From Thermovirga sp. (GTDB lineage: Bacteria; Synergistota; Synergistia; Synergistales; Thermovirgaceae), in the NCBI RefSeq assembly GCF_017656375.1, contig NZ_JACDOB010000002.1, positions 99,239 through 163,238 of the forward strand: 64,000 nt of DNA, given 5' to 3'. The notes beneath the pieces are model-generated. The model had not been told where the DNA came from, did not search any database, and saw only the letters and a list, made by a program, of their open reading frames with translations. Both the position numbers and the translations under genes were made by a program. The number at the start of each line of letters is the position of its first letter. Within the stretch, counting starts at the first letter, position 1. Positions 1-64,000 of the stretch are shown one piece after another.

Positions 1-117
1 ATCGACTTTACCTATCTCTCCTCCCAGGTTTCGCACGACCTCTTGCAGCTCTTCAACAAGAGCCTTATGATCCTCAACTTCAGGCTCAAGAATAACCATC
101 ATCTCGTATGGTCGCAC
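1..117 (-). CDS. rpsF: 30S ribosomal protein S6 (bS6), N-terminal part, runs off the window
   Basis: Not in the ORF track. Reading the minus strand from a GTG at 117 gives 39 codons open to the window edge, beginning VRPYEMMVILEPEVED, the typical start of bS6 (an aromatic-E-hydrophobic strand, then a helix). bS6 binds bS18 on the platform of the small subunit. The start is set by a strong GGAGGTG Shine-Dalgarno (124-130) six bases upstream. The gene follows ftsB on the same strand but has its own promoter and a folded leader. The rest, probably with ssb and rpsR as in most bacteria, lies outside the window. Confidence 0.9.
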   Translation of the reverse strand, partial: MRPYEMMVILEPEVEDHKALVEELQEVVRNLGGEIGKVD

Positions 118-130
118 GCTATTCACCTCC

Positions 131-173
131 TCCCTTTGGACTTAGGTCTCTCTTAATATTAGAGAGACAGGGA
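131..173 (-). promoter_or_regulatory. Folded 5' leader of rpsF
   Basis: The predicted rpsF leader holds an 8-bp stem GTCTCTCT/AGAGAGAC (146-168). It is enclosed by a second short pairing UCCCU/AGGGA (169-173 with 131-135) whose 3' arm touches the Shine-Dalgarno. The two helices are separated by a one-sided bulge of about ten bases. This general shape fits a translational operator bound by S6 or S6:S18. The CCG trinucleotide described for the known S6:S18 leader is not evident, so it could equally be a weak terminator for ftsB. Confidence 0.4.
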
Positions 174-186
174 AACACAGATATGT

Positions 187-215
187 ATTATACGCTACGG
201 GCTATCTTTGGACAA
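187..215 (-). promoter_or_regulatory. Promoter of rpsF (TTGTCC-17-TATAAT)
   Basis: On the minus strand a perfect TATAAT (187-192) sits 17 bp downstream of TTGTCC (210-215), overlapping the end of ftsB. It predicts a transcript start near 180 and a leader of about 60 nt ahead of rpsF. Confidence 0.7.
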
Positions 216-500
216 CCCATCGGCAGAAACTATTTCTATTTTATAAAATTTTTCACTAGGGAAAGTCATATTAAACTGTTCCCTCGCCAACCTGGCTATC
301 CCCTCTGGGGTGCTGTAAAATTTTAGTTTTTCTTCCATTTCCTGATTTTTCCTGCTCAACTCTACCAGGTACTCCATTTTTGAGTCTAATAGTCGCGAGA
401 GCCTTTTTATCTTTCTTATTTCCATAAAGTACGCTGTCCCCATTATTGCAACCAGGCATACTATGGAAGCAAACAAAAGGACCCAGCGCAACCTAATCAT
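195..500 (-). CDS. ftsB: FtsB/DivIC-family septum formation initiator
   Basis: 101 aa with the classic layout of the family. A short N-terminal tail is followed by one membrane segment (about residues 5-25, LLFASIVCLVAIMGTAYF) and a charged coiled coil (about 28-65). A short C-terminal tail contains the ARLAREQFNMTFPSE stretch, similar to the conserved 'REKYGLVKPGE'-type segment. FtsB/DivIC joins FtsL and FtsQ/DivIB to activate septal peptidoglycan synthesis. It starts two bases after the argS stop, so it is co-translated from the secA operon. The family is recognised from architecture more than identity, so FtsL is a possible alternative. Confidence 0.75.
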   Translation of the reverse strand: MIRLRWVLLFASIVCLVAIMGTAYFMEIRKIKRLSRLLDSKMEYLVELSRKNQEMEEKLKFYSTPEGIARLAREQFNMTFPSEKFYKIEIVSADGLSKDSP

Positions 501-502
501 GG

Positions 503-2185
503 CTACATCTTCTCCGGAGCCGACACCCCTAAAAGTTTCAGCGAGTTAGCTATCACAACTCTACACGCCTCCACCAAGCACAGCCTGGCTTTTTCGAGCT
601 CTGGCTCAACTCCCAAAACTCTGTGGGCATTATAGAAACTATGAAAAGCACTAGATATATCATACAAATAAAACGTCACCCTGTGAGGCGCCAGTTCCTC
701 TGCGGCTTTAGCCATTTCCTCAGGGAAAGAACCTATCTTCCTGATCAAAGAAACTTCTTCTTGCGAACTAAGCAAGGAAAAATCCACGCTCTCTAAATTT
801 TCAGGCATTGACACTCCTCTAGATTTTGCTTCCCTGAATATGCTGTGTATTCTGGCATGAGCATATTGAACGTAAAAGACGGGGTTCTCATTAGTACTGC
901 TTTTTGCCAAATCCAGATCGAAATCAAGATGGCTATCGGATCTTCTCATGACAAAGAAATACCTTGCTGCATCGACACCGACTTCCTCCATTACTTCTCT
1001 CAAAGTCACAAATTCTCCTGAGCGGGTAGACATAGATACTTGTTTCCCGCCCCTCAAAAGATTGACAAATTGTATAAGGAGCACTTGCAAATCCTCAGGT
1101 GATCTACCAAGAGCTTGCACAGCAGCTTTCATCCTTGGGATGTAACCATGGTGATCCGCTCCCCACACGTCTATCACCATGTCGAACCCTCTATCAAACT
1201 TGTTTTTATGATACATAATATCAGACATGAAATAGGTAGGAGCACCATTGCTCCTTATAAGAACTCTGTCTTTATCATCTGAAAAAGCAGTGGCCTTGAA
1301 CCACGTGGCACCATCTGCTTCATAAGCGTATCCGTTGCTCTTCAACGTCTCCAACGTTCTTTGAAGCAAATCGCCTTCATACAATGATTTTTCAGAAAAC
1401 CACATATCAAAATTGACGCCAAAATCCGCCAAATCTTTCTTTATGCCTTCCAATATTACTCTGCAGGCATAATCCTTGAAGTAGGGCAATGATTCTTCGG
1501 GAGGAATTTCCAAAAAACGATTCCCTTCCTCATCAAGTATTTGTTGTGCTAATTCATATATATACGCCCCTTTATATCCATCTTCAGGGAAGGGAGCCTT
1601 TCCTGGTTCGCCACATATTTCAAAATATCTAGCCTGAGTGGACTTACCCAAAAGGTCTATTTGCAGACCAGCATCATTTATGTAATATTCCCTTTGCACA
1701 TCCCACCCTGCGAAGGCCAAAATGTTAGCACACACATCTCCAACAGCAGCACCTCTTCCATGGCCAACATGTAGAGGTCCAGTAGGATTCGCACTTACAA
1801 ACTCAACCTGAACTTTCCTTCCTTTTCCCACATTCACTCTGCCAAAATCAGGGCCGTCCTTGATGACATTAATCAACAGCTCTGATATCCATTTTCTAGA
1901 AAGGGTAAAATTAATAAAGCCTGGCCCCGCAACCTCTGCCTTTTCTATATACGGATTACTTCCCAACTTATTGACAATGCCCATAGCTAAATCTCTTGGC
2001 TTCTCTCCAAACACTTTCGAATACTGTAAAGCGATATTTGTAGCCCAATCTCCATGTTCCTCTCTTTTAGGTCTTTCGACTTCTACTTCCACTGACTCCT
2101 CAATCTTAATACCTCTTTCGTCGGCCAATTCAAGTACCGCATCTCTTATTAATTCCCTCAAAATATCTGATGGTCCTGTCATCAT
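503..2185 (-). CDS. argS: Arginyl-tRNA synthetase
   Basis: 560 aa, normal length. Charges tRNA-Arg with arginine using ATP. The N-terminal Arg_S_N domain (about 1-95) is followed by the class I catalytic core with the HIGH signature as HVGH in SANPTGPLHVGHGRG (about residues 130-146). The KMSKS-like loop appears as QVSMSTRSG, and the DALR-type anticodon-binding domain closes the protein (SSAFHSFYNAHRVLG near the end). Two adjacent ATGs (2185, 2182) follow a GGGGTGAG Shine-Dalgarno. Third gene of the secA operon, between a DUF3857-like exported protein and ftsB. Confidence 0.97.
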   Translation of the reverse strand: MMTGPSDILRELIRDAVLELADERGIKIEESVEVEVERPKREEHGDWATNIALQYSKVFGEKPRDLAMGIVNKLGSNPYIEKAEVAGPGFINFTLSRKWISELLINVIKDGPDFGRVNVGKGRKVQVEFVSANPTGPLHVGHGRGAAVGDVCANILAFAGWDVQREYYINDAGLQIDLLGKSTQARYFEICGEPGKAPFPEDGYKGAYIYELAQQILDEEGNRFLEIPPEESLPYFKDYACRVILEGIKKDLADFGVNFDMWFSEKSLYEGDLLQRTLETLKSNGYAYEADGATWFKATAFSDDKDRVLIRSNGAPTYFMSDIMYHKNKFDRGFDMVIDVWGADHHGYIPRMKAAVQALGRSPEDLQVLLIQFVNLLRGGKQVSMSTRSGEFVTLREVMEEVGVDAARYFFVMRRSDSHLDFDLDLAKSSTNENPVFYVQYAHARIHSIFREAKSRGVSMPENLESVDFSLLSSQEEVSLIRKIGSFPEEMAKAAEELAPHRVTFYLYDISSAFHSFYNAHRVLGVEPELEKARLCLVEACRVVIANSLKLLGVSAPEKM

Positions 2186-2202
2186 TTATATTCTCACCCC
2201 GC

Positions 2203-4038
2203 TTAAGGTTTTTTCTGGAGGGGAACAGTTAAATCCTGCCACCTCGCATACCTGGTCATTAAGGCCCTCAAAACATCAAGCTTTTCCTCCGATAAAGGAG
2301 GTCTGGAAACAATCAGCTTGGTCCCACCTTCAAGCTTCAATCCCTTATCACGCACTTTGATATCTTCTATAAAGCTTATCCCCTCTTTTTCATAGGACTT
2401 GACATTTGGCAAGGTTAAAACCTTATAGCCTTCGGGCAACCTCAGTTTTAGACTCTGCTCAAACACAAAGGGATGTTTTATCTCGACACTCTCCTTCATA
2501 TTGGCAAGCTCTTCCTGCCAAGGCATGAATACCATGGGCCAGCGCAAAAGCAGTCTTCCCTCATTTGCTATCCCAATATTGACGTTCACAGGTAAATCTA
2601 TATTAAATGTCAAGCCTTTAGACTCTATTTTAGCTCCTCTCAAATCAATGCCCGGAACGTTTCGAAACTTTACATGCTCTAAAAATTTCTTAATACCTTC
2701 TTCAGTAAGGCCTTTTTCTAACAGATCAGATACCCAAGCTCCCGAAGCTTTTATAGACAACACGCCTTCTGCTCTGCCATCGCTTTCCAAAGACAAATTC
2801 CAGAGAAAAGAAAGTTTATGTTTTTTTGCAGGCCGAGCATCTATAGTTTCATTTATTATCTCTCCATCCTTTAACCCCAAAATAGTTCTCCCATACAACT
2901 CTGGTGTAACTATCCCAGGGCTTGTAAACTGCCCAAATTTATAAAAGAAGTCTTTACCTCCCGGAGGCACAACATGAATAATTGGAGCCTCCCACAACGC
3001 CAACGTACCAGGCACCTCGTCCTTTGTGCCCACCGCAGGTAAGAAAAATATGCTTACCTTCCAACCTATTTGCTCTAAAAGTTTCCAGGCCAATCCAGTA
3101 GCTTGCCAAGGTGTCAATTTACCTTTTTCAAAAAGGTAGCCTGTTGGCAGTGCCCCCGAAATATCCAAACTCTTTAAAATTTTAGAATTTAAATCACTCA
3201 AAACCTTTAAACCCACTTCCGCACCCTTAAACTTACGAGCATTACCTTCAGCATATTCTGGCAATAACCTTTTTGCTTCGTTTCTCAAATACTCGTAACC
3301 CGATTCTAAGGCTCTCTTTGTTCCTTCTCGCATGCTAAAAACAATAACCGGCTCATTATTAACGAAAACAGAATTCCACTTTTTGGAGCTAGAATCAATC
3401 AAAGTCCACTCATATCTATCTTTTAAGGTTCCCTTTTCCATAGTTGGGGCATCTACACCTACGGTCTTCCAATAAAAATTACTTCCCTTAGGGATTTCCA
3501 CAATTACTCTCTGCTCCCATTGTGGTAAGGATAACGACAAATCTACCCTATCCTCAATGTTTACTCGTCTAGGCCATATTTGCTTAAACCCCAGGACCAT
3601 AACATTGCCATTTAAACTATTGGGAACCCTCACTAAAACTGGAGTTTCCCTTTCTCCAAAGGCAGATGCGGGAAGCAGGGGCAGGGCTTTTTTAAACGTA
3701 TCTCGCCTAAAAAGAGAAGCCTCCAAAATCTCCAGTTTTCCTCCTTCAGGTGGAGTTATTTCAAGCTCAGGCCAAACTTCAGAAAGGCGAGTAACTTCCT
3801 CTACCACCAAAAAAGTCGTACGTTCCATCGAGCCGTCAGCTGCAAGGTTATATTTTATCTCCCTCAATAAAATTAACCCTTCTGTCTTATCGAATAAATC
3901 GGAAGAAGGGGCTTCTGTAAGCAATCTCAGCAAATCCTTCTCCACATCCAAAGCTTTAGCGGTAGGAGCTAACCCAAAAACCAACAAGAAAAGCAAAACT
4001 AACAGCAGCGGCTGTTTAAAAGAAAATAACCTCTCCAT
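2203..4038 (-). CDS. Exported DUF3857-like protein of unknown function
   Basis: About 611 aa from the ATG at 4038; the ORF track starts 11 codons earlier at 4071, directly on the secA stop. The later ATG has an AAAGGA Shine-Dalgarno at proper distance and gives a clean signal peptide (MERLFSF, hydrophobic LLLVLLFLLVFGL, then a TAKA cleavage site). The mature part is rich in beta structure. Its N-terminal third resembles DUF3857, where a statement of the type 'EIKYNLAADGSMERTTFLVV' opens the domain. The middle is where related proteins carry a transglutaminase-like domain, but I see no clear Cys-His-Asp triad. Probably a periplasmic protein acting on or binding envelope components. Its position between secA and argS gives no functional clue. 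Confidence 0.55.
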   Translation of the reverse strand: MERLFSFKQPLLLVLLFLLVFGLAPTAKALDVEKDLLRLLTEAPSSDLFDKTEGLILLREIKYNLAADGSMERTTFLVVEEVTRLSEVWPELEITPPEGGKLEILEASLFRRDTFKKALPLLPASAFGERETPVLVRVPNSLNGNVMVLGFKQIWPRRVNIEDRVDLSLSLPQWEQRVIVEIPKGSNFYWKTVGVDAPTMEKGTLKDRYEWTLIDSSSKKWNSVFVNNEPVIVFSMREGTKRALESGYEYLRNEAKRLLPEYAEGNARKFKGAEVGLKVLSDLNSKILKSLDISGALPTGYLFEKGKLTPWQATGLAWKLLEQIGWKVSIFFLPAVGTKDEVPGTLALWEAPIIHVVPPGGKDFFYKFGQFTSPGIVTPELYGRTILGLKDGEIINETIDARPAKKHKLSFLWNLSLESDGRAEGVLSIKASGAWVSDLLEKGLTEEGIKKFLEHVKFRNVPGIDLRGAKIESKGLTFNIDLPVNVNIGIANEGRLLLRWPMVFMPWQEELANMKESVEIKHPFVFEQSLKLRLPEGYKVLTLPNVKSYEKEGISFIEDIKVRDKGLKLEGGTKLIVSRPPLSEEKLDVLRALMTRYARWQDLTVPLQKKP

Positions 4039-4071
4039 CTTATATCTGTCCTTTCTGTCTTTAAAACGCAT

Positions 4072-6756
4072 CTACTTACCCTTTCCGCAGCAATGTTTGT
4101 ACTTTTTTCCACTACCACACGGACATGGATCGTTCCTACCCACTTTGGGGCCCTTTCGTATAGGCTGACTCTTACCCGTCTGGGCTCCACCTAGCTCTTG
4201 GGCTTTTCTTTGGGTAGGAGTCATCATTCCTATGGGCAATAAATCTTTACTTTCTTTTATTTTACCGGGGCCTTTAGATTCTTCTTCTTTGACTACAGAA
4301 ACTCTGAACAGGTATTCCGCTATATTCAACCTGACCCTTTCTGTCATCTCGGTAAATAAATTGTAAGACTCAAATTGATATTCCAGTAGAGGATCCTTCT
4401 GCCCTATAGCTCTCAAGCCTATACCCCTTCTGAGTTCGTCCATAGCCAATAAATGTTCCTTCCACGCACTATCAAGCACATGAAGAAAAATAAACCTTAT
4501 AACCTCGTTCGCTGTAGCATCTCCCATTTCAGTTACTTTCTTCCTAAACTTTTCCTTCAATTTACCTATTATCTTTTCAGAAACGGTCTCTAATTCTTGA
4601 GGATCCTTAACTTCCAGGAGGGGTTTTTCCACCCCAGGCCCAAAAACGCCTTTAAGCTTTATTGATACTGCCTCTATTTGGGGTTCTCCCCCATCTGGAA
4701 ATACGCCTGACAGAATGCTCTTAACGGCATCCTCTATGATCTGTACAGCCCTTTCAGTAAGATCCTCTTCGATCAGTATGTTGCGCCTTTCCTCATAAAT
4801 TGCCTCCCTTTGCTGGTTCATCACATTGTCATACATTAAGAGCTGACGTCTTATGTCGAAGTGATACTGTTCTACTTTTTTCTGTGCTGATTCTATAGCC
4901 TTTGATATCAGACCATGCTCTATGGACTCTCCTTCTTCCATTCCCAACTTTTGCATCAATCCATCAATTCGGTCTGAACCAAACAAGCGAAGCAAATCAT
5001 CCTCCAAAGAAAGATAAAATCTGCTACAGCCAGGATCTCCTTGCCTTCCACTTCTACCTCTAAGCTGGTTATCTATCCGCCTAGATTCATGCCTCTCGGT
5101 ACCTATAACCTTTAATCCACCTAATTCGACTACCTTTTCGTGTTCTTTTTGGCACTCGGTTATCTTTTCTTTCAATATTTTTTCATACTCTTCTTTATGT
5201 TCTGAAAGGTCCAATCCCGCTTTTTCCATTTCCTCTCGAGCGAGAAATTCCGGGTTCCCTCCAAGAATTATGTCTGTACCTCTACCTGCCATGTTGGTAG
5301 CAACAGTGACGGCGTGCAACCTACCAGCTTGTGCTACTATATAAGCCTCCTTTTCATGATACTTAGCGTTCAGCACACGATGAGGGATCTTTCTGGCTTT
5401 GAGTATTTTGCTCAGGCGCTCTGAATTTTCTATGGAAGTAGTGCCTACTAAAACTGGTTGGCCAGTTTTATAAGTTTCTTCTATCTCGTCCGCAACTGCA
5501 GCGAATTTCTCTTTTTTTGTCCTCAATATAACATCAGGATAATCCTGGCGTATCATAGGCCTATTTGTAGGAATAATCACTACTTCAAGCCCATATATCT
5601 CCTTAAATTCCTCTTCCTCAGTAGCAGCTGTTCCTGTCATACCCGCTATTTTGCGATACATTCGAACATAGTTCTGCAGCGTTATGGTCGCTAATGTCTG
5701 GTTTTCTCTTCCGATGGGCACTCGTTCTTTTGCTTCTATGGCTTGATGCAAACCATCAGAATACCTGCGCCCAAACATAAGGCGCCCAGTAAACTCGTCA
5801 ACTATAACTATTTCATTATCTTTAACAACATAATGAACATCTTTTTCAAACAGATAATGTGCCTTCAGCGCTTGAACAACTCTGTGCCCTAACTCTGAAT
5901 TGTGATACTCAGTAAATAGATTCTTCACCCCAAGCAACTTTTCACATTCTGCTATCCCATCTTCTGTAAGGGCTACATTGCGTTCCTTTTCATCTATCTC
6001 GAAGTGAATCTGAGGCTTAAGGCGAAGTGCTACATCATTGGCTTTTTTATATATTTCCACATTATCTTCCGACGGACCAGAGATAATCAATGGAGTCCTT
6101 GCTTCATCGATTAGGATTGAATCCACCTCGTCAAGGATTATGTACTCGTGGCCTCGCTGAACTAACTGGGATGAGTGCAGTGCCATGTTGTCCCTGAGAT
6201 AATCGAACCCAAATTCAGTGTTGGTACCATATGTTATATCTGCCAGATACGCTTCTTTCCTCTCCTGGTTATCCATGAAAGCATAAATTACACCTACGCT
6301 GAGTCCAAAGAAATTATAGATGGGCTTCATCCACTCAGCATCTCTTTTGGCCAAGTAATCGTTGACCGTAACAACGTGAACTCCTTTGCCTGAAAGGGCA
6401 TTTAAAACTACCGGTAGTGTAGCAACTAGCGTTTTCCCCTCACCTGTTTTCATCTCAGCTATCTTGCCCTCATGAAGGGCAATGCCGCCCATAAGCTGCA
6501 CATCGAAATGCCTTAAGCCAAGGACCCTTTTTGAAGCCTCCCTCACAGCAGCAAAAACTTCCGGAAGCATTGAGTCAAGGCTTTCTCCTACCAAGGCTCT
6601 TTCCTTAAATTTGTTCCCTAAAGCAGAGAGTTCTTGATCCGACAGTTTCTCCATTTCAGGTTCCAAACGATTTATTGCTTCCACTATTTTTCTGTATCTT
6701 TTTAAATGCCTTTCATTCTTATCAAAGCCAAGCTTTTTTATCAGAGTCTCAAACAT
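4072..6756 (-). CDS. secA: Preprotein translocase ATPase SecA
   Basis: 894 aa from the ATG at 6756; the track's 12 extra residues translate the leader, and GAGGTG lies just upstream of MFETLIKKLG. SecA pushes unfolded preproteins through SecYEG using ATP. Visible features are Walker A in EMKTGEGKTL, the DEAD-type box LDEVDSILIDEARTPL, the helicase motif TNMAGRGTDI with QLRGRSGRQGDPG, and the helical scaffold and wing regions. A C-terminal zinc/SecB-binding tail RNDPCPCGSGKKYKHCC completes it. First gene of the operon secA-DUF3857-argS-ftsB. Confidence 0.98.
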   Translation of the reverse strand: MFETLIKKLGFDKNERHLKRYRKIVEAINRLEPEMEKLSDQELSALGNKFKERALVGESLDSMLPEVFAAVREASKRVLGLRHFDVQLMGGIALHEGKIAEMKTGEGKTLVATLPVVLNALSGKGVHVVTVNDYLAKRDAEWMKPIYNFFGLSVGVIYAFMDNQERKEAYLADITYGTNTEFGFDYLRDNMALHSSQLVQRGHEYIILDEVDSILIDEARTPLIISGPSEDNVEIYKKANDVALRLKPQIHFEIDEKERNVALTEDGIAECEKLLGVKNLFTEYHNSELGHRVVQALKAHYLFEKDVHYVVKDNEIVIVDEFTGRLMFGRRYSDGLHQAIEAKERVPIGRENQTLATITLQNYVRMYRKIAGMTGTAATEEEEFKEIYGLEVVIIPTNRPMIRQDYPDVILRTKKEKFAAVADEIEETYKTGQPVLVGTTSIENSERLSKILKARKIPHRVLNAKYHEKEAYIVAQAGRLHAVTVATNMAGRGTDIILGGNPEFLAREEMEKAGLDLSEHKEEYEKILKEKITECQKEHEKVVELGGLKVIGTERHESRRIDNQLRGRSGRQGDPGCSRFYLSLEDDLLRLFGSDRIDGLMQKLGMEEGESIEHGLISKAIESAQKKVEQYHFDIRRQLLMYDNVMNQQREAIYEERRNILIEEDLTERAVQIIEDAVKSILSGVFPDGGEPQIEAVSIKLKGVFGPGVEKPLLEVKDPQELETVSEKIIGKLKEKFRKKVTEMGDATANEVIRFIFLHVLDSAWKEHLLAMDELRRGIGLRAIGQKDPLLEYQFESYNLFTEMTERVRLNIAEYLFRVSVVKEEESKGPGKIKESKDLLPIGMMTPTQRKAQELGGAQTGKSQPIRKGPKVGRNDPCPCGSGKKYKHCCGKGK

Positions 6757-6805
6757 ACTATTCACCTCTACGAAAATAACAAACAAAATCATGCATCAGA
6801 TTTTC

Positions 6806-6834
6806 ATTATAGTGCCCTCTCATAAAGCAGTCAA
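6806..6834 (-). promoter_or_regulatory. secA promoter (TTGACT-17-TATAAT)
   Basis: Minus-strand TTGACT (6829-6834) and a perfect TATAAT (6806-6811) are separated by exactly 17 bp, about 50 bp ahead of the secA start and immediately downstream of the tnaA terminator. It is one of the best housekeeping-type promoters in the window and fixes the left end of the secA transcription unit. Confidence 0.85.
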
Positions 6835-6864
6835 AAAAGCGGGACCTTTTGAGGTCCCGCTTTT
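6835..6864. terminator. Rho-independent terminator after tnaA
   Basis: A 13-bp perfect stem AAAAGCGGGACCT/AGGTCCCGCTTTT with a TTTG loop, flanked by A and T runs so that it can work in either direction. It lies about 30 bp past the tnaA stop and just before the secA promoter. Confidence 0.9.
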
Positions 6865-6893
6865 CCTAATTATCGAACAGGCCATCTATGTTG

Positions 6894-8285
6894 CTATAGG
6901 TTGAATGGTTCCAAATGGGCAAGGAAGTGATGTATACCCTCTACTGGGGGTGCGTATTTAACTTTAAGTCCATATTTTACCTGATCCCTTCTCTTATACA
7001 CATCTATTATCTTCCTAGCCACGTATTCTAAATGGCTGTTCGTATAAGTCCTCCTGTTAATAGCAAGTCTGTAAAGTTCCAATTTGGGCAGCTTCAATTC
7101 CCCCGTCTTTTCGTCCTTGGTGGCGAAAGCCAAAGCTCCCAACCCTATACCTCTTATCGCACCTTCCCTGTAAACTTCTATGGACAAAACATCGGCTGGG
7201 AAATATTCCTGGGGGATGTGAGGGAAAAATGCCGCGGCATCTATGAATATAGCATGTCCTCCAGCAGGTTTCACAAAGGGAACTCCGCCTTCTTCAAGCA
7301 TCTCACCAAGATAACGGACTTGAGCTATCCTGTGAGCCATATATTGTTCATCTGTCATTTCCCTGAGCCCTACAGCCAAAGCTTCCAAGTCCCTACCGGC
7401 AAGTCCCCCATATGTCGCAAACCCCTCATAGAGAATAACCCGTGGCAACAGAGTATGATACATCTCCTCCGTTCTACAACAAATCATGCCTCCTATATTG
7501 ACGAGAGGATCCTTCTTGCACGAAACAGAGATACCATCCGCTGTCTCCATCATCGCCTTTATAATTTCCGCTAAACTCCAAGATGAATATTCTTTTTCTC
7601 GCATCTTAATGAAGTAAGCATTTTCTGCCATCCTTGCAGCATCAAGGAAGAAGGGGATATTATACTTCTTGGCCATAGCGGAGACTTCCTGTAAATTTTT
7701 CAAGCTTACTGGCTGTCCACCACCAGAGTTGTTAGTCACGGTCACCATTATAAGAGGAATAGAGTCTTTGTTTTCCCTTATAACCCTTTCAAGCTTCCTA
7801 ATATCCACATTGCCTTTGAAAGGATAATCACTCTCCGGGTCAAAAGCTTCATCAATCACGCAATCCACCGGCGTTGCTCCATTATTGAATATATGGGCAC
7901 GGGTAGTATCAAAGGGCATATTGAAAGGCACTATATCCCCTTTTTTGACAAGTGTCCCAAAAATAACGTTTTCTGCTGCCCTACCCTGATGTGTAGGAAT
8001 TACGTAATCAAAACCCAACACTTCTTTTACAGCATTCTTGAGCGCGAAGAAGCTGTCAGCTCCTGCATACGCTTCATCTCCACACATCAAAGCTGCCCAT
8101 TGGTACTTACTCATGGCACCTGTGCCTGAATCAGTCAAAAGGTCAATGTAAATATCCTTTGATGCCAATCCAAACATGTTGTAATGGGCTTTTTTTAGCG
8201 CTTCCTCTCTTTCTGCCTCATTTGGAACCCGTACAGGCTCCACCATCCTTATTCTAAAAGGTTCTGGTTGAATCGGAGAAACCAT
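6894..8285 (-). CDS. tnaA: Tryptophanase (tryptophan indole-lyase)
   Basis: 463 aa, PLP-dependent beta-eliminating lyase that converts tryptophan to indole, pyruvate and ammonia. Family marks are DLLTDSGTGAMS, GDEAYAG, PTHQGRAAENV, the cofactor lysine in SCKKDPLVNIGG and YGGLAGRD. It is called tryptophanase rather than tyrosine phenol-lyase for two reasons. The FDTTRAH and TVTNNSGGGQP stretches are of the TnaA type, and the arginine that reads the tyrosine ring in phenol-lyases is replaced by a hydrophobic residue in IRGIGLGA. Single-gene unit with a GGGAGG Shine-Dalgarno and its own promoter and terminator. Fits amino-acid fermentation alongside the liv importer. Confidence 0.88.
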   Translation of the reverse strand: MVSPIQPEPFRIRMVEPVRVPNEAEREEALKKAHYNMFGLASKDIYIDLLTDSGTGAMSKYQWAALMCGDEAYAGADSFFALKNAVKEVLGFDYVIPTHQGRAAENVIFGTLVKKGDIVPFNMPFDTTRAHIFNNGATPVDCVIDEAFDPESDYPFKGNVDIRKLERVIRENKDSIPLIMVTVTNNSGGGQPVSLKNLQEVSAMAKKYNIPFFLDAARMAENAYFIKMREKEYSSWSLAEIIKAMMETADGISVSCKKDPLVNIGGMICCRTEEMYHTLLPRVILYEGFATYGGLAGRDLEALAVGLREMTDEQYMAHRIAQVRYLGEMLEEGGVPFVKPAGGHAIFIDAAAFFPHIPQEYFPADVLSIEVYREGAIRGIGLGALAFATKDEKTGELKLPKLELYRLAINRRTYTNSHLEYVARKIIDVYKRRDQVKYGLKVKYAPPVEGIHHFLAHLEPFNL

Positions 8286-8370
8286 AACAAAACCCTCCCT
8301 GTTTATTTCTCATCTTCTGCTCTTCTGGAGGTCTAACTGGTCTCTCTCCACTTATCTGCCTATAAGCCAT

Positions 8371-8379
8371 ATTATAACA
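8371..8379 (-). promoter_or_regulatory. Extended -10 promoter of tnaA
   Basis: TGTTATAAT on the minus strand is an extended -10 (TG-N-TATAAT) with no convincing -35. It lies about 85 bp before the tnaA start. The leader between them carries no tryptophan codon in a short ORF, so no TnaC-like leader peptide is visible. Confidence 0.55.
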
Positions 8380-8457
8380 TTTAAAATCTCGCAACATGGA
8401 ATATATATAAGTGATGATACATTAATGGGGACTTGCTATCCACCGAAAGGGAAACAC

Positions 8458-8997
8458 CTAAAAAATATCCTTCAATTTCCAAAAGTAATCTATCCCGGAT
8501 GCCACAGTAATGAACATCGCTAAGACCATAGCAAAAAAACCACCAGGGAGGTTAAAGATTACGATTAGAATAGCTAAAATTTGTATGATCGTCTTGGCCT
8601 TACCCCATTTTGATGCAGCCACAACACGCCCCTCAGATATAGCCACCATCCTCAATCCAGTAACGAAAAATTCCCTCGAAACTATAACTACAACTATCCA
8701 TGCCGGTAGTCTCTGCAGCTCAACTAAAGCTATAAGAACAGCAGTTACCAGAATCTTATCCGCTAGAGGGTCAACCAACTTGCCAAAATTTGTTACGAGG
8801 CCTTTTTTCCTGGCTATGTATCCATCCACTGTATCAGTCAAAGCAGCAATTATAAAAATAACGCCTGCAAGCAAATCTCCATATGGCAACCCTAAAAAAT
8901 CTCCCCATTGAATCCGCAGCGTTAAAATCACCATGATAAGCGGCGCCAAAAACACCCTCAGCAAGCTTATAGTATTTGGCAAGTTGAGCGTTGTCAT
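8458..8997 (-). CDS. pgsA: CDP-diacylglycerol--glycerol-3-phosphate 3-phosphatidyltransferase
   Basis: 179 aa from the ATG at 8997; the seven residues before it in the track translate the Shine-Dalgarno GAGGAGGG and overlap a hairpin. Makes phosphatidylglycerol phosphate, the first committed step to PG and cardiolipin, at the inner membrane. The CDP-alcohol phosphotransferase motif D-x2-DG-x2-AR-x8-G-x3-D-x3-D is complete in TDTVDGYIARKKG and FGKLVDPLADK. Several hydrophobic helices surround it. Same strand as the liv operon but separated by a hairpin. Confidence 0.92.
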   Translation of the reverse strand: MTTLNLPNTISLLRVFLAPLIMVILTLRIQWGDFLGLPYGDLLAGVIFIIAALTDTVDGYIARKKGLVTNFGKLVDPLADKILVTAVLIALVELQRLPAWIVVVIVSREFFVTGLRMVAISEGRVVAASKWGKAKTIIQILAILIVIFNLPGGFFAMVLAMFITVASGIDYFWKLKDIF

Positions 8998-9017
8998 TAC
9001 AGTCCCTCCTCTAACCA

Positions 9018-9047
9018 TAAGAGGGCCGCTTTAATGCGGCCCTCTTA
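9018..9047. terminator. Hairpin between livF and pgsA
   Basis: A 12-bp perfect stem TAAGAGGGCCGC/GCGGCCCTCTTA with a six-base loop, about 25 bp past the livF stop. No strong U tract follows on the minus strand, so it may only partly stop transcription and let pgsA be read. Confidence 0.65.
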
Positions 9048-9069
9048 ACTTCTAGTACAGATAGTTCTT

Positions 9070-9774
9070 TTAGCCACCCAAGTAAGCTTCTTTGACTTTT
9101 TCGTTTTGTAATAATTCCTCCCCTGGGCCTTCGAGTACTATTTTACCAACTTCCAAAACATAGGCATAGTGCGCTACCTTAAGTGCCGCAAAAGCATTTT
9201 GCTCAACTAATAAAACAGTTTTGCCTTGAGAGTTAATGGTCTCAATAATCTCAAAAACTTCCTTAACCAACAGCGGAGCTAATCCCAAAGAAGGTTCGTC
9301 AAGCATAACGACATCTGGATTGCTCATAAGAGCCCTACCGAGGGCAAGCATCTGCTGTTCTCCTCCAGATAGGGTCCCACCCTTCTGCCATGTTCTCTCC
9401 TTCAGCCTAGGGAACAACTCGTATACCCACTCGAGGTCCCGCTGTATCCCTTCTTTGTCGTTTCTCGTATATGCTCCGAGCATCAAGTTCTCCAACACTG
9501 TAAGGTGCGGGAATATTCTTCTACCCTCAGGCGATAAAACCATACCGAACTTCACTATGTCCTCAGGTGCCCAATTTTCTATTCTCTTTCCTTTATAAGT
9601 AACTGCACCCTTCGACTTCTTGACCAAACCTGCTATGGATCTTAAGGTGGTGCTTTTGCCAGCACCATTTGCTCCTATTAATGTCACTATTTTCCCTTCA
9701 GGTACCTCAAAGGATATACCTTTTAATGCATGAATACCTCCGTAGTGAACATGCAAATCCTGAACACTAAGCAT
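9070..9774 (-). CDS. livF: Branched-chain amino acid ABC importer, ATPase LivF
   Basis: 234 aa from the ATG at 9774, which overlaps the livG stop and has GAGGAG upstream; the longer track start lies within livG and has no site of its own. One of two ATPases driving the HAAT-family importer. Walker A is GANGAGKST, the ABC signature LSGGEQQ, and Walker B VVMLDEPSLGL with the switch histidine position occupied in LLVEQNAF, as in LivF proteins. Last gene of livJ-livH-livM-livG-livF. Confidence 0.95.
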   Translation of the reverse strand: MLSVQDLHVHYGGIHALKGISFEVPEGKIVTLIGANGAGKSTTLRSIAGLVKKSKGAVTYKGKRIENWAPEDIVKFGMVLSPEGRRIFPHLTVLENLMLGAYTRNDKEGIQRDLEWVYELFPRLKERTWQKGGTLSGGEQQMLALGRALMSNPDVVMLDEPSLGLAPLLVKEVFEIIETINSQGKTVLLVEQNAFAALKVAHYAYVLEVGKIVLEGPGEELLQNEKVKEAYLGG

Positions 9775-10561
9775 TTTGCACGTACTCCTCTCCAAGGTAA
9801 GCCTCTATAACTTTTGGGTTAGATTGAATTTCCTTAGGACTTCCTTTGGCTATGGTGACTCCATAATCAAGAACCCAAATATGCTCACATATTCCCATTA
9901 CTACTTTCATGTCATGCTCTATAAGAAGTATAGTGAGGTCAAACTGTTCCCTTATATTCTTTATGAACCCCATTAACTCCTGAGTCTCCTGGGGATTCAT
10001 ACCTGCGGCAGGCTCATCTAGCAACAAAAATGAAGGTTCTGTAGCAAGCGCCCTAGCTATCTCTAGGCGTCTCTGGGCACCATAAGGCAAGCTGTCTGCC
10101 TTCTCTGATGCATGATCCTTTAGCCCAACAGCATCAAGCAAGGCCAGTGCCTTATGACGAATTGCCTTTTCTTCCCCAAAATAGGAAGGCAAACTCAGCA
10201 AAGCATGCCACCACGTGGTTTTTTGCCTCAGGTGACCTCCAATCATGACATTCTGAAGTACCGTTTCGTTAGAGAAAAGCCTGATATTTTGAAAGGTTCT
10301 CGCTATACCTAAATGACACACTTTATGGGGTGGAAGCCCTGTAATGTCTATCCCCTTATAAACGATACTTCCTTCTGTTGGCGTATAAAACCCTGTTATC
10401 ATGTTAAAACAGGTGGTCTTACCCGCTCCATTAGGACCTATTAATCCGTATATTCTTCCTTGTTCTATCTGTATATTGAAATCTGACACCGCCGTAAGGC
10501 CACCAAATCTCATAGTTACATTCCTGGTCTCCAGCACCAGGTCCTGGGATGTAGACATCAT
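9767..10561 (-). CDS. livG: Branched-chain amino acid ABC importer, ATPase LivG
   Basis: 264 aa. Second ATPase of the importer. Walker A GPNGAGKTT, the LivG-typical insertion GIARTFQNIRLF, the signature-like LPYGAQRRLEIARAL and Walker B LLLDEPAAGMNP followed by LIEHDMKVVM are all present. The ATG overlaps the livM stop (ATGA type), preceded by GGTGGAGG, so expression is coupled. Confidence 0.95.
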   Translation of the reverse strand: MMSTSQDLVLETRNVTMRFGGLTAVSDFNIQIEQGRIYGLIGPNGAGKTTCFNMITGFYTPTEGSIVYKGIDITGLPPHKVCHLGIARTFQNIRLFSNETVLQNVMIGGHLRQKTTWWHALLSLPSYFGEEKAIRHKALALLDAVGLKDHASEKADSLPYGAQRRLEIARALATEPSFLLLDEPAAGMNPQETQELMGFIKNIREQFDLTILLIEHDMKVVMGICEHIWVLDYGVTIAKGSPKEIQSNPKVIEAYLGEEYVQNA

Positions 10562-11610
10562 GCTCCTCCACCCCTCTTCCTAAAGACCCCCAATATAGTA
10601 TCCCAAGTTATCTCTCTCATCCCCATTATTCCTTGCCGTCTGAAAAGGATAATGAACAACAGTGTTAAGGAGAAAACAACCATCCTCATTCCGGGAATGC
10701 CCGGAATGTAAAAAGAACCTATAGTTATTGGGTTTTCGACAAACCTAAGCCATTCCAGAAGTACGGTTATTATTATTCCTGCTATAACAGATCCGGAAAT
10801 AGAACCAAGACCACCAGCTACAACTATCATCAGCACGTTAAAAGTAAGAATAAAAAGAAACATCTTGGGATCTATTGTGGTGAGGAGACTTGCAAGCAAA
10901 GCCCCTCCTACACCAGCAAAAAAAGACCCTATGGAAAAAGATATAAGTTTGTATTTAAAGGTATTTATACCCATAGCTTTCGCTGCAATCTCATCATCTC
11001 TTATAGCCTTCAGAGCGTTGCCAAAGTTACTGTTAACCAACCTGACAATAACGTACAGCGTGACAAAACACCAACCATAATTCCACCAGATATTTGCATA
11101 ACCAGGAATACCTTTGAAGCCTAAGGCACCATTAGTCACCCTTGGCAAGTTATTGGCAAGAACTCTTATTATTTCTGCAAAGCCCAAAGTAGCAATACCT
11201 AAGTAGTCTCCACCCAGCCTAAGAACAGGAAGACCTATTAATAGACCAAACAAAGCTGCCATCAATCCGCCTGCAAAAACAGCAACCAAGAAAGGAGCAT
11301 GCATAACTGAGAACGGCCACATAGCTGGCTCCAGTATAAACATCATCTCTTTCTGAGCAGGGGAAAGTATTAGAAGGGCACATGTATAAGCCCCTATGGC
11401 CATAAAACCTGCATGCCCCAAGGAAAACAAACCAGTAAATCCATATATCAGATTAAGACTCAACGCAAGTATTATGTTTACAGCTATAAGATTAAGTATT
11501 TGAATTTTGTAGCCATCCAGGTTTCCTTCCGCCCAGTATAGGAATAGAGCTAAACAACCCAACGCAATTGTGTTTAAAATGTAATCTCTTCTTTTACCGA
11601 CTTCCATCAT
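10558..11610 (-). CDS. livM: Branched-chain amino acid ABC importer, permease LivM
   Basis: 350 aa membrane permease with about nine to ten hydrophobic segments. The conserved core NLIYGFTGLFSLGHAGFMAIGAY and the coupling region RAIRDDEIAAKAMGIN, which contacts the ATPase, mark LivM. Overlaps livH by four bases and livG by four, so it is part of one coupled operon. Confidence 0.95.
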   Translation of the reverse strand: MMEVGKRRDYILNTIALGCLALFLYWAEGNLDGYKIQILNLIAVNIILALSLNLIYGFTGLFSLGHAGFMAIGAYTCALLILSPAQKEMMFILEPAMWPFSVMHAPFLVAVFAGGLMAALFGLLIGLPVLRLGGDYLGIATLGFAEIIRVLANNLPRVTNGALGFKGIPGYANIWWNYGWCFVTLYVIVRLVNSNFGNALKAIRDDEIAAKAMGINTFKYKLISFSIGSFFAGVGGALLASLLTTIDPKMFLFILTFNVLMIVVAGGLGSISGSVIAGIIITVLLEWLRFVENPITIGSFYIPGIPGMRMVVFSLTLLFIILFRRQGIMGMREITWDTILGVFRKRGGGA

Positions 11611-12500
11611 ACTTTATCCTCCAGCTTCTCTCCAAGAAGTCCCGTAGGCTTGAAGAGTAATATTATTATGAGGAGAACAAAAGCAAACGCATCTCTATAA
11701 CCTGCAAGAGATGGCATAAAGGCCACTATCATTATCTCCATAAAACCTAATATCAGGCCTCCTATGACAGCTCCTTGTATAGAGCCTATACCGCCGAAAA
11801 CTGCAGCTATAAAGGCCTTAAACCCCGGTATAACACCCATAACCGGCTGAAGTTGGGGGTACCTAAGAGCCCACATTATACCTGATGCAGCAGCAAGCGC
11901 AGATCCCATACCAAAAGTGAGAGCTATAACTTTATTGACTGGCACTCCCATAAGCCTGCTGGTTTCTATATCTTTTGATATGGCTCTCATGCCAAGACCA
12001 GGCTTCGTTTTGTACACAACGAAAAGCAAAGCCAGCATTAAAACAAAGGAAAGCACCGGTACCACCAAAGTAAGAGGCAAAAGTCTTACCTTACCTAAGA
12101 CTATTACATTTACAAGCCACTCGGGCCTTTGAACTTCTCGTGGTATAGCCGAAAAGACCACTATAGCAAAATTCTGAAGGAAAAAGGACACCCCTATTGA
12201 ACTAATGAGAGCAGAGATGCGGGGTGCATCTCTCAATGGCCTATAAGCTACCCTATCTACCATTATCCCTGCAAAGGAAGTAACAATAATGGAAACAACT
12301 ACCGCCATAAACCACGGCAGGTGTAACAGTGTAACTCCCCAAAACACAAAATAAGCTCCTAACATGAAAATCTCACCGTGGGCGAAATTAATAAGGCGCA
12401 ATATGCCATAAACCATAGTGTACCCAATGGCTATCAAGGCATATAAGCTGCCCAACGTAAGAGCATTTAAGAAGTGCTGAACAAACATTGATAAGCTCAT
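11607..12500 (-). CDS. livH: Branched-chain amino acid ABC importer, permease LivH
   Basis: 297 aa, about eight membrane segments. Typical start with LYALIAIGYTMVYGILRLINFAHGE, the coupling helix MRAISKDIETSRLMGVPVNKV, and the C-terminal GLILG region. The Shine-Dalgarno AAGGAGGAG sits directly after the intercistronic hairpin that separates it from the binding-protein gene. Confidence 0.95.
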   Translation of the reverse strand: MSLSMFVQHFLNALTLGSLYALIAIGYTMVYGILRLINFAHGEIFMLGAYFVFWGVTLLHLPWFMAVVVSIIVTSFAGIMVDRVAYRPLRDAPRISALISSIGVSFFLQNFAIVVFSAIPREVQRPEWLVNVIVLGKVRLLPLTLVVPVLSFVLMLALLFVVYKTKPGLGMRAISKDIETSRLMGVPVNKVIALTFGMGSALAAASGIMWALRYPQLQPVMGVIPGFKAFIAAVFGGIGSIQGAVIGGLILGFMEIMIVAFMPSLAGYRDAFAFVLLIIILLFKPTGLLGEKLEDKV

Positions 12501-12520
12501 TTGAGCTCCTCCTTGCTTTC

Positions 12521-12564
12521 AAAGAGATGGGGGAGGCAATTCAATCATCCTCCCCCGCCTCTTT
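12521..12564 (-). terminator. Intercistronic hairpin between livJ and livH
   Basis: Stem AAAGAG-(2 nt bulge)-GGGGGAGG pairing with CCTCCCCC-(2 nt)-CTCTTT around a 12-nt loop. On the minus strand it is followed by only a short T stretch. Hairpins of this kind after a solute-binding-protein gene usually protect or attenuate the transcript so that binding protein exceeds permease. Confidence 0.6.
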
Positions 12565-12584
12565 TTGTTTTGGATATGTAGGAT

Positions 12585-13736
12585 TTACAATTCAGGTTCT
12601 ATAGTAGCAACATACTGTTTTTTGCCATTAACTATCTTAACTATCCCCACAGGTTTCTCAGCATCATGAGTTTCGTTTATCGTCGTAACGCCTGTTACTC
12701 CCACGAAACCCTTCGTCTCTGCCAATGCCTTGGTAATAGCCTCCGGATCTGCGCTACCAGCACGCTTGATGGCATCTATCAAGATCATATAGGCATCATA
12801 ACCCAAAGCTGCATTGACGTTGGGGTCTTCTTTGGGGTGAAGTTTTTTCCAATTTTCGGTAAACTCCTTGGCTACAGGATTCATATCCTTCATGGATGGA
12901 TCATAAGGGAATGTCGTGTGAATGAAACCTTCAACTGCACTGCCACCTATCTCGGCTATCTTGGGGTTATCCATGGCATCTCCGCCCATAATCTGGAAAT
13001 CGGCGCCTAACTCCTGGGCTTGCTTCATTATTATTGCACCTTCGGCAAAATATGAGGGTATAAACAGCACATCGGGTTTCTTGCTTATTATCTCTGTCAA
13101 CTGGGCAGTAAAGTCCTGATCTCCTGAATTATATTTGAGCTTGGCTACAACTTCTCCACCCATTTTCTTGAATGACCTCTCAAAGAAGCCAGCAAGACCT
13201 ACAGAGTAGTCATTGGCCACATCAACAAGAATTGCTGCTTTTTTGAGGCCAAGCATTCTATAGGCATAAGTTGCAGCACCTGCTCCTTGATATGGATCGA
13301 TAAAGCAAACCCTGAAAATGTACTTCTTCCCCTGGGTTACCAAGGGGTTGGTGCAAGACGTGCCTACCATTGGGATGCCGGCCTTCTCAGCAACTTCGCC
13401 TCCGGCCATCGCAAGAGAAGAGCCATAAGTCCCTATTATGGCCACTACCTTTTCCTTGTTAATCAAGCGCTTGACCGCGTTCGCAGACTCCACCTTATCA
13501 GACTTATTGTCCACAACAAATAGCTCAACTTTCTTGCCGAGAACTTCCGGAACCTCTTGATGGGCCATCTTAACACCATCAAGCTCCAGCTGGCCACCAA
13601 AGGCGTTCTGACCCGTCAAGGGTAGATAAACACCTATCCTGATGGCATCATCCGCCATTGCTTGGCCTGCACTGAATAATAACAGCCCAAAAATCAATGC
13701 CACAGACATCAAACTGAAAAAAGAAGCTTTTCTCAC
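12585..13736 (-). CDS. livJ: Branched-chain amino acid ABC importer, periplasmic binding protein
   Basis: 383 aa starting with GTG at 13736 behind GGGGGTGAAGG. A signal peptide (MRKASFFSLMSVALIFGLLLFSAGQAMA) precedes a type I periplasmic-binding fold beginning IRIGVYLPLTGQNAFGGQ, with the family stretches AIIGTYGSSLAMAGGEVAEKAGIP and YDAYMILIDAIKRAG. Captures a branched-chain or related amino acid and delivers it to LivHM. First gene of the operon; the exact substrate cannot be read from sequence. Confidence 0.93.
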   Translation of the reverse strand: MRKASFFSLMSVALIFGLLLFSAGQAMADDAIRIGVYLPLTGQNAFGGQLELDGVKMAHQEVPEVLGKKVELFVVDNKSDKVESANAVKRLINKEKVVAIIGTYGSSLAMAGGEVAEKAGIPMVGTSCTNPLVTQGKKYIFRVCFIDPYQGAGAATYAYRMLGLKKAAILVDVANDYSVGLAGFFERSFKKMGGEVVAKLKYNSGDQDFTAQLTEIISKKPDVLFIPSYFAEGAIIMKQAQELGADFQIMGGDAMDNPKIAEIGGSAVEGFIHTTFPYDPSMKDMNPVAKEFTENWKKLHPKEDPNVNAALGYDAYMILIDAIKRAGSADPEAITKALAETKGFVGVTGVTTINETHDAEKPVGIVKIVNGKKQYVATIEPEL

Positions 13737-13835
13737 TCACCTTCACCCCCACTTTTAATGTGTATTTCTACAAGAAAATTTTACATGAAAATAACGCTTT
13801 TTAAAACCCTACGAACCTAACTTGAAGGAGAGCAA

Positions 13836-15029
13836 TTAGCCAATCACCCCCAATTCCTTACCTGCTTCAGCGAACGCTGAAACCGCATAATCCAAATCCT
13901 CCCTTGAGTGAGAAGCGGATACCATAACTCTTATTCGCGCTTTTCCTTTAGGGACTGTCGGGAATGCTATTGCCTGGGCAAAAACATTCTTTTCAAACAG
14001 CTTCAAACTTAATTTCTTTGCTAAAGTCGCTTCCCCTACCATAACGGGAGTTATAGGCGTCTGGGTATGTCCCGTATCAAAACCCAATTCTCCCATTCTT
14101 GCTCTGAAGTAAAATGCATTATCCCACAGTTTTTCCACCAGCTCCCCACTTTCTTCCAAAATTTCAACCGCGGCGATGTTCGCTGCCACATCAGGAACAG
14201 TGAGAGCACTGCTAAAGAGATTGGGTCTCGCTTTCTGCCTAAGATATTCTATAAGCTCTTCTTTACCCGCCACAAAGCCTCCCATGACGCCAAAAGCCTT
14301 TGATAACGTTCCTACCTCTATATCGACTCTTCCATGGAGGTCAAAATGGTCCACTATACCTCGACCACTTCTTCCAAGGACGCCCTCTCCGTGAGCATCA
14401 TCGACCATAATCATAGCTCCATACTTTTCAGCAACCTCCACAAGGGCCGGAAGGGGAGCCATATCCCCATCCATGGAAAAGACACCATCGGTAACAACAA
14501 GCTTTCTACAATTTACTCCTTCTTTCTCCTTTAATGCTCTCTCCAGGTCCTCCGGGTCGTTATGTTTATATCTTATTATTTCAGCCCGACTCAGACGACA
14601 ACCATCTATAATAGATGCATGATTCAGTTCATCGCTAAAAATTATGTCACCTTTACCTACTAAAGCAGGTATGGCAGACAGGTTGGCACAAAAACCTGAT
14701 TGAACCAGTATTGCCGCCTCTGTCCCTTTAAACGCGGCCAGCTTTTTCTCAAGCTCTATATGTACCGACATGGTTCCAGCTATAGTTCTAACAGCACCTG
14801 GACCTACTCCATACAAATCAATATATTTCTTAGCTTTGCTCTTTAACCTTACGTCATCACATAATCCTAAATAATTATTGGAGCATAGGTTTAACACCTT
14901 GCGACCTTCAATGACTACCCATGGTCCCTGAGGGCTTTCAATAGTTCTGATGTACGTATATAAGCCCTCTTCTTTGAGCCTGGTTAACTCTTCCCTTACA
15001 AAATCCATGTTAACGGCCACTTCCACCAC
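13836..15029 (-). CDS. Glycine C-acetyltransferase / 8-amino-7-oxononanoate synthase-like enzyme
   Basis: 397 aa, alpha-oxoamine synthase family (PLP fold type I). Condenses an amino acid with an acyl-CoA; the best family fit is Kbl (2-amino-3-ketobutyrate CoA ligase), with BioF as alternative. Key marks are [37 protein letters not shown], the aspartate in [12 protein letters not shown] and the cofactor lysine in [14 protein letters not shown]. No tdh or bio genes lie nearby to decide the substrate. The start is uncertain: GTG codons at 15029, 15026 and 15020 and an ATG at 15008 all share one AAAGGAAG region. Confidence 0.85.
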
Positions 15030-15072
15030 TTCCTTTTGATATGATTTTCCAGGAATTTTCCTCTACCTTAGT

Positions 15073-15078
15073 ATTATA
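15073..15078 (-). promoter_or_regulatory. Possible -10 for the Kbl-like gene
   Basis: A perfect minus-strand TATAAT lies in the 56-bp gap after nrdG. No good -35 is visible, so read-through from the nrd operon may also supply this gene. Confidence 0.35.
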
Positions 15079-15085
15079 GCAATTA

Positions 15086-15784
15086 TCATAAATCTATCCC
15101 CACAACGGGAACATCTGGGAAAAAATCTTTTATACTTTCAGGAGAAGGTGAATCATAATCACAAAAACTCTCATCAAGAGTGTTATTTGGGCGAAAAAGC
15201 TGAATCCTCCATGTCGAGTCATAGGAGATTTGTTTCTGGATTTCTCTTAGATCCTCTAACGACATTAGCTGAGGAACATAGGTAGTTCTCAAAACGTACT
15301 CAATACCTGCCTGCTTTATAAGCCTCAAGGACTCCAAAATCTTATTTATATCAACCTTTGATCTAGTTATATCTGAGTATTTAGCCCAAGGGCCCTTTAT
15401 ATCCATCGCTACTGCCGATATTAGGCCTTCATCGATAAGCATAGCCAACATGTTGGGGTTTGAACCATTGGTATCTAACTTTACAGGAAGTTTTATTTCT
15501 CTCTTCAATTGCCTTATAAAAAATGGTAGCTCCAAGGAGAGCGTAGGTTCCCCCCCGGAGATTACAATGCCATCCAAAAAATTTTTCTTCCGTTCTATTT
15601 CTTTAATAACCTGCTTTGGGTCCAAAGTTTCTGTGAGGCGCAACACAAGATCCCTATTATGGCAATAAGGACAGCGGAAATTACAACCTTGAATAAAAAC
15701 TACAGAGGCTACTCTCCCTTCCCAATCCAAAAAAGAGACGGGCAAAAGCCCGCCAATTGGTATATTACCGTAATGCCCTCTCAT
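15086..15784 (-). CDS. nrdG: Anaerobic ribonucleotide reductase activating protein (radical SAM)
   Basis: 232 aa radical-SAM activase that puts the glycyl radical on NrdD. The [4Fe-4S] cluster motif CxxxCxxC is CNFRCPYC, after FIQGCNF. The SAM-binding GGEP motif is ISGGEPTL, and LDTNGSNP follows. Its ATG overlaps the nrdD stop (ATGA at 15781-15784), so it is translationally coupled. Length and the extended C-terminal part match the NrdG2-type proteins (TIGR02495-like) rather than the shorter enterobacterial NrdG. Confidence 0.9.
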   Translation of the reverse strand: MRGHYGNIPIGGLLPVSFLDWEGRVASVVFIQGCNFRCPYCHNRDLVLRLTETLDPKQVIKEIERKKNFLDGIVISGGEPTLSLELPFFIRQLKREIKLPVKLDTNGSNPNMLAMLIDEGLISAVAMDIKGPWAKYSDITRSKVDINKILESLRLIKQAGIEYVLRTTYVPQLMSLEDLREIQKQISYDSTWRIQLFRPNNTLDESFCDYDSPSPESIKDFFPDVPVVGIDL

Positions 15785-17940
15785 TGGATAACCACCCTTA
15801 ACCTATCCTTCAGTTCCCCTTTTTTCCCTGAATTCCAAGAAGAGGTCTTAGTGAAATAACCAGTTATGCGGGTAATTCCATCAACATTTTTACTACCACA
15901 TGACAAACACTCCTCTTGTAATCCCCTTTGGACCTTCCCACAATTGTTACAAACAGTGAACTCAGGGCTGAAAGCAACTTGAGCGTTCTCCGTATTAGTG
16001 AATATTTTCCTTACTAATGAAGCTAAAGCTTTTGGGTCTGGCCTACTCTCTCCAAGCCATACATGAGTAATGGCACCTGCCTTTATCATTGGATGGAAAC
16101 GACCCTCTTCCACCACCCTGGTCACAGGATCAACAGGGGCATCATAAGCAAAATGAGTACTGTTAGTGTAATAAACCTCTCCAGTCTTAAGGTTGCCTTT
16201 AATATACATGGGAGCTAATTCAGGAAACTGCCTTATGTCAAGTTTCGCAAATCTGTAAGCCGTGCTCTCTGCCGGTGTCTGCTCGATAACAATCTTAAGC
16301 CCATGCCTTTCCGACAATTCCTGGCATTTGAGATCCATATACTTGATAACTGCCAGTCCAAGATCCATAGCATCTTGACCTTCGTGCAAGGATTTCCCAG
16401 TCAAATGCTGTATCATCTCTTCTAAGCCCAACACGCCTACAAGATAGCTCGCCTTTCTCATACGAAGGTAAGGCTCACCATCATGTTTTACACAAAGAGC
16501 TGCTAAGGGCCCCTCTTCCTCTAAAGACAATATCTCCTCTAAGAAACGTTTTTTGCACTCATGTGCCTTAACAACCAATTCAAGGGCCTCATCCAAAAGA
16601 GCAAATGCTGTATCGATATCCCCCATGCTCCTATAAGCAATCCTTGGGAGGTTGACAGTGACATTCTGAAGGGCACTGTACCTCATTTTCCAAGGTGTGG
16701 ACGCTTCCTTAAGGTCTTCATCCGTCAATTCAAAGCTCAACCTGCAGCATTCGCTGAGCTTCGCCACTCCACCCCTGTCAAAAACAAAATACGTGTTTCC
16801 CTTCTCAGAAGCCACCTTGCAAGCCAAGTGCAAACACTCTTCCCAGCCGGGCTCCTTGAAGAAATCATCGGTAATATGAAGTAGAGGCTTCGGGAAGAAG
16901 AACGGCTGTCCCCTTTCATCTCCCTCAAGATATACTTCAAAAAGGGCCTTCAAGAACTTTTTAGCCTCATTGGAGTACTCTGAATATGTCTTCCCGGTAG
17001 GGATTCCTCCCGGGCCTAACGCTTCAACGTTCCTGAAATGTTTAGGTATCTCATAATACAAATTTATGTCTGTAAAGGCGACTTGTCCGCCTCTGCCTCC
17101 TGCCAGTTGGTTAAACTCAAAAATCATCATTTGAGCTAATTGCTTTATTCTTTTATAATCCACACCTACAAGAAAGGGTGCAAAGAACATATTCACAGCA
17201 TCCCAACCGATAGCGCCAGCGAAATTATTCTGAAGCACCGACGTCATCTTGGACATGTGAGCTATAAGAACTTCTGGATGTTTCGCAGGAGAAGAAACAC
17301 TTGTTATAGAAGGCAAGTTTATACCATACTTGATCACATAAGCCAGGCTCTGCCCCGAACAATAAGGCCTGTTTACCATCCCAAGATCATGAAGATGTAT
17401 GTCCCCCGAAAGATGTGCCCTTGCTACGTCAGAAGGGAAAATCTTTTTTAGGGCATACTCCTTTAGGATTCGTTCAGCTATTGACAGATTTATTGACTCT
17501 GGGTTATGGGTTGTGTTGCTGTTCTCCCTATTGGGAGCCAAAAGCAACCTCTCCAAATCATAAAGTGGCAACCCTAACCTTGAATGATCTTTTAGCTTGG
17601 CGTCGAGGCCTCGTTGGAAAAGTTTCACATTGACGATTTCCCTTATCAAATCTGTAGTTACTCTTTTTCTACCATACCGAGATATATCTTCCTCTACCTC
17701 TATGGCTATTTCCTCCGCTAGTGAGGGCTCTACCCCTGCCTCCCTTATCATTGCATTCCTTATTTTGGTCAGGTCCCACGGTGCTTGTTCCTCTCCACTC
17801 AAAGCCTCAACCATCAATATCAAATCGGTTGATTCCTGGTTGTGAACAAAATCGCCGGAAGAATTAAAAAACAGGCCCTGCCTTCTTTTATAACCCACAG
17901 CACCATCATCAAAAATCCCATTAGAGCTGCTATTTCTCAT
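15781..17940 (-). CDS. nrdD: Anaerobic (class III) ribonucleoside-triphosphate reductase
   Basis: 719 aa. Reduces NTPs to dNTPs without oxygen through a glycyl radical. The N-terminal ATP-cone (about 40-120; WDLTKIRNAMIREAG and RYGRKRVTTDLI) is the allosteric site, followed by the ten-stranded barrel. The C-terminus has the zinc site CNNCG and CLSCG and the radical site in TRITGYF. First ATG at 17940 overlaps nrdR by 11 bp, behind GAGGGGAG. NrdR repression of its own operon is expected from the boxes upstream of nrdR. Confidence 0.95.
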   Translation of the reverse strand: MRNSSSNGIFDDGAVGYKRRQGLFFNSSGDFVHNQESTDLILMVEALSGEEQAPWDLTKIRNAMIREAGVEPSLAEEIAIEVEEDISRYGRKRVTTDLIREIVNVKLFQRGLDAKLKDHSRLGLPLYDLERLLLAPNRENSNTTHNPESINLSIAERILKEYALKKIFPSDVARAHLSGDIHLHDLGMVNRPYCSGQSLAYVIKYGINLPSITSVSSPAKHPEVLIAHMSKMTSVLQNNFAGAIGWDAVNMFFAPFLVGVDYKRIKQLAQMMIFEFNQLAGGRGGQVAFTDINLYYEIPKHFRNVEALGPGGIPTGKTYSEYSNEAKKFLKALFEVYLEGDERGQPFFFPKPLLHITDDFFKEPGWEECLHLACKVASEKGNTYFVFDRGGVAKLSECCRLSFELTDEDLKEASTPWKMRYSALQNVTVNLPRIAYRSMGDIDTAFALLDEALELVVKAHECKKRFLEEILSLEEEGPLAALCVKHDGEPYLRMRKASYLVGVLGLEEMIQHLTGKSLHEGQDAMDLGLAVIKYMDLKCQELSERHGLKIVIEQTPAESTAYRFAKLDIRQFPELAPMYIKGNLKTGEVYYTNSTHFAYDAPVDPVTRVVEEGRFHPMIKAGAITHVWLGESRPDPKALASLVRKIFTNTENAQVAFSPEFTVCNNCGKVQRGLQEECLSCGSKNVDGITRITGYFTKTSSWNSGKKGELKDRLRVVIQ

Positions 17941-18436
17941 GACTTTTATCCATCTCCCCTCTTCTCATCTCATCGGTGATGTACTTTATTTCCTCAATAA
18001 AACTGGACACATCGGTAAACTCCCTATAGACAGAAGCAAACCGCACATAAGCAACCTTATTTATCCCTCTCAGCTCCTCCATGGCCATCTCTCCTATTAT
18101 TTGGCTTGAAATCTCATTTTGGCCGGAGCTTCGGAGATTATTTTCTATCCTGGTTACCGCCTCCTCCAACACGTCCAGAGGAATTGAAAGTTTTTCACAA
18201 GCTCTAGCCATTCCTTTCAACAGCTTGTCCCTATCAAAAGCTTCCCTTCGCCCCCCCTTCTTTACAACCCATAACACTTGGGTCTCCTCAAAGCGCTCAT
18301 AAGTGGTAAAGCGCTTTTGACAATTCGGACATTCTCTTCTTCTTCTTACAACTCTACCTTCACTAACTGTCCTTGTCTCTAAAACTCTGGTTTCCCAAGC
18401 ACCACATTGGGGACATCTCAAACCTACCACCACCAT
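17930..18436 (-). CDS. nrdR: Transcriptional repressor NrdR
   Basis: 168 aa. Zinc ribbon with CPQCG and CPNCQKRF at the N-terminus, the RRRREC stretch of the DNA-binding part, then an ATP-cone (about 50-140) that senses ATP/dATP. Represses ribonucleotide reductase genes. The ATG at 18436 lies inside an NrdR-box-like sequence, and the Shine-Dalgarno is poor, both compatible with tight autoregulation. Downstream alternative starts (GTG, TTG) exist just before the zinc ribbon. Confidence 0.95.
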   Translation of the reverse strand: MVVVGLRCPQCGAWETRVLETRTVSEGRVVRRRRECPNCQKRFTTYERFEETQVLWVVKKGGRREAFDRDKLLKGMARACEKLSIPLDVLEEAVTRIENNLRSSGQNEISSQIIGEMAMEELRGINKVAYVRFASVYREFTDVSSFIEEIKYITDEMRRGEMDKSHEK

Positions 18437-18477
18437 ATATATTGTGTTTTCTGTTATTATAACACTAGATTTGCCGT
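18432..18477 (-). promoter_or_regulatory. nrdR operon promoter with two NrdR-box-like sites
   Basis: Two sites resemble the published NrdR consensus ACACWATATATWGTGT. ACCATATATATTGTGT (18432-18447) matches 14 of 16 and overlaps the start codon. ACACTAGATTTGCCGT (18462-18477) matches 11 of 16. They are 30 bp apart start to start, about three helical turns, the usual spacing for paired NrdR boxes. The -10 TATAAT (18456-18461, with an upstream TG) lies exactly between them, so bound NrdR would cover the promoter. Confidence 0.75.
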
Positions 18478-18520
18478 TTTGGTATTATCAGATTGTTTTT
18501 ACTTTTCTCAAACCTATAAA

Positions 18521-18548
18521 AAGCGGGCCGGTTAACACCGGCCCGCTT
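18521..18548. terminator. Terminator after yqeY
   Basis: A 12-bp stem AAGCGGGCCGGT/ACCGGCCCGCTT with a TAAC loop and A/T-rich flanks on both sides. It ends the HIT-rpsU-yqeY unit and isolates the nrd promoter. Confidence 0.9.
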
Positions 18549-18617
18549 ATATTTTTATATCATCGCATTATTTCTACTTATTATCCTAGAAATCCTTAAT
18601 CCAAGACAAAATCATCG

Positions 18618-19070
18618 CTACCTAAGCAACCTCTCCACCACGTTTCTCACCGTAGCACCATCAGCTTTACCTTTTACATGAGGCATAAGCTTACCCATAA
18701 CCTTCCCAAGATCCGAAATGCCTTTGGCGCCTGTTTCTTCTATTATCTTCTTCGCCAACTGCAGGATCTGCTCCTCAGATAGCTGCTCTGGTAGGTATTT
18801 CTCTAGAATAGACACCTCCGCTCTCTCCTGCTCAGCTCTATCTCTGACTCCAACAGCTTCGTATTGTTCAGCAGCTTCTTTCCGTTGTTTTATCATTCGC
18901 CTCAGTAATACTATATAATCATCTTCACTCAAGGAAGCATCCTTCCCTTTTTCAACCTTTTTGTTTTGTATGGAAGATTTCAACATCCTGAGGACATCTA
19001 CTACTTTAGTATCGCCCTTTTTAAGCGCATCTACAAAGTCCTGCTGGATCTTTTTCTCAAACTCTTTCAA
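18618..19070 (-). CDS. yqeY: GatB/YqeY-domain protein
   Basis: 150 aa, all-helical YqeY family, related to the tail domain of the GatB amidotransferase subunit. It probably touches tRNA, but its precise role is not established. Typical segments are DVLRMLKSSIQNKKVEKG, ISILEKYLPEQLSEEQ-like VSILEKYLPEQLSEEQI, and the C-terminal GKVMGKLMPHVKGKADGATV. Four bases after rpsU, an arrangement common in Firmicutes and relatives. Confidence 0.9.
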   Translation of the reverse strand: MKEFEKKIQQDFVDALKKGDTKVVDVLRMLKSSIQNKKVEKGKDASLSEDDYIVLLRRMIKQRKEAAEQYEAVGVRDRAEQERAEVSILEKYLPEQLSEEQILQLAKKIIEETGAKGISDLGKVMGKLMPHVKGKADGATVRNVVERLLR

Positions 19071-19074
19071 CTCG

Positions 19075-19251
19075 CTACCTCCTCTTTTTTCTCCTGGCAG
19101 CCTCTCTCTTCCTTTTCTTTTCCTCGCTAGGTTTTTCGTAATGCTGGCGCCTGCGGGCTTCTCTCAAAACTCCGCCCTTGGAAACTTCTCTTTTAAAACG
19201 CCTCAAAGCATCTTCGAGAGATTCATTTTCCCTGCGTACTACCTCGGTCAT
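19075..19251 (-). CDS. rpsU: 30S ribosomal protein S21 (bS21)
   Basis: 58 aa from the ATG at 19251, preceded by AAAGGGGGGAAGAG; the track ORF begins 37 codons too early. Basic protein beginning [23 protein letters not shown] and ending in a [14 protein letters not shown] tail, as bS21 does. bS21 sits near the anti-Shine-Dalgarno end of 16S rRNA. Middle gene of HIT-rpsU-yqeY. Confidence 0.95.
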
Positions 19252-19279
19252 TGCTCTTCCCCCCTTTCTAACGCCCACA

Positions 19280-19624
19280 CTAACCCGGGGGCCATTGAAA
19301 AAACCGACCTGACAGTAAGTGTACATGAAGATGATGTACCGTTTGTCCAGCCCGGTCTCCACAGTTTACCACAACACGATAGCCATCCTCGACAAGTCCA
19401 AGATCTCTCGCAACCTTAGTTGCTGTACCCATAAGAACAGACCACAGCGAAGGATCTTCCACCTGATCTGCCGAGGATATGTGTTCCCTTGGAATAACCA
19501 GCAAATGAGTAGGCGCCTGGGGGTTAATATCCCTTATGACTGCTACTTTTTCATCTTTGTATACAAAATGTGCAGGCAACTCTCCATCTAATATCCGACA
19601 AAAGACACAATCACCATTCACCAA
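19280..19624 (-). CDS. HIT-family nucleotide hydrolase
   Basis: 114 aa, HINT-like branch. The zinc-type Cys at the N-terminus ([13 protein letters not shown]), the central [12 protein letters not shown] and the catalytic histidine triad HHLHVHLL are intact. Members hydrolyse nucleoside phosphoramidates such as AMP-NH2 or AMP-lysine. Precedes rpsU by 28 bp and is presumably the first gene of that unit. Confidence 0.93.
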
Positions 19625-19656
19625 CGGCCACCTCTCTTATGCGTGCCTCTATTTTA

Positions 19657-19682
19657 GAAAAGGTTTGTCATTTAGACAACCA
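19657..19682 (-). terminator. Probable terminator after bpsA
   Basis: On the minus strand GGTTGTC-TAAAT-GACAA-A-CC (one bulged A) is followed by TTTTCT. It lies 20 bp beyond the bpsA stop. Confidence 0.5.
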
Positions 19683-19702
19683 CCGCTTCAAAACTGGTTC
19701 AC

Positions 19703-20773
19703 TTAAACTGTGGAACTTTCAGAATCATTATAGATATCAGAATCCGTTAAATCTTCGTTATCTAAAGGAATTTCTTCCACTACTTCCACCCTAAAAATAG
19801 AGGAATAATACCAGTTATCTACGGGTTTCACCTTAACTGGTGCCAATTTCCATGCCAACATTTCTTCAGCATAATTCCAATTGACATATTCATTGAAATT
19901 ACGAATGATGTCTGTTACAACCAAGCCCTTATTTATAAGGACCTGTTCAAGCTGTCTCCACTTAACAAAGGAACTCTCACTGCTCGTCAGCCCAAAATAA
20001 CCAGCTCCCCCCATACCCTTGAGAGTCGCAACCCCCCTTCCAACGAAAGCGGCTAAAGCAGCTACCGTTTCAGGTGGGTCACAGAAAAACACATCAAAGG
20101 ACTTAAGCAAATCTTCAGGTAGCGGCTTTCGTAAATCATGCCTTCTTACCTCTAAATTAGAAAGCCCCAATTCGGCAGCTTTTTTCTTCTGGAAATCGAC
20201 TATCCTCTCATCTATCTCTAACATTACGACTCTACGAGGAAGCTTCGTAATAGCCAAAGCAAGAGCAACCATATCATCGTCTCCTAGGACTATGATATCT
20301 CTGCCTCTTATATCTCCCCGACCATCAGCTAGAGATATTCTCGCAAAAGTAGTTTCCGGCGTAACATATGCCTGGTCGTATTGCCTTATAGCTTCAGGTC
20401 GTTCTTGATGCAATTCTAGGAATTTTTCATATGGTCTTTTCAAAGAGTCATCTAGAACTATAGTCCGCCCTTTACACGTAGGGCACAAATGGGTATGTAA
20501 TGCCTCTATCCTCTCAGCCTTGCAGAAAGCTTCCCCCTCTTGAGTAAGTTTTATATCATTATCTTCTATCGCTATTAGACCGTCCCTTGCCATTAGTTGA
20601 ATTAATTCTGCCACCATAGGTACAGGCTCTTCCGCAAGCTGGACTATCTTCCAAAAATTTGAACTCAGCATTATTGCCGCTAATACCCTCTCCACATCTC
20701 TCTCTCTTACCACAATGCTTGTATTCCGAGCTGCTTCTTCTGCGTAGCTCTTTATTTTATTCATAGAGTTCAA
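19703..20773 (-). CDS. bpsA: Branched-chain polyamine synthase BpsA (N4-bis(aminopropyl)spermidine synthase family, DUF43)
   Basis: 356 aa. BpsA adds two aminopropyl groups from decarboxylated SAM to spermidine, giving a branched quaternary polyamine known from hyperthermophilic archaea and some thermophilic bacteria. Seen here are an N-terminal winged-helix-like region (about 25-95), a zinc-type CPTCKG, and the methyltransferase-like domain with the active-site loop VLGDDDMVALA, MLEIDERIVDF and FFCDPPET. Start: a TTG at 20773 eight bases after AAAGGGGGG; the track start is a TTG lying before that site. It follows mtaB at the end of the CIRCE-controlled heat-shock operon. SpeD, the source of decarboxylated SAM, is at 58.8-59.2 kb. 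Confidence 0.85.
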   Translation of the reverse strand: MNSMNKIKSYAEEAARNTSIVVRERDVERVLAAIMLSSNFWKIVQLAEEPVPMVAELIQLMARDGLIAIEDNDIKLTQEGEAFCKAERIEALHTHLCPTCKGRTIVLDDSLKRPYEKFLELHQERPEAIRQYDQAYVTPETTFARISLADGRGDIRGRDIIVLGDDDMVALALAITKLPRRVVMLEIDERIVDFQKKKAAELGLSNLEVRRHDLRKPLPEDLLKSFDVFFCDPPETVAALAAFVGRGVATLKGMGGAGYFGLTSSESSFVKWRQLEQVLINKGLVVTDIIRNFNEYVNWNYAEEMLAWKLAPVKVKPVDNWYYSSIFRVEVVEEIPLDNEDLTDSDIYNDSESSTV

Positions 20774-20812
20774 GACATTACCCCCCTTTAAATTCAATAG
20801 TTTTTAACTTTT

Positions 20813-22129
20813 TTATAATATAATACCATAAAGGTTGCCATCCTCGGCACTATTCACAAAAACCTTCACAACTTCATTTTGCATAGCTGAGCCATTGGCC
20901 TTAACTCTCAAAAAATGAGGTGTTAACCCCTCTACTATACAACAGGTACTTTCCTCTACCAAAACAGAAACGTTTTTACCTATCCATCTTCTGGCATATC
21001 TATCAAGTAAGCGATCCCTTAAAAGAATGGCTTCTTTTACTCTTTCGTGTATTCGCTCTTTTGTTAAGTCGCTTTTCAATGCATAAGCCCTCGTTCCCTT
21101 TCGGGCAGAATAGGGGAAAACGTGAATTCTGCCAAAAGCCAAACTTTCCACAAGAGAAAGGGTATTTTTAAACATCTCATCAGTTTCACCAGGAAAGCCT
21201 ACTATTATGTCGGTTCCTATATGTACATCATCACCAAAAGCTTCTCTAAACCATGAAATCACCCTCGCAAAATCCAAAGAAGCATATCCCCTACTCATGG
21301 CTTCCAACACGCGGTCGTCACCGCTTTGAAGCGGCAAATGAAAGTGAGGGCACAATTTGCTAATCGATGCAAGCCTATACACCAAATCCCTGTCTATCCC
21401 AAAAGGCTCTATGGAGCCAAATCGTATTCTCTCCAGTCCATTTATGTCGGATAAGCTCTCCACCAAATCTGCCAATGTAGAACCTATATCTTTTCCATAA
21501 AATCCTAATTGAATTCCTGTCAAAACCACTTCTTTGCAGCCGTTGGCCACAAGGGTTTTCACTTCCTTCACGGCACTTTCCAGTGGCCTGCTAACTGGCC
21601 TACCTCGCACACTAGGTATAATGCAGTAAGAACAACTCCTCGAACATCCATCCTGCACTTTTACGAAAGCTCTAGTGTGGAAATGAGGTTTTGCAAGCAA
21701 GAGGTCGTCCCATTTTTCACAATATTGCAAGGATCGTCTCTCCACTATTAGTCTCTTTTCTTCCGATTCATCTAGAAGATTGATCAAAATTTCTGGGATA
21801 CGGCTTTTCATTCTATTACCTACGAGGGCATCTATACCAAGAGCCTTGGCTTCATCTTCCGTAGACTTTTGTGCCCAACAACCGCACACCACTATTCGTG
21901 CTGCAGGAGAAAATCTTTTAAGTTTACGAATTAACTGTCTAGATTTGCGATCAGCCTCCTGTGTCACAGTACAACTGTTTATTATCGCAACATCAAACAA
22001 AGATTCTTTCACTATTACAGCACCGTACGCCTCCAAGGCTGAGGCTATGGCTTCAGATTCATATAAATTGCTTCTGCAACCAAGGGTTTCTATTCTTACC
22101 TTCTTACCCTTCAAAACTTCATGAGACAT
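20813..22129 (-). CDS. mtaB: tRNA (N6-threonylcarbamoyladenosine(37)-C2)-methylthiotransferase MtaB
   Basis: 438 aa from the ATG at 22129, eight bases after AAAGGA, itself at the rsmE stop. Radical-SAM enzyme converting t6A37 to ms2t6A37. Order: N-terminal methylthiotransferase domain with three cysteines (TLGCRSN, NSCTVTQEAD, VVCGCWAQ), radical-SAM motif CSRSCSYCIIPSVRG and a C-terminal TRAM domain. The CGCWAQ and VRGRPVSRP wording favours MtaB over MiaB. Operon neighbour of rsmE and prmA. Confidence 0.92.
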   Translation of the reverse strand: MSHEVLKGKKVRIETLGCRSNLYESEAIASALEAYGAVIVKESLFDVAIINSCTVTQEADRKSRQLIRKLKRFSPAARIVVCGCWAQKSTEDEAKALGIDALVGNRMKSRIPEILINLLDESEEKRLIVERRSLQYCEKWDDLLLAKPHFHTRAFVKVQDGCSRSCSYCIIPSVRGRPVSRPLESAVKEVKTLVANGCKEVVLTGIQLGFYGKDIGSTLADLVESLSDINGLERIRFGSIEPFGIDRDLVYRLASISKLCPHFHLPLQSGDDRVLEAMSRGYASLDFARVISWFREAFGDDVHIGTDIIVGFPGETDEMFKNTLSLVESLAFGRIHVFPYSARKGTRAYALKSDLTKERIHERVKEAILLRDRLLDRYARRWIGKNVSVLVEESTCCIVEGLTPHFLRVKANGSAMQNEVVKVFVNSAEDGNLYGIIL

Positions 22130-22133
22130 TAGA

Positions 22134-22853
22134 TCATTCCTTTTCCAGTAGCATAGACAAAATAGCTGTTCCAACAGCTGCTGCCGTCGGGGATCGCATT
22201 ATCCTGGCTCCCAGCCTAACTGGCTTGAAGCCAAAATCCTCAAGCATTTGCATCTCTGCTTCAGACCAATCTCCCTCAGGTCCTATTGCTATAGCCGCTT
22301 TGTCTTTCGGGGCACAGTCTAAAAGGTCAATACTTCCCCTGCCTAAAAATGCACCATACTTGAAAGCTGGCAAAGACAATGCATCTATGTCTTTTACCTT
22401 AATCACAGGAAATAATTCAGGTATACTAAAAGCTCTAGCTTGTTTAGTAGCTTCGCTCAAAATAAGCTTCCACCTTCTCATCTTTGCCTCGACTCGACTA
22501 CCTTCGATCTTCACGACACTTCTTTCACAACGTAGAGGTACTATAGCTGTGGCACCACACTCAGTTACTTGCCTCAACGCCAATTCAAATGCTTCTGTTT
22601 TAGTCAAACCTAATAAGACCCAAAGTTCTCTTTTGGGAGAAGTTTTTATCTCCTCTTCCACATATCCTAGCAATTTACCCTCTTCAATTTTCAATCTGAG
22701 GATAAGCAATCTACCCTCCATCAGGGCTTCAACCTTTTGTCCATTTTTACATCTACGAACATTTAGCAAATGATGGGCTTCAGAAGGTTCTATTAACCAG
22801 GTCTTACTATCTATTCTCAGACTGCCCTCCAGACGTATTCTGGGCAACGACAC
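22134..22853 (-). CDS. rsmE: 16S rRNA (uracil(1498)-N(3))-methyltransferase RsmE
   Basis: 239 aa, SPOUT-family methyltransferase acting on U1498 of 16S rRNA. N-terminal PUA-like part with HHLLNVRRCKNGQKV, then the knotted SAM site in AIAIGPEGDWSEAEM and LGARIMRSPTAAAVGTAIL. Starts with GTG at 22853, overlapping the prmA tail by 47 bp, with GGGAG upstream inside prmA. Confidence 0.93.
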   Translation of the reverse strand: MSLPRIRLEGSLRIDSKTWLIEPSEAHHLLNVRRCKNGQKVEALMEGRLLILRLKIEEGKLLGYVEEEIKTSPKRELWVLLGLTKTEAFELALRQVTECGATAIVPLRCERSVVKIEGSRVEAKMRRWKLILSEATKQARAFSIPELFPVIKVKDIDALSLPAFKYGAFLGRGSIDLLDCAPKDKAAIAIGPEGDWSEAEMQMLEDFGFKPVRLGARIMRSPTAAAVGTAILSMLLEKE

Positions 22854-23703
22854 CCCACCAATCTCCCTTCGTCGTTTCTTCTAACACTTTAAATCCTATT
22901 TCTTGCAAAGCCGAAATAAAAGGATCCCTTTCTTTCTTAACCAATCCTGAAAAAACAGCCCTTCCTCCCTTTTTTAGTTTGGAAGGTAAGGACGGCAAAA
23001 GCTTTATTAGCGGATCAAAAATAATATTGGCAGTTACAAGATCCACCAATTCGTGTAATCCATCAAGCAAATTGCCTTGCTCCACCTCAACTAAATCTTC
23101 AGGGATTTCGTTTAACTTCAAATTGGACTCCACTTCCTCCAATACAGCCGGATCCAAATCTCTAGCAAAGACCTTTTTCGCTCCGAGCTTAACAGCAGCT
23201 ATGGCCAAAATTCCAGAGCCCGTCCCAACATCCGCTACAACATCACCTTGATTAACGCTCTTTTCCAAAAGCTCAAGGGCTATCTGAGTACTTTCATGAT
23301 ACCCTGTTCCAAAAGCCGTACCTGGATAAACTAAAAGGACACTCTTACCCTTTCGATCTTCAAAAGAATCCTTATGCCAAGGGGCCATGACTACTAATGC
23401 CTTGCCCACTTCTATAGGTGGAAAGGCTTCCTTCCATACAGTGTGCCATCTCTCGTTCTCAATTTTCCCAGCATCTATAATCCTTAACGTCGGCCAAGGT
23501 TCAAGCACCTCATTGATTTTGCTAATCCAATACTCCAAAGCATGCGATGACCTGTAGTAAGCTTTAACAGCTAATTTATCCTGTGTGTCAAGCAATTCAG
23601 AACCCATACTACCAGAAAGATCCACTAACGAGATAAGGGTTTCCTCTTCCATGCCTTTAGATTCTATGGTCACGTACCACCAGAAGCTACCTTTTTCTTC
23701 CAT
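22807..23703 (-). CDS. prmA: Ribosomal protein L11 methyltransferase
   Basis: 298 aa from the ATG at 23703, preceded by GGAGGAGGAG; the track's earlier TTG is part of that site. Trimethylates uL11. N-terminal substrate-binding domain, then a Rossmann methyltransferase with LVYPGTAFGTGYHEST, VADVGTGSGILAIAAVKLGA, FARDLDPAVL and VTANIIFDPLIKLLP. Follows dnaJ as in many Firmicutes-type heat-shock operons. Confidence 0.93.
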   Translation of the reverse strand: MEEKGSFWWYVTIESKGMEEETLISLVDLSGSMGSELLDTQDKLAVKAYYRSSHALEYWISKINEVLEPWPTLRIIDAGKIENERWHTVWKEAFPPIEVGKALVVMAPWHKDSFEDRKGKSVLLVYPGTAFGTGYHESTQIALELLEKSVNQGDVVADVGTGSGILAIAAVKLGAKKVFARDLDPAVLEEVESNLKLNEIPEDLVEVEQGNLLDGLHELVDLVTANIIFDPLIKLLPSLPSKLKKGGRAVFSGLVKKERDPFISALQEIGFKVLEETTKGDWWGVVAQNTSGGQSENR

Positions 23704-23744
23704 GGGGCTCTCCTCCTCCAATATTGCATCTTTACTCGAAATCC

Positions 23745-24860
23745 CTAAAGCAAATTCTTCAATTTCTCTAAGAACCCTCCAGATTTAACACTGACATTCA
23801 TTTCCTTCGCAAGGGCTTCTATTAAACCTTTCTGCTTGTCCGTCAACTTTTTAGGTATATCGACAACAATATGGACAAGACAGTCCCCACGTCCTGGTCG
23901 CCTAAGCCTAGGCATCCCTCTTCCTTTTATCTTGAAGACGTGACCATTCTGAACGCCCTGAGGAATATCCAGCTTATATCTTCCATCAAGAAGCTCAACT
24001 TCTTTTTCGCACCCCAAGGCAGCTTCCGGAAAGGAAAGGTGCAAAGACATATGCAGGTTATCCCCTTCCCTTTTAAAAATATCATGAGAAGCAACGCTTA
24101 TAACTAAAAACAAGTCTCCTGGAGGGCCACCCCTTAAGCCCTCCATTCCTTCTCCTTGGATCCTAAGCCTTACCCCTGTATCTACTCCTTTAGGAACAGT
24201 CACTTTAACTTTACGATAGACTCTTGTCTTTCCACTTCCACCACATTCACCACAAACTTTTTCTATGATCTTACCTTTACCTTTACACTCTGGGCAAACA
24301 GTGACGCTAACAAAAGAGCCAAAAGGAGTCCGTCTATGCTGTTCTACTTGCCCTGTTCCACCACACACAGAACAAACCTTTGTCCCGTACCCCGGTTCTG
24401 CCCCTGTCCCATCACATCTTTTGCAGCGTTCCCATCGTGGAACGGAAATTTCCTTAGAAACACCAGTAAGCGCCTCTTCCAAAGAAACATCAAGACGCAT
24501 CTCTATGTCCTGCCCCTTCACGGGTCCCTGAGAAGCTCCTCCAAAATTACCAAATATAGAATCGAATATATCTCCAAAGATGTCGCCAAACCCACCAAAG
24601 GGACCAAAAGGGCCAGAGCCACCTTGGGCATCTCCTATTGTTCCAAATTGATCATACTGTTGCCTTTTCTGAGGATCACTCAATATCTCATAAGCAGCAT
24701 TTATTTCCTTGAAACGCTGCTCAGCCTCGCTGTCTCCTGGGTTGGCATCAGGATGATACTTCCTTACCAGGCGCCTGTAAGCTTTTTTTATTTCATCTTG
24801 TGTAGCATTTCTTGGCACTCCCAATATCTCGTAAAGATCCTTGTCATCAAAGGCGCCCAT
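23745..24860 (-). CDS. dnaJ: Chaperone protein DnaJ
   Basis: 371 aa. J domain (about 5-75) with the HPD tripeptide in [12 protein letters not shown], a Gly/Phe-rich linker ([11 protein letters not shown]), four zinc repeats ([32 protein letters not shown]) and two C-terminal beta domains. Stimulates DnaK ATPase and delivers unfolded clients. Behind GAGAGGTGA, 18 bp after dnaK. Confidence 0.97.
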
Positions 24861-24878
24861 TACCTGTCACCTCTCGCC

Positions 24879-26714
<1,836 letters not shown>

Positions 26715-26745
26715 TCACCTCTTTCTGCAATATTTTACGTTAAAG

Positions 26746-27396
26746 CTATTCATCCTTTTTTGTCTCTTCAGCTGTGGATGTTGATTTGCCAACCTTAACT
26801 TTCGCCGCTCTCAGAACTTTGCCACCAAGGACAAACCCTTTCTGATACTCTTCTAACACCTTACCATCCAACTCCGGTTCTACTTCTTCTGCAGCCAAAG
26901 CCTCATGTACAGAGGGATCAAAGTCTTTCCCCTCAGATTCTATGGGTTCCAATCCCAACTTGCACATAACATCCATGAATTGTTTCCTGATTATCCTGAT
27001 CCCGCTTTTTATTTTTTCGGCATCATCATTATCATTTGCCGAAAGAGCCCTATCTAAATTGTCGAGTACAGGCAAAAGCTCCTTTATGGTTTTTTCTGTC
27101 GCCAAAGCACTTAATTTTTCCTTTTCTCTTTCCACCCTTTGTCTGTAGTTATAAAAATCTGCCGTAGCCCTCAGAGCTGCGTCCTTAAGTTTCGCATTCT
27201 CCTCTTTTAGCTCCTCTATAAGAGCTTTGAGCTTTTCGTTTTCTTCCACTAGACTCTCCAGCGAAGAAGTGCTTTCCTCAACAGCGCTTTCATTGTTTTC
27301 ATTCTCCTGGCCCTCATTTTTACCCAAAGAGATATCTTCTATTGCTTGTTCTGTTACCTCTCTTTTAGCATCTTCATGTTTTTTCTTTTTGGTCAT
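26746..27396 (-). CDS. grpE: Nucleotide exchange factor GrpE
   Basis: 216 aa. Charged N-terminal region, long coiled coil (about 45-100, EENEKLKALIEELKEENAKL), RATADFYNYRQRVEREKE, then the C-terminal beta domain with VHEALAAEE and LGGKVLRAAKVKVGK. Releases ADP from DnaK. The ATG overlaps the hrcA stop by four bases. Confidence 0.95.
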   Translation of the reverse strand: MTKKKKHEDAKREVTEQAIEDISLGKNEGQENENNESAVEESTSSLESLVEENEKLKALIEELKEENAKLKDAALRATADFYNYRQRVEREKEKLSALATEKTIKELLPVLDNLDRALSANDNDDAEKIKSGIRIIRKQFMDVMCKLGLEPIESEGKDFDPSVHEALAAEEVEPELDGKVLEEYQKGFVLGGKVLRAAKVKVGKSTSTAEETKKDE

Positions 27397-28424
27397 ATGT
27401 CATCCACCTCCTCTTCCACATCCGTCGAGATACTATCCAAAACAGCTTCTAAGACAGATATGGAACGTTCATAATCCATTCTGACAGGACCTATTAGCCC
27501 AAGCACTGTTTTTTTGCCATCTGCAATATTAGAAGCCATTATCACTGAACAATCTTCTATAGGAAACGCTGGATCCTCCTTGCCTATCATCACAGAAAGC
27601 CCTTTATCCGGCGAAAACTTTTGAACGAGCTCTGCGATTGAAGATTCCTCTTCCAGAAGAGCCATTACAACCTGCAATCTGCTCAAATCTGCGAAATCTG
27701 GAAGACTCAGTATGTTATGTTTCCCACCTGTAAACAGGTGGTACGAATCTTTCAACAGAAGAATATCCACTTCATTAAGGGCAGCTTTGCAATTTTCTGC
27801 ATAAGACTGAAGTCCCTGCATTACGTATTTGAGCAATGCATCCCTGACCTTTCTCCATGACTTGCCCGAAGCTACCACTGTTATCCTTTGCGATAGTTCA
27901 TCAAGCGTCTGCTGATCCATGTCTTGGGGAAGCTGCATCGTCTTGTGATGCAACAACCCTCCTTTTAAGATGACAATCAATAGCGCCGTTCGCTCTGCCA
28001 CTTTGACAAACTCAACTTTCTGTAGCACCGCCTCTTCTGCTGGTCCTACAGCTGCCACTCCTATGCAATTAGTCAAATCCCCAAGCAACTTAGTGGCGTA
28101 TCGTAATGCAGATTCAAGGTCGTCTCTCTTTTTTTTCAGCTCCCGAACCCAGTATTGATATTCATCTCCAGGGCTTCTTTGCCTTCGCAGTATGGCATCA
28201 ACGTAAACCCTAAAAGCCTTAGGCGTAGGAAGCCGACCAGCAGACGTATGAGGTTGATAGAGAAAATCCATTTCCTCCAAATCTGCCATTTCATTTCTTA
28301 TAGTTGCGGCGCTTCGCCCCCTTAGATAACGTTTAGCAATAGTCCTTGAGCCAACAGGCTCCCCCGTTTTTATATACTCATACACAACGGCAAGCACTAT
28401 CTCTAGCTGTCTTTCCGTTAGCAT
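27393..28424 (-). CDS. hrcA: Heat-inducible transcription repressor HrcA
   Basis: 343 aa. N-terminal winged helix (LTERQLEIVLAVVYEYIKTGEPVGSRTIA, RSAATIRNEMADLEE) followed by a GAF-like dimerisation part with GCSVI-type segment EDCSVIMASN and a C-terminal helix. Binds CIRCE, which lies 31 bp upstream, and so represses its own operon. First gene of hrcA-grpE-dnaK-dnaJ-prmA-rsmE-mtaB-bpsA. Confidence 0.97.
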   Translation of the reverse strand: MLTERQLEIVLAVVYEYIKTGEPVGSRTIAKRYLRGRSAATIRNEMADLEEMDFLYQPHTSAGRLPTPKAFRVYVDAILRRQRSPGDEYQYWVRELKKKRDDLESALRYATKLLGDLTNCIGVAAVGPAEEAVLQKVEFVKVAERTALLIVILKGGLLHHKTMQLPQDMDQQTLDELSQRITVVASGKSWRKVRDALLKYVMQGLQSYAENCKAALNEVDILLLKDSYHLFTGGKHNILSLPDFADLSRLQVVMALLEEESSIAELVQKFSPDKGLSVMIGKEDPAFPIEDCSVIMASNIADGKKTVLGLIGPVRMDYERSISVLEAVLDSISTDVEEEVDDI

Positions 28425-28455
28425 AGCTTATCACTTCCCGTTCGCATTTTAGTTA

Positions 28456-28482
28456 TTAGCACTCCCACCTAGTGAGTGCTAA
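28456..28482 (-). promoter_or_regulatory. CIRCE operator (perfect)
   Basis: TTAGCACTC-N9-GAGTGCTAA, identical to the CIRCE consensus in both arms. It sits between the hrcA promoter and the hrcA start, where HrcA binding blocks transcription. Confidence 0.98.
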
Positions 28483-28505
28483 AGACAGTTTTCACCGAAA
28501 GGTAG

Positions 28506-28532
28506 ATTATCAACGAGATGGATTATTGTCAA
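28506..28532 (-). promoter_or_regulatory. hrcA operon promoter
   Basis: Minus-strand TTGACA (28527-28532, perfect) with GATAAT (28506-28511) at a short 15-bp spacing; a weaker TAATCT at 17 bp is the alternative. CIRCE lies directly downstream. Confidence 0.65.
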
Positions 28533-28592
28533 CTCTATTTAAGGATAAATGATGTATCATTTTATTGAAAGTCAAAAGAAAGGATGGTTGAT

Positions 28593-29243
28593 ATGATCTC
28601 AAGCCAGCAAAAAACCACCATTATACTAATAAGACATGGTGAGTGTGAGGGCAACAGAGAAGGACTATTTCGGGGAAGATGGGACTTTCCATTGAACGAG
28701 AATGGCAAGCTACAAGCACAAGCTATCGCAAAAGAAATTTCTGCAAACTTCAAACTAGATAGAATTTACTCTAGTCCTTTATCTAGAGCATTGGAGACGG
28801 CTAGGTCAATCTCCAAGGCTACTGGAGCCCAAATAGAGATCAGAAACGGTTTCAATAATATTTCATTAGGCTCATGGGAGGGAAAGCCCAAAAAGAAAAT
28901 CAAAGAAGAATTTCCAGAAGAATGGAATATATGGCTCAGCAATCCAGAAAGGCTCAGGCTTAAAGGCGCAGAATCTATCTCTGACGTACAAAGGAGGGCT
29001 TTTGCCAATCTTAACCACCTAACCAAATTACACCAAGGCTCAACATTCGCCGTGGTTACCCACAGAGCTGTTCTAAAGCCTTTGATTGCTGGAACCTTAA
29101 AGATTGCTGAACCTTATTTTTGGAAAATTCATGTAGATACTGCATCTTACTCAATCCTTACTCACGACCCCAAAAGAGGATATTGTCTAATCCTACTTAA
29201 TCAAACTAAACATCTCGATAATTTTATCAGCGAATGGGAATAG
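28593..29243 (+). CDS. Histidine phosphatase (phosphoglycerate mutase-like) family protein
   Basis: 216 aa from the ATG at 28593, eight bases after AAAGGA; the ATG at 28584 is too close to that site. RHG phosphatase fold: catalytic LIRHGECEGN, the second arginine in YSSPLSRALETA, the acidic GSWEGK region and the second catalytic histidine in VVTHRAVLKPL. Likely a small-metabolite phosphatase (alpha-ribazole phosphatase/CobC or GpmB-like). No cobalamin genes are nearby, so the substrate is open. Divergent from hrcA. Confidence 0.85.
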   Translation: MISSQQKTTIILIRHGECEGNREGLFRGRWDFPLNENGKLQAQAIAKEISANFKLDRIYSSPLSRALETARSISKATGAQIEIRNGFNNISLGSWEGKPKKKIKEEFPEEWNIWLSNPERLRLKGAESISDVQRRAFANLNHLTKLHQGSTFAVVTHRAVLKPLIAGTLKIAEPYFWKIHVDTASYSILTHDPKRGYCLILLNQTKHLDNFISEWE

Positions 29244-29247
29244 CCCC

Positions 29248-29276
29248 TTGACTTATACCTGCTGGGGTATAATAAT
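29248..29276 (+). promoter_or_regulatory. Promoter with inverted-repeat operator ahead of the flavoprotein gene
   Basis: TTGACT (29248-29253) with AATAAT at 17 bp (29271-29276) or TATAAT at 14 bp. The spacer is filled by TTATACC-TGCTGG-GGTATAA (29253-29272). Its core ATACC-N6-GGTAT is identical in geometry to the site in the copA/arsF intergenic region and resembles operators of the CsoR/CstR repressor family. Confidence 0.6.
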
Positions 29277-29312
29277 TGCACCGAAGTGCTATTATTAAGG
29301 AGGCGGGTATTA

Positions 29313-30758
29313 ATGAAACAAACTAGAAAAACAGGGACCCTCATAATAGGAGGAGGACCTGGGGGAAGAACGGCGTATGCAGCTTTACACCGTTCAGGCA
29401 AGAAAGATTCTCTACTTACAATGAACGTAGAACCTGTAGCGGTTTGCAGTCTACCTTATGGAGTAGGAAGGCGACTCATCCCTACGGGGCCAGAAGACAC
29501 TATAGTAGATATTGCCAACTCACCGAGATTGCCGGCCGACATAGTTCAAAACACCATAGTCGGCGACGTAGTAGACATAGACCCGTCAGCCAAGATGGCC
29601 ACAGTTAAGGCTGCCGAGTCAAAAGAGATAATAGAGGTAACTTATGAGAATGCCATATTTGCCACTGGAGCTGCTCCTTGGATTCCTCCAATAGAAGGCG
29701 TCCTCAAGTCCTCCGAGATGCCAGAAGAGATCACAGGAGAAGTGGTCTGCGTTGGGAAGCAGTTTGTTCCCAAGTCTCTTTTGGCCGATGGAATTTATGT
29801 AATGAGAACCGTAAATGACGGAAAGCGTTTGGATAAATTTGCAGAAGAAGCTAAAAGCGCAGTTGTCATAGGAAGCGGCGCCGTAGGCTTAGAAGTCGCG
29901 GAAGCACTATCAGATAGGGGATTAAAGGTCACGATAGTTGAAGCACTACCTCACATAACATCTGCTTTGGATGAGGATATGGCTAAAATACTGGAAACAA
30001 GGCTGAAGGAAAAAGGAATAGATGTATTTGTAAACAAGCAAGCTGTATCATACGACAATGGAACGTTAACTTTGAACGATGGCACAAAACTTAAAGCTTC
30101 AGGCGTAGTATTCGCCACAGGAGTTAGAGCAGACATTCGGCTAGCCACTAAAGCAGGCCTAAAGATAGAAAAAGGTATAGTTGTAGACAAGAACATGAGG
30201 ACAAACGTTCCTAACATTTATGCCATCGGCGATGCAGTACAGATAGAAGATACTGTAAGTGGGAAAGGTATATTGCCTCTGATAGGAACTCTGGCAATGA
30301 GACAAGGGCTCATAGTCGCCCTCAATATAGCAGGCAAACCAACAGAACATCCTCCTGCAACATCGTGGGGAGTATCGGCCCTATTTGGCCTTCATTGGGG
30401 CAGTGTTGGCCTAACTGAAGAGCTAGCCAAATCATTGGGAATGAAAGCCGAAAGTATAGTCTTACCTGTAAGGACTCGGGAACCTGTCATGCCCGACAGT
30501 AAACAAGGACATTGGAAAGTAATCTTCTCCACAGAATCCAATGATTCTGTGAAGAAAGGGCAAATATTGGGCTTCCAAATAGTTTTGGACGGAGATTCTC
30601 CGCTGTCCATAACAGAAAGATTTATAGATATAATAACAAGACATGAAACTGTGCCAGAGCTTATAAATCACTTCTATATTCATAGCCCCTCTCATAACCC
30701 CCCAGATGATCCCTATATGGGAATCATGTTCCGTTATGGAATAAATAATTTTAATTAA
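29313..30758 (+). CDS. FAD-dependent pyridine nucleotide-disulfide oxidoreductase, CoA-disulfide reductase/NADH oxidase-like
   Basis: 481 aa from the ATG at 29313, behind AAGGAGG. FAD-binding IIGGGPGGRTAYAAL at the N-terminus, NAD-binding VVIGSGAVGLEVAEAL in the middle, and IYAIGDAV near the C-terminal part. A single cysteine in VAVCSLPYGVG falls where CoA-disulfide reductases and Nox enzymes have their redox Cys (SxxxCxLPY). It could reduce CoA disulfide/persulfide or oxidise NADH; sequence alone does not decide. The operator-like inverted repeat in its promoter hints at thiol or metal stress control. Confidence 0.75.
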   Translation: MKQTRKTGTLIIGGGPGGRTAYAALHRSGKKDSLLTMNVEPVAVCSLPYGVGRRLIPTGPEDTIVDIANSPRLPADIVQNTIVGDVVDIDPSAKMATVKAAESKEIIEVTYENAIFATGAAPWIPPIEGVLKSSEMPEEITGEVVCVGKQFVPKSLLADGIYVMRTVNDGKRLDKFAEEAKSAVVIGSGAVGLEVAEALSDRGLKVTIVEALPHITSALDEDMAKILETRLKEKGIDVFVNKQAVSYDNGTLTLNDGTKLKASGVVFATGVRADIRLATKAGLKIEKGIVVDKNMRTNVPNIYAIGDAVQIEDTVSGKGILPLIGTLAMRQGLIVALNIAGKPTEHPPATSWGVSALFGLHWGSVGLTEELAKSLGMKAESIVLPVRTREPVMPDSKQGHWKVIFSTESNDSVKKGQILGFQIVLDGDSPLSITERFIDIITRHETVPELINHFYIHSPSHNPPDDPYMGIMFRYGINNFN

Positions 30759-30770
30759 ACAAAATCAAGA

Positions 30771-30808
30771 TCAAGGAAAGTGGATAGTTAACTATCCACT
30801 TTCCTTGA
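30771..30808. terminator. 38-bp perfect palindrome, probable bidirectional terminator
   Basis: TCAAGGAAAGTGGATAGTT followed at once by its exact reverse complement, 19-bp arms with no loop. Lies 13 bp past the flavoprotein stop and before folP. There is no T run, so it may act as a terminator, mRNA stabiliser or protein site. Confidence 0.6.
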
Positions 30809-30872
30809 CTACACAAGCTGCCTACCATATCATTTCAACCATCAAACATAAATAATGCAGGAGGGGAATCCA

Positions 30873-32084
30873 GTGCTTCCATATGCCACAAATATTCGAT
30901 GCGAAAAAGATCTTCTAAATATACTAGAAAAGGTAAAAGCAGATAAAAGATCTTTTCCCTATTTCAATGCAAAAAAAGAAACTTTCGCTCTTTCCTTTAG
31001 AAACGTCGATTACCGAGCAGCAAACGCACTAAAGCAGGAATTACTATCTCGAGGTGGAGATGTGATAGTCCATAAAGACGTAATACAGGGGACTATAGAA
31101 AAAAGCAATGTAGTACTATTAGGAACAAAAAGCGCTCTAGAGAAACTTACACAAAAACTCGAGGCAATGCCGTATTGGGGATTAAACGAAATAAAGGAAG
31201 GGATTGAAAAATTCCTTAAAAACGCTCCCCAAAAGGAATGGAACCTTACTTTAAGCAATGGAGAAATTATAAAGCTAAACTCTAACACTAAAATCATGGG
31301 CATACTTAACATCACTCCCGATTCCTTCTACTCCACAAGCAGAGTAACGGATCTGGAACAATGTGTAAAAAGAGCCTTTGATATGAAAGAAAAAGGTGCC
31401 GTTATATTGGATATAGGAGCAGAATCTTCTCGTCCTGGATCAGATCCTGTATCGGAAGAAACGGAAAAAGAACGACTCCTGCCTGTGATACAAAGGCTCA
31501 GAAAAGAAGGATTTAACCTACCCATATCCGTCGATACGACAAAGGCAGAAATGGCAAAAGCCGCACTTGGAGAAGGTGCCAACATAATTAACGACATCTC
31601 TGCAGGTATGCTAGATCCTGAAATGTTCCGCGTGGTTGCCCAGGAGAAAGCACCTATCATTCTCATGCACATGAAAGGTACTCCAAAAACAATGCAGATA
31701 AACCCCAAATATGATGACCTCCTTGGAGAAATCCTTGACTTCTTCAGCGAAAGGATAAACGCTGCCAACTGTGCAGGCGTAGATGCGGAAAAAATTGTAA
31801 TTGATCCGGGGTTAGGTTTCGGCAAGACAAAGGAGCACAATTTAATAATACTGAAGAACCTTAAAGCTTTCTCTGCTTTAGGCAGACCCGTGCTTATAGG
31901 CCACTCAAGAAAAAGTACTATTGGAGCAGTACTGGAAAAAGATGACCCTAAGGATCGCTTACAAGGCACCTTGGCCATAACCGCTTTATGTGCCTGGGAA
32001 GATGTACCTCTGGTTAGAGTACACGATGTAAGTGAAAATTATGATGTCGTAAGAATGATAAATGCCATAAAGGAGGTCAAATAG
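30873..32084 (+). CDS. folP: Dihydropteroate synthase with N-terminal extension
   Basis: 403 aa from a GTG at 30873, six bases after AGGAGGGG; the track's ATG lies inside that site. Joins p-aminobenzoate to the pterin pyrophosphate in folate synthesis. The DHPS barrel starts near residue 141 with IMGILNITPDSF and continues through ILDIGAESSRPGS, ISVDTTKAEMA, INDISAG, LMHMKGTPKTMQ, IDPGLGFGKT and LIGHSRKS. The first ~140 residues are an extra domain absent from most DHPS (about 270-280 aa). Overlaps into folK directly. Confidence 0.93.
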   Translation: MLPYATNIRCEKDLLNILEKVKADKRSFPYFNAKKETFALSFRNVDYRAANALKQELLSRGGDVIVHKDVIQGTIEKSNVVLLGTKSALEKLTQKLEAMPYWGLNEIKEGIEKFLKNAPQKEWNLTLSNGEIIKLNSNTKIMGILNITPDSFYSTSRVTDLEQCVKRAFDMKEKGAVILDIGAESSRPGSDPVSEETEKERLLPVIQRLRKEGFNLPISVDTTKAEMAKAALGEGANIINDISAGMLDPEMFRVVAQEKAPIILMHMKGTPKTMQINPKYDDLLGEILDFFSERINAANCAGVDAEKIVIDPGLGFGKTKEHNLIILKNLKAFSALGRPVLIGHSRKSTIGAVLEKDDPKDRLQGTLAITALCAWEDVPLVRVHDVSENYDVVRMINAIKEVK

Positions 32085-32570
32085 GTGAGCCTTGTAGCTA
32101 TAAGCATGGGAAGCAACTTGGGCAATAGGCTAAGTTCGTTGAGAAAGGCGATTCTACTCCTCAAAAAGGAGGGCTTTAACATCATAAAGACAAGTGACGT
32201 CTTTGAGACCCCTCCTTTTGGAGTTACCAATCAACCTAGATTCCTCAATGCTTGCCTATTGATGGATACAGAAATAAACCCTGCCGATTTGTTAGAAAAA
32301 TTAAAAAAGATAGAAAATGAAGTAGGAAGAATTCAGAGGTTCCGGTGGGGTCCAAGGGAAATTGACCTGGATATCATTTTTTATGATGAGAAAGTAATAG
32401 ATGGGCCTTCACTAAAAGTTCCTCACCCGCACATGCACGAAAGACCGTTCGTACTGATTCCTTTGAAGCAAATATCTCCACAGTGGGTTCACCCCATCCT
32501 TAAAAAGACAGTAGAACAAATGGCCGAAGATTTACATGAATGTGATATCTTGAGAATAACAGAACTGTAA
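32085..32570 (+). CDS. folK: 2-amino-4-hydroxy-6-hydroxymethyldihydropteridine pyrophosphokinase
   Basis: 161 aa, GTG start directly after the folP stop, with AAGGAGG at the end of folP. HPPK fold: ISMGSNLGNRLSSL, SDVFETPPFGVTNQPRFLNAC, ENEVGRIQRFRWGPREIDLDIIFY and VPHPHMHERPFVL are textbook motifs. Supplies the pyrophosphorylated pterin used by FolP. Confidence 0.95.
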   Translation: MSLVAISMGSNLGNRLSSLRKAILLLKKEGFNIIKTSDVFETPPFGVTNQPRFLNACLLMDTEINPADLLEKLKKIENEVGRIQRFRWGPREIDLDIIFYDEKVIDGPSLKVPHPHMHERPFVLIPLKQISPQWVHPILKKTVEQMAEDLHECDILRITEL

Positions 32571-32596
32571 TTATTTTTAAAAATGGGAGACTAAAG

Positions 32597-33343
32597 ATGT
32601 ATTTGATAAGAAGGGGTATTCAAATTTTTGTAATCTCGATATTAGGCTTTATGCTTTTAGGTTCTCCTGCCATAGCGCAGATGAAAATACTATCTGTGCC
32701 AGGTTGCCCCTTCTTCGTAGTAGTAAACTTTTCAAGAGGCCTGGTGGAATCTGCATATTTTAGAAGCCCTGCAGGAATACAAAAGCTCCTTCCCATAGAG
32801 GGGAGTCTACTGATTAGCCAAAAATACTCGAAGTTTGACATGGATAAGGATCTAACCAAAGACATTCTTTGGGTCCTAACCTTCGGAGAACCAACAAATA
32901 GACAAAGAGGACTTCAAATGTGGATTGGCTACTCAAGTCGTCAAAAGACCATATGGGTAGACATATGTCCAGTAGCAAGCACCCTTTGGGATTACTTACC
33001 CATAAAACTTAACCTTCCAGAGGGTGTTTTGCCTTATGTCCTGCCTCAATTGCCCAAATATGATGATTTACCCCCATTTGGAGGGCCCAAAACATTGACT
33101 TTCGTCTGCACCATAAAACTGACAAATAATGGTCCTAAATTTGTGCCTCAACCTGAGGTTTACAAACAGCTTCTGAAAATAGCGGAGCTAGTAGCGAGCT
33201 CAGAACGGTACCCTAAACGCAAGGAATCGTATTTCTATCTAATTAACGACTATAAAAATCTATCTTCTGGCACGCCACCAACATTAGATGCTCTAAAAAG
33301 CATCCAATGGAAACGCATCCTTACATTACGCTGGAATAACTAA
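32597..33343 (+). CDS. Exported hypothetical protein
   Basis: 248 aa, not recognised. An N-terminal signal peptide (RRGIQIFVISILGFMLLGSPAIAQ) is followed by a mature part of mixed beta character with many aromatic residues. There are only three cysteines in the mature part (PGCPF, VDICPV, FVCTI). Behind GGGAG, 26 bp after folK, so possibly the last gene of that unit. It ends 19 bp from the convergent copper chaperone gene. Confidence 0.6.
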   Translation: MYLIRRGIQIFVISILGFMLLGSPAIAQMKILSVPGCPFFVVVNFSRGLVESAYFRSPAGIQKLLPIEGSLLISQKYSKFDMDKDLTKDILWVLTFGEPTNRQRGLQMWIGYSSRQKTIWVDICPVASTLWDYLPIKLNLPEGVLPYVLPQLPKYDDLPPFGGPKTLTFVCTIKLTNNGPKFVPQPEVYKQLLKIAELVASSERYPKRKESYFYLINDYKNLSSGTPPTLDALKSIQWKRILTLRWNN

Positions 33344-33362
33344 AAATAAAAGACTAACAAAA

Positions 33363-33563
33363 CTAGCTGGTCACGCTTGCTGGATAACCGATTTCCTCTA
33401 AAAGTCTCATTATTTCCTGTGGATTTTCGGTCTCAACCATCACCAATTTCTCCGGCAATGAAACTTTTGCGTCCTCATAGCCAGCATTGGCCAGAACTTG
33501 TGTTATCCGCCTAACACAATGCTCGCAAGACATATCTGGAACTTTAAAAACAACCTTAGGCAT
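33363..33563 (-). CDS. copZ: Copper chaperone / heavy-metal-associated (HMA) domain protein
   Basis: 66 aa, a single HMA ferredoxin-like fold. The metal site is MSCEHC in VPDMSCEHCVRRITQ, and the C-terminal LLEEIGYPA is typical. Carries Cu(I) to the P-type ATPase encoded four bases upstream on the same strand. Confidence 0.88.
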   Translation of the reverse strand: MPKVVFKVPDMSCEHCVRRITQVLANAGYEDAKVSLPEKLVMVETENPQEIMRLLEEIGYPASVTS

Positions 33564-33567
33564 ATTA

Positions 33568-35787
33568 TCAATCCCCTTTTATCCTTAAAGAGTTTAGTAC
33601 TACCGATATAGAGCTCATAGCCATAGCAACTTCTGCAATGGCCGGATGCAACATACCTGCCATTGCCATTGGGATAGCCACTATATTATATAAAAAGGCC
33701 CAAAACAGATTTTGCCTTATTACTTTGAAAGTTTTTCTGGATAACAAAATACTCTTGGCTACTTTAGCCAAGCCTCCCTTTACTATGACAATGTCGGCAC
33801 TATCAATCGCAAGATCTGCCCCTGAACCAATAGCCACACCAACATCTGCACCCTTAAGGGCTGCAGCATCATTCATGCCATCACCGGCCATCATCACCTT
33901 TTTGCCGGTTTTCTGCCAAAATCTGATTATATCCAGCTTTCCCTCGGGATGAACTCCGGCTTTAACTTCTTTTATGCCTAATCTATCAGCTACTGCCTTC
34001 GCTGTAATAGGGTTATCACCTGTAGCCATAACTATTGTTATACCTTCATCGTAAAGAGCTTGAACAGCCTCCTTTGAATCACTCCTTATTGGATCTTCTA
34101 TAACAATAAATCCTAATAACTTACCATTCTTCCAGACTTCAACGACAGTCTTACCTTCTTCCAAAAACTTTGAATATGCTTCTGTAACTTCGGGCTTACC
34201 CACTTTATAGTCATTTCCTTGATATTTAAAAAATATCCCCTCTCCAGTTCGTTCTTCCAGCCCCTCAACTTCTACTTCAGTTTTTTCGAGGGCAGAAATA
34301 GCTTTAGCCAAGGGGTGATTAGATTGCCTTTCTGCAGCTGCAACAATTTTTAGTTCATCTTCAGGCACAGTGTAATATGTGACTACAGGATTACCCTCTG
34401 TCAATGTGCCTGTTTTATCTGTCACAATCACTCCTATATCTTTGGTAGTTTGTATAGCTTCAGCGTTTCTTATAATAAGCCCCAGTTTGTAAGCCTCACC
34501 TGCAGCTGCGACCAGGGCCATAGGAGTAGCAAGGCCCAAAGCACAGGGGCAAGCTATAACCAACGTCGCTACCAATACGAAAATAGCAGAAGATATAGGA
34601 TCATTAGGAACTGCAATCCAGGGCAAGATATGGCCTATCTTGAATACGTATGAGTAAAAAACATCACCGTTGAAATACCATAGAAGGGAGGCTAAAAGTG
34701 CCAAAAACACAATTGTAGGAACAAAAAACAAGGTGATTCTATCAGCTAGCGCCTGCAGAGGCACCTTTGTTCCTTGAGCATCCTGAACCAAATCTATCAT
34801 TTTTGACAGGAATGTATCATCACCCACTTTAGTCACTAAAACCTTTATAGGGCCAGTAAGATTAATAGACCCACCTGTTACAAACGAGCCTTTTTCTTTG
34901 GCAACAGGAATCGCCTCTCCTGTTATCATAGATTCATCTACCGAAGAAACGCCCTCCTCTATCACTCCATCAACCGGTATCCTCTCCCCCGGCTTAACAA
35001 GCACAAGAAAGTTTTCTTTTACAGCATCTATCGGTACCATTACCTCTTTATCTTCAACAATAACTCTCGCTTCCCTTGCCTGAAGCTTAATAAGAGAACG
35101 GATTTCCTTGGTTGCCTTATCACGTAACCTGGACTCTATATACCGACCTGTAATATGGAGAGCAACTATCATAGCGCCAATAGCTCCGAAGGAAACTATA
35201 GGCACTCCCAACAAAGCCAGTCCTGCAGTAAGCCACGAGGCAGTGGCACCTAGAAAAATAAGGACATCCATATTGGTATGAAAATGAGAAAGAGCTATCC
35301 AGGCTCCTCTGATGGTGCTTCTTCCAGAGTAAAATATAACTACCCCACCTGCCACAAACTCAATAACCTCAAAATAGGGAATATAAAAACCTAACATATG
35401 CAAGAACATGGCAATCGAAAGAGGCAAAGTAATAACCAAAGCCCAAAACAAAGCTCTCTTTGTATCTTGATATCGTTTTTGCTCTATACTTTCTGAGGCT
35501 TCCTGTGAAGCTTCGTACCCCACTTTCGCTACTGCCTGTTTTAACACCTCGAAAGTAACACCTTCCTCAGCGATAACAAAAGCCGTTTCAGTAGCAAGAT
35601 TGACTGCAGCAAAACTTACGTCTTCAACTTTATTCAAAGCTCTTTCAACATTTTTAGCACAGGTTGCACAGGTCATACCCAAAATTTTAAAAGAGAACTT
35701 CACATACTTATTTTCATCTTCCGTATCACTATTACTATTATTTATGACACTATTTTTATCGGACTCGCGGTAAACAGCTCGTTCCAT
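33568..35787 (-). CDS. copA: Cu(I)-exporting P-type ATPase CopA
   Basis: 739 aa. One N-terminal HMA domain with GMTCATCAKNVERAL, eight expected membrane helices, the TGEAIPV actuator loop, the CPC metal site in ACPCALGLATPMALV, the phosphorylated aspartate in VTDKTGTLTEG, the HP motif in SNHPLAKAI, and MAGDGMNDAAAL. The CPC motif with the HMA domain and adjacent copZ indicates copper(I). ATG behind GAGGTGATC. Divergent from arsF/arsG-like genes across an operator-bearing gap. Confidence 0.95.
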   Translation of the reverse strand: MERAVYRESDKNSVINNSNSDTEDENKYVKFSFKILGMTCATCAKNVERALNKVEDVSFAAVNLATETAFVIAEEGVTFEVLKQAVAKVGYEASQEASESIEQKRYQDTKRALFWALVITLPLSIAMFLHMLGFYIPYFEVIEFVAGGVVIFYSGRSTIRGAWIALSHFHTNMDVLIFLGATASWLTAGLALLGVPIVSFGAIGAMIVALHITGRYIESRLRDKATKEIRSLIKLQAREARVIVEDKEVMVPIDAVKENFLVLVKPGERIPVDGVIEEGVSSVDESMITGEAIPVAKEKGSFVTGGSINLTGPIKVLVTKVGDDTFLSKMIDLVQDAQGTKVPLQALADRITLFFVPTIVFLALLASLLWYFNGDVFYSYVFKIGHILPWIAVPNDPISSAIFVLVATLVIACPCALGLATPMALVAAAGEAYKLGLIIRNAEAIQTTKDIGVIVTDKTGTLTEGNPVVTYYTVPEDELKIVAAAERQSNHPLAKAISALEKTEVEVEGLEERTGEGIFFKYQGNDYKVGKPEVTEAYSKFLEEGKTVVEVWKNGKLLGFIVIEDPIRSDSKEAVQALYDEGITIVMATGDNPITAKAVADRLGIKEVKAGVHPEGKLDIIRFWQKTGKKVMMAGDGMNDAAALKGADVGVAIGSGADLAIDSADIVIVKGGLAKVAKSILLSRKTFKVIRQNLFWAFLYNIVAIPMAMAGMLHPAIAEVAMAMSSISVVLNSLRIKGD

Positions 35788-35832
35788 TCAGATCACCTCA
35801 TTTCCCTTTACTTGCTTATTTGCTCCTCTAGG

Positions 35833-35878
35833 TTGAATTGGAAACATTATTTAACGTATAATATACCATGTAAGGTAT
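35833..35878. promoter_or_regulatory. copA/arsF divergent control region
   Basis: Plus-strand promoter TTGAAT (35833-35838)-18-TATAAT (35857-35862) points to arsF. The inverted repeat ATACC-ATGTAA-GGTAT (35863-35878) begins right after the -10, so a bound repressor would sit on the start site. On the copA side only TATATT/TATTAT-like -10s are visible, overlapping the same repeat. The repeat matches the one at 29255-29270 in sequence and spacing and looks like a CsoR-type operator. Confidence 0.6.
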
Positions 35879-35923
35879 TGTTATAGAAATATCAAACAAC
35901 ACTAGGGTTGGTGAAACTAACTT

Positions 35924-36421
35924 ATGAGCATAAAACGAGTGACAGGTTTGGCTTTAGTTTTTTTTGCAGTTATTTGCATGCTTGCTGCATTTATTGACCT
36001 ATATAAAACTTTTGATAATAAAAACGCCATATCTGCAAAAAAATCAGACATCACCACAGCCTCTCCACCGGAAAGTGCTAAGCGCACAATTAGGGTATAT
36101 TTCTTTTATGGCAATGGTAAGTGTCCCACCTGCGACGCAATAAAAGATGCAACCATAGAAGCTATTTCAGATATAGAGGAAACATACTTCAAAAAATGTG
36201 CCATAAATATAGAGTGGAAAGGAATAAACATCGAAGAGGCAGGAAATGAAAAATACATAACTCGATTCAATCTTTTTTCTACCACTGTGGTACTTCAGGA
36301 CTCAGCAGATCACAAAAACTGGAAGCGTTTGGATGAAGTGTGGAACTTGGCTTCAGACAGGGAAATTCTTAGAAAATATATTAAAGAACAAATACTTAAG
36401 TTCGCGGGAGGGTGCTCATAA
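35924..36421 (+). CDS. Membrane-anchored thioredoxin-like protein (ArsF-like)
   Basis: 165 aa. One N-terminal membrane segment (about 7-27, LALVFFAVICMLAAFIDLY) and an outside thioredoxin-like domain with a CxxC in FFYGNGKCPTCDAIKDA. Resembles the ArsF family associated with nitro-arsenical handling, and more generally membrane thioredoxins working with CcdA-type electron carriers. Its stop overlaps the next gene's ATG (TAATG), so the two act together. The ArsF assignment is by general resemblance only. Confidence 0.6.
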   Translation: MSIKRVTGLALVFFAVICMLAAFIDLYKTFDNKNAISAKKSDITTASPPESAKRTIRVYFFYGNGKCPTCDAIKDATIEAISDIEETYFKKCAINIEWKGINIEEAGNEKYITRFNLFSTTVVLQDSADHKNWKRLDEVWNLASDREILRKYIKEQILKFAGGCS

Positions 36422-37107
36422 TGGATGTTATACTCTTATCTTCTTCTGCTTTATGGTTAGGAATACTCGCATCCATAAGTCCATGCCCTCTTGCATCCAA
36501 CATTGCTGCTTTTTCTTTCATTGAGAGGGACTGTACACACCGCAAACAAGTCCTAAAGGCAGGGTTATTCTACACGCTGGGCAGAATAGTGACCTTCACA
36601 TTTCTGGGCTTCCTGATGGTCAAAAGTACCTCGTCTGTACCTATTATATCTATGGCACTGCAGAAGCACGGTAATATGTTCTTAGGCCCAATCCTAATAA
36701 TAGTAGGGGTTTTTGTCCTTGACTTACTCGAAATCCCCCCTATGAAGATAACCTCAAGAATACGAGTTTGTAACTCTCATATTGGCAGTTCAAAAGGTGC
36801 TTTCCTCATGGGAATTATATTCGCACTAGCTCTATGTCCGGTATCTGCTGCCCTGTTCTTCGGCGGTCTTATCCCTCTGGCTGTAAAGGCGCAAAGAGCT
36901 CTTCTGCTTTCTGCCATATTCGGTCTAGGAACAGCTCTACCAGTAAGCTTACTGGCTTTTTCCTTATCCTTAGGAATTACAGCTTTTATAAAATCAGAAC
37001 AAAAGCTTCAACACATCCAGATATGGATTAGGGGCACCAGCGGTCTTGTCATGATATTCATAGGACTTTATTTCTGCATTGTTTATAACCTCAAAACCTT
37101 AATTTGA
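36421..37107 (+). CDS. CcdA/DsbD-type membrane protein (ArsG-like)
   Basis: 228 aa from the ATG at 36421, behind GGGAGGGTG. Six to seven hydrophobic helices. Pseudo-repeated Cys-Pro motifs ASISPCPLASN and ALALCPVSAALFF at equivalent places in the two halves are the mark of CcdA/DsbD-beta electron carriers, which move reducing power across the membrane. Paired with the CxxC protein before it. ArsG-family transporters have the same build; export of an arsenical is possible but unproved. Confidence 0.6.
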   Translation: MDVILLSSSALWLGILASISPCPLASNIAAFSFIERDCTHRKQVLKAGLFYTLGRIVTFTFLGFLMVKSTSSVPIISMALQKHGNMFLGPILIIVGVFVLDLLEIPPMKITSRIRVCNSHIGSSKGAFLMGIIFALALCPVSAALFFGGLIPLAVKAQRALLLSAIFGLGTALPVSLLAFSLSLGITAFIKSEQKLQHIQIWIRGTSGLVMIFIGLYFCIVYNLKTLI

Positions 37108-37238
37108 CTTAACTCAAGAGGCAAGAGCAAGTAACAATCATTTATTTACTTACTTACAAGAATTTTTTATTATAATAATCGTGGATTTCTAAAAATATAA
37201 CAAGCAAAAAAAATCGGGCACAATGGAGGTGTTACGAT

Positions 37239-37409
37239 ATGAAGAAATTCAAGTGTCTCCATTGCGGGCATGTGTTCGAAGTAGAAAGCATATCGCCAGG
37301 TTTAAAATGCCCCAAGTGTTTGAACAGATTTGTGGAACTTGTTGAAGGCGAACCTATTAAGGGAAAATCGTGGAGCAGCAAAAGTTTCAGCGTTCCAAAA
37401 ATAAAATAA
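37239..37409 (+). CDS. Small zinc-ribbon/rubredoxin-like protein
   Basis: Too short for the ORF track. 56 aa from an ATG nine bases after GGAGGTG. Two metal knuckles, FKCLHCGHVF and KCPKCLNRF, are spaced 14 residues apart, followed by a basic tail. Most like the zinc-ribbon or rubredoxin-like small proteins that bind Zn or Fe. A TATAAT at 37171-37176 may be its -10. Function unknown. Confidence 0.7.
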   Translation: MKKFKCLHCGHVFEVESISPGLKCPKCLNRFVELVEGEPIKGKSWSSKSFSVPKIK

Positions 37410-37460
37410 CTACCACTACTCTTTTCCCCATTAATCTGTAGAACTATGAACGTAAAAGTA

Positions 37461-37493
37461 AAGAGGCTGGTTATATTCTACAACCAGCCTCTT
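37461..37493. terminator. Bidirectional terminator between the zinc-ribbon gene and cstA
   Basis: A 12-bp stem AAGAGGCTGGTT/AACCAGCCTCTT with a nine-base loop between convergent genes. The T-rich side favours the minus strand (cstA). Confidence 0.8.
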
Positions 37494-37530
37494 CTTGCAA
37501 GTATTTATTTAGCTTTTTTGTTCAGCATTT

Positions 37531-39150
37531 TTATTCAGCAGCATTACTTTCCCCTGCGCTTGGGCCATGGCCAGACAAGGCATCTTTTGCCTCCTTAACC
37601 AGCATTACAGCAAGAATGACAAGCAATATTGATATACCTGCGAGAAGGGGATTTTTTATGTTAGCCTTGATCAAAAAGAACAGGGCTGCCATCGTAGTAG
37701 CAATCATAAAGAAGAAAGGATACATGGCAAAAGCATTGTTCTTCTTAAGCCCCAACTTCACCCATACAGCAAGGGCCAAAAGCGCCAGGGCTGCAACCAG
37801 CTGATTTGAAGCTCCAAATACAGGCCAAATAAGCTTCCACGCAGGAGTGCCTCCAGTTTTGTAATAGAGAAGGACTAAAGCCACACCCACACCTATAGCT
37901 GTAGCTACATAGCGGTTTATTTTCATATCAAAAAATTCCTGGAACTGGTATCTTGCAAGCCTAGTAGCAGTATCTAACGAAGTCAAGAGGAAAGAGTTCA
38001 ACGCCAAAAGCCCCAAAGAAGTTCCAACTTTAGGATTTATACCTATCAGAGAAGCAAACTGGCCAAGGCCTTTCCCATAAGTCACAGTGGGTCCACCTTT
38101 CAGGATTCCTCCTGCCATCATGACCGTCCCAATAGCTATAACGGCTACAACTCCTTCAAGAAGCATAGAACCGTAACCCACCAACTTGGCATCCGTTTCC
38201 TTACGAAGCTGCTTAGATGTCGTTCCGCTTCCCACAAGAGAATGGAATCCTGAAATAGCTCCACAAGCAACAATTACGAAGAGCATAGGCCAAAGGTAAA
38301 CCCCTTCAGTTGGGTTTACCCCTTTGAAAGCCGGAAGGTTAACTTCAAACTTGCTTCCAAATATCATGCCTATGGCACCCAATAATACAGAGAAATAAAG
38401 CATATAAGAAGCTAGATAGTCCCTGGGCTGCAAAAGAAGCCATACTGGAAGGACAGAAGCAAAGAATATATATACTGTAAGAATAAGCCTCCAGGTATTT
38501 TTGGAAAGGGCAAAAGTAGACTGCACCCACTCATTGCCGCTAGCAAAGAAAACTGCCCCTATAACTATAGGAACCATGACAACAGTTACTACACTCAAAG
38601 AAACTCCTCTTTTATATATCAAAACCCCGAAAATCATGGCCATGAATATATAAAGGGTACCAGAAAAAGCTACCGCAGGATCTGCAGCAAAGGTACTGGC
38701 CGAAAGTTCCAAAAAGACTGCTATAACCAAAGTCAAAGCAAGCCACGTAAACGTCAAGAAGAGCCTCTTACCTTTTCTTCCTATCCATTTATCCACGACT
38801 TCACCGACAGATAGCCCCTTGTGGCGCATAGATGATACAAGGGCACCCATATCATGTACACCACCTAAAAAGGCGGACCCTATCAAACACCATAAATATG
38901 TAGGCAACCATCCAAAAAGATTGGCTGCAGCTATAGGTCCAACTATGGGCCCTGCTCCAGCAATAGAAGCAAAGTGGTGTCCCAAAAGAACAGCAGGATG
39001 CGCAGGAACATAGTCTACACCATCGAAATACAGCTCAGATGGGGGTTTATTGTCTTCGCTGAGGCCATATACACGTGCTTGAAATCTTCCGTAAAAAACA
39101 TAACATATAGCAAAAAAGACCACCGCACCTATAAAAAGACCCGCATACAT
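37531..39150 (-). CDS. cstA: CstA-family carbon starvation / pyruvate or peptide transporter
   Basis: 539 aa from the ATG at 39150, behind GGAGGTG; the track's GTG is inside that site. About 14 hydrophobic helices. Family stretches are YVPAHPAVLLGHHFASIAGAGPI VGP-type region, GSAFLGGVHDMGALVSSMR, ISGFHSLVGSGTTSKQL and FGASNQLVAALALL. CstA proteins import pyruvate or peptides in nutrient limitation, consistent with an amino-acid fermenter. Single-gene unit. Confidence 0.92.
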   Translation of the reverse strand: MYAGLFIGAVVFFAICYVFYGRFQARVYGLSEDNKPPSELYFDGVDYVPAHPAVLLGHHFASIAGAGPIVGPIAAANLFGWLPTYLWCLIGSAFLGGVHDMGALVSSMRHKGLSVGEVVDKWIGRKGKRLFLTFTWLALTLVIAVFLELSASTFAADPAVAFSGTLYIFMAMIFGVLIYKRGVSLSVVTVVMVPIVIGAVFFASGNEWVQSTFALSKNTWRLILTVYIFFASVLPVWLLLQPRDYLASYMLYFSVLLGAIGMIFGSKFEVNLPAFKGVNPTEGVYLWPMLFVIVACGAISGFHSLVGSGTTSKQLRKETDAKLVGYGSMLLEGVVAVIAIGTVMMAGGILKGGPTVTYGKGLGQFASLIGINPKVGTSLGLLALNSFLLTSLDTATRLARYQFQEFFDMKINRYVATAIGVGVALVLLYYKTGGTPAWKLIWPVFGASNQLVAALALLALAVWVKLGLKKNNAFAMYPFFFMIATTMAALFFLIKANIKNPLLAGISILLVILAVMLVKEAKDALSGHGPSAGESNAAE

Positions 39151-39195
39151 TTTCTGCACCTCCTATTCAAAATATAAATTTTCGTTCAAAACCTG

Positions 39196-39699
39196 TCATA
39201 ACTCTTCTTGCTTGACAGCTTCCCTCCTTTCTGTTTTGTCGCTAATCTTGCTCGAAACAACCAAAGCATTTCTCACAAGGGTAGCTAGATCAGAAAATTT
39301 TCTATGAACCTTTTTGTCCTCCGGATGATAAAAGAACAAATCAATCCAACCACGGAAACCAAATAAAAAGCTCTTGTGAAACATCTTGGTATGAGTTAAG
39401 GCGGGGTTTTCTGTCACTAAAAGAACGCGCTGAGTCATAACATCTGGTATGGGCTTCCACTGCTCCAAAATTTTTTGAGCCGAAGCCAAGCCTTGATGGC
39501 TAAAGATTACATAATCATAAGCATAATACCTGGCAATCTCGCCCATAAGAGAATCTTTCTTGAATGTTACTTTCCGATAAAACCCTCTCAAATCATGCCA
39601 TTCCCACAGCGTAAAACCGTATTCTTCCCAAAAAAAATTAATTTCAAATACTTTCCTATGGGAAAACAAAACATTCACCACCTTGTGTTTAATATTCAT
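39196..39699 (-). CDS. Hypothetical protein
   Basis: 167 aa, not recognised. Soluble, rich in aromatic residues, with a middle VIFSHQGLASAQKILEQW and RVLLVTENPALTHTKMF that could form a Rossmann-like alternating fold. Lies 45 bp upstream of cstA on the same strand. Codon use looks normal, so it is probably real. Confidence 0.5.
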   Translation of the reverse strand: MNIKHKVVNVLFSHRKVFEINFFWEEYGFTLWEWHDLRGFYRKVTFKKDSLMGEIARYYAYDYVIFSHQGLASAQKILEQWKPIPDVMTQRVLLVTENPALTHTKMFHKSFLFGFRGWIDLFFYHPEDKKVHRKFSDLATLVRNALVVSSKISDKTERREAVKQEEL

Positions 39700-39779
39700 T
39701 ATACAATACTGCTTAAAATGTGCAATATATTATCACGGTACAATCAATGCCTAACAACGCTTATTCAGGAAAAATGAAG

Positions 39780-39808
39780 TTGCAAAAATATGTTTTGCCA
39801 TATATAAT
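39780..39808 (+). promoter_or_regulatory. tRNA-Val promoter (TTGCAA-17-TATAAT)
   Basis: TTGCAA (39780-39785) and TATAAT (39803-39808) with exact 17-bp spacing, placing the transcript start within a few bases of the tRNA 5' end. Confidence 0.75.
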
Positions 39809-39818
39809 GTCCGGCGAA

Positions 39819-39893
39819 GGGCGACTAGCTCAGTGGGAGAGCGCTTCCTTCACACGGAAGAGGTCACAGGTTCGAACCCTGTGTCGCCCACCA
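39819..39893 (+). tRNA. tRNA-Val (anticodon CAC)
   Basis: 75 nt including an encoded CCA. Acceptor GGGCGAC/GTCGCCC, D arm with GCTCAGTGGGAGAGC, anticodon stem CTTCC/GGAAG around TTCACAC, and T arm ACAGG-TTCGAAC-CCTGT. Reads GUG codons. Confidence 0.97.
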
Positions 39894-39901
39894 TATAAAG
39901 T

Positions 39902-39938
39902 AAAAAAGGAGAGGAGCTTTTGCTCCTCTCCTTTTTTT
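39902..39938. terminator. Terminator after tRNA-Val, shared with purA
   Basis: AAAGGAGAGGAGC-TTTT-GCTCCTCTCCTTT followed by more T on the plus strand and by U on the minus strand, between the tRNA and convergent purA. Confidence 0.92.
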
Positions 39939-39965
39939 ACCCAACCATTCACGGATACAACAAAG

Positions 39966-42049
<2,084 letters not shown>

Positions 42050-42060
42050 AGCCCCTAGTT

Positions 42061-43269
42061 TTAAGGCTTAACCTCCTGCAGTGTGAGCTTGTTAAGCTCT
42101 TCTAGAGCTCTTTTAAGTTGTACATCCTTTGTATGATCTTTCTGAAACTCTCCCTCTACCACTACGTTGGGTTCTAAGCCCTTCTTATCTATAACTGTAC
42201 CATTAGGCGTATAGTATTTAGCTATAGTAACGAAAATACCGGATGCATCTGGCAGGTAGAACAACGTTTGCACTGACCCCTTACCAAAGGTCTTTTTGCC
42301 CATTATCGTAGCCCTTTTATGGTCCTTAAGAGCACCAGCTAGAATCTCTGACGCACTGGCACTCCCTTCATTCACTAAAACCACGATTGGGCTATCCGTC
42401 ATCCTGCCTGGTGTGCCATAATAAACTTCGTTGGCCCTTTCAAAACGTCCCTTAGTGCTAACTATCACCCCATCGTCTATAAGTAAATCCGCAACCCCTA
42501 TGCAGGCATCTAAAAGGCCTCCAGGGTTGTTTCTTAGATCCAAGACAATCCCTTTTGCGCCCTTTGAAATAACGTCATTAAGAGCATCCATAAATTCTTT
42601 CTTTGTCTTTTGATTAAATTGTATTATTCTTATATACCCAAATTTATCCAACATCTCATGCCTTACTGTGTGTATTTGAATAAGCTCACGGGTTATTTCA
42701 AATTTAATAAGGCCCTCATGGTCTTCTCTTCTAACCCATATAGTTACTTTGGTCCCTGGTTCTCCCCTAAGATTCTTAACAACCTTGTCTTGATCCCATC
42801 CATAAATCACTTCGTCACCTATTTTTACGATCTCGTCCATGGGCTTAACGCCTGCTCTCTCTGCAGGCGTATCTTCAATTGGGCTTATTATCAGTGTCCT
42901 ACCATCTCTCTGCCCAATATATATTCCAAGTCCTCCATATTCTCCTTCCATTTCTATCTCTTCATTTTCTAATTCTTTGGGATCCACGAAACGTGTATAT
43001 GGATCTCCCCAAGATTTAACCATTCCTTCGATAGCTCCATAAAGGATCTCCTCTTCCTTTATGTTCTCTGGGGGCTCAACGTAGTAAGTTTCCATTATTA
43101 TTCTAGCTTGCTTTATCAACCACAACTCTGAAGGACTAAAAGGCAATAATTCCTTTATCTCTGGGTTCTTTAATATCTTGTCTTCTTCTGCAAAGGTTAT
43201 CAGAACCCCACCTGCAAGGATAATACCGATAATAACTCCGATAATCACATCCCTAAATCTCTTCCACAT
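42061..43269 (-). CDS. ctpA: Carboxyl-terminal processing protease (S41 family, CtpA)
   Basis: 402 aa. N-terminal signal/anchor (VIIGVIIGIILAGGVLITFA), PDZ domain (about 95-175, GEYGGLGIYIGQRDGRTLIISPIEDTPAERAGV), then the S41 core with GIVLDLRNNPGG, catalytic serine in NEGSASASEI and lysine in GKKTFGKGSVQ. Cuts periplasmic substrates, often peptidoglycan hydrolases, which fits its place beside the EnvC-like peptidase and FtsEX. Confidence 0.95.
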   Translation of the reverse strand: MWKRFRDVIIGVIIGIILAGGVLITFAEEDKILKNPEIKELLPFSPSELWLIKQARIIMETYYVEPPENIKEEEILYGAIEGMVKSWGDPYTRFVDPKELENEEIEMEGEYGGLGIYIGQRDGRTLIISPIEDTPAERAGVKPMDEIVKIGDEVIYGWDQDKVVKNLRGEPGTKVTIWVRREDHEGLIKFEITRELIQIHTVRHEMLDKFGYIRIIQFNQKTKKEFMDALNDVISKGAKGIVLDLRNNPGGLLDACIGVADLLIDDGVIVSTKGRFERANEVYYGTPGRMTDSPIVVLVNEGSASASEILAGALKDHKRATIMGKKTFGKGSVQTLFYLPDASGIFVTIAKYYTPNGTVIDKKGLEPNVVVEGEFQKDHTKDVQLKRALEELNKLTLQEVKP

Positions 43270-43315
43270 TTCCTACGTCCACCTCTCTAACGACATCTGA
43301 TGTGATGCTTACTAT

Positions 43316-44524
43316 CTATCGCCTTAAATACTTCATAGGGTCTACAGCTTTGCCATTTACCCTCACTTCAAAATGAAGGTGGGCTCCTGTTGTTAAACCT
43401 GTTTTCCCAACGTTTCCTATGGTTTGTCCTGCTCTCACCTTACTACCCTCCGAAACAGACACCCTCGAAAGGTGAGCATAAACTGTAGTTAGATTGCTCC
43501 CATGGTCCAAAACAATTATCTGTCCATATCCATTAAGCCAACCCGTAAACAGGACCTCTCCATCGGCCGCTGCCTTTACAGGACTTCCTTCCTTTGCGCT
43601 TATATCCAATCCGGTATGCACCGTTTTCGTCTTGAAAACAGGATGTACCCTCACCCCGAATCTACTAGTAATTTTTCCTCTCACAGGCCACCGCAGTTTT
43701 CCTCCCTTATACGTAAGGACAGCAGAAGAACTTCTAGAGGCCAATTGTCTCTTCTTTGAGATTAAATATCTTATTTTATTTTTCAATTCCTCTTGAGCAT
43801 CCTGAAGTTCCTTGGCTGCCTTCATGTGAAGTTCTTTCCGTTTAGAGATCCTTTTAAGCAACTCTTCTCTCTTTGCTTGGGCCACTCTCAGCGCACGTTT
43901 TTTGCTCTCAAGTTCAGCCTTCTGCTTAATTAAAAGCCCTTTATGAGCTTCTAGTTCTTTCTTGGACTCCTCAAGTCTCTTTGAGGAATCCATCAATGTT
44001 GAAATTAATCTCTTGTCTTGTTCAGATATCCTCCTTAGCAGGAATACATTGTTTAGAACTTCATGAGCGCTCGATGCTGATAAAATAAGATTAAATTGTG
44101 CAACATTACCATATTTATATAAGGCCACAAGACGCCTCGTTAATATTTTTTTGGCTGAGTCAATATTTCCATTGGTTTTAGATATTTTCTTAGTAAGTTC
44201 CTCTATTTTCATTTGAGTGCGCTTCTCTTTAAGGTTCAAAAGCTTGATTTGCTGTTCTAATAACACTATATTCTGCCCTATTCCCGAAAGATCTTTTAAG
44301 ATATTTTTCTCCTTTTTCTTGGCTTGCAAAACCTGGCGCTTATGGTAATTTATCTGCCTTTTTATCGTCTCAAGGCGCTTTTCTTCTATTTTGATCGAAG
44401 TATCTAAATCTGAAGCGGCGGAGCTACTTGCAAGAGCAATCGTTGATATAAGACATGCTGAAATTCCCCCTCCAAAAAGAGCTATAAAAAACAATAATAT
44501 GGCTATGCAGCGCCTTTTATACAT
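43316..44524 (-). CDS. envC: EnvC/PcsB-like M23 peptidoglycan hydrolase
   Basis: About 402 aa from the ATG at 44524. Signal peptide, a long two-stranded coiled coil (about 35-250) and a C-terminal LytM/M23 domain. Zinc ligands are present as HTGLDI and HLHFEVR, so unlike classical EnvC this domain looks catalytically active. Adjacent ftsX and ftsE show it is the hydrolase controlled by FtsEX at the septum. Confidence 0.9.
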   Translation of the reverse strand: MYKRRCIAILLFFIALFGGGISACLISTIALASSSAASDLDTSIKIEEKRLETIKRQINYHKRQVLQAKKKEKNILKDLSGIGQNIVLLEQQIKLLNLKEKRTQMKIEELTKKISKTNGNIDSAKKILTRRLVALYKYGNVAQFNLILSASSAHEVLNNVFLLRRISEQDKRLISTLMDSSKRLEESKKELEAHKGLLIKQKAELESKKRALRVAQAKREELLKRISKRKELHMKAAKELQDAQEELKNKIRYLISKKRQLASRSSSAVLTYKGGKLRWPVRGKITSRFGVRVHPVFKTKTVHTGLDISAKEGSPVKAAADGEVLFTGWLNGYGQIIVLDHGSNLTTVYAHLSRVSVSEGSKVRAGQTIGNVGKTGLTTGAHLHFEVRVNGKAVDPMKYLRR

Positions 44525-44545
44525 CACCTCTACCCCCCAACAGCA

Positions 44546-45433
44546 CTAATGGGGCCTCATAGCTTGTCTAACAAACTTGGAAACTGCCAGCCAACTACAG
44601 ATCCATCCCACAGTCAACCCTCCACCAACTAGCAAAAGCCATAAATCCATAACAACCGCTCTATCTGTCATAAAATTTAAAAAGGGCATGCTGGCCTTTA
44701 AGGCGCCCACAACCCTATCGTATGATAAAAACACACTTGCTCCTGCTAATAATGCCCCTAATGCACTTATGATGGATCCATGAAGAACAAAAGGGAAAGC
44801 CACAAACCCAGGCGTAGCACCTATTAGCAGCATTATCTCTATTTCCTCTCTCCTAGCATATACTCCGATTCGTATGGTATTGAAAACCACCAAGGCACCT
44901 ACGGCTAACGCAATGGCTAATACCCCAAAAGAAAACTTTGAGATGAATCTTGATATTATCTCTAATCGTTTCGCCAACTCCCCTGCATATACTATATCCT
45001 CCACTTCTTCCATGGACAAAAGCTCTCTAGCTACGACTGAAACAGCACTAGCATTCTTTAGCTTTATTTCCACACTCGGGGGGAGAGGGTTATCATCAAG
45101 CAAAGTTAAAACATCTGCCTGATTCCCAAGCCTCGCTCTTAATATTTCCAACGCTTTGTCCGGTGTAACAATCCTAACCGAATCAACACAATCCAACTTT
45201 CCAATCTTATCAGCCACAACCTCTGCTGCAGTTCCTTTTTTATTTACGTAAGCTGTAATCACAAGATTATTTTCTATTCCTGCAACAATATGCTTTGTAT
45301 TCATTACAAATAAAATGCTGCAACTCATCAAGAAAAAAACCGCCACAGTCGTAACAAGTGTCAGAAAACTTAGAGTAATATTTCTTGTAACCAATCGGAA
45401 CGCATCACGAAGGACATAGCTAAAAGTCGTCAT
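44546..45433 (-). CDS. ftsX: Cell division protein FtsX
   Basis: 295 aa, permease-like subunit without transport function. One N-terminal helix, a large outside loop (about 45-165, with DSVRIVTPDKALEILRARLG) that recognises the hydrolase, then three helices with ARREEIEIMLLIGAT before the last pair. Overlaps ftsE by 14 bp. Confidence 0.94.
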   Translation of the reverse strand: MTTFSYVLRDAFRLVTRNITLSFLTLVTTVAVFFLMSCSILFVMNTKHIVAGIENNLVITAYVNKKGTAAEVVADKIGKLDCVDSVRIVTPDKALEILRARLGNQADVLTLLDDNPLPPSVEIKLKNASAVSVVARELLSMEEVEDIVYAGELAKRLEIISRFISKFSFGVLAIALAVGALVVFNTIRIGVYARREEIEIMLLIGATPGFVAFPFVLHGSIISALGALLAGASVFLSYDRVVGALKASMPFLNFMTDRAVVMDLWLLLVGGGLTVGWICSWLAVSKFVRQAMRPH

Positions 45434-46115
45434 TTATCTCAAACCTACCCTTCCTTTCATCTCTTACAACGCGTCCCCCTCTCAAACTAATAACTCTCTG
45501 CCTAAATTCATCAACAATATATTGGTTGTGAGTAGCCACAACAACTGTAGTTCCCATAGCATTTATTGATAGTAGAATTTTCATTATGGCCTCTGCGGTT
45601 TGCAAATCCAAATTCCCTGTAGGCTCATCAGCCAACAAAATACTGGGACAATTTATAGTAGCCCTCGCTATAGCCAGCCTCTGCTGCTCCCCACCAGAAA
45701 GCTGCTCAGGATAAAGAAATCGCCTACGCCAAAGACCCATTTTGTCCAGGATCTCATTTGTCCTCTCTTCTATAAGGTCTTTAGGCATTCCTATCGCTTC
45801 TTGGACGAAGGTTAGGTTTTCATAAGCCGTCAGGTGGGACAGCAAACGAAAGTCTTGAAAGACCACCCCTATTTCCCTTCTGTAATAGGCAATATCTGTC
45901 ATACCTAATTTGCGCAGATCTGTTCCTCCGACTAACACTCTTCCTTTAGTGGGAACTACCTCTCTCGTTATAAGGCGCATTAGAGTAGTTTTGCCCGACC
46001 CTGTAGGACCTACCAAATAGACAAAATCACCTTGCGGAATAGTAATATTTATGTTCCTGAGAGCTAAAATATCTGGAGGGAACTGCTTTATGACGTTCTC
46101 TATTTTTATTTCCAT
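45420..46115 (-). CDS. ftsE: Cell division ATP-binding protein FtsE
   Basis: 231 aa from the ATG at 46115, behind AAGGAGG (the track start lies in the transketolase tail). ABC ATPase with GPTGSGKTTLMRLI, signature QLSGGEQQRLAIARA, LLADEPTGNLD, and the FtsE-type VVFQDFRLLSHLTAYENL. Signals through FtsX to the EnvC-like peptidase. Confidence 0.95.
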   Translation of the reverse strand: MEIKIENVIKQFPPDILALRNINITIPQGDFVYLVGPTGSGKTTLMRLITREVVPTKGRVLVGGTDLRKLGMTDIAYYRREIGVVFQDFRLLSHLTAYENLTFVQEAIGMPKDLIEERTNEILDKMGLWRRRFLYPEQLSGGEQQRLAIARATINCPSILLADEPTGNLDLQTAEAIMKILLSINAMGTTVVVATHNQYIVDEFRQRVISLRGGRVVRDERKGRFEINDDF

Positions 46116-46117
46116 GC

Positions 46118-47062
46118 TTACCTCCTTCTCAAAGCCCAAACTTGAGCAGAAGCACCTACTATCTCTCTGTAAGTCAATCCATAATATTCCTGAAGCTCCC
46201 TCGCTGTACCACTTTGACCATATCTGTCAGCAACTCCTACCAACCTTATAGGAACAGGGTACTCCTCGCTTATTACTCTAGCAACAGCCTCACCAAGGCC
46301 ACCAATAACATTATGCTCCTCAGCAACCACACAACATCCTGTCCTCCTAATGGAAGCAAGGATTTGCTGGACCGCCAGAGGCTTTATACAATAGCAGTCC
46401 AAAACCTCAGCATTTATGCCTTGTCGCCCAAGGATCGCCGCAGCTTTAAGGGCCTCATGCACCATAATCCCACAGGCACATATTGTCACTCCATCTCCAG
46501 GTCTTAGTAACTTAGCCGCTCCTGGGTGGAAATCTTTATCATCTTCTTTATAAATTTCCGGGGTGGGCTCTCGTCCTACCCTCAAATAAGCTGGCCCCTG
46601 TATTTCACCTAGGAGCAGGGTCAACACTGCCGCTGAATGAAAATCTGAAGCTACAAAAACCTTCATATTGGGCAAACTTCTCATAAGAGCAATGTCCTCT
46701 GTCATCTGATGAGTGACGCCATCTTCCCCTACCGTTATTCCACCATGGGTGCCAACTAGTTTTACATTTAGGTTAGGCATGGCAACACAAGTTCGGATCT
46801 GCTCATACGCCCTGGTAGTAAGAAAAGCAGCAAAGGAGCTTACAAAGGGGAGTTCTCCACAGAGAGCCATACCAGAAGCTACTAAAACGGCCTCTTGTTC
46901 TGCTATTCCCACATTAAAAAACCTTTTATTAAAGGCTCTTCTAAAACCCTCCGTACGAGTTGAAGTTGCTACATCCGCATCTACAACAACCACATCTTCT
47001 CTTAGGCGACCCAATTCACATAGGGCCTTTCCAAATCCATCACGGCTACTCTTCTTATCCAC
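46118..47062 (-). CDS. Transketolase, C-terminal subunit
   Basis: 314 aa from a GTG at 47062 that overlaps the N-subunit stop by 8 bp, behind GGGGAAG. Pyrimidine-binding and C-terminal domains of a split transketolase: FFNVGIAEQEAVLVASGMAL, GTHGGITVGEDGVTHQ and VAEEHNVIGGLGEAVARVI. Works with the next gene's product in the non-oxidative pentose phosphate pathway. Confidence 0.92.
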   Translation of the reverse strand: MDKKSSRDGFGKALCELGRLREDVVVVDADVATSTRTEGFRRAFNKRFFNVGIAEQEAVLVASGMALCGELPFVSSFAAFLTTRAYEQIRTCVAMPNLNVKLVGTHGGITVGEDGVTHQMTEDIALMRSLPNMKVFVASDFHSAAVLTLLLGEIQGPAYLRVGREPTPEIYKEDDKDFHPGAAKLLRPGDGVTICACGIMVHEALKAAAILGRQGINAEVLDCYCIKPLAVQQILASIRRTGCCVVAEEHNVIGGLGEAVARVISEEYPVPIRLVGVADRYGQSGTARELQEYYGLTYREIVGASAQVWALRRR

Positions 47063-47918
47063 TTTGCTCTTCCCCTTCTTGGAAATATGCCTTGTCAAAT
47101 GCCTCCAGCTCCCTAAGCGCTTCTTCCATTAGAAGACGAGTAACAGGTTCCGTTGGACGAAGCAAGCCTTCCTCTATTTTCTTTAGCCCTTTCCCCGGTC
47201 GTGTTCTAGCCAAGATTATGGTAGGACTTCCTTTATGCATGTTTATTTCTGTGAAAACTTTTTCTAATTCTTTCAGGTCATGCCCATCGCACGAAAGCAC
47301 CTTCCACCCAAAAGCCTCAAGTTTTTCCTCCATGGGTTCCAAATTGCTTATATTCTCAATTCTTCCCTCCATTTGGCATCCATTAACATCGACTATTGCC
47401 GTAAGGTTATCCAATTTGTAATGGCTAGCATTCATTATGGATTCCCAAACAACTCCTTCCTGAAACTCTCCGTCACCTAACAAACAATATACCTTACTGG
47501 CAGACTTTCTTAACCTCAAAGAAAGGGCCATACCTACAGCTATGCCTAGCCCCATCCCTAAAGAACCGCTGGACGCATCTATTCCCGGAGTCCTGCGATA
47601 CTCAGGATGCCCTTGCAACATAGAACCAAGCCTCTTGTAACTCCAAAGCTCTTCTCGGCCAAAAAAGCCTAGCCGTGCTAAAACAGCATACAAAGCTGGA
47701 CACGCATGTCCCTTGCTAAAAACAAGACGGTCACGCCCTTCCCAATTAGGCCGTTGAGGATCAACCCGCATGACTTCCCAATACAGATATACAAGTATTT
47801 CCACAACCGAAAGGGAAGACGCTAGATGGTTTGCGTTGGCAACTCCTATAGTCCTTACTACGTCTTTTCTAACTTCTAACGCCGTCTTCGCTAAGAACTT
47901 CTCTCTGTCTTTGTCCAT
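47055..47918 (-). CDS. Transketolase, N-terminal subunit
   Basis: 287 aa, ThDP-pyrophosphate-binding half. Contains SKGHACPALYAVLARLGFF, GSLGMGLGIAVGMAL and the metal/ThDP motif CLLGDGEFQEGVVWE...D.N (LLGDGEFQEG, then VDVNGCQMEG). Split transketolases of this type are common in anaerobes. Behind AAGGTGA. Confidence 0.93.
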   Translation of the reverse strand: MDKDREKFLAKTALEVRKDVVRTIGVANANHLASSLSVVEILVYLYWEVMRVDPQRPNWEGRDRLVFSKGHACPALYAVLARLGFFGREELWSYKRLGSMLQGHPEYRRTPGIDASSGSLGMGLGIAVGMALSLRLRKSASKVYCLLGDGEFQEGVVWESIMNASHYKLDNLTAIVDVNGCQMEGRIENISNLEPMEEKLEAFGWKVLSCDGHDLKELEKVFTEINMHKGSPTIILARTRPGKGLKKIEEGLLRPTEPVTRLLMEEALRELEAFDKAYFQEGEEQSG

Positions 47919-47924
47919 ATCAAA

Positions 47925-48944
47925 TCACCTTATAATTTCGTTTACTGCCCGTTTCATCGCAGTCTTTATTTCTTTCTTGGCTACCGCCAATTTGTTCCCT
48001 ATTGTATCACTTTCACGAGGTACAACTTTTAATACATTTTCCGGCTCCCAAACGGGAAGTCCCCATTCTTTAGCAAATTCCCTCACCTTGGGGTCATACG
48101 GGATTGCAGTGGGAGCCAAACCTGCCATCAATGACAACACACAAAAATGAAGACGCATCCCAACTGCTGCCCTCCCGCACTTCATTACACCTATAGCCTC
48201 TTCTAATGTAGTAACGGTTTTTATCTCCTTGATGTCAATAACACCTTCCTTACTCAAGCAATTCATACAATCTACATCTTCCTCAGAGAGAGCAACCCCA
48301 GTTATATTTAGCTTCTTCTTCCGCGCAAAGCGCTCCACCGCTTCGGCACCTCGCCTTTCTAGGGCACCGCCCCAGGGCCTAAAATTCACTAAAATATGGT
48401 TTCTAGCCTCAAGGCAAGAAGGTGTAGAATCTTCCCATAAGTATAGAACTGGATCTGGGGCCAAGCAGCCCTTTAAACCTCTCCCCTCTATCCATTTTAA
48501 GGCCTTTTGATCTCTTACTGCTATAAAATTGCATTTTTTATATGCATCTGCTGTAAGATACTTAGAAATACTTCTCCTTAGGGGACCTATAGAGTTACCA
48601 AAAGCCCAAATCTTACAACCTGCCAACTCTGCAATTCTGACTACACCCCAATAGTAGAAGCATGAACGAAAGCTAGTTACGTCCTGAAATAATCCTCCGC
48701 CTCCCAACAACAAACTCTCCGCTTGTTTCAAGATATTCCATAACGCTATAAGGTTATCCCTTTTTACCGACTTTACTGCAAATTTCCTTTCGGAAACGCC
48801 AGGTAAAGAAGAAAGAAGGACCATCTCCTCTTTCGAGATTCCTTCCTCTTCCAACAACTTTATTAAGGCTTCAGCAAGAAGCTCATCACCTAAATTGCCA
48901 AAACCGTAATATCCGCACAACGCAACTTTAAATCTCCTGCTCAT
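47925..48944 (-). CDS. csaB: Polysaccharide pyruvyl transferase CsaB
   Basis: 339 aa from the ATG at 48944, which overlaps the DUF5693 stop as ATGA; the earlier track start is inside that gene. Adds ketal-pyruvate to a cell-wall polysaccharide, creating the docking site for S-layer-homology proteins. Seen: CGYYGFGNLGDELLAEAL, LLLGGGGLFQDVTS, the FGNSIGPLRR loop and GMRLHFCVLSLMAG with the conserved R/H. Confidence 0.9.
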   Translation of the reverse strand: MSRRFKVALCGYYGFGNLGDELLAEALIKLLEEEGISKEEMVLLSSLPGVSERKFAVKSVKRDNLIALWNILKQAESLLLGGGGLFQDVTSFRSCFYYWGVVRIAELAGCKIWAFGNSIGPLRRSISKYLTADAYKKCNFIAVRDQKALKWIEGRGLKGCLAPDPVLYLWEDSTPSCLEARNHILVNFRPWGGALERRGAEAVERFARKKKLNITGVALSEEDVDCMNCLSKEGVIDIKEIKTVTTLEEAIGVMKCGRAAVGMRLHFCVLSLMAGLAPTAIPYDPKVREFAKEWGLPVWEPENVLKVVPRESDTIGNKLAVAKKEIKTAMKRAVNEIIR

Positions 48945-50845
48945 TCTACCAACAAATGCCCCCAGCGGTTCCATGCAGGAATAATCACATATTTTATAAT
49001 TGCCACCATCAATAATCCTAAAAGGAGCCCTGTCCACAACCCATTAAAAACTCTCAATAAGGTAAAGGACAAATGAGTGTGGAAATGACAGAAACTATTT
49101 ACCATGGAAGCAAAGGCCAAAACGGCTCCAAGACGGAATACCTCCCTGTACCTAGGCCAAAGCTTGCAACGAACCGTGTAATACCACACCACAAGGCACG
49201 GATACCCAATCATAAGTTCCTTCGTCCTAGGCCTTGCTATAAGCAATCTTTCTAGCAAATCTCTGGTTGCTTTCTCCCAACCTGGAACCAGAGAAACGTT
49301 GCCACTTCTTATAAGCAAAATCCCTGCTGCTGCAACCAAGAAGACAAAAAGCACTATCTCGCCCCAAAGGGGTGGCCTGGACATAACTTCTTCCAAAGAT
49401 TCAGGATGAATTCTTCTTTTTAGGTCCAAAATCAAGAGCAAAACAGGAGGAACGAGTAAAGTAAGTTTCACTCCCGAAAAAGTGCTCATCCTCAGCATGT
49501 ACCAGGTATTTCCAAAAACTGCTGCTATCACAAGCCCTACTGCTAAGACAACTAAAAACCCACTAAGTATCCTAATGACAGGCTTATCGTCTTTCTCTAA
49601 AGCTAACCAAGCCCCCTCAAAAGCCCCAAAAGCCGCAGCAATGGCACCATATACTCTAAAGATAAACCCAATCTTACTTATCGGGAAAACAGAAGCTAAA
49701 GCTAAAAGCAAGACCCCAAAAGCCACCTTTTTGCTCAAAGTCGATTTCTCCGTCAAAAACCTGAGAGAAGCCCTCCACACCAAAAGGTATACTACAAGGG
49801 CCAGCGCAAAGTAAGACAACCAATGAGTTTTTACCAAAGGATAAGTAAGAGGCCACTCTGTGGTTATTCCCAATCCCTCCAACCTAGCTTTCAAAGCTCC
49901 CATTTCCATGATTGTGCTATCCAACCTGGAGGAGGATAGAAACTCAGGAGAACGAAGATACAACAACCTCACAGAACGTTCTTTAGCAGCCCTTGCAAAC
50001 CTCTCTAAAAGAACATCTCTGGACAACCTTCGGCTCACAATCTCTTCTTTGGTCACACTGTGCAATGGCAAGACCATGGGGAAAACCGCTCTTTCCAGCT
50101 GACTTGCCCCTAACTGTTTTGAAAACTCTATATCAGCTACTGGGATTGAATGTTTCTTAAGAATGGCACCGATTTTGCTTACATCAGGAAATCCTGCCAC
50201 AACTAATCCACCAGGAGCAATAGCCTTTATACCAGGGAAATTAGATAAAATCCAATCCAATGCCAAAGCAACGTTTTGCGTTTCCACACCTGGAGCAGAA
50301 CCAGGCCTGTAAACTATGGGCAAACTTGTCCTTTGGGCTAATAACAGAGAGTAAAAGTCAGGCATTATGCCAGCATCAAAGGCAAAAGCCTCATTGAAGG
50401 GGAAAACCACTACTATTCCTTTTGATGTGTGCAAAACTTCTACATTTGGATATTTCTTAAATGAATACTCTAAAACCGCTCTTGATACTTCTTCGCTTAC
50501 GTCGCTATCTAGCATCAATGCTGCTTGCGAAGCCTTAGGGTAATCAACCTTAGGCAAAAAATCTGATGCCACACCATATTTGTATGGAGCAACCCCCTGC
50601 ATCAACTCTTCACCTGTAAGCTCATTTACTGCAATGGCAGAAAGTCCCCTTTCCCTTAGCTCCTCTGCCACCTGCAAAAAATCCCTTCCTGATTCATACC
50701 CCATATTAATAAGATCTTGCGCTTCCAAAACAAAACCTACCGAGTTGTAAGTTTCTTCAACTTGCCAGCGATTACTCAACCCTGGTATTGAAGCTAAAAC
50801 AGCCAACAATAGTAGTGCAGCGAACGCAGAAATTTTCTTACTCAT
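48941..50845 (-). CDS. DUF5693-type membrane protein
   Basis: 634 aa. Signal/first helix, an outside domain of about 330 residues with a barrel-like repeating pattern (LGITTEWPL end), then about eight membrane helices. Matches proteins commonly annotated as DUF5693 that sit directly upstream of csaB in S-layer-bearing bacteria, so it may help export, polymerise or sense the pyruvylated polymer. ATG overlaps the maf stop. Confidence 0.65.
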   Translation of the reverse strand: MSKKISAFAALLLLAVLASIPGLSNRWQVEETYNSVGFVLEAQDLINMGYESGRDFLQVAEELRERGLSAIAVNELTGEELMQGVAPYKYGVASDFLPKVDYPKASQAALMLDSDVSEEVSRAVLEYSFKKYPNVEVLHTSKGIVVVFPFNEAFAFDAGIMPDFYSLLLAQRTSLPIVYRPGSAPGVETQNVALALDWILSNFPGIKAIAPGGLVVAGFPDVSKIGAILKKHSIPVADIEFSKQLGASQLERAVFPMVLPLHSVTKEEIVSRRLSRDVLLERFARAAKERSVRLLYLRSPEFLSSSRLDSTIMEMGALKARLEGLGITTEWPLTYPLVKTHWLSYFALALVVYLLVWRASLRFLTEKSTLSKKVAFGVLLLALASVFPISKIGFIFRVYGAIAAAFGAFEGAWLALEKDDKPVIRILSGFLVVLAVGLVIAAVFGNTWYMLRMSTFSGVKLTLLVPPVLLLILDLKRRIHPESLEEVMSRPPLWGEIVLFVFLVAAAGILLIRSGNVSLVPGWEKATRDLLERLLIARPRTKELMIGYPCLVVWYYTVRCKLWPRYREVFRLGAVLAFASMVNSFCHFHTHLSFTLLRVFNGLWTGLLLGLLMVAIIKYVIIPAWNRWGHLLVE

Positions 50846-51441
50846 CTATTCAACCCCCATTGCACATTGAGAGGGATCCCCAACCTTTCAAGCATCTTAC
50901 TCAACCTAAATAAAGGCAAACCCATCACGTTATAGAAACAACCTTCTATTTTCTCAATTAACAAAGCCCCTCTACCTTGTATTCCATATGCCCCTGCTTT
51001 ATCAAAACACTCCCCTAAACTGACATAAGCTTCAATGTCCTCCCTCATCAGAGACCTAAACCAAACTTTCGTCTTCTCAGCATCGGTTATACATTCATTT
51101 CTGTAAGATAAAGCAATGGCTGTTATAACATCATGCTGTTTGTTTGCAAGGGTCCTTAACATAAAATATGCTTCCTCCTGATTTTTGGGCTTGCCAAAAA
51201 TCTTTTCGCCAAGAACGACCACTGTATCAGCTGCAATAACCAAAGATTTAGGATATATTCTCGCTATATCCTCGGCTTTTCTTCTGGCAATTTGAATAGC
51301 TCCTTCTTCCGGATCTGCACCTTGAGGAAAATCTTCCGGTACATTGGAAGGAACCACACTAAAATTCCAGCCCAGCCCCTGCAAAAGCTCTTTCCTTCTC
51401 GGTGACGCTGAAGCTAAAACCACATGGAGATCCTTTGTCAT
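50842..51441 (-). CDS. maf: Maf-family nucleoside triphosphate pyrophosphatase
   Basis: 199 aa from the ATG at 51441, overlapping the DUF4321 stop (ATGA); an ATG four codons earlier is the alternative. House-cleaning hydrolase of non-canonical or modified NTPs. Motifs: LASASPRRKELLQGLG, VIAADTVVVLGEKIFGKPKN, and DKAGAYGIQGRGALLIEKIEGCFYNVMGLP. Confidence 0.92.
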   Translation of the reverse strand: MTKDLHVVLASASPRRKELLQGLGWNFSVVPSNVPEDFPQGADPEEGAIQIARRKAEDIARIYPKSLVIAADTVVVLGEKIFGKPKNQEEAYFMLRTLANKQHDVITAIALSYRNECITDAEKTKVWFRSLMREDIEAYVSLGECFDKAGAYGIQGRGALLIEKIEGCFYNVMGLPLFRLSKMLERLGIPLNVQWGLNR

Positions 51442-51680
51442 CTCAAAAACCATATACCTACCAACGCTCCTACAAAAGTGCCTAAATTTATTTTGAAGGA
51501 ACAGGCCAACCTTAAATTCATAAACAACAAGTCTAACGACCCAGTATCAAATCCTACATCTACGACATTTTTGAAGTATTTAGCAAGCATATCGAACCTG
51601 CTCAAGAAAACACCCAAAAAAGTCCCCAAAATAACAAATATTACAAAAATACACCAACGACCAGAACGGTTGTTCGCCAT
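51438..51680 (-). CDS. Small two-helix membrane protein (DUF4321-like)
   Basis: 80 aa. Two hydrophobic helices (about 10-28 and 60-79, NLGTFVGALVGIWFL) separated by a short loop, as in DUF4321 proteins, which often lie next to maf. Role unknown. Seven bases after uppP and overlapping maf, so part of the same transcript. Confidence 0.65.
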   Translation of the reverse strand: MANNRSGRWCIFVIFVILGTFLGVFLSRFDMLAKYFKNVVDVGFDTGSLDLLFMNLRLACSFKINLGTFVGALVGIWFLR

Positions 51681-51686
51681 AAAACA

Positions 51687-52490
51687 TCAAACTCCTTTCA
51701 TTCCAACAAGAAGCGCCATCACTCCAACAATAAAACAATAAACCGCAAACCATCGCCATTTGCCAAACAAAACTACTTTTTTGAGAATTTTCAGGGCAAA
51801 AAGGCCACACGCAAAGGAACTAACCACGCCCAATAACCAATCACTCGGAAGAGATGAAGTAAAATTATCGATAGTGCCCGCTTCTAAAAGCTCCAATACC
51901 GCAGCGCCACTTATTGCCGGCAAAGAAAGCAAAAAAGAGAACCTAAAAGCTTCCTCTAACGAAAACCCTCTTGCCAAAGCAGTTACAATCGTTATCCCGG
52001 ACCTGGAAATTCCAGGTATTACTGCTATCCCCTGAGCCAAACCGACTACCCAACCAGACTTTAAATCAGGCTTAGTAGCCGTCCCCTTTTTGCCTGAACC
52101 GTACCACAAAATACCACCTGTCATAATTAGCGACATTCCCACCAATAACGGGGACTGAAACATATAGGCTACTTTTCCTTTTATCAAAATGGCTATAACA
52201 AAAGTGGCCACATTCCCCACTATAACTGCCCATCCCGTTTTCCAACCCCATGAACTTCTAAGGTCTGCTCTTATAAAACCTAAAAACCACTCCCTCAAAG
52301 CCTCTAAAATAGATTTATAAAAGAAACATACCGTTGCTAACATGGTCGCAATATGGAGCAATATATCAAAGGGTAAAGGTGGCTCAGAAAAACCCAAAAG
52401 AGTTTGAGCCAAAACCAGATGGCCAGAACTCGATACAGGCAAAAACTCAGTTAATCCCTGCAAGATTCCCAAAAAAAGCGTCTTAATCAT
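51687..52490 (-). CDS. uppP: Undecaprenyl-diphosphatase UppP (BacA family)
   Basis: 267 aa, about eight helices. Recycles the C55 lipid carrier for wall synthesis. The two active-site signatures are GLTEFLPVSSSGHLVLAQ and GLAQGIAVIPGISRSGITI. Behind CGAGGAA, five bases after the Na/Pi gene. Confidence 0.95.
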   Translation of the reverse strand: MIKTLFLGILQGLTEFLPVSSSGHLVLAQTLLGFSEPPLPFDILLHIATMLATVCFFYKSILEALREWFLGFIRADLRSSWGWKTGWAVIVGNVATFVIAILIKGKVAYMFQSPLLVGMSLIMTGGILWYGSGKKGTATKPDLKSGWVVGLAQGIAVIPGISRSGITIVTALARGFSLEEAFRFSFLLSLPAISGAAVLELLEAGTIDNFTSSLPSDWLLGVVSSFACGLFALKILKKVVLFGKWRWFAVYCFIVGVMALLVGMKGV

Positions 52491-52495
52491 ATTTT

Positions 52496-54112
52496 TTATT
52501 CCTCGTTCCTAGCCTGCTCGATGTCCTTGACCAATAACGCAATATTGTGAGCATGGTCACCAATTCTTTCAAGGTTGCTAAGTATATCTATGAACACAAC
52601 TGCCGCAGAAGGCTGGCATATACCCTTGTTTAACCTTTCTATGTGGCGTTTCCTTAAATTTCTTTCCATCTTGTCTATTTCAACTTCCAGCCACAGCACT
52701 TTTTCAACTTTGCCCAAATCCACATTTTCCAAAGTTTCAATAGATAATGACACAGCATCTATGACCATTTTAACCATATCTTTGAATTCTTCCTTTGCCT
52801 GATCCGAAAAAACAACGCCGTTTTCTACTTTATATTCGAACAGTTCTATCAAGTTCTCCCCATGGTCTCCTATACGCTCAAGGTCACCTACTCCATTTAC
52901 GTAGAAAGATAAAGACTTGGATTGTACTGGAGGTAAAGGCTCTTGCATAAGTTCTGTAGCATAAACAGTTATCTCCCTTGTAAGCTCATTGACACATCTT
53001 TCCGTTTGAAGGACCTGGCTTATCACTTTGGTATCCTCTTCCATAAACGCTCTATTGACATCCCTCAACATATCTTTCACTAGTAGGCCTAACCTTACCA
53101 TTTCCTTTCTTACCGCCTCAACTGCAGCAATAGGAGAAGCAGTTATAAGGTTGCGGTCCAAAAAACGGGGTCCCATCTGGACAGCTTCACCGATGTCTGG
53201 TACAACCTTTTTTACAAATTTCTCAAACAAACCTGTGAAAGGCAAGAAGATCATAGTATTTATTACGTTAAACATTGTATGAGCATTTGCTATCTGTCTT
53301 GATATATCATGGGAGGTCATCATTACAATTCTGATAAAGAAAGGTAATATGGTCAAAAAGATGACAACACCAATTATTTTGAAGAAAACATGAGCAAAAG
53401 CAGCCTGCTTGGCTGACCTATTTAATCCCAAAGAGGCTAACACTGCTGTTATGGTAGTCCCTATATTATCACCAAAAAGAATAGGGATAGCAGCTTCTAA
53501 TGGGAGAAGCCCTTGGGAAGCCATAGCCATGGTTAAACCTACTGTAGCCGAACTTGATTGAACCACCATAGTGAGAGCAGTACCAGCCAATACCCCTAAA
53601 AGAGGATTATGGGAAAATGCCAAAAACAAACCTTGCTGATCTCTTAAGAAATACATGGCATGCTCCATAGTATGCATTCCAACAAACAGCAAACCGAAGC
53701 CTACTATACCATTTCCTACATATTTCTGCTTTTTTGTTCTACCGAAAACAGCGAAGACCATTCCTACGCCTATAACAGGCAAGGCAAAAGCTGAAATTTT
53801 GAAGGCTATTATCTGGGCCGTTATTGTGGTACCTATTGCTGCTCCCATTATGACACCTATAGCCTGCTTAAGGGTCATAAGCCCCGCATGAACGAAGCTG
53901 GTAGCCATTACAGTTGTAGCACTACTGCTTTGAATCAGCATAGTAACTAGCGTTCCAACTAAAACACCTTTAAAAGGAGTGCTGGTTAAAGCGGCTATTA
54001 ACTTGCGCATTTTATCCCCAGCCAGATCTTGTAGCGCCTCGCCCATAATCTTAATACCATAAAGGAAAAGCCCTAAACCACCAATTAAGTTGAAGATGAC
54101 GCTAGTAGACAA
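52496..54112 (-). CDS. Na/Pi cotransporter family protein with PhoU-like tail
   Basis: 538 aa, TTG start at 54112 behind GGAGGAG. The first ~320 residues hold two inverted repeats of the NptA/PNaS fold (VGTLVTMLIQSSSATTVMA and GTALTMVVQSSSATVGLT, each with the QSSSA motif). The last ~200 residues are a helical PhoU-like domain (DLERIGDHGENL, NLERIGDHAHNI). Takes up phosphate or another anion with sodium. Substrate not provable. Confidence 0.9.
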   Translation of the reverse strand: MSTSVIFNLIGGLGLFLYGIKIMGEALQDLAGDKMRKLIAALTSTPFKGVLVGTLVTMLIQSSSATTVMATSFVHAGLMTLKQAIGVIMGAAIGTTITAQIIAFKISAFALPVIGVGMVFAVFGRTKKQKYVGNGIVGFGLLFVGMHTMEHAMYFLRDQQGLFLAFSHNPLLGVLAGTALTMVVQSSSATVGLTMAMASQGLLPLEAAIPILFGDNIGTTITAVLASLGLNRSAKQAAFAHVFFKIIGVVIFLTILPFFIRIVMMTSHDISRQIANAHTMFNVINTMIFLPFTGLFEKFVKKVVPDIGEAVQMGPRFLDRNLITASPIAAVEAVRKEMVRLGLLVKDMLRDVNRAFMEEDTKVISQVLQTERCVNELTREITVYATELMQEPLPPVQSKSLSFYVNGVGDLERIGDHGENLIELFEYKVENGVVFSDQAKEEFKDMVKMVIDAVSLSIETLENVDLGKVEKVLWLEVEIDKMERNLRKRHIERLNKGICQPSAAVVFIDILSNLERIGDHAHNIALLVKDIEQARNEE

Positions 54113-54148
54113 AGTTATCTCCTCCTGGCTGTAAAATTTAGGTTTTTA

Positions 54149-55873
54149 TCATCTTTCCACAAAAGAAATCAACGGCATTATTACAGGGGAAGACCTCGCA
54201 GCCACACCAAGTTTTTTGAGCGATTCCCTTATGCGACTCTTCAAGATAGATGTCAAGTAATCCTTGTCACCCTGTCTTTTACCCCGTGCCCTCTCAAGAG
54301 ATATTCTTACAACCTTCAAGATTTCTTCTCTTAGGACTACAGCATCTTTGATGTGAATAAATCCCATAGTCTCTATAACAGGTTCCGTCATAAGACGCCC
54401 TTTAGAGTCAAGCACTATCGAAATCACCATTAACCCTTCCTCTGAAAGGTCTTTTCTTTCTTTTAACAAACTGCCCTGCATTTCCCCTATAGCCATGCCA
54501 TCTACGAGCACACCTTCTGCAGGGGCCGCAAATCTTTTAAGGCTAGCTTTATGCATGTTTAGCCTTAAAAGATCGCCATTTTGCATCAAAAAAATATTCC
54601 TTTTTGGTATCCCCATTTCCTGAGCAACATTGGCATGTCTCACCAAATGCCTATATTCACCGTGAACAGGAACGAAATATTTAGGTTTAACCAGGCTGAG
54701 CATCATTTTCAATTCTTCTCTTGATGCGTGTCCAGACACATGCACTTGCTGATCCTTGTCGTAAACTACATCACACCCACAGGAAAACAATTGATTAATA
54801 GTCTTGCTAACCAACTTTTCATTCCCCGGTATAGGAGAAGCAAATACAGCTACCACATCTTTAGAATCCAAGGTTATATGCCTATGTTCTCCTTTACTCA
54901 TTAGGACTAAACCAGAAAACGGCTCGCCTTGACTTCCTGTGGTAAAGACCACTATTTTTTTTGCTGGCATCTTTTCTATATCCTCAGCTTTCACGAACAG
55001 GTTATCATCTGCCGTAATATAACCCAGTTCTCTTGCAAGTTTCACGTTTTGGATCATACTTCGGCCTACAAGGGCAACTTTTCTGTTGAAGGCAGCAGCA
55101 GCATTAAAAACAAGTTGGGCTCTGTGCAGGTTACTAGCAAAAGCTGCTATTACTATTCGTTTGTTCCTATACTGGCGAAATAACCGTTCCAAGGTTCCTC
55201 CAATCACTCGTTCTGAAGGAGTAAAACCGCTCCTTTCAACATTTGTGGAGTCGGATAGCATCAACAATACCCCTTTTCTGCCGAACTCAGCAAAGGCCGC
55301 ATAGTCTGTAACCTTTCCATCAACAGGGGTAGGATCTAGCTTAAAATCTCCTGTGTGCACGACAGTTCCTATAGGGGTATCTATAGCGAGACCTACACCA
55401 TCAGGTATGGAGTGACATACAGAAATAGTCTTAATAGTGAAATTATTTCCTAGCTTGAACACGTCCCCGGCCTCAAATTCCTTCATCTGCAAGGGGTAAT
55501 CAGGAGCAGCGTCCAAAAATTTGTTGGCTACCATTCCTAAAGTCAACTTTGTCCCATATACAGGGACATCAAGCTGCGGAAGGATAAAAGGTAAGGCACC
55601 TATGTGATCTTCATGTCCATGGGTCAAAATAAGACCTTTTATTTTATCTTTACGTTCCAACAAATAAGATGCGTCAGGGATCACAAAATCTATCCCTAAC
55701 ATTTCCTCATCTGGAAACATCAAACCACAATCAACTACTATCATTTCGTCCCCATATTCCAGGGCAAACATGTTACGACCTATTTGGCCAAGCCCCCCCA
55801 ATGGCACGAAAAGCAACTCTCCATCCTTTATTTTGCCATGTCTTTTTCGGCTTTTGCCGATTCTTTTTGCCAT
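54149..55873 (-). CDS. rnj: Ribonuclease J
   Basis: 574 aa, metallo-beta-lactamase/beta-CASP nuclease with 5'-exo and endo activity in mRNA decay. Zinc site LTHGHEDHIGALPF, HTGDFKLDPTPVDG, DSTNVERSGFTPSE, beta-CASP part with FTTGSQGEP and HVSGHASREELKMMLSLVKP. ATG behind GGAGGTG. Confidence 0.96.
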   Translation of the reverse strand: MAKRIGKSRKRHGKIKDGELLFVPLGGLGQIGRNMFALEYGDEMIVVDCGLMFPDEEMLGIDFVIPDASYLLERKDKIKGLILTHGHEDHIGALPFILPQLDVPVYGTKLTLGMVANKFLDAAPDYPLQMKEFEAGDVFKLGNNFTIKTISVCHSIPDGVGLAIDTPIGTVVHTGDFKLDPTPVDGKVTDYAAFAEFGRKGVLLMLSDSTNVERSGFTPSERVIGGTLERLFRQYRNKRIVIAAFASNLHRAQLVFNAAAAFNRKVALVGRSMIQNVKLARELGYITADDNLFVKAEDIEKMPAKKIVVFTTGSQGEPFSGLVLMSKGEHRHITLDSKDVVAVFASPIPGNEKLVSKTINQLFSCGCDVVYDKDQQVHVSGHASREELKMMLSLVKPKYFVPVHGEYRHLVRHANVAQEMGIPKRNIFLMQNGDLLRLNMHKASLKRFAAPAEGVLVDGMAIGEMQGSLLKERKDLSEEGLMVISIVLDSKGRLMTEPVIETMGFIHIKDAVVLREEILKVVRISLERARGKRQGDKDYLTSILKSRIRESLKKLGVAARSSPVIMPLISFVER

Positions 55874-55911
55874 TAATTCACCTCCGACCCTAACTCGCTA
55901 AGCTAAGGGCC

Positions 55912-57177
55912 CTAATCAGAATAATCTTTACCCTGATTCAGCTTCTTCCTGTTAGGAACCTTAGCCTGCGTGTAATCACTACGCTTAGTTAAAATTTCTC
56001 TGCATGGAGCGCAATTATGACTCTCTCTCTTCGATACAAGTTCCATAACCAGGTCCGCCGTTCCCTCACAATTGAAGCAATCTATAAACCTCTCAGCCCA
56101 CTCTGCAGTTTCTTCCACAATGGCCTCTTTGATCTGCTCCGGCAAAGACATGATCGCATCGTGGAAAGGTTTGTTAGCTTTCTTATAGTTACCGTCCTTA
56201 CGAGAAAAGCCTTGAGAATCAGCCCATTTTACAATTTCCATCCATAAGTCTTGAGGTATGCCTCTTTTGGGGTCCTTTACAAATTCGCCATTTTCAGTTA
56301 TGGCGTTGCCTGTTTCTGGATCCATCATTAGGCCAAAGACTATATTCTGCCATAACGTCCCAACATTGCCTTTATTTATGCCGAATTTTGGAAATAACGA
56401 CACTTTATCTAAGGGTGTTCCAGAGATACCATGTTGAGCTATAGAAACTCCGAATTTAGATATTGCATCTGCCACTTCTTTTGTCCTTTCAAGATCTATA
56501 CCTTCTTTTTCACCCTTGCTTGTGTCGTAAGTCCCGTGTTTGCTCCCATTTGATATGGCAAGATAATCTGGGAATATTCCCCAAGCATTAAGCCCACCTA
56601 TGAAGAAAAGGGCTTCCTCTACAGTAGTCAGCTCTCCTGGTCCCTTAATTTCGCCAACCTCTACCTCAAGTCCTAAGTACGCTGGAACAGACATGGCTAT
56701 ATCTCTTGTATAGCAAAAGTTCTCCCAATCAGGGTTATGAGAAGCATCAATTGCGACAGATGTCCATCCCTTTGAAACAATGCTACACAAATTCGTAACA
56801 GCCTCCAGTAAGTCGCCCTTCGACTTTATTCCATAGTGGTCAACATGCAGGCCAAAAACCACACCATGTCCCAATTCAGCGGAATAACGGACTGCAAAAT
56901 CGGGGACATTGTCAAAAGTGCACCCACAATAGGTAGCTTCAGACTTGGCCAGCTCTAGCAACACAGCAGCCCGTTTCTTCTTGGCAGCCTTAAGTACCCC
57001 CTTTATGGTTAAAGGGTTCCTGACATTAGCAGCAAGAACTATGGCTCCTTTTTGTTTAGCGGCATCGGCTATATCTCTGCCACTGACCAAAGCTACTGGT
57101 TCATTTCCGTATATTGCCTGGACGTTCAATGGCCTTTTGTTTAATAGTTCTTTATATCCTGCAGATTCGATTTTCAT
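55912..57177 (-). CDS. Class II fructose-bisphosphate aldolase-like protein with CxxC-containing tail
   Basis: 421 aa from the ATG at 57177 behind GGAGGTG. Class II aldolase barrel: GLHVDHYG (catalytic Asp and Zn His), EVEVGEIKGPGE, AISNGSKHGTY (Zn His) and QHGISGTPLD (Zn His, phosphate loop). It is about 100 residues longer than usual, and the tail carries DCFNCEG and NCAPCRE, two CxxC pairs that could bind zinc. It could be a glycolytic aldolase or act on another ketose phosphate. Confidence 0.8.
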   Translation of the reverse strand: MKIESAGYKELLNKRPLNVQAIYGNEPVALVSGRDIADAAKQKGAIVLAANVRNPLTIKGVLKAAKKKRAAVLLELAKSEATYCGCTFDNVPDFAVRYSAELGHGVVFGLHVDHYGIKSKGDLLEAVTNLCSIVSKGWTSVAIDASHNPDWENFCYTRDIAMSVPAYLGLEVEVGEIKGPGELTTVEEALFFIGGLNAWGIFPDYLAISNGSKHGTYDTSKGEKEGIDLERTKEVADAISKFGVSIAQHGISGTPLDKVSLFPKFGINKGNVGTLWQNIVFGLMMDPETGNAITENGEFVKDPKRGIPQDLWMEIVKWADSQGFSRKDGNYKKANKPFHDAIMSLPEQIKEAIVEETAEWAERFIDCFNCEGTADLVMELVSKRESHNCAPCREILTKRSDYTQAKVPNRKKLNQGKDYSD

Positions 57178-57221
57178 TGTCAACACCTCCGGAACATTAT
57201 TATTCACACTAAACCTAATAT

Positions 57222-57230
57222 TTTATAACA
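57222..57230 (-). promoter_or_regulatory. Extended -10 ahead of the aldolase-like gene
   Basis: TGTTATAAA on the minus strand, 45 bp before the start; no clear -35. Probable first promoter of the long minus-strand run toward purA. Confidence 0.5.
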
Positions 57231-57323
57231 TGAAAAGTATATCAGGGCATGTTAAAAAATCAGATTTCACAAGATCTAAGGGATTTTATTTTTTATGCAT
57301 CAAATTTATACATCAAAATGGAC

Positions 57324-57387
57324 TTGCATTAAGAGCAAAGCCATGATAATATAACCGGCGCCGTGGTAGTACGTTGCCACTGCCGGT
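57324..57387 (+). promoter_or_regulatory. tRNA-Gln/Glu promoter and adjoining inverted repeat
   Basis: TTGCAT (57324-57329)-17-TAATAT (57347-57352). It is followed by an interrupted inverted repeat ACCGGC-gcc-GTGG-N10-CCAC-t-GCCGGT (57354-57387) that ends seven bases before tRNA-Gln. The repeat straddles the predicted start of transcription, so it may be a DNA-level site or a processing signal. Confidence 0.45.
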
Positions 57388-57393
57388 AGAAGT

Positions 57394-57468
57394 TGGGGGA
57401 TCGTCTAATCGGCAGGACGCTTGACTCTGGATCAAGAAGTCGGGGTTCGAGTCCCTGTCCCCCAGCCA
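57394..57468 (+). tRNA. tRNA-Gln (anticodon CTG)
   Basis: 75 nt with encoded CCA. Acceptor TGGGGGA/TCCCCCA, D arm GTCTAATCGGCAGGAC, anticodon stem CTTGA/TCAAG around CTCTGGA, T arm CGGGG-TTCGAGT-CCCTG. Confidence 0.96.
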
Positions 57469-57478
57469 ATTAATAAGT

Positions 57479-57554
57479 GGCCCCATCGTCTAGTGGTCTA
57501 GGACTCAGGGTTCTCAGTCCTGCAACACGGGTTCGAATCCCGTTGGGGCTACCA
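57479..57554 (+). tRNA. tRNA-Glu (anticodon CTC)
   Basis: 76 nt with encoded CCA. Acceptor GGCCCCA/TGGGGCT (a G-U end pair), anticodon stem CAGGG/TCCTG around TTCTCAG, T arm ACGGG-TTCGAAT-CCCGT. Ten bases after tRNA-Gln, so co-transcribed. Confidence 0.95.
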
Positions 57555-57561
57555 TGAAAGC

Positions 57562-57593
57562 AAGCGGTGTCCCTCATTGGGACACCGCTTTTT
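57562..57593. terminator. Terminator after tRNA-Glu
   Basis: AAGCGGTGTCCC-TCATT-GGGACACCGCTT followed by TTT; 12-bp stem between the tRNA pair and convergent rtcB. Confidence 0.9.
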
Positions 57594-57618
57594 AACTGTA
57601 TTTGTCAGGCTCTAAATC

Positions 57619-58791
57619 TTATTCAGGAGCTTTGAGGTTGTAGGCGGGCTTAAGTATTTTTTCTATCTCAACAGTTTCTTTCAGCTCATCTTGTATATCT
57701 TCCCAGCTTTTGTACGCCATTGGAGCCTCATCTATTGTGTCTTTGCATATCGAAGTAGAAAAAACTCCTTCCATGCTCTTTCTAAAAGTCTCTAAAGTTA
57801 TTTGTCCCTTCTCGAGCATCCTTTTCATCTCTCTCCGGCCATGAGCCCTCCCTGCACCATGGGGTGCGGAGTAATTAAATAATTCGTTGCCCCTGCCAAC
57901 TCCGAGCACGACTCCCTCTGCCATGTTGAGGGGAATGATGACTTTCTCACCTTTGTGGGCTGAAATGGCCCCTTTCCTGACTATTCCATCTCTTTGGCTT
58001 ATGTAATTGTGAACGCTTTGAATCACGCTTTCTATTTTTAACGATTTGCCCCAATATTTCAGGATGATCGCTAAAATAGCCAAACGATTGAGCTCAGCGT
58101 ATCTTTGCGCCACAACAAGCCATTTCATGTAAACCTCTCCGCCTTTATCCATTGGCAGATACTCCAAGCCAGAGGGCAAAGGTTCTGCCCTCTTTTTACA
58201 GAGGTTTTTGGCTTCTCTTTGAAAGAAGTTGGCCACATCGTACCCAAAATGCCTGCTTCCTGTGTGCACTATCAGGTACAGATCCCCTGCCTGTGGGTCC
58301 TGGTCTATTTCTATAAAGTGGTTGCCCCCTCCCAAGGTTCCATACTGGGACCACGGGGGAATTTTGGTTTTCCTTCCCACCTTGCGGCCATAAAAACCAG
58401 CTTCTGCTTGTTCAGACAGGTCCATCATTTCTTCATACATATTAGGGTAGGTTTTCCGGATAACGGCAAGGGCATTTTTGTCTTTATGGTGTTTCATTCC
58501 GAGGGGGATCTTTGCCCGTATATACCTGTCCAGGTCCCCAAAGTTTATATCATCTCTTTTAAGCCCCTCAAGGCATACAGCTGAGACACCGCATCCTATA
58601 TCTACTCCAACCACATTGGGTATGACTCCACCTTCAAACCTTCCAGTAAAGCCTATGACACAACCAGCCCCAGCATGGCAATCAGGCATAATAGCCACCA
58701 GACCCTTTACTACGGGGTGGTGGCTAATGTTTTCTATCTGCTTCAATGTCATTTCGTCAACTTTTTTGGCATGAATAAGCACTTCTACCAT
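57619..58791 (-). CDS. rtcB: RNA-splicing ligase RtcB family
   Basis: About 390 aa from the ATG at 58791; no good Shine-Dalgarno, and a TTG five codons earlier is possible. Joins 2',3'-cyclic phosphate and 5'-OH RNA ends with GTP and Mn. Metal ligands in PDCHAGAGCVIGFT, VVGVDIGCGVSAV, GTLGGGNHFIEI and VHTGSRHFG, and the guanylylated histidine in the YSAPHGAGRAHGRREMKR region. Seven bases after speD if the TTG is used, so co-transcribed with it. Confidence 0.92.
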   Translation of the reverse strand: MVEVLIHAKKVDEMTLKQIENISHHPVVKGLVAIMPDCHAGAGCVIGFTGRFEGGVIPNVVGVDIGCGVSAVCLEGLKRDDINFGDLDRYIRAKIPLGMKHHKDKNALAVIRKTYPNMYEEMMDLSEQAEAGFYGRKVGRKTKIPPWSQYGTLGGGNHFIEIDQDPQAGDLYLIVHTGSRHFGYDVANFFQREAKNLCKKRAEPLPSGLEYLPMDKGGEVYMKWLVVAQRYAELNRLAILAIILKYWGKSLKIESVIQSVHNYISQRDGIVRKGAISAHKGEKVIIPLNMAEGVVLGVGRGNELFNYSAPHGAGRAHGRREMKRMLEKGQITLETFRKSMEGVFSTSICKDTIDEAPMAYKSWEDIQDELKETVEIEKILKPAYNLKAPE

Positions 58792-58812
58792 GATTAAACA
58801 CAACAATCTTTT

Positions 58813-59223
58813 TTATTTATCTTTTTCCAAAACTTCTTCCCATGTTACAAGCGAGTGGTAAAATTCATGATCTCCATTATCTTCCAAACCTCTCGTTATT
58901 TCTGTGACATGTGTATGTTTAGCTTCCACCATTTCAAGAACGTAATCCACAGCTTTCTCTGGAAGGCTTTCTGAACCACAAGTATATATATCCAATGCCA
59001 CATATCCTACTTCTGGCCAAGTATGAACGGACAAGTGGGATTCACTTATAACCACTACTCCACTTACACCATTTGGGGGGAAACGATGAAAAGAAACAGC
59101 CCATATTTGAGCATTGGCTCTTCTTCCAGATTCAACAAGAATTTCTTGCATCTTATCCACTTCCCCTATAACAGGAGAACAGCCTGAGGCTTCAACTATG
59201 AAATGAACTCCTCTTGGGTTCAA
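58813..59223 (-). CDS. speD: S-adenosylmethionine decarboxylase proenzyme
   Basis: 136 aa, TTG start at 59223 behind AAAGGAG. Short bacterial/archaeal SpeH type: self-cleavage before the serine in ISESHLSVHTWPE generates the pyruvoyl cofactor, and ALDIYTCG follows. Makes decarboxylated SAM, the aminopropyl donor for spermidine and for BpsA at 19.7 kb. No speE is in the window. Confidence 0.95.
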   Translation of the reverse strand: MNPRGVHFIVEASGCSPVIGEVDKMQEILVESGRRANAQIWAVSFHRFPPNGVSGVVVISESHLSVHTWPEVGYVALDIYTCGSESLPEKAVDYVLEMVEAKHTHVTEITRGLEDNGDHEFYHSLVTWEEVLEKDK

Positions 59224-59300
59224 TATAATCGCTCCTTTCTTTTCCTTAGTGCTGAAATTGTGCTCCTTCAGTTGAATCAGCTTGTTGCTTTTATTTTTAC

Positions 59301-59342
59301 ATTATACATCCTAACCAATGTGTTTTGGAAATATATTAGGAT
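59301..59342 (-). promoter_or_regulatory. Putative speD promoter region
   Basis: Minus-strand TATAAT (59301-59306) lies 78 bp before the speD start with a poor -35. An inverted repeat ATCCTAA-N21-TTAGGAT (59308-59342) occupies the -35 zone and could be an operator. The rest of 59343-59413 holds only a 10-bp palindrome CCTGCGCAGG and no gene. Confidence 0.4.
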
Positions 59343-59413
59343 AGGTTCTTACCTGCGCAGGGACATACAATTACGTAAAAACCAGAAAGCCGCTGCTAGG
59401 TCTATGGTTTAAG

Positions 59414-59471
59414 ATCAAGTTCAATATTTTGCACAAATTTGCTTGAAACTCTGGTTGAGGAAGAGCTTATT
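59414..59471. repeat. IS-end-like repeat, copy A (degenerate)
   Basis: Begins ATCAAGTTCAATATTTTG and aligns without gaps over 41 bases (28 identical by hand count) to 63942-63982, with AGCTTATT shared beyond. The ATATTTTG-TGT-AAA pattern is like inverted-repeat ends of IS256-family elements, but no transposase is seen. Positions 59472-59528 hold no recognisable gene. Confidence 0.4.
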
Positions 59472-59528
59472 TTGTCTTGATAGGACGACGCAAAACAACC
59501 CAGGAACATGCTGAGACAGCTTGAAAGA

Positions 59529-59995
59529 TCAATCAGAAGTTTTTGTAGTAAAAAGAAGGTTTCTATCTTGCAAAAAACAGGCAAGAAAATCATTATCCTC
59601 AGGATTACCAAAATCGATTAATTTCACTATATCCCTTTTTTCTTCACCATCTTTTCTGTATGTTACTCTTACTCCTTCTGTAAGCAGTCTATGAAAGGCT
59701 TCATTTTTGATATTAAAAGGGGATTACGTAGGTACAGTGGAAACTATTCTAATAGCATCATTTATGGCATTTTCAGGTATTAGAGGGTTTATATTTTTTA
59801 GACTATTCTCAAGTACACCAAATAACACAACATCTTCACAAGATTTACACAAGATTTACGATTTGCGATTTTTGAACGGTTGTTTCCTGAATCTGGAGCA
59901 ATATCCGACCCAAACATATAATCCCAGCTAAGGGGTTGTAATAGTTACAGAGCAAAGGTTTCAATGGAAGATTCGTTGAGGTTAGGGTGTGTCAT
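59529..59995 (-). pseudogene. hsdR: Decayed 5' end of type I restriction endonuclease gene hsdR
   Basis: Minus-strand translation from the ATG at 59995 gives MTHPNLNESSIETFAL, stop (59945-59947), LLQPLSWDYMFGSDIAPDSGNN. After an 11-bp tandem duplication shifts the frame, it continues EDVVLFGVLENSLKNINP, IPENAINDAIRIV, stop (59724-59726), NEAFHRLLTEGVRVTYRKDG and IVKLIDFGNPEDNDFLA. This is the HsdR N-terminal domain in correct order; an intact HsdR is about 1000 aa. Homology ends near 59585. The ATG overlaps the herA stop by 14 bp, showing an old operon link. Confidence 0.85.
59838..59859. repeat. 11-bp tandem duplication in the hsdR relic
   Basis: ACAAGATTTAC occurs twice in direct succession. 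Removing one copy restores the frame between the DIAPDSG and EDVVLFG segments, so the duplication is the frameshifting event. Confidence 0.85.
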
Positions 59996-62102
59996 TGCTG
60001 TTTTCCCTTTCATTAGATTCTTTTAATTGTTGCCAATCATAGACTATAGGTCCCCAGTCTATATTCCTTTCTTCCTTATTTATCCATACATTCCAGAATT
60101 CAGGATCTTTTGATTTAGGTCTTTGTTCTTCTGACAACTCATTCATTTCAACTAATACGGGAAGAGGTGTTACCCAACCTAACAAAATAGCTTTTCGAGA
60201 AGGTAAAACCGGGAGTTCGTTAAGGATTCCTCCCATTGTGTCTGGAACTAATTTTTTCACCATTTCCTGATCCCGATCGCTGACAATTCTATGTAATAAA
60301 AAAGTATTACACTGCGATAAAACCGTTTGTGACAGTTCTGAAGGTCTTTGTGATGCTAAGACCAAACCAACACCAAATTTTCTCCCTTCTTTGGCAATTT
60401 TTTCAAAAATCTGTGTGCATAATCTTTGACCAGAAATATTATCATCTTCTGTTTCATACCTTTTAATTAAATTATGTGCTTCGTCTACAACTAAAACTGT
60501 TGGCAAGGTTTGTCCAGTTTGTTTTTTATAACGATGATGTGCCTCAAAAATAATACGAGCCATTACTGAGACAACCAAATAAAGTATCTCTGATGGCAAT
60601 AGCGAAAGATCAACAATAGTTATTGAAGGATGGTTATCATTGCTACCAATATATTCTTCTAACCATTTTTCAAACTTAATTTCGCTAGATGTTTCTGTAT
60701 TTATTACCGAGGCTATTCTTTTGTCAGTAAATAAACTTCTTACTCGCATTAAAAAGAAATCAAGATACTGTTGTTGGTTGGCTTGTTGTGCTAATCGTTC
60801 TATATGGGCTAAGAAATCTTCATTCTTGAAAAACACGGGGGAGTCCTCATCCGGACCTTCATAAATCAAAATTCCACCAAGTGGCTCTAAAAGATTGCTT
60901 AAATTTTTAATTACTTCCTCAATATCATTTTTTTCAAAATCTTCATAGTATTCAATAGTTTCATTATTCTCGTTAGTAAATGTTTTATAATGATTCAGCT
61001 CTATCCCCTTTAATTTATTTTTTACATTATTAAATTCCATCTTTATTTCATCATCTAAAATATTTTCTATATCTTTAGATATGTCATTGATTATACTCTT
61101 TAATTTTTTCCCAAAATCATTTTTTCCTGGCTTGCCTTTGAAGGCAGTTACTCCTTTGTTTAAATCACTTTTTATTTCGATCAAACAACTTGAATAATAT
61201 CTGCGTAAATAATAAATTTTATTATCCTTCTCTATGTCTACATTTTGAGAATTCTTAATTTCCCTTAATGCTCTTCGCAATATAGGTCTTTGCGTCCTTG
61301 CACTTGCCTGAGCAATTGAAGCCCACTCCCAGCTATTCCACATCCAAGAAGGTACTTTTAGTTGTTGAGCCTCTCCTTCTTCTCTAATTTTTACCTCATA
61401 ACTTTTTACATTCCCAAGTTCTTTAAAACAGGTTCCATATTCTCCGTTGGGATCAAATATAATAAAACGAGCATTAACCGATTCATTGTTTGCACTTTCA
61501 TTTTTCGCTGATTCTATTGACCACCTGATAAGGCCAGCCACAGAACAGGATTTACCACTTCCCGTATTTCCAAGTATGGCCAGATGTCTTCCAAATAATT
61601 TATCGGGATCAACAAATACTGCTGCATTAGCAGCCATTGGTGAGACACCAATTTTAATTCGTGCATTTTCATCCTTGTTTTGAACAATAGCTTTCAATTG
61701 TTCCTGACTTGGAACAATTACAATATCCCCTACTGATGGATAACTATACACACCCCTCTCTATTTCATATTTACCATCTTTTTCTTTTAATATTCCTAAT
61801 GGAGAAAGGGAAAGTTTTCTGAGCGGAAAAGGCAGATCAACTAAATCAAAGTCTTTATATCCTTTTCTTTTGGGATAAGGTGAATACTCAATGCCTATCC
61901 ATGTAATTATACCTATTAAAGCACCAGCTTCATTCGGAACAAGTAATATACCATTGACCCTTGGAAATAACTGTGGCACACCAGTATTCAAGGAAGTACT
62001 TAGCGGAGCATCAGTTTCAAGAATTACCTTTATTTCTTTGGGAGAAACAAATTCAACAGTGCCTATTGACCTGTGCCTTATATTGTCAAAATTCTGATTC
62101 AT
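59982..62102 (-). CDS. herA: HerA-type ATPase of a SIR2-HerA defence pair
   Basis: 706 aa. N-terminal HAS-barrel-like region (about 10-75 and 115-150), Walker A LGNTGSGKS (178-185) after FGRHLAIL, Walker B VLVVDEAHNLI, ASQRPSELSQTVLSQCNTFLLHRI (sensor/arginine-finger region) and GRKFGVGLVLA. HerA forms hexameric rings. With SIR2 partners it makes anti-phage complexes (SIR2-HerA, also called Nezha). A Lys/Asn-rich AT-biased insert of about 130 residues (about 290-420) is unusual. Starts behind AAAGGAGG, overlapping sir2 by 17 bp. Confidence 0.88.
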   Translation of the reverse strand: MNQNFDNIRHRSIGTVEFVSPKEIKVILETDAPLSTSLNTGVPQLFPRVNGILLVPNEAGALIGIITWIGIEYSPYPKRKGYKDFDLVDLPFPLRKLSLSPLGILKEKDGKYEIERGVYSYPSVGDIVIVPSQEQLKAIVQNKDENARIKIGVSPMAANAAVFVDPDKLFGRHLAILGNTGSGKSCSVAGLIRWSIESAKNESANNESVNARFIIFDPNGEYGTCFKELGNVKSYEVKIREEGEAQQLKVPSWMWNSWEWASIAQASARTQRPILRRALREIKNSQNVDIEKDNKIYYLRRYYSSCLIEIKSDLNKGVTAFKGKPGKNDFGKKLKSIINDISKDIENILDDEIKMEFNNVKNKLKGIELNHYKTFTNENNETIEYYEDFEKNDIEEVIKNLSNLLEPLGGILIYEGPDEDSPVFFKNEDFLAHIERLAQQANQQQYLDFFLMRVRSLFTDKRIASVINTETSSEIKFEKWLEEYIGSNDNHPSITIVDLSLLPSEILYLVVSVMARIIFEAHHRYKKQTGQTLPTVLVVDEAHNLIKRYETEDDNISGQRLCTQIFEKIAKEGRKFGVGLVLASQRPSELSQTVLSQCNTFLLHRIVSDRDQEMVKKLVPDTMGGILNELPVLPSRKAILLGWVTPLPVLVEMNELSEEQRPKSKDPEFWNVWINKEERNIDWGPIVYDWQQLKESNERENSNDTP

Positions 62103-63603
62103 TGGTTCCTCCTTTTAGTGAATTTTTATCCTGAGAATCAGTTTGCATCATAATTTTTCTTTTTTCTAATAACCTTGCTTGTCTGTCTGTAATTCTATCA
62201 ATTGCTGGTTTGGGCAAATAATAACTGGTTAAGTTTTCAAAATTTCCTAATTCATTCCCTATCAACAAAGTTAGCTGGGCCTCATTACATTGTTTTATAA
62301 AATTCTCAATTCTACCATTCGCTAAATCATAGGAAATAATAACCAGGTGTGTTGAAGGTATGGTTAGCATATCTAATATTATCCTGTTGATATGAGAATC
62401 TCCAAAACCATAACCATAAGTTACCAGTACAGAATTTGGACGGCAAATAGCTGTCGAAAAATCTCGAAAAAGTTCTGAATATGGGAAAAATGTTGTTTCT
62501 AAGGCTTTGGCAGAATTGGGGTATATGACAACTCTATCAAAGGGATTAGCGAAGAAATCCTCATTAACATTTTCGCCAAATGGCAAAGGTATTTTAACAA
62601 TTTGATCATCCTCAAATTTCCAATCAATAGAACCATGCAATTTTGTTAATTTTACAACACCTTCTACATATCTTGGCTCACCCCTGATTCCTGGTGGGTT
62701 GTAGTGATAATCAAGATCTATTCGATGAAACCGCATAATAGGTTTGAGTTTCCCAATGAACCTATCTAATGTGAGAATACCCGCCTCGTCTAATCCATAT
62801 TCAATAAACCTATCATAATTTGTAGTAAAGATATTCAACCTATCTCTGGTTGCGGTTCTAGTTGAAAAACTTAGTAGGAATCGTTCCAATAACAATAAAT
62901 GATTCAAAAATAAAAATAGAAGTTTATCTATCAAATCATTTAAATCATTTTTTTTCTTATCATCACATATAAATCCATCACATATAAATGGGTATTTATT
63001 ACAGAATTTTTTAACTGTTTCTTTTATGTCTTCTATAACTTTCGTTTTTTCTGCATCATTACTCACTTTTAATTTATCTTTTAAATTTTTGATTTTTTCA
63101 TATATTTCCCTTTCATTTTTTTGTAATTCTAGTTTTTGTAATTCTAGAAAGTGATGTTCATATTTTATAATTAAATCGATAAGCTGTTGTAATTTATCAT
63201 TAATTTCTTTTTTTAATTCTTTTTCTTTTTTGGTGTAATCAATAATTTTATACCCTTTTAAAAGCTCAATAGCAACCCTTAAATCATCTTCAAAATTAGC
63301 TTCGCCTCTGCCCAAATTTTTAGCCTCTTCATCCGCTTTATTCTTAATCTTTTCTTTATAATTGCCTTCAAACTCTATTCTTTTCATCATTGAACCGCCG
63401 CCAGTTAGCGCAACCGACAATCCACTTCCTATAAGCAAAGACAAATGCTCGCTCTGAAATAATGCCGTAAGCCATGGTTCAACTTTTTCTCTAATTTTTT
63501 GTCTATTATATTCATTATTTTTTTTATATTCATCAGTTTCAATATCTATTTGTTCATTTGAAATGAACAAAATATTTGGCTTACTGAACTCCATTCTTTC
63601 CAT
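62086..63603 (-). CDS. SIR2-domain protein (putative NADase) of a SIR2-HerA defence pair
   Basis: 505 aa. SIR2-type Rossmann fold: nucleotide loop LLIGSGLSVAL (about 57-66), FTTNYDRFIE (Asn 262, Asp 264), catalytic His in KLHGSIDW (about 322), and VTYGYGFGDSHINRI near 394-407. Between the first and second motif is a long Lys/Glu-rich coiled coil (about 120-245). In defence systems such domains destroy NAD+ on phage infection. ATG behind AAAGGAGAA. Local AT content is well above the rest of the window, suggesting transfer. Confidence 0.85.
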   Translation of the reverse strand: MERMEFSKPNILFISNEQIDIETDEYKKNNEYNRQKIREKVEPWLTALFQSEHLSLLIGSGLSVALTGGGSMMKRIEFEGNYKEKIKNKADEEAKNLGRGEANFEDDLRVAIELLKGYKIIDYTKKEKELKKEINDKLQQLIDLIIKYEHHFLELQKLELQKNEREIYEKIKNLKDKLKVSNDAEKTKVIEDIKETVKKFCNKYPFICDGFICDDKKKNDLNDLIDKLLFLFLNHLLLLERFLLSFSTRTATRDRLNIFTTNYDRFIEYGLDEAGILTLDRFIGKLKPIMRFHRIDLDYHYNPPGIRGEPRYVEGVVKLTKLHGSIDWKFEDDQIVKIPLPFGENVNEDFFANPFDRVVIYPNSAKALETTFFPYSELFRDFSTAICRPNSVLVTYGYGFGDSHINRIILDMLTIPSTHLVIISYDLANGRIENFIKQCNEAQLTLLIGNELGNFENLTSYYLPKPAIDRITDRQARLLEKRKIMMQTDSQDKNSLKGGTNESEF

Positions 63604-63718
63604 GATTATTCTCCTTTTCTATAAATTCAAAATTACTTTTTTCCTCCCTCATTCCTCCGCTCATTAGTTCAGGAGATAAAGTATCCCTTATTTTCTCTAA
63701 TGTGCGTGTTTTTGTTGG
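63581..63718 (-). pseudogene. hsdS: C-terminal relic of type I restriction specificity gene hsdS
   Basis: A minus-strand frame reads PTKTRTLEKIRDTLSPELMSGGMREEKSNF and ends with TAA at 63581-63583, 23 bp inside sir2. The KTRTLEKIRDTLxPxLMSG signature is the usual HsdS C-terminus (RDTLLPKLMSGEI). A TGA (63719-63721) lies directly upstream and no further HsdS sequence is visible, so the gene is truncated. A 27-codon ORF starting at the internal ATG is part of it. Confidence 0.65.
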
Positions 63719-63941
63719 TCATACTTGATTTTCATAAAAACAAGTTTACACCAAGCTTTAATTTTATCAAATAAATTTTAAGGATAACACAGGCAGCCTA
63801 ATTTCTTTATTTGGGATGGGGGATATATGCTTGAGCACCTCCTACTTAATCGAGCTATAAACTTAAAGTGCGTTTGAATAATCAATGAAATATGAATAAG
63901 ATGCCTAGATTTTTATAGTATATAGTCTAAATTGTTTTCAT
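63719..63941. other. Gene-free AT-rich gap upstream of the hsdS relic
   Basis: No gene seen. ACAAGTTTACAC (63740-63751) is the exact reverse complement of GTGTAAACTTGT (63959-63970), a 12-bp inverted pair about 207 bp apart that may be the ends of an IS remnant. A weak minus-strand TTGATA-16-TAAACT could serve the sir2-herA unit. Confidence 0.35.
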
Positions 63942-64000
63942 ATCAAGTCCCATATTTTGTGTAAACTTGTCCAGGTCTCTGGTAATAGCTTATTAGCTCA
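63942..64000. repeat. IS-end-like repeat, copy B, runs off the window
   Basis: ATCAAGTCCCATATTTTGTGTAAACTTG, related to copy A at 59414 in the same orientation. If it is an IS256-like terminal repeat, the element's interior lies beyond the window edge. Confidence 0.4.

Follow-up and report, generated by a model that had tools for sequence, protein, structure and literature searches.

A branched-chain polyamine synthase gene in the HrcA/CIRCE chaperone operon of a Thermovirga genome

Branched-chain polyamine synthase (BpsA; EC 2.5.1.128) is represented by the enzymes of Thermococcus kodakarensis and Thermus thermophilus. Branched polyamines have a stabilising effect on both ribosomes and tRNAs, and Thermococcus without bpsA shows reduced growth near its upper temperature limit (PMC12979288). 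These compounds are regarded as a constant feature of thermophiles, and the bacterial control of their synthesis is hardly known. Their precursor is formed by the thermophile-type spermidine pathway, which runs from agmatine through N1-aminopropylagmatine to spermidine. The heptacistronic dnaK operon of Bacillus subtilis has the order hrcA-grpE-dnaK-dnaJ-yqeT-yqeU-yqeV, according to the account of Homuth 1997 cited in PMC5727486. Both the enzyme and the operon are known, and their combination, described here for a Thermovirga genome, is apparently unreported. A search of the open-access literature, with subscription papers outside its scope, found no paper joining bpsA to HrcA or chaperones, and the terms 'heat shock' and 'chaperone' are both absent from a recent review (PMC12979288).

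The chaperone operon and the position of bpsA

The window analysed here is a stretch of 64,000 nucleotides (C2:99239-163238) of a 1.8-Mb genome. It carries the gene order hrcA-grpE-dnaK-dnaJ-prmA-rsmE-mtaB-bpsA-hinT-rpsU-yqeY, all on the minus strand, with CIRCE, the operator of the HrcA repressor, ahead of hrcA. The element was located by motif scan at 28456-28482; it is 27 bp long, has no mismatch and lies 31 bp before hrcA, where the expected number of sites with three or fewer mismatches is 0.04. Genome-wide there are two CIRCE elements, one at the hrcA operon and one at groES-groEL. A putative promoter upstream of CIRCE (TTGACA-15-GATAAT, 28506-28532, minus strand) was read by eye, its spacer falling below the 16-18 limit of the scan. 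The repressor gene hrcA (gene 1, 27393-28424) is an open reading frame whose orthologues in relatives keep this gene order, grpE (26746-27396) is likewise an open reading frame with synteny in relatives, and dnaK (24879-26711) was assigned from its open reading frame. Pfam/NCBIfam matches identify dnaJ (23745-24860), prmA (22807-23721), encoding a ribosomal protein L11 methyltransferase, and rsmE (22134-22853), encoding a 16S rRNA methyltransferase. The tRNA methylthiotransferase gene mtaB (20813-22129) scores above the TIGR01579 cut-off; its listed open reading frame opens at 22174, and the likely start is the ATG at 22129. The upstream order from hrcA to mtaB and the attachment to CIRCE and HrcA are therefore as the original prediction described them.

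The bpsA gene (gene 8, 19703-20773) is a complete open reading frame with a TTG start and the ribosome-binding site AAAGGGGGG. It follows mtaB on the same strand after 39 bp, and this gap contains no terminator-like site, in agreement with the predicted distance of about 40 bp without a terminator. The short or negative gaps, the lack of a terminator and the identical slot in all bpsA-bearing Synergistales (below) make the membership of bpsA in the HrcA/CIRCE operon well supported at the sequence level. The proposal that bpsA stands at the end of the operon, however, did not hold. The genes hinT (19280-19624; HIT-family hydrolase, PF01230), rpsU (19075-19251; ribosomal protein S21, PF01165; the listed open reading frame opens at 19362) and yqeY (18618-19070; PF09424) continue on the minus strand, and the first strong terminator, an intrinsic one of 12 pairs followed by a T run on that strand (18521-18548), is found only 3' of yqeY, the last gene before it. 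The other Thermovirga-type genome, G183, has a strong terminator at the same place. Since no strong terminator intervenes and these three genes share the strand, bpsA is not the last gene of the operon. A promoter-like site (TTGTCT-17-TAAAAT, 19651-19679, minus strand) overlaps a small hairpin in the gap between bpsA and hinT and is conserved in both Thermovirga-type genomes, so that hinT-rpsU-yqeY may have a promoter of their own, and bpsA may be the final gene of the heat-shock part of the operon. At another locus of the genome, which has no CIRCE, a further dnaK is followed by a DnaJ-like and a clpB-like gene, the latter read from sequence (L143:7043-12594).

The predicted enzyme and its polyamine supply

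The BpsA_C domain is full-length in the window protein (PF01861 positions 3-243 of 243, E 7e-93). The closest solved structures are 5xnc, an N4-bis(aminopropyl)spermidine synthase and thus a BpsA, which is the top PDB match (E 1.3e-108), and 2qm3. In the alignment with 5xnc, 166 of 348 positions (48%) are identical, including the entire GDDD motif and the acceptor-site residues Asp225, Glu259, Tyr290 and Tyr316 (Thermococcus numbering), whose roles in the Thermococcus enzyme are taken from PMC12979288. The acidic aminopropyl-carrier cluster at the C terminus reads DIYNDSE in the window protein versus ELYDDEE in Thermococcus, with three of the five acidic positions kept; it is fully acidic in four genomes of a sister class (family f11). 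The altered carrier motif would suit an enzyme that has drifted to another polyamine product, or a bpsA that is a relic, but the reading frame is intact, the GDDD motif and all four acceptor-site residues are conserved and the BpsA of G183 is 81% identical to that of the window, so that we consider such drift or decay extremely improbable. The comparison confirms bpsA as the predicted gene of a full-length branched-chain polyamine synthase.

Genes for the supply of precursors lie on contig C1, where those for a pyruvoyl arginine decarboxylase (pdaD), speE, speB and speD stand in a row. The whole-genome scan found no CIRCE at this cluster and, since speE, speB and the speE-linked speD lack the element, supply may limit the product. 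The original prediction had also drawn attention to a SpeD encoded in the window. A second speD copy, encoding an AdoMet decarboxylase, is indeed present (58813-59223, minus strand; PF02675, E 4e-35; TIGR03330 above cut-off), but it lies 38 kb away, outside the operon, and is not the copy paired with speE, which lends the proposal little weight. Its immediate downstream neighbour, in the same orientation, is rtcB (57619-59223 for the pair). A proline separates true AdoMet decarboxylase from arginine decarboxylase (PMC10407285); both SpeD copies contain HTWPE, and the proline of this motif is taken here as the probable marker.

Distribution and history of the bpsA slot

The distribution of bpsA was surveyed by profile search in 188 Synergistota genomes, which contain 15 true bpsA genes, or 16 counting that of G184, so that the gene is present in only 16 of the 188. 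In G184, which is absent from the profile matches, the first part of bpsA alone is seen, directly 3' of mtaB, before it is cut by the contig end; it is the one exception among 40 mtaB loci of profile-negative genomes, the other 39 having no bpsA at the mtaB junction. Weak PF01861 matches in other genomes were rejected as other Rossmann-fold enzymes, several of them coinciding with speE, and a search for bpsA on plasmids gave no match.

All 11 bpsA-bearing Synergistales genomes have bpsA directly after mtaB, with hrcA visible upstream on 9 contigs. Four genomes show an 8-bp overlap of the two genes and two a 38-bp overlap, and four, the window among them (39 bp, taken from its coordinates), have 19-39 bp between the genes; values in the relatives range from -38 to 28 bp. 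Families f3 and f10 carry, after bpsA, a gene for a divergent Hsp70 (dnaK2), then a J-domain gene and hinT-rpsU, and many genomes without bpsA retain mtaB-dnaK2-J-domain gene-hinT. Both dnaK2 and the J-domain gene are missing from this slot in the window's own family. In G013 and G016 (L063, L064) dnaK2 is reduced to its first codons just 3' of bpsA, a deletion scar. The second Hsp70 of the Synergistales, encoded 3' of mtaB or bpsA (L057:8056-9642, L058:10641-12221 and others), is very divergent and forms long branches in the DnaK tree. A J-domain protein is encoded after dnaK2 in many Synergistota (L057:7148-8125, L066:7082-7861, L065:10595-11365).

The chaperone link of bpsA extends beyond the hrcA operon. 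All five genomes of the sister class (families f11 and f12) have bpsA directly before a dnaK, at a locus separate from the hrcA operon, and a J/HEAT gene, hinT and rpsU follow wherever the contig is long enough. A gene for Hsp20 is near bpsA in both genomes checked, and htrA is near as well. In two genomes of this class the contig extends far enough to show the CIRCE of the hrcA operon, and the element is free of mismatches in both. These loci bear on a reading in which bpsA belongs with the ribosome- and tRNA-maturation half of the operon (prmA, rsmE, mtaB, rpsU), as a constitutive stabiliser of ribosomes and tRNA for which the chaperones merely share an address. The neighbours on either side do act on the ribosome or tRNA, both of which branched polyamines stabilise (PMC12979288), yet the bpsA of the sister class, though separated from prmA-rsmE-mtaB, still lies beside a dnaK and a J-domain gene and has hsp20 in its vicinity, and we regard this reading as very unlikely. 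That dnaK2 is orthologous in the two classes rests on position, the DnaK tree having long branches; in the J-domain protein of the sister class, the remainder consists of HEAT repeats by Pfam. A 31-bp dyad (TATANCAYCTTNTCAAA...TATA) lies before bpsA in all four f11 genomes, between bpsA and a divergent gene (L065:7736-7766, and the same place in L066-L068), with no other copy in these genomes within three mismatches. It looks like a putative dedicated operator.

None of hrcA, dnaK, dnaJ or hinT was found in the stretches of DNA analysed around bpsA from Thermococcus, methanogens, Bacteroidota and Chlorobiota. A homologue of speD occurs near bpsA in some Thermococcus or other archaeal loci, at 0.8 kb (L020, L024) or 6 kb (L029). 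One bpsA labelled 'Thermotogota' (L022) was set aside as a probable binning error, since its end branch has zero length and falls among the Thermococcus sequences.

The BpsA proteins of the Synergistales form one clade (support 97/95), and bpsA may have a single origin within the Synergistota. A tree built from four operon proteins places bpsA in the basal families and, within the family of the window, on one side, for which the minimum number of changes is two. Despite this minimum, we infer that bpsA is ancestral and retained, with about three losses, a history favoured by the identical slot. The mtaB-bpsA linkage is old. The (E+K)/(T+Q) ratio of DnaK, HrcA, DnaJ and MtaB is more thermophile-like in bpsA holders (median 1.82 versus 1.50; Mann-Whitney p 3e-6), a difference that is not independent proof since the tree gives only two independent contrasts. 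The G+C content of 16S rRNA was rejected as a temperature proxy: covering 15 of 37 genomes, two partial, it failed to distinguish the groups (two genomes with bpsA at 57.7 and 60.8%, those without at 55.5-59.7%). G174, identified here tentatively as the moderately thermophilic Thermanaerovibrio acidaminovorans, is without bpsA, and moderate heat alone therefore does not demand the gene. A broader history can be imagined, in which bpsA, the second Hsp70 and the J-domain/HEAT protein formed an ancestral Synergistota heat-protection module, with branched polyamine and the dedicated Hsp70 acting jointly on assemblies rich in nucleic acid such as ribosomes and the nucleoid; this module would have joined the CIRCE operon in the Synergistales, with bpsA alone lost from lineages of mesophile-like composition; we consider it decidedly doubtful.

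Proposed heat control and comparison with known systems

The same slot within an HrcA-controlled operon suggests that branched-polyamine synthesis is probably co-induced with the chaperones, bpsA being switched up together with them. We consider it likely, though well short of assured, that bpsA is a working synthase gene, the eighth of the HrcA/CIRCE chaperone operon, through which heat, by read-through from the hrcA promoter, leads to more branched polyamine. Heat would titrate the HrcA repressor and free the hrcA promoter, from which transcription would run through into bpsA. The extra BpsA, with spermidine from pdaD-speE-speB and decarboxylated AdoMet from the two SpeD proteins, would yield N4-aminopropyl- and N4-bis(aminopropyl)spermidine, which would be tight binders of rRNA, tRNA and DNA, with the chaperones taking care of proteins. 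Co-transcription, heat induction and the branched product are what we infer from the sequence.

Internal promoters are known from dnaK operons, for example a heat-insensitive one before dnaJ, and segmental mRNA decay can occur in them (PMC5727486). A TGNTATAAT-like box is present at the 3' end of mtaB in several family relatives and was not seen in G183. The window has TGGTATTAT at 20820-20828, which is imperfect; it was not accepted as a promoter since it lies within mtaB coding sequence and about 11 such boxes are expected per window. Were a housekeeping promoter at the mtaB 3' end to drive bpsA together with hinT-rpsU-yqeY, the gene order would be frozen, there would be no heat control and branched polyamine would be made constitutively. 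The boxes in the relatives fit this reading, as do the housekeeping character of hinT-rpsU-yqeY and the precursor genes without a CIRCE link. However, the box in the window is coding-constrained as well as imperfect, none was seen in G183, mtaB and bpsA overlap in six genomes, and hinT has its own conserved promoter-like site 3' of bpsA in both Thermovirga-type genomes; a housekeeping promoter for bpsA is therefore unlikely, although it deserves some weight. Should read-through from the hrcA promoter prove true, a known heat-shock repressor would directly control the branching enzyme. The arrangement is real, conserved and testable, and the keeping or loss of bpsA at one fixed slot in the phylum provides matched species with and without the gene, in which it can be asked whether a single response governs both the protein chaperones and a nucleic-acid protectant.

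The closest described systems each share part of this arrangement. The pdaD, speE, speB and speD genes of the thermophile-type spermidine pathway are adjacent in the window genome, but the set is unlinked to bpsA and without CIRCE, and the substrates of SpeE and SpeB are predicted. The same seven genes stand in the same order behind CIRCE in the dnaK operon of B. subtilis as in the window, and rpsU and yqeY are presumably also nearby downstream of that operon in Bacillus; the window operon differs in the insertion of bpsA and hinT between mtaB and rpsU, to which relatives add dnaK2 and a J-domain gene. The homology of the window protein to the BpsA of T. kodakarensis and Thermus thermophilus is full-length, and the 48% identity is to the T. 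kodakarensis enzyme, with which it has in common the GDDD motif and acceptor residues. It differs in its acidic C-terminal cluster, of which only part is retained, and in the placing of its gene in a heat-shock operon.
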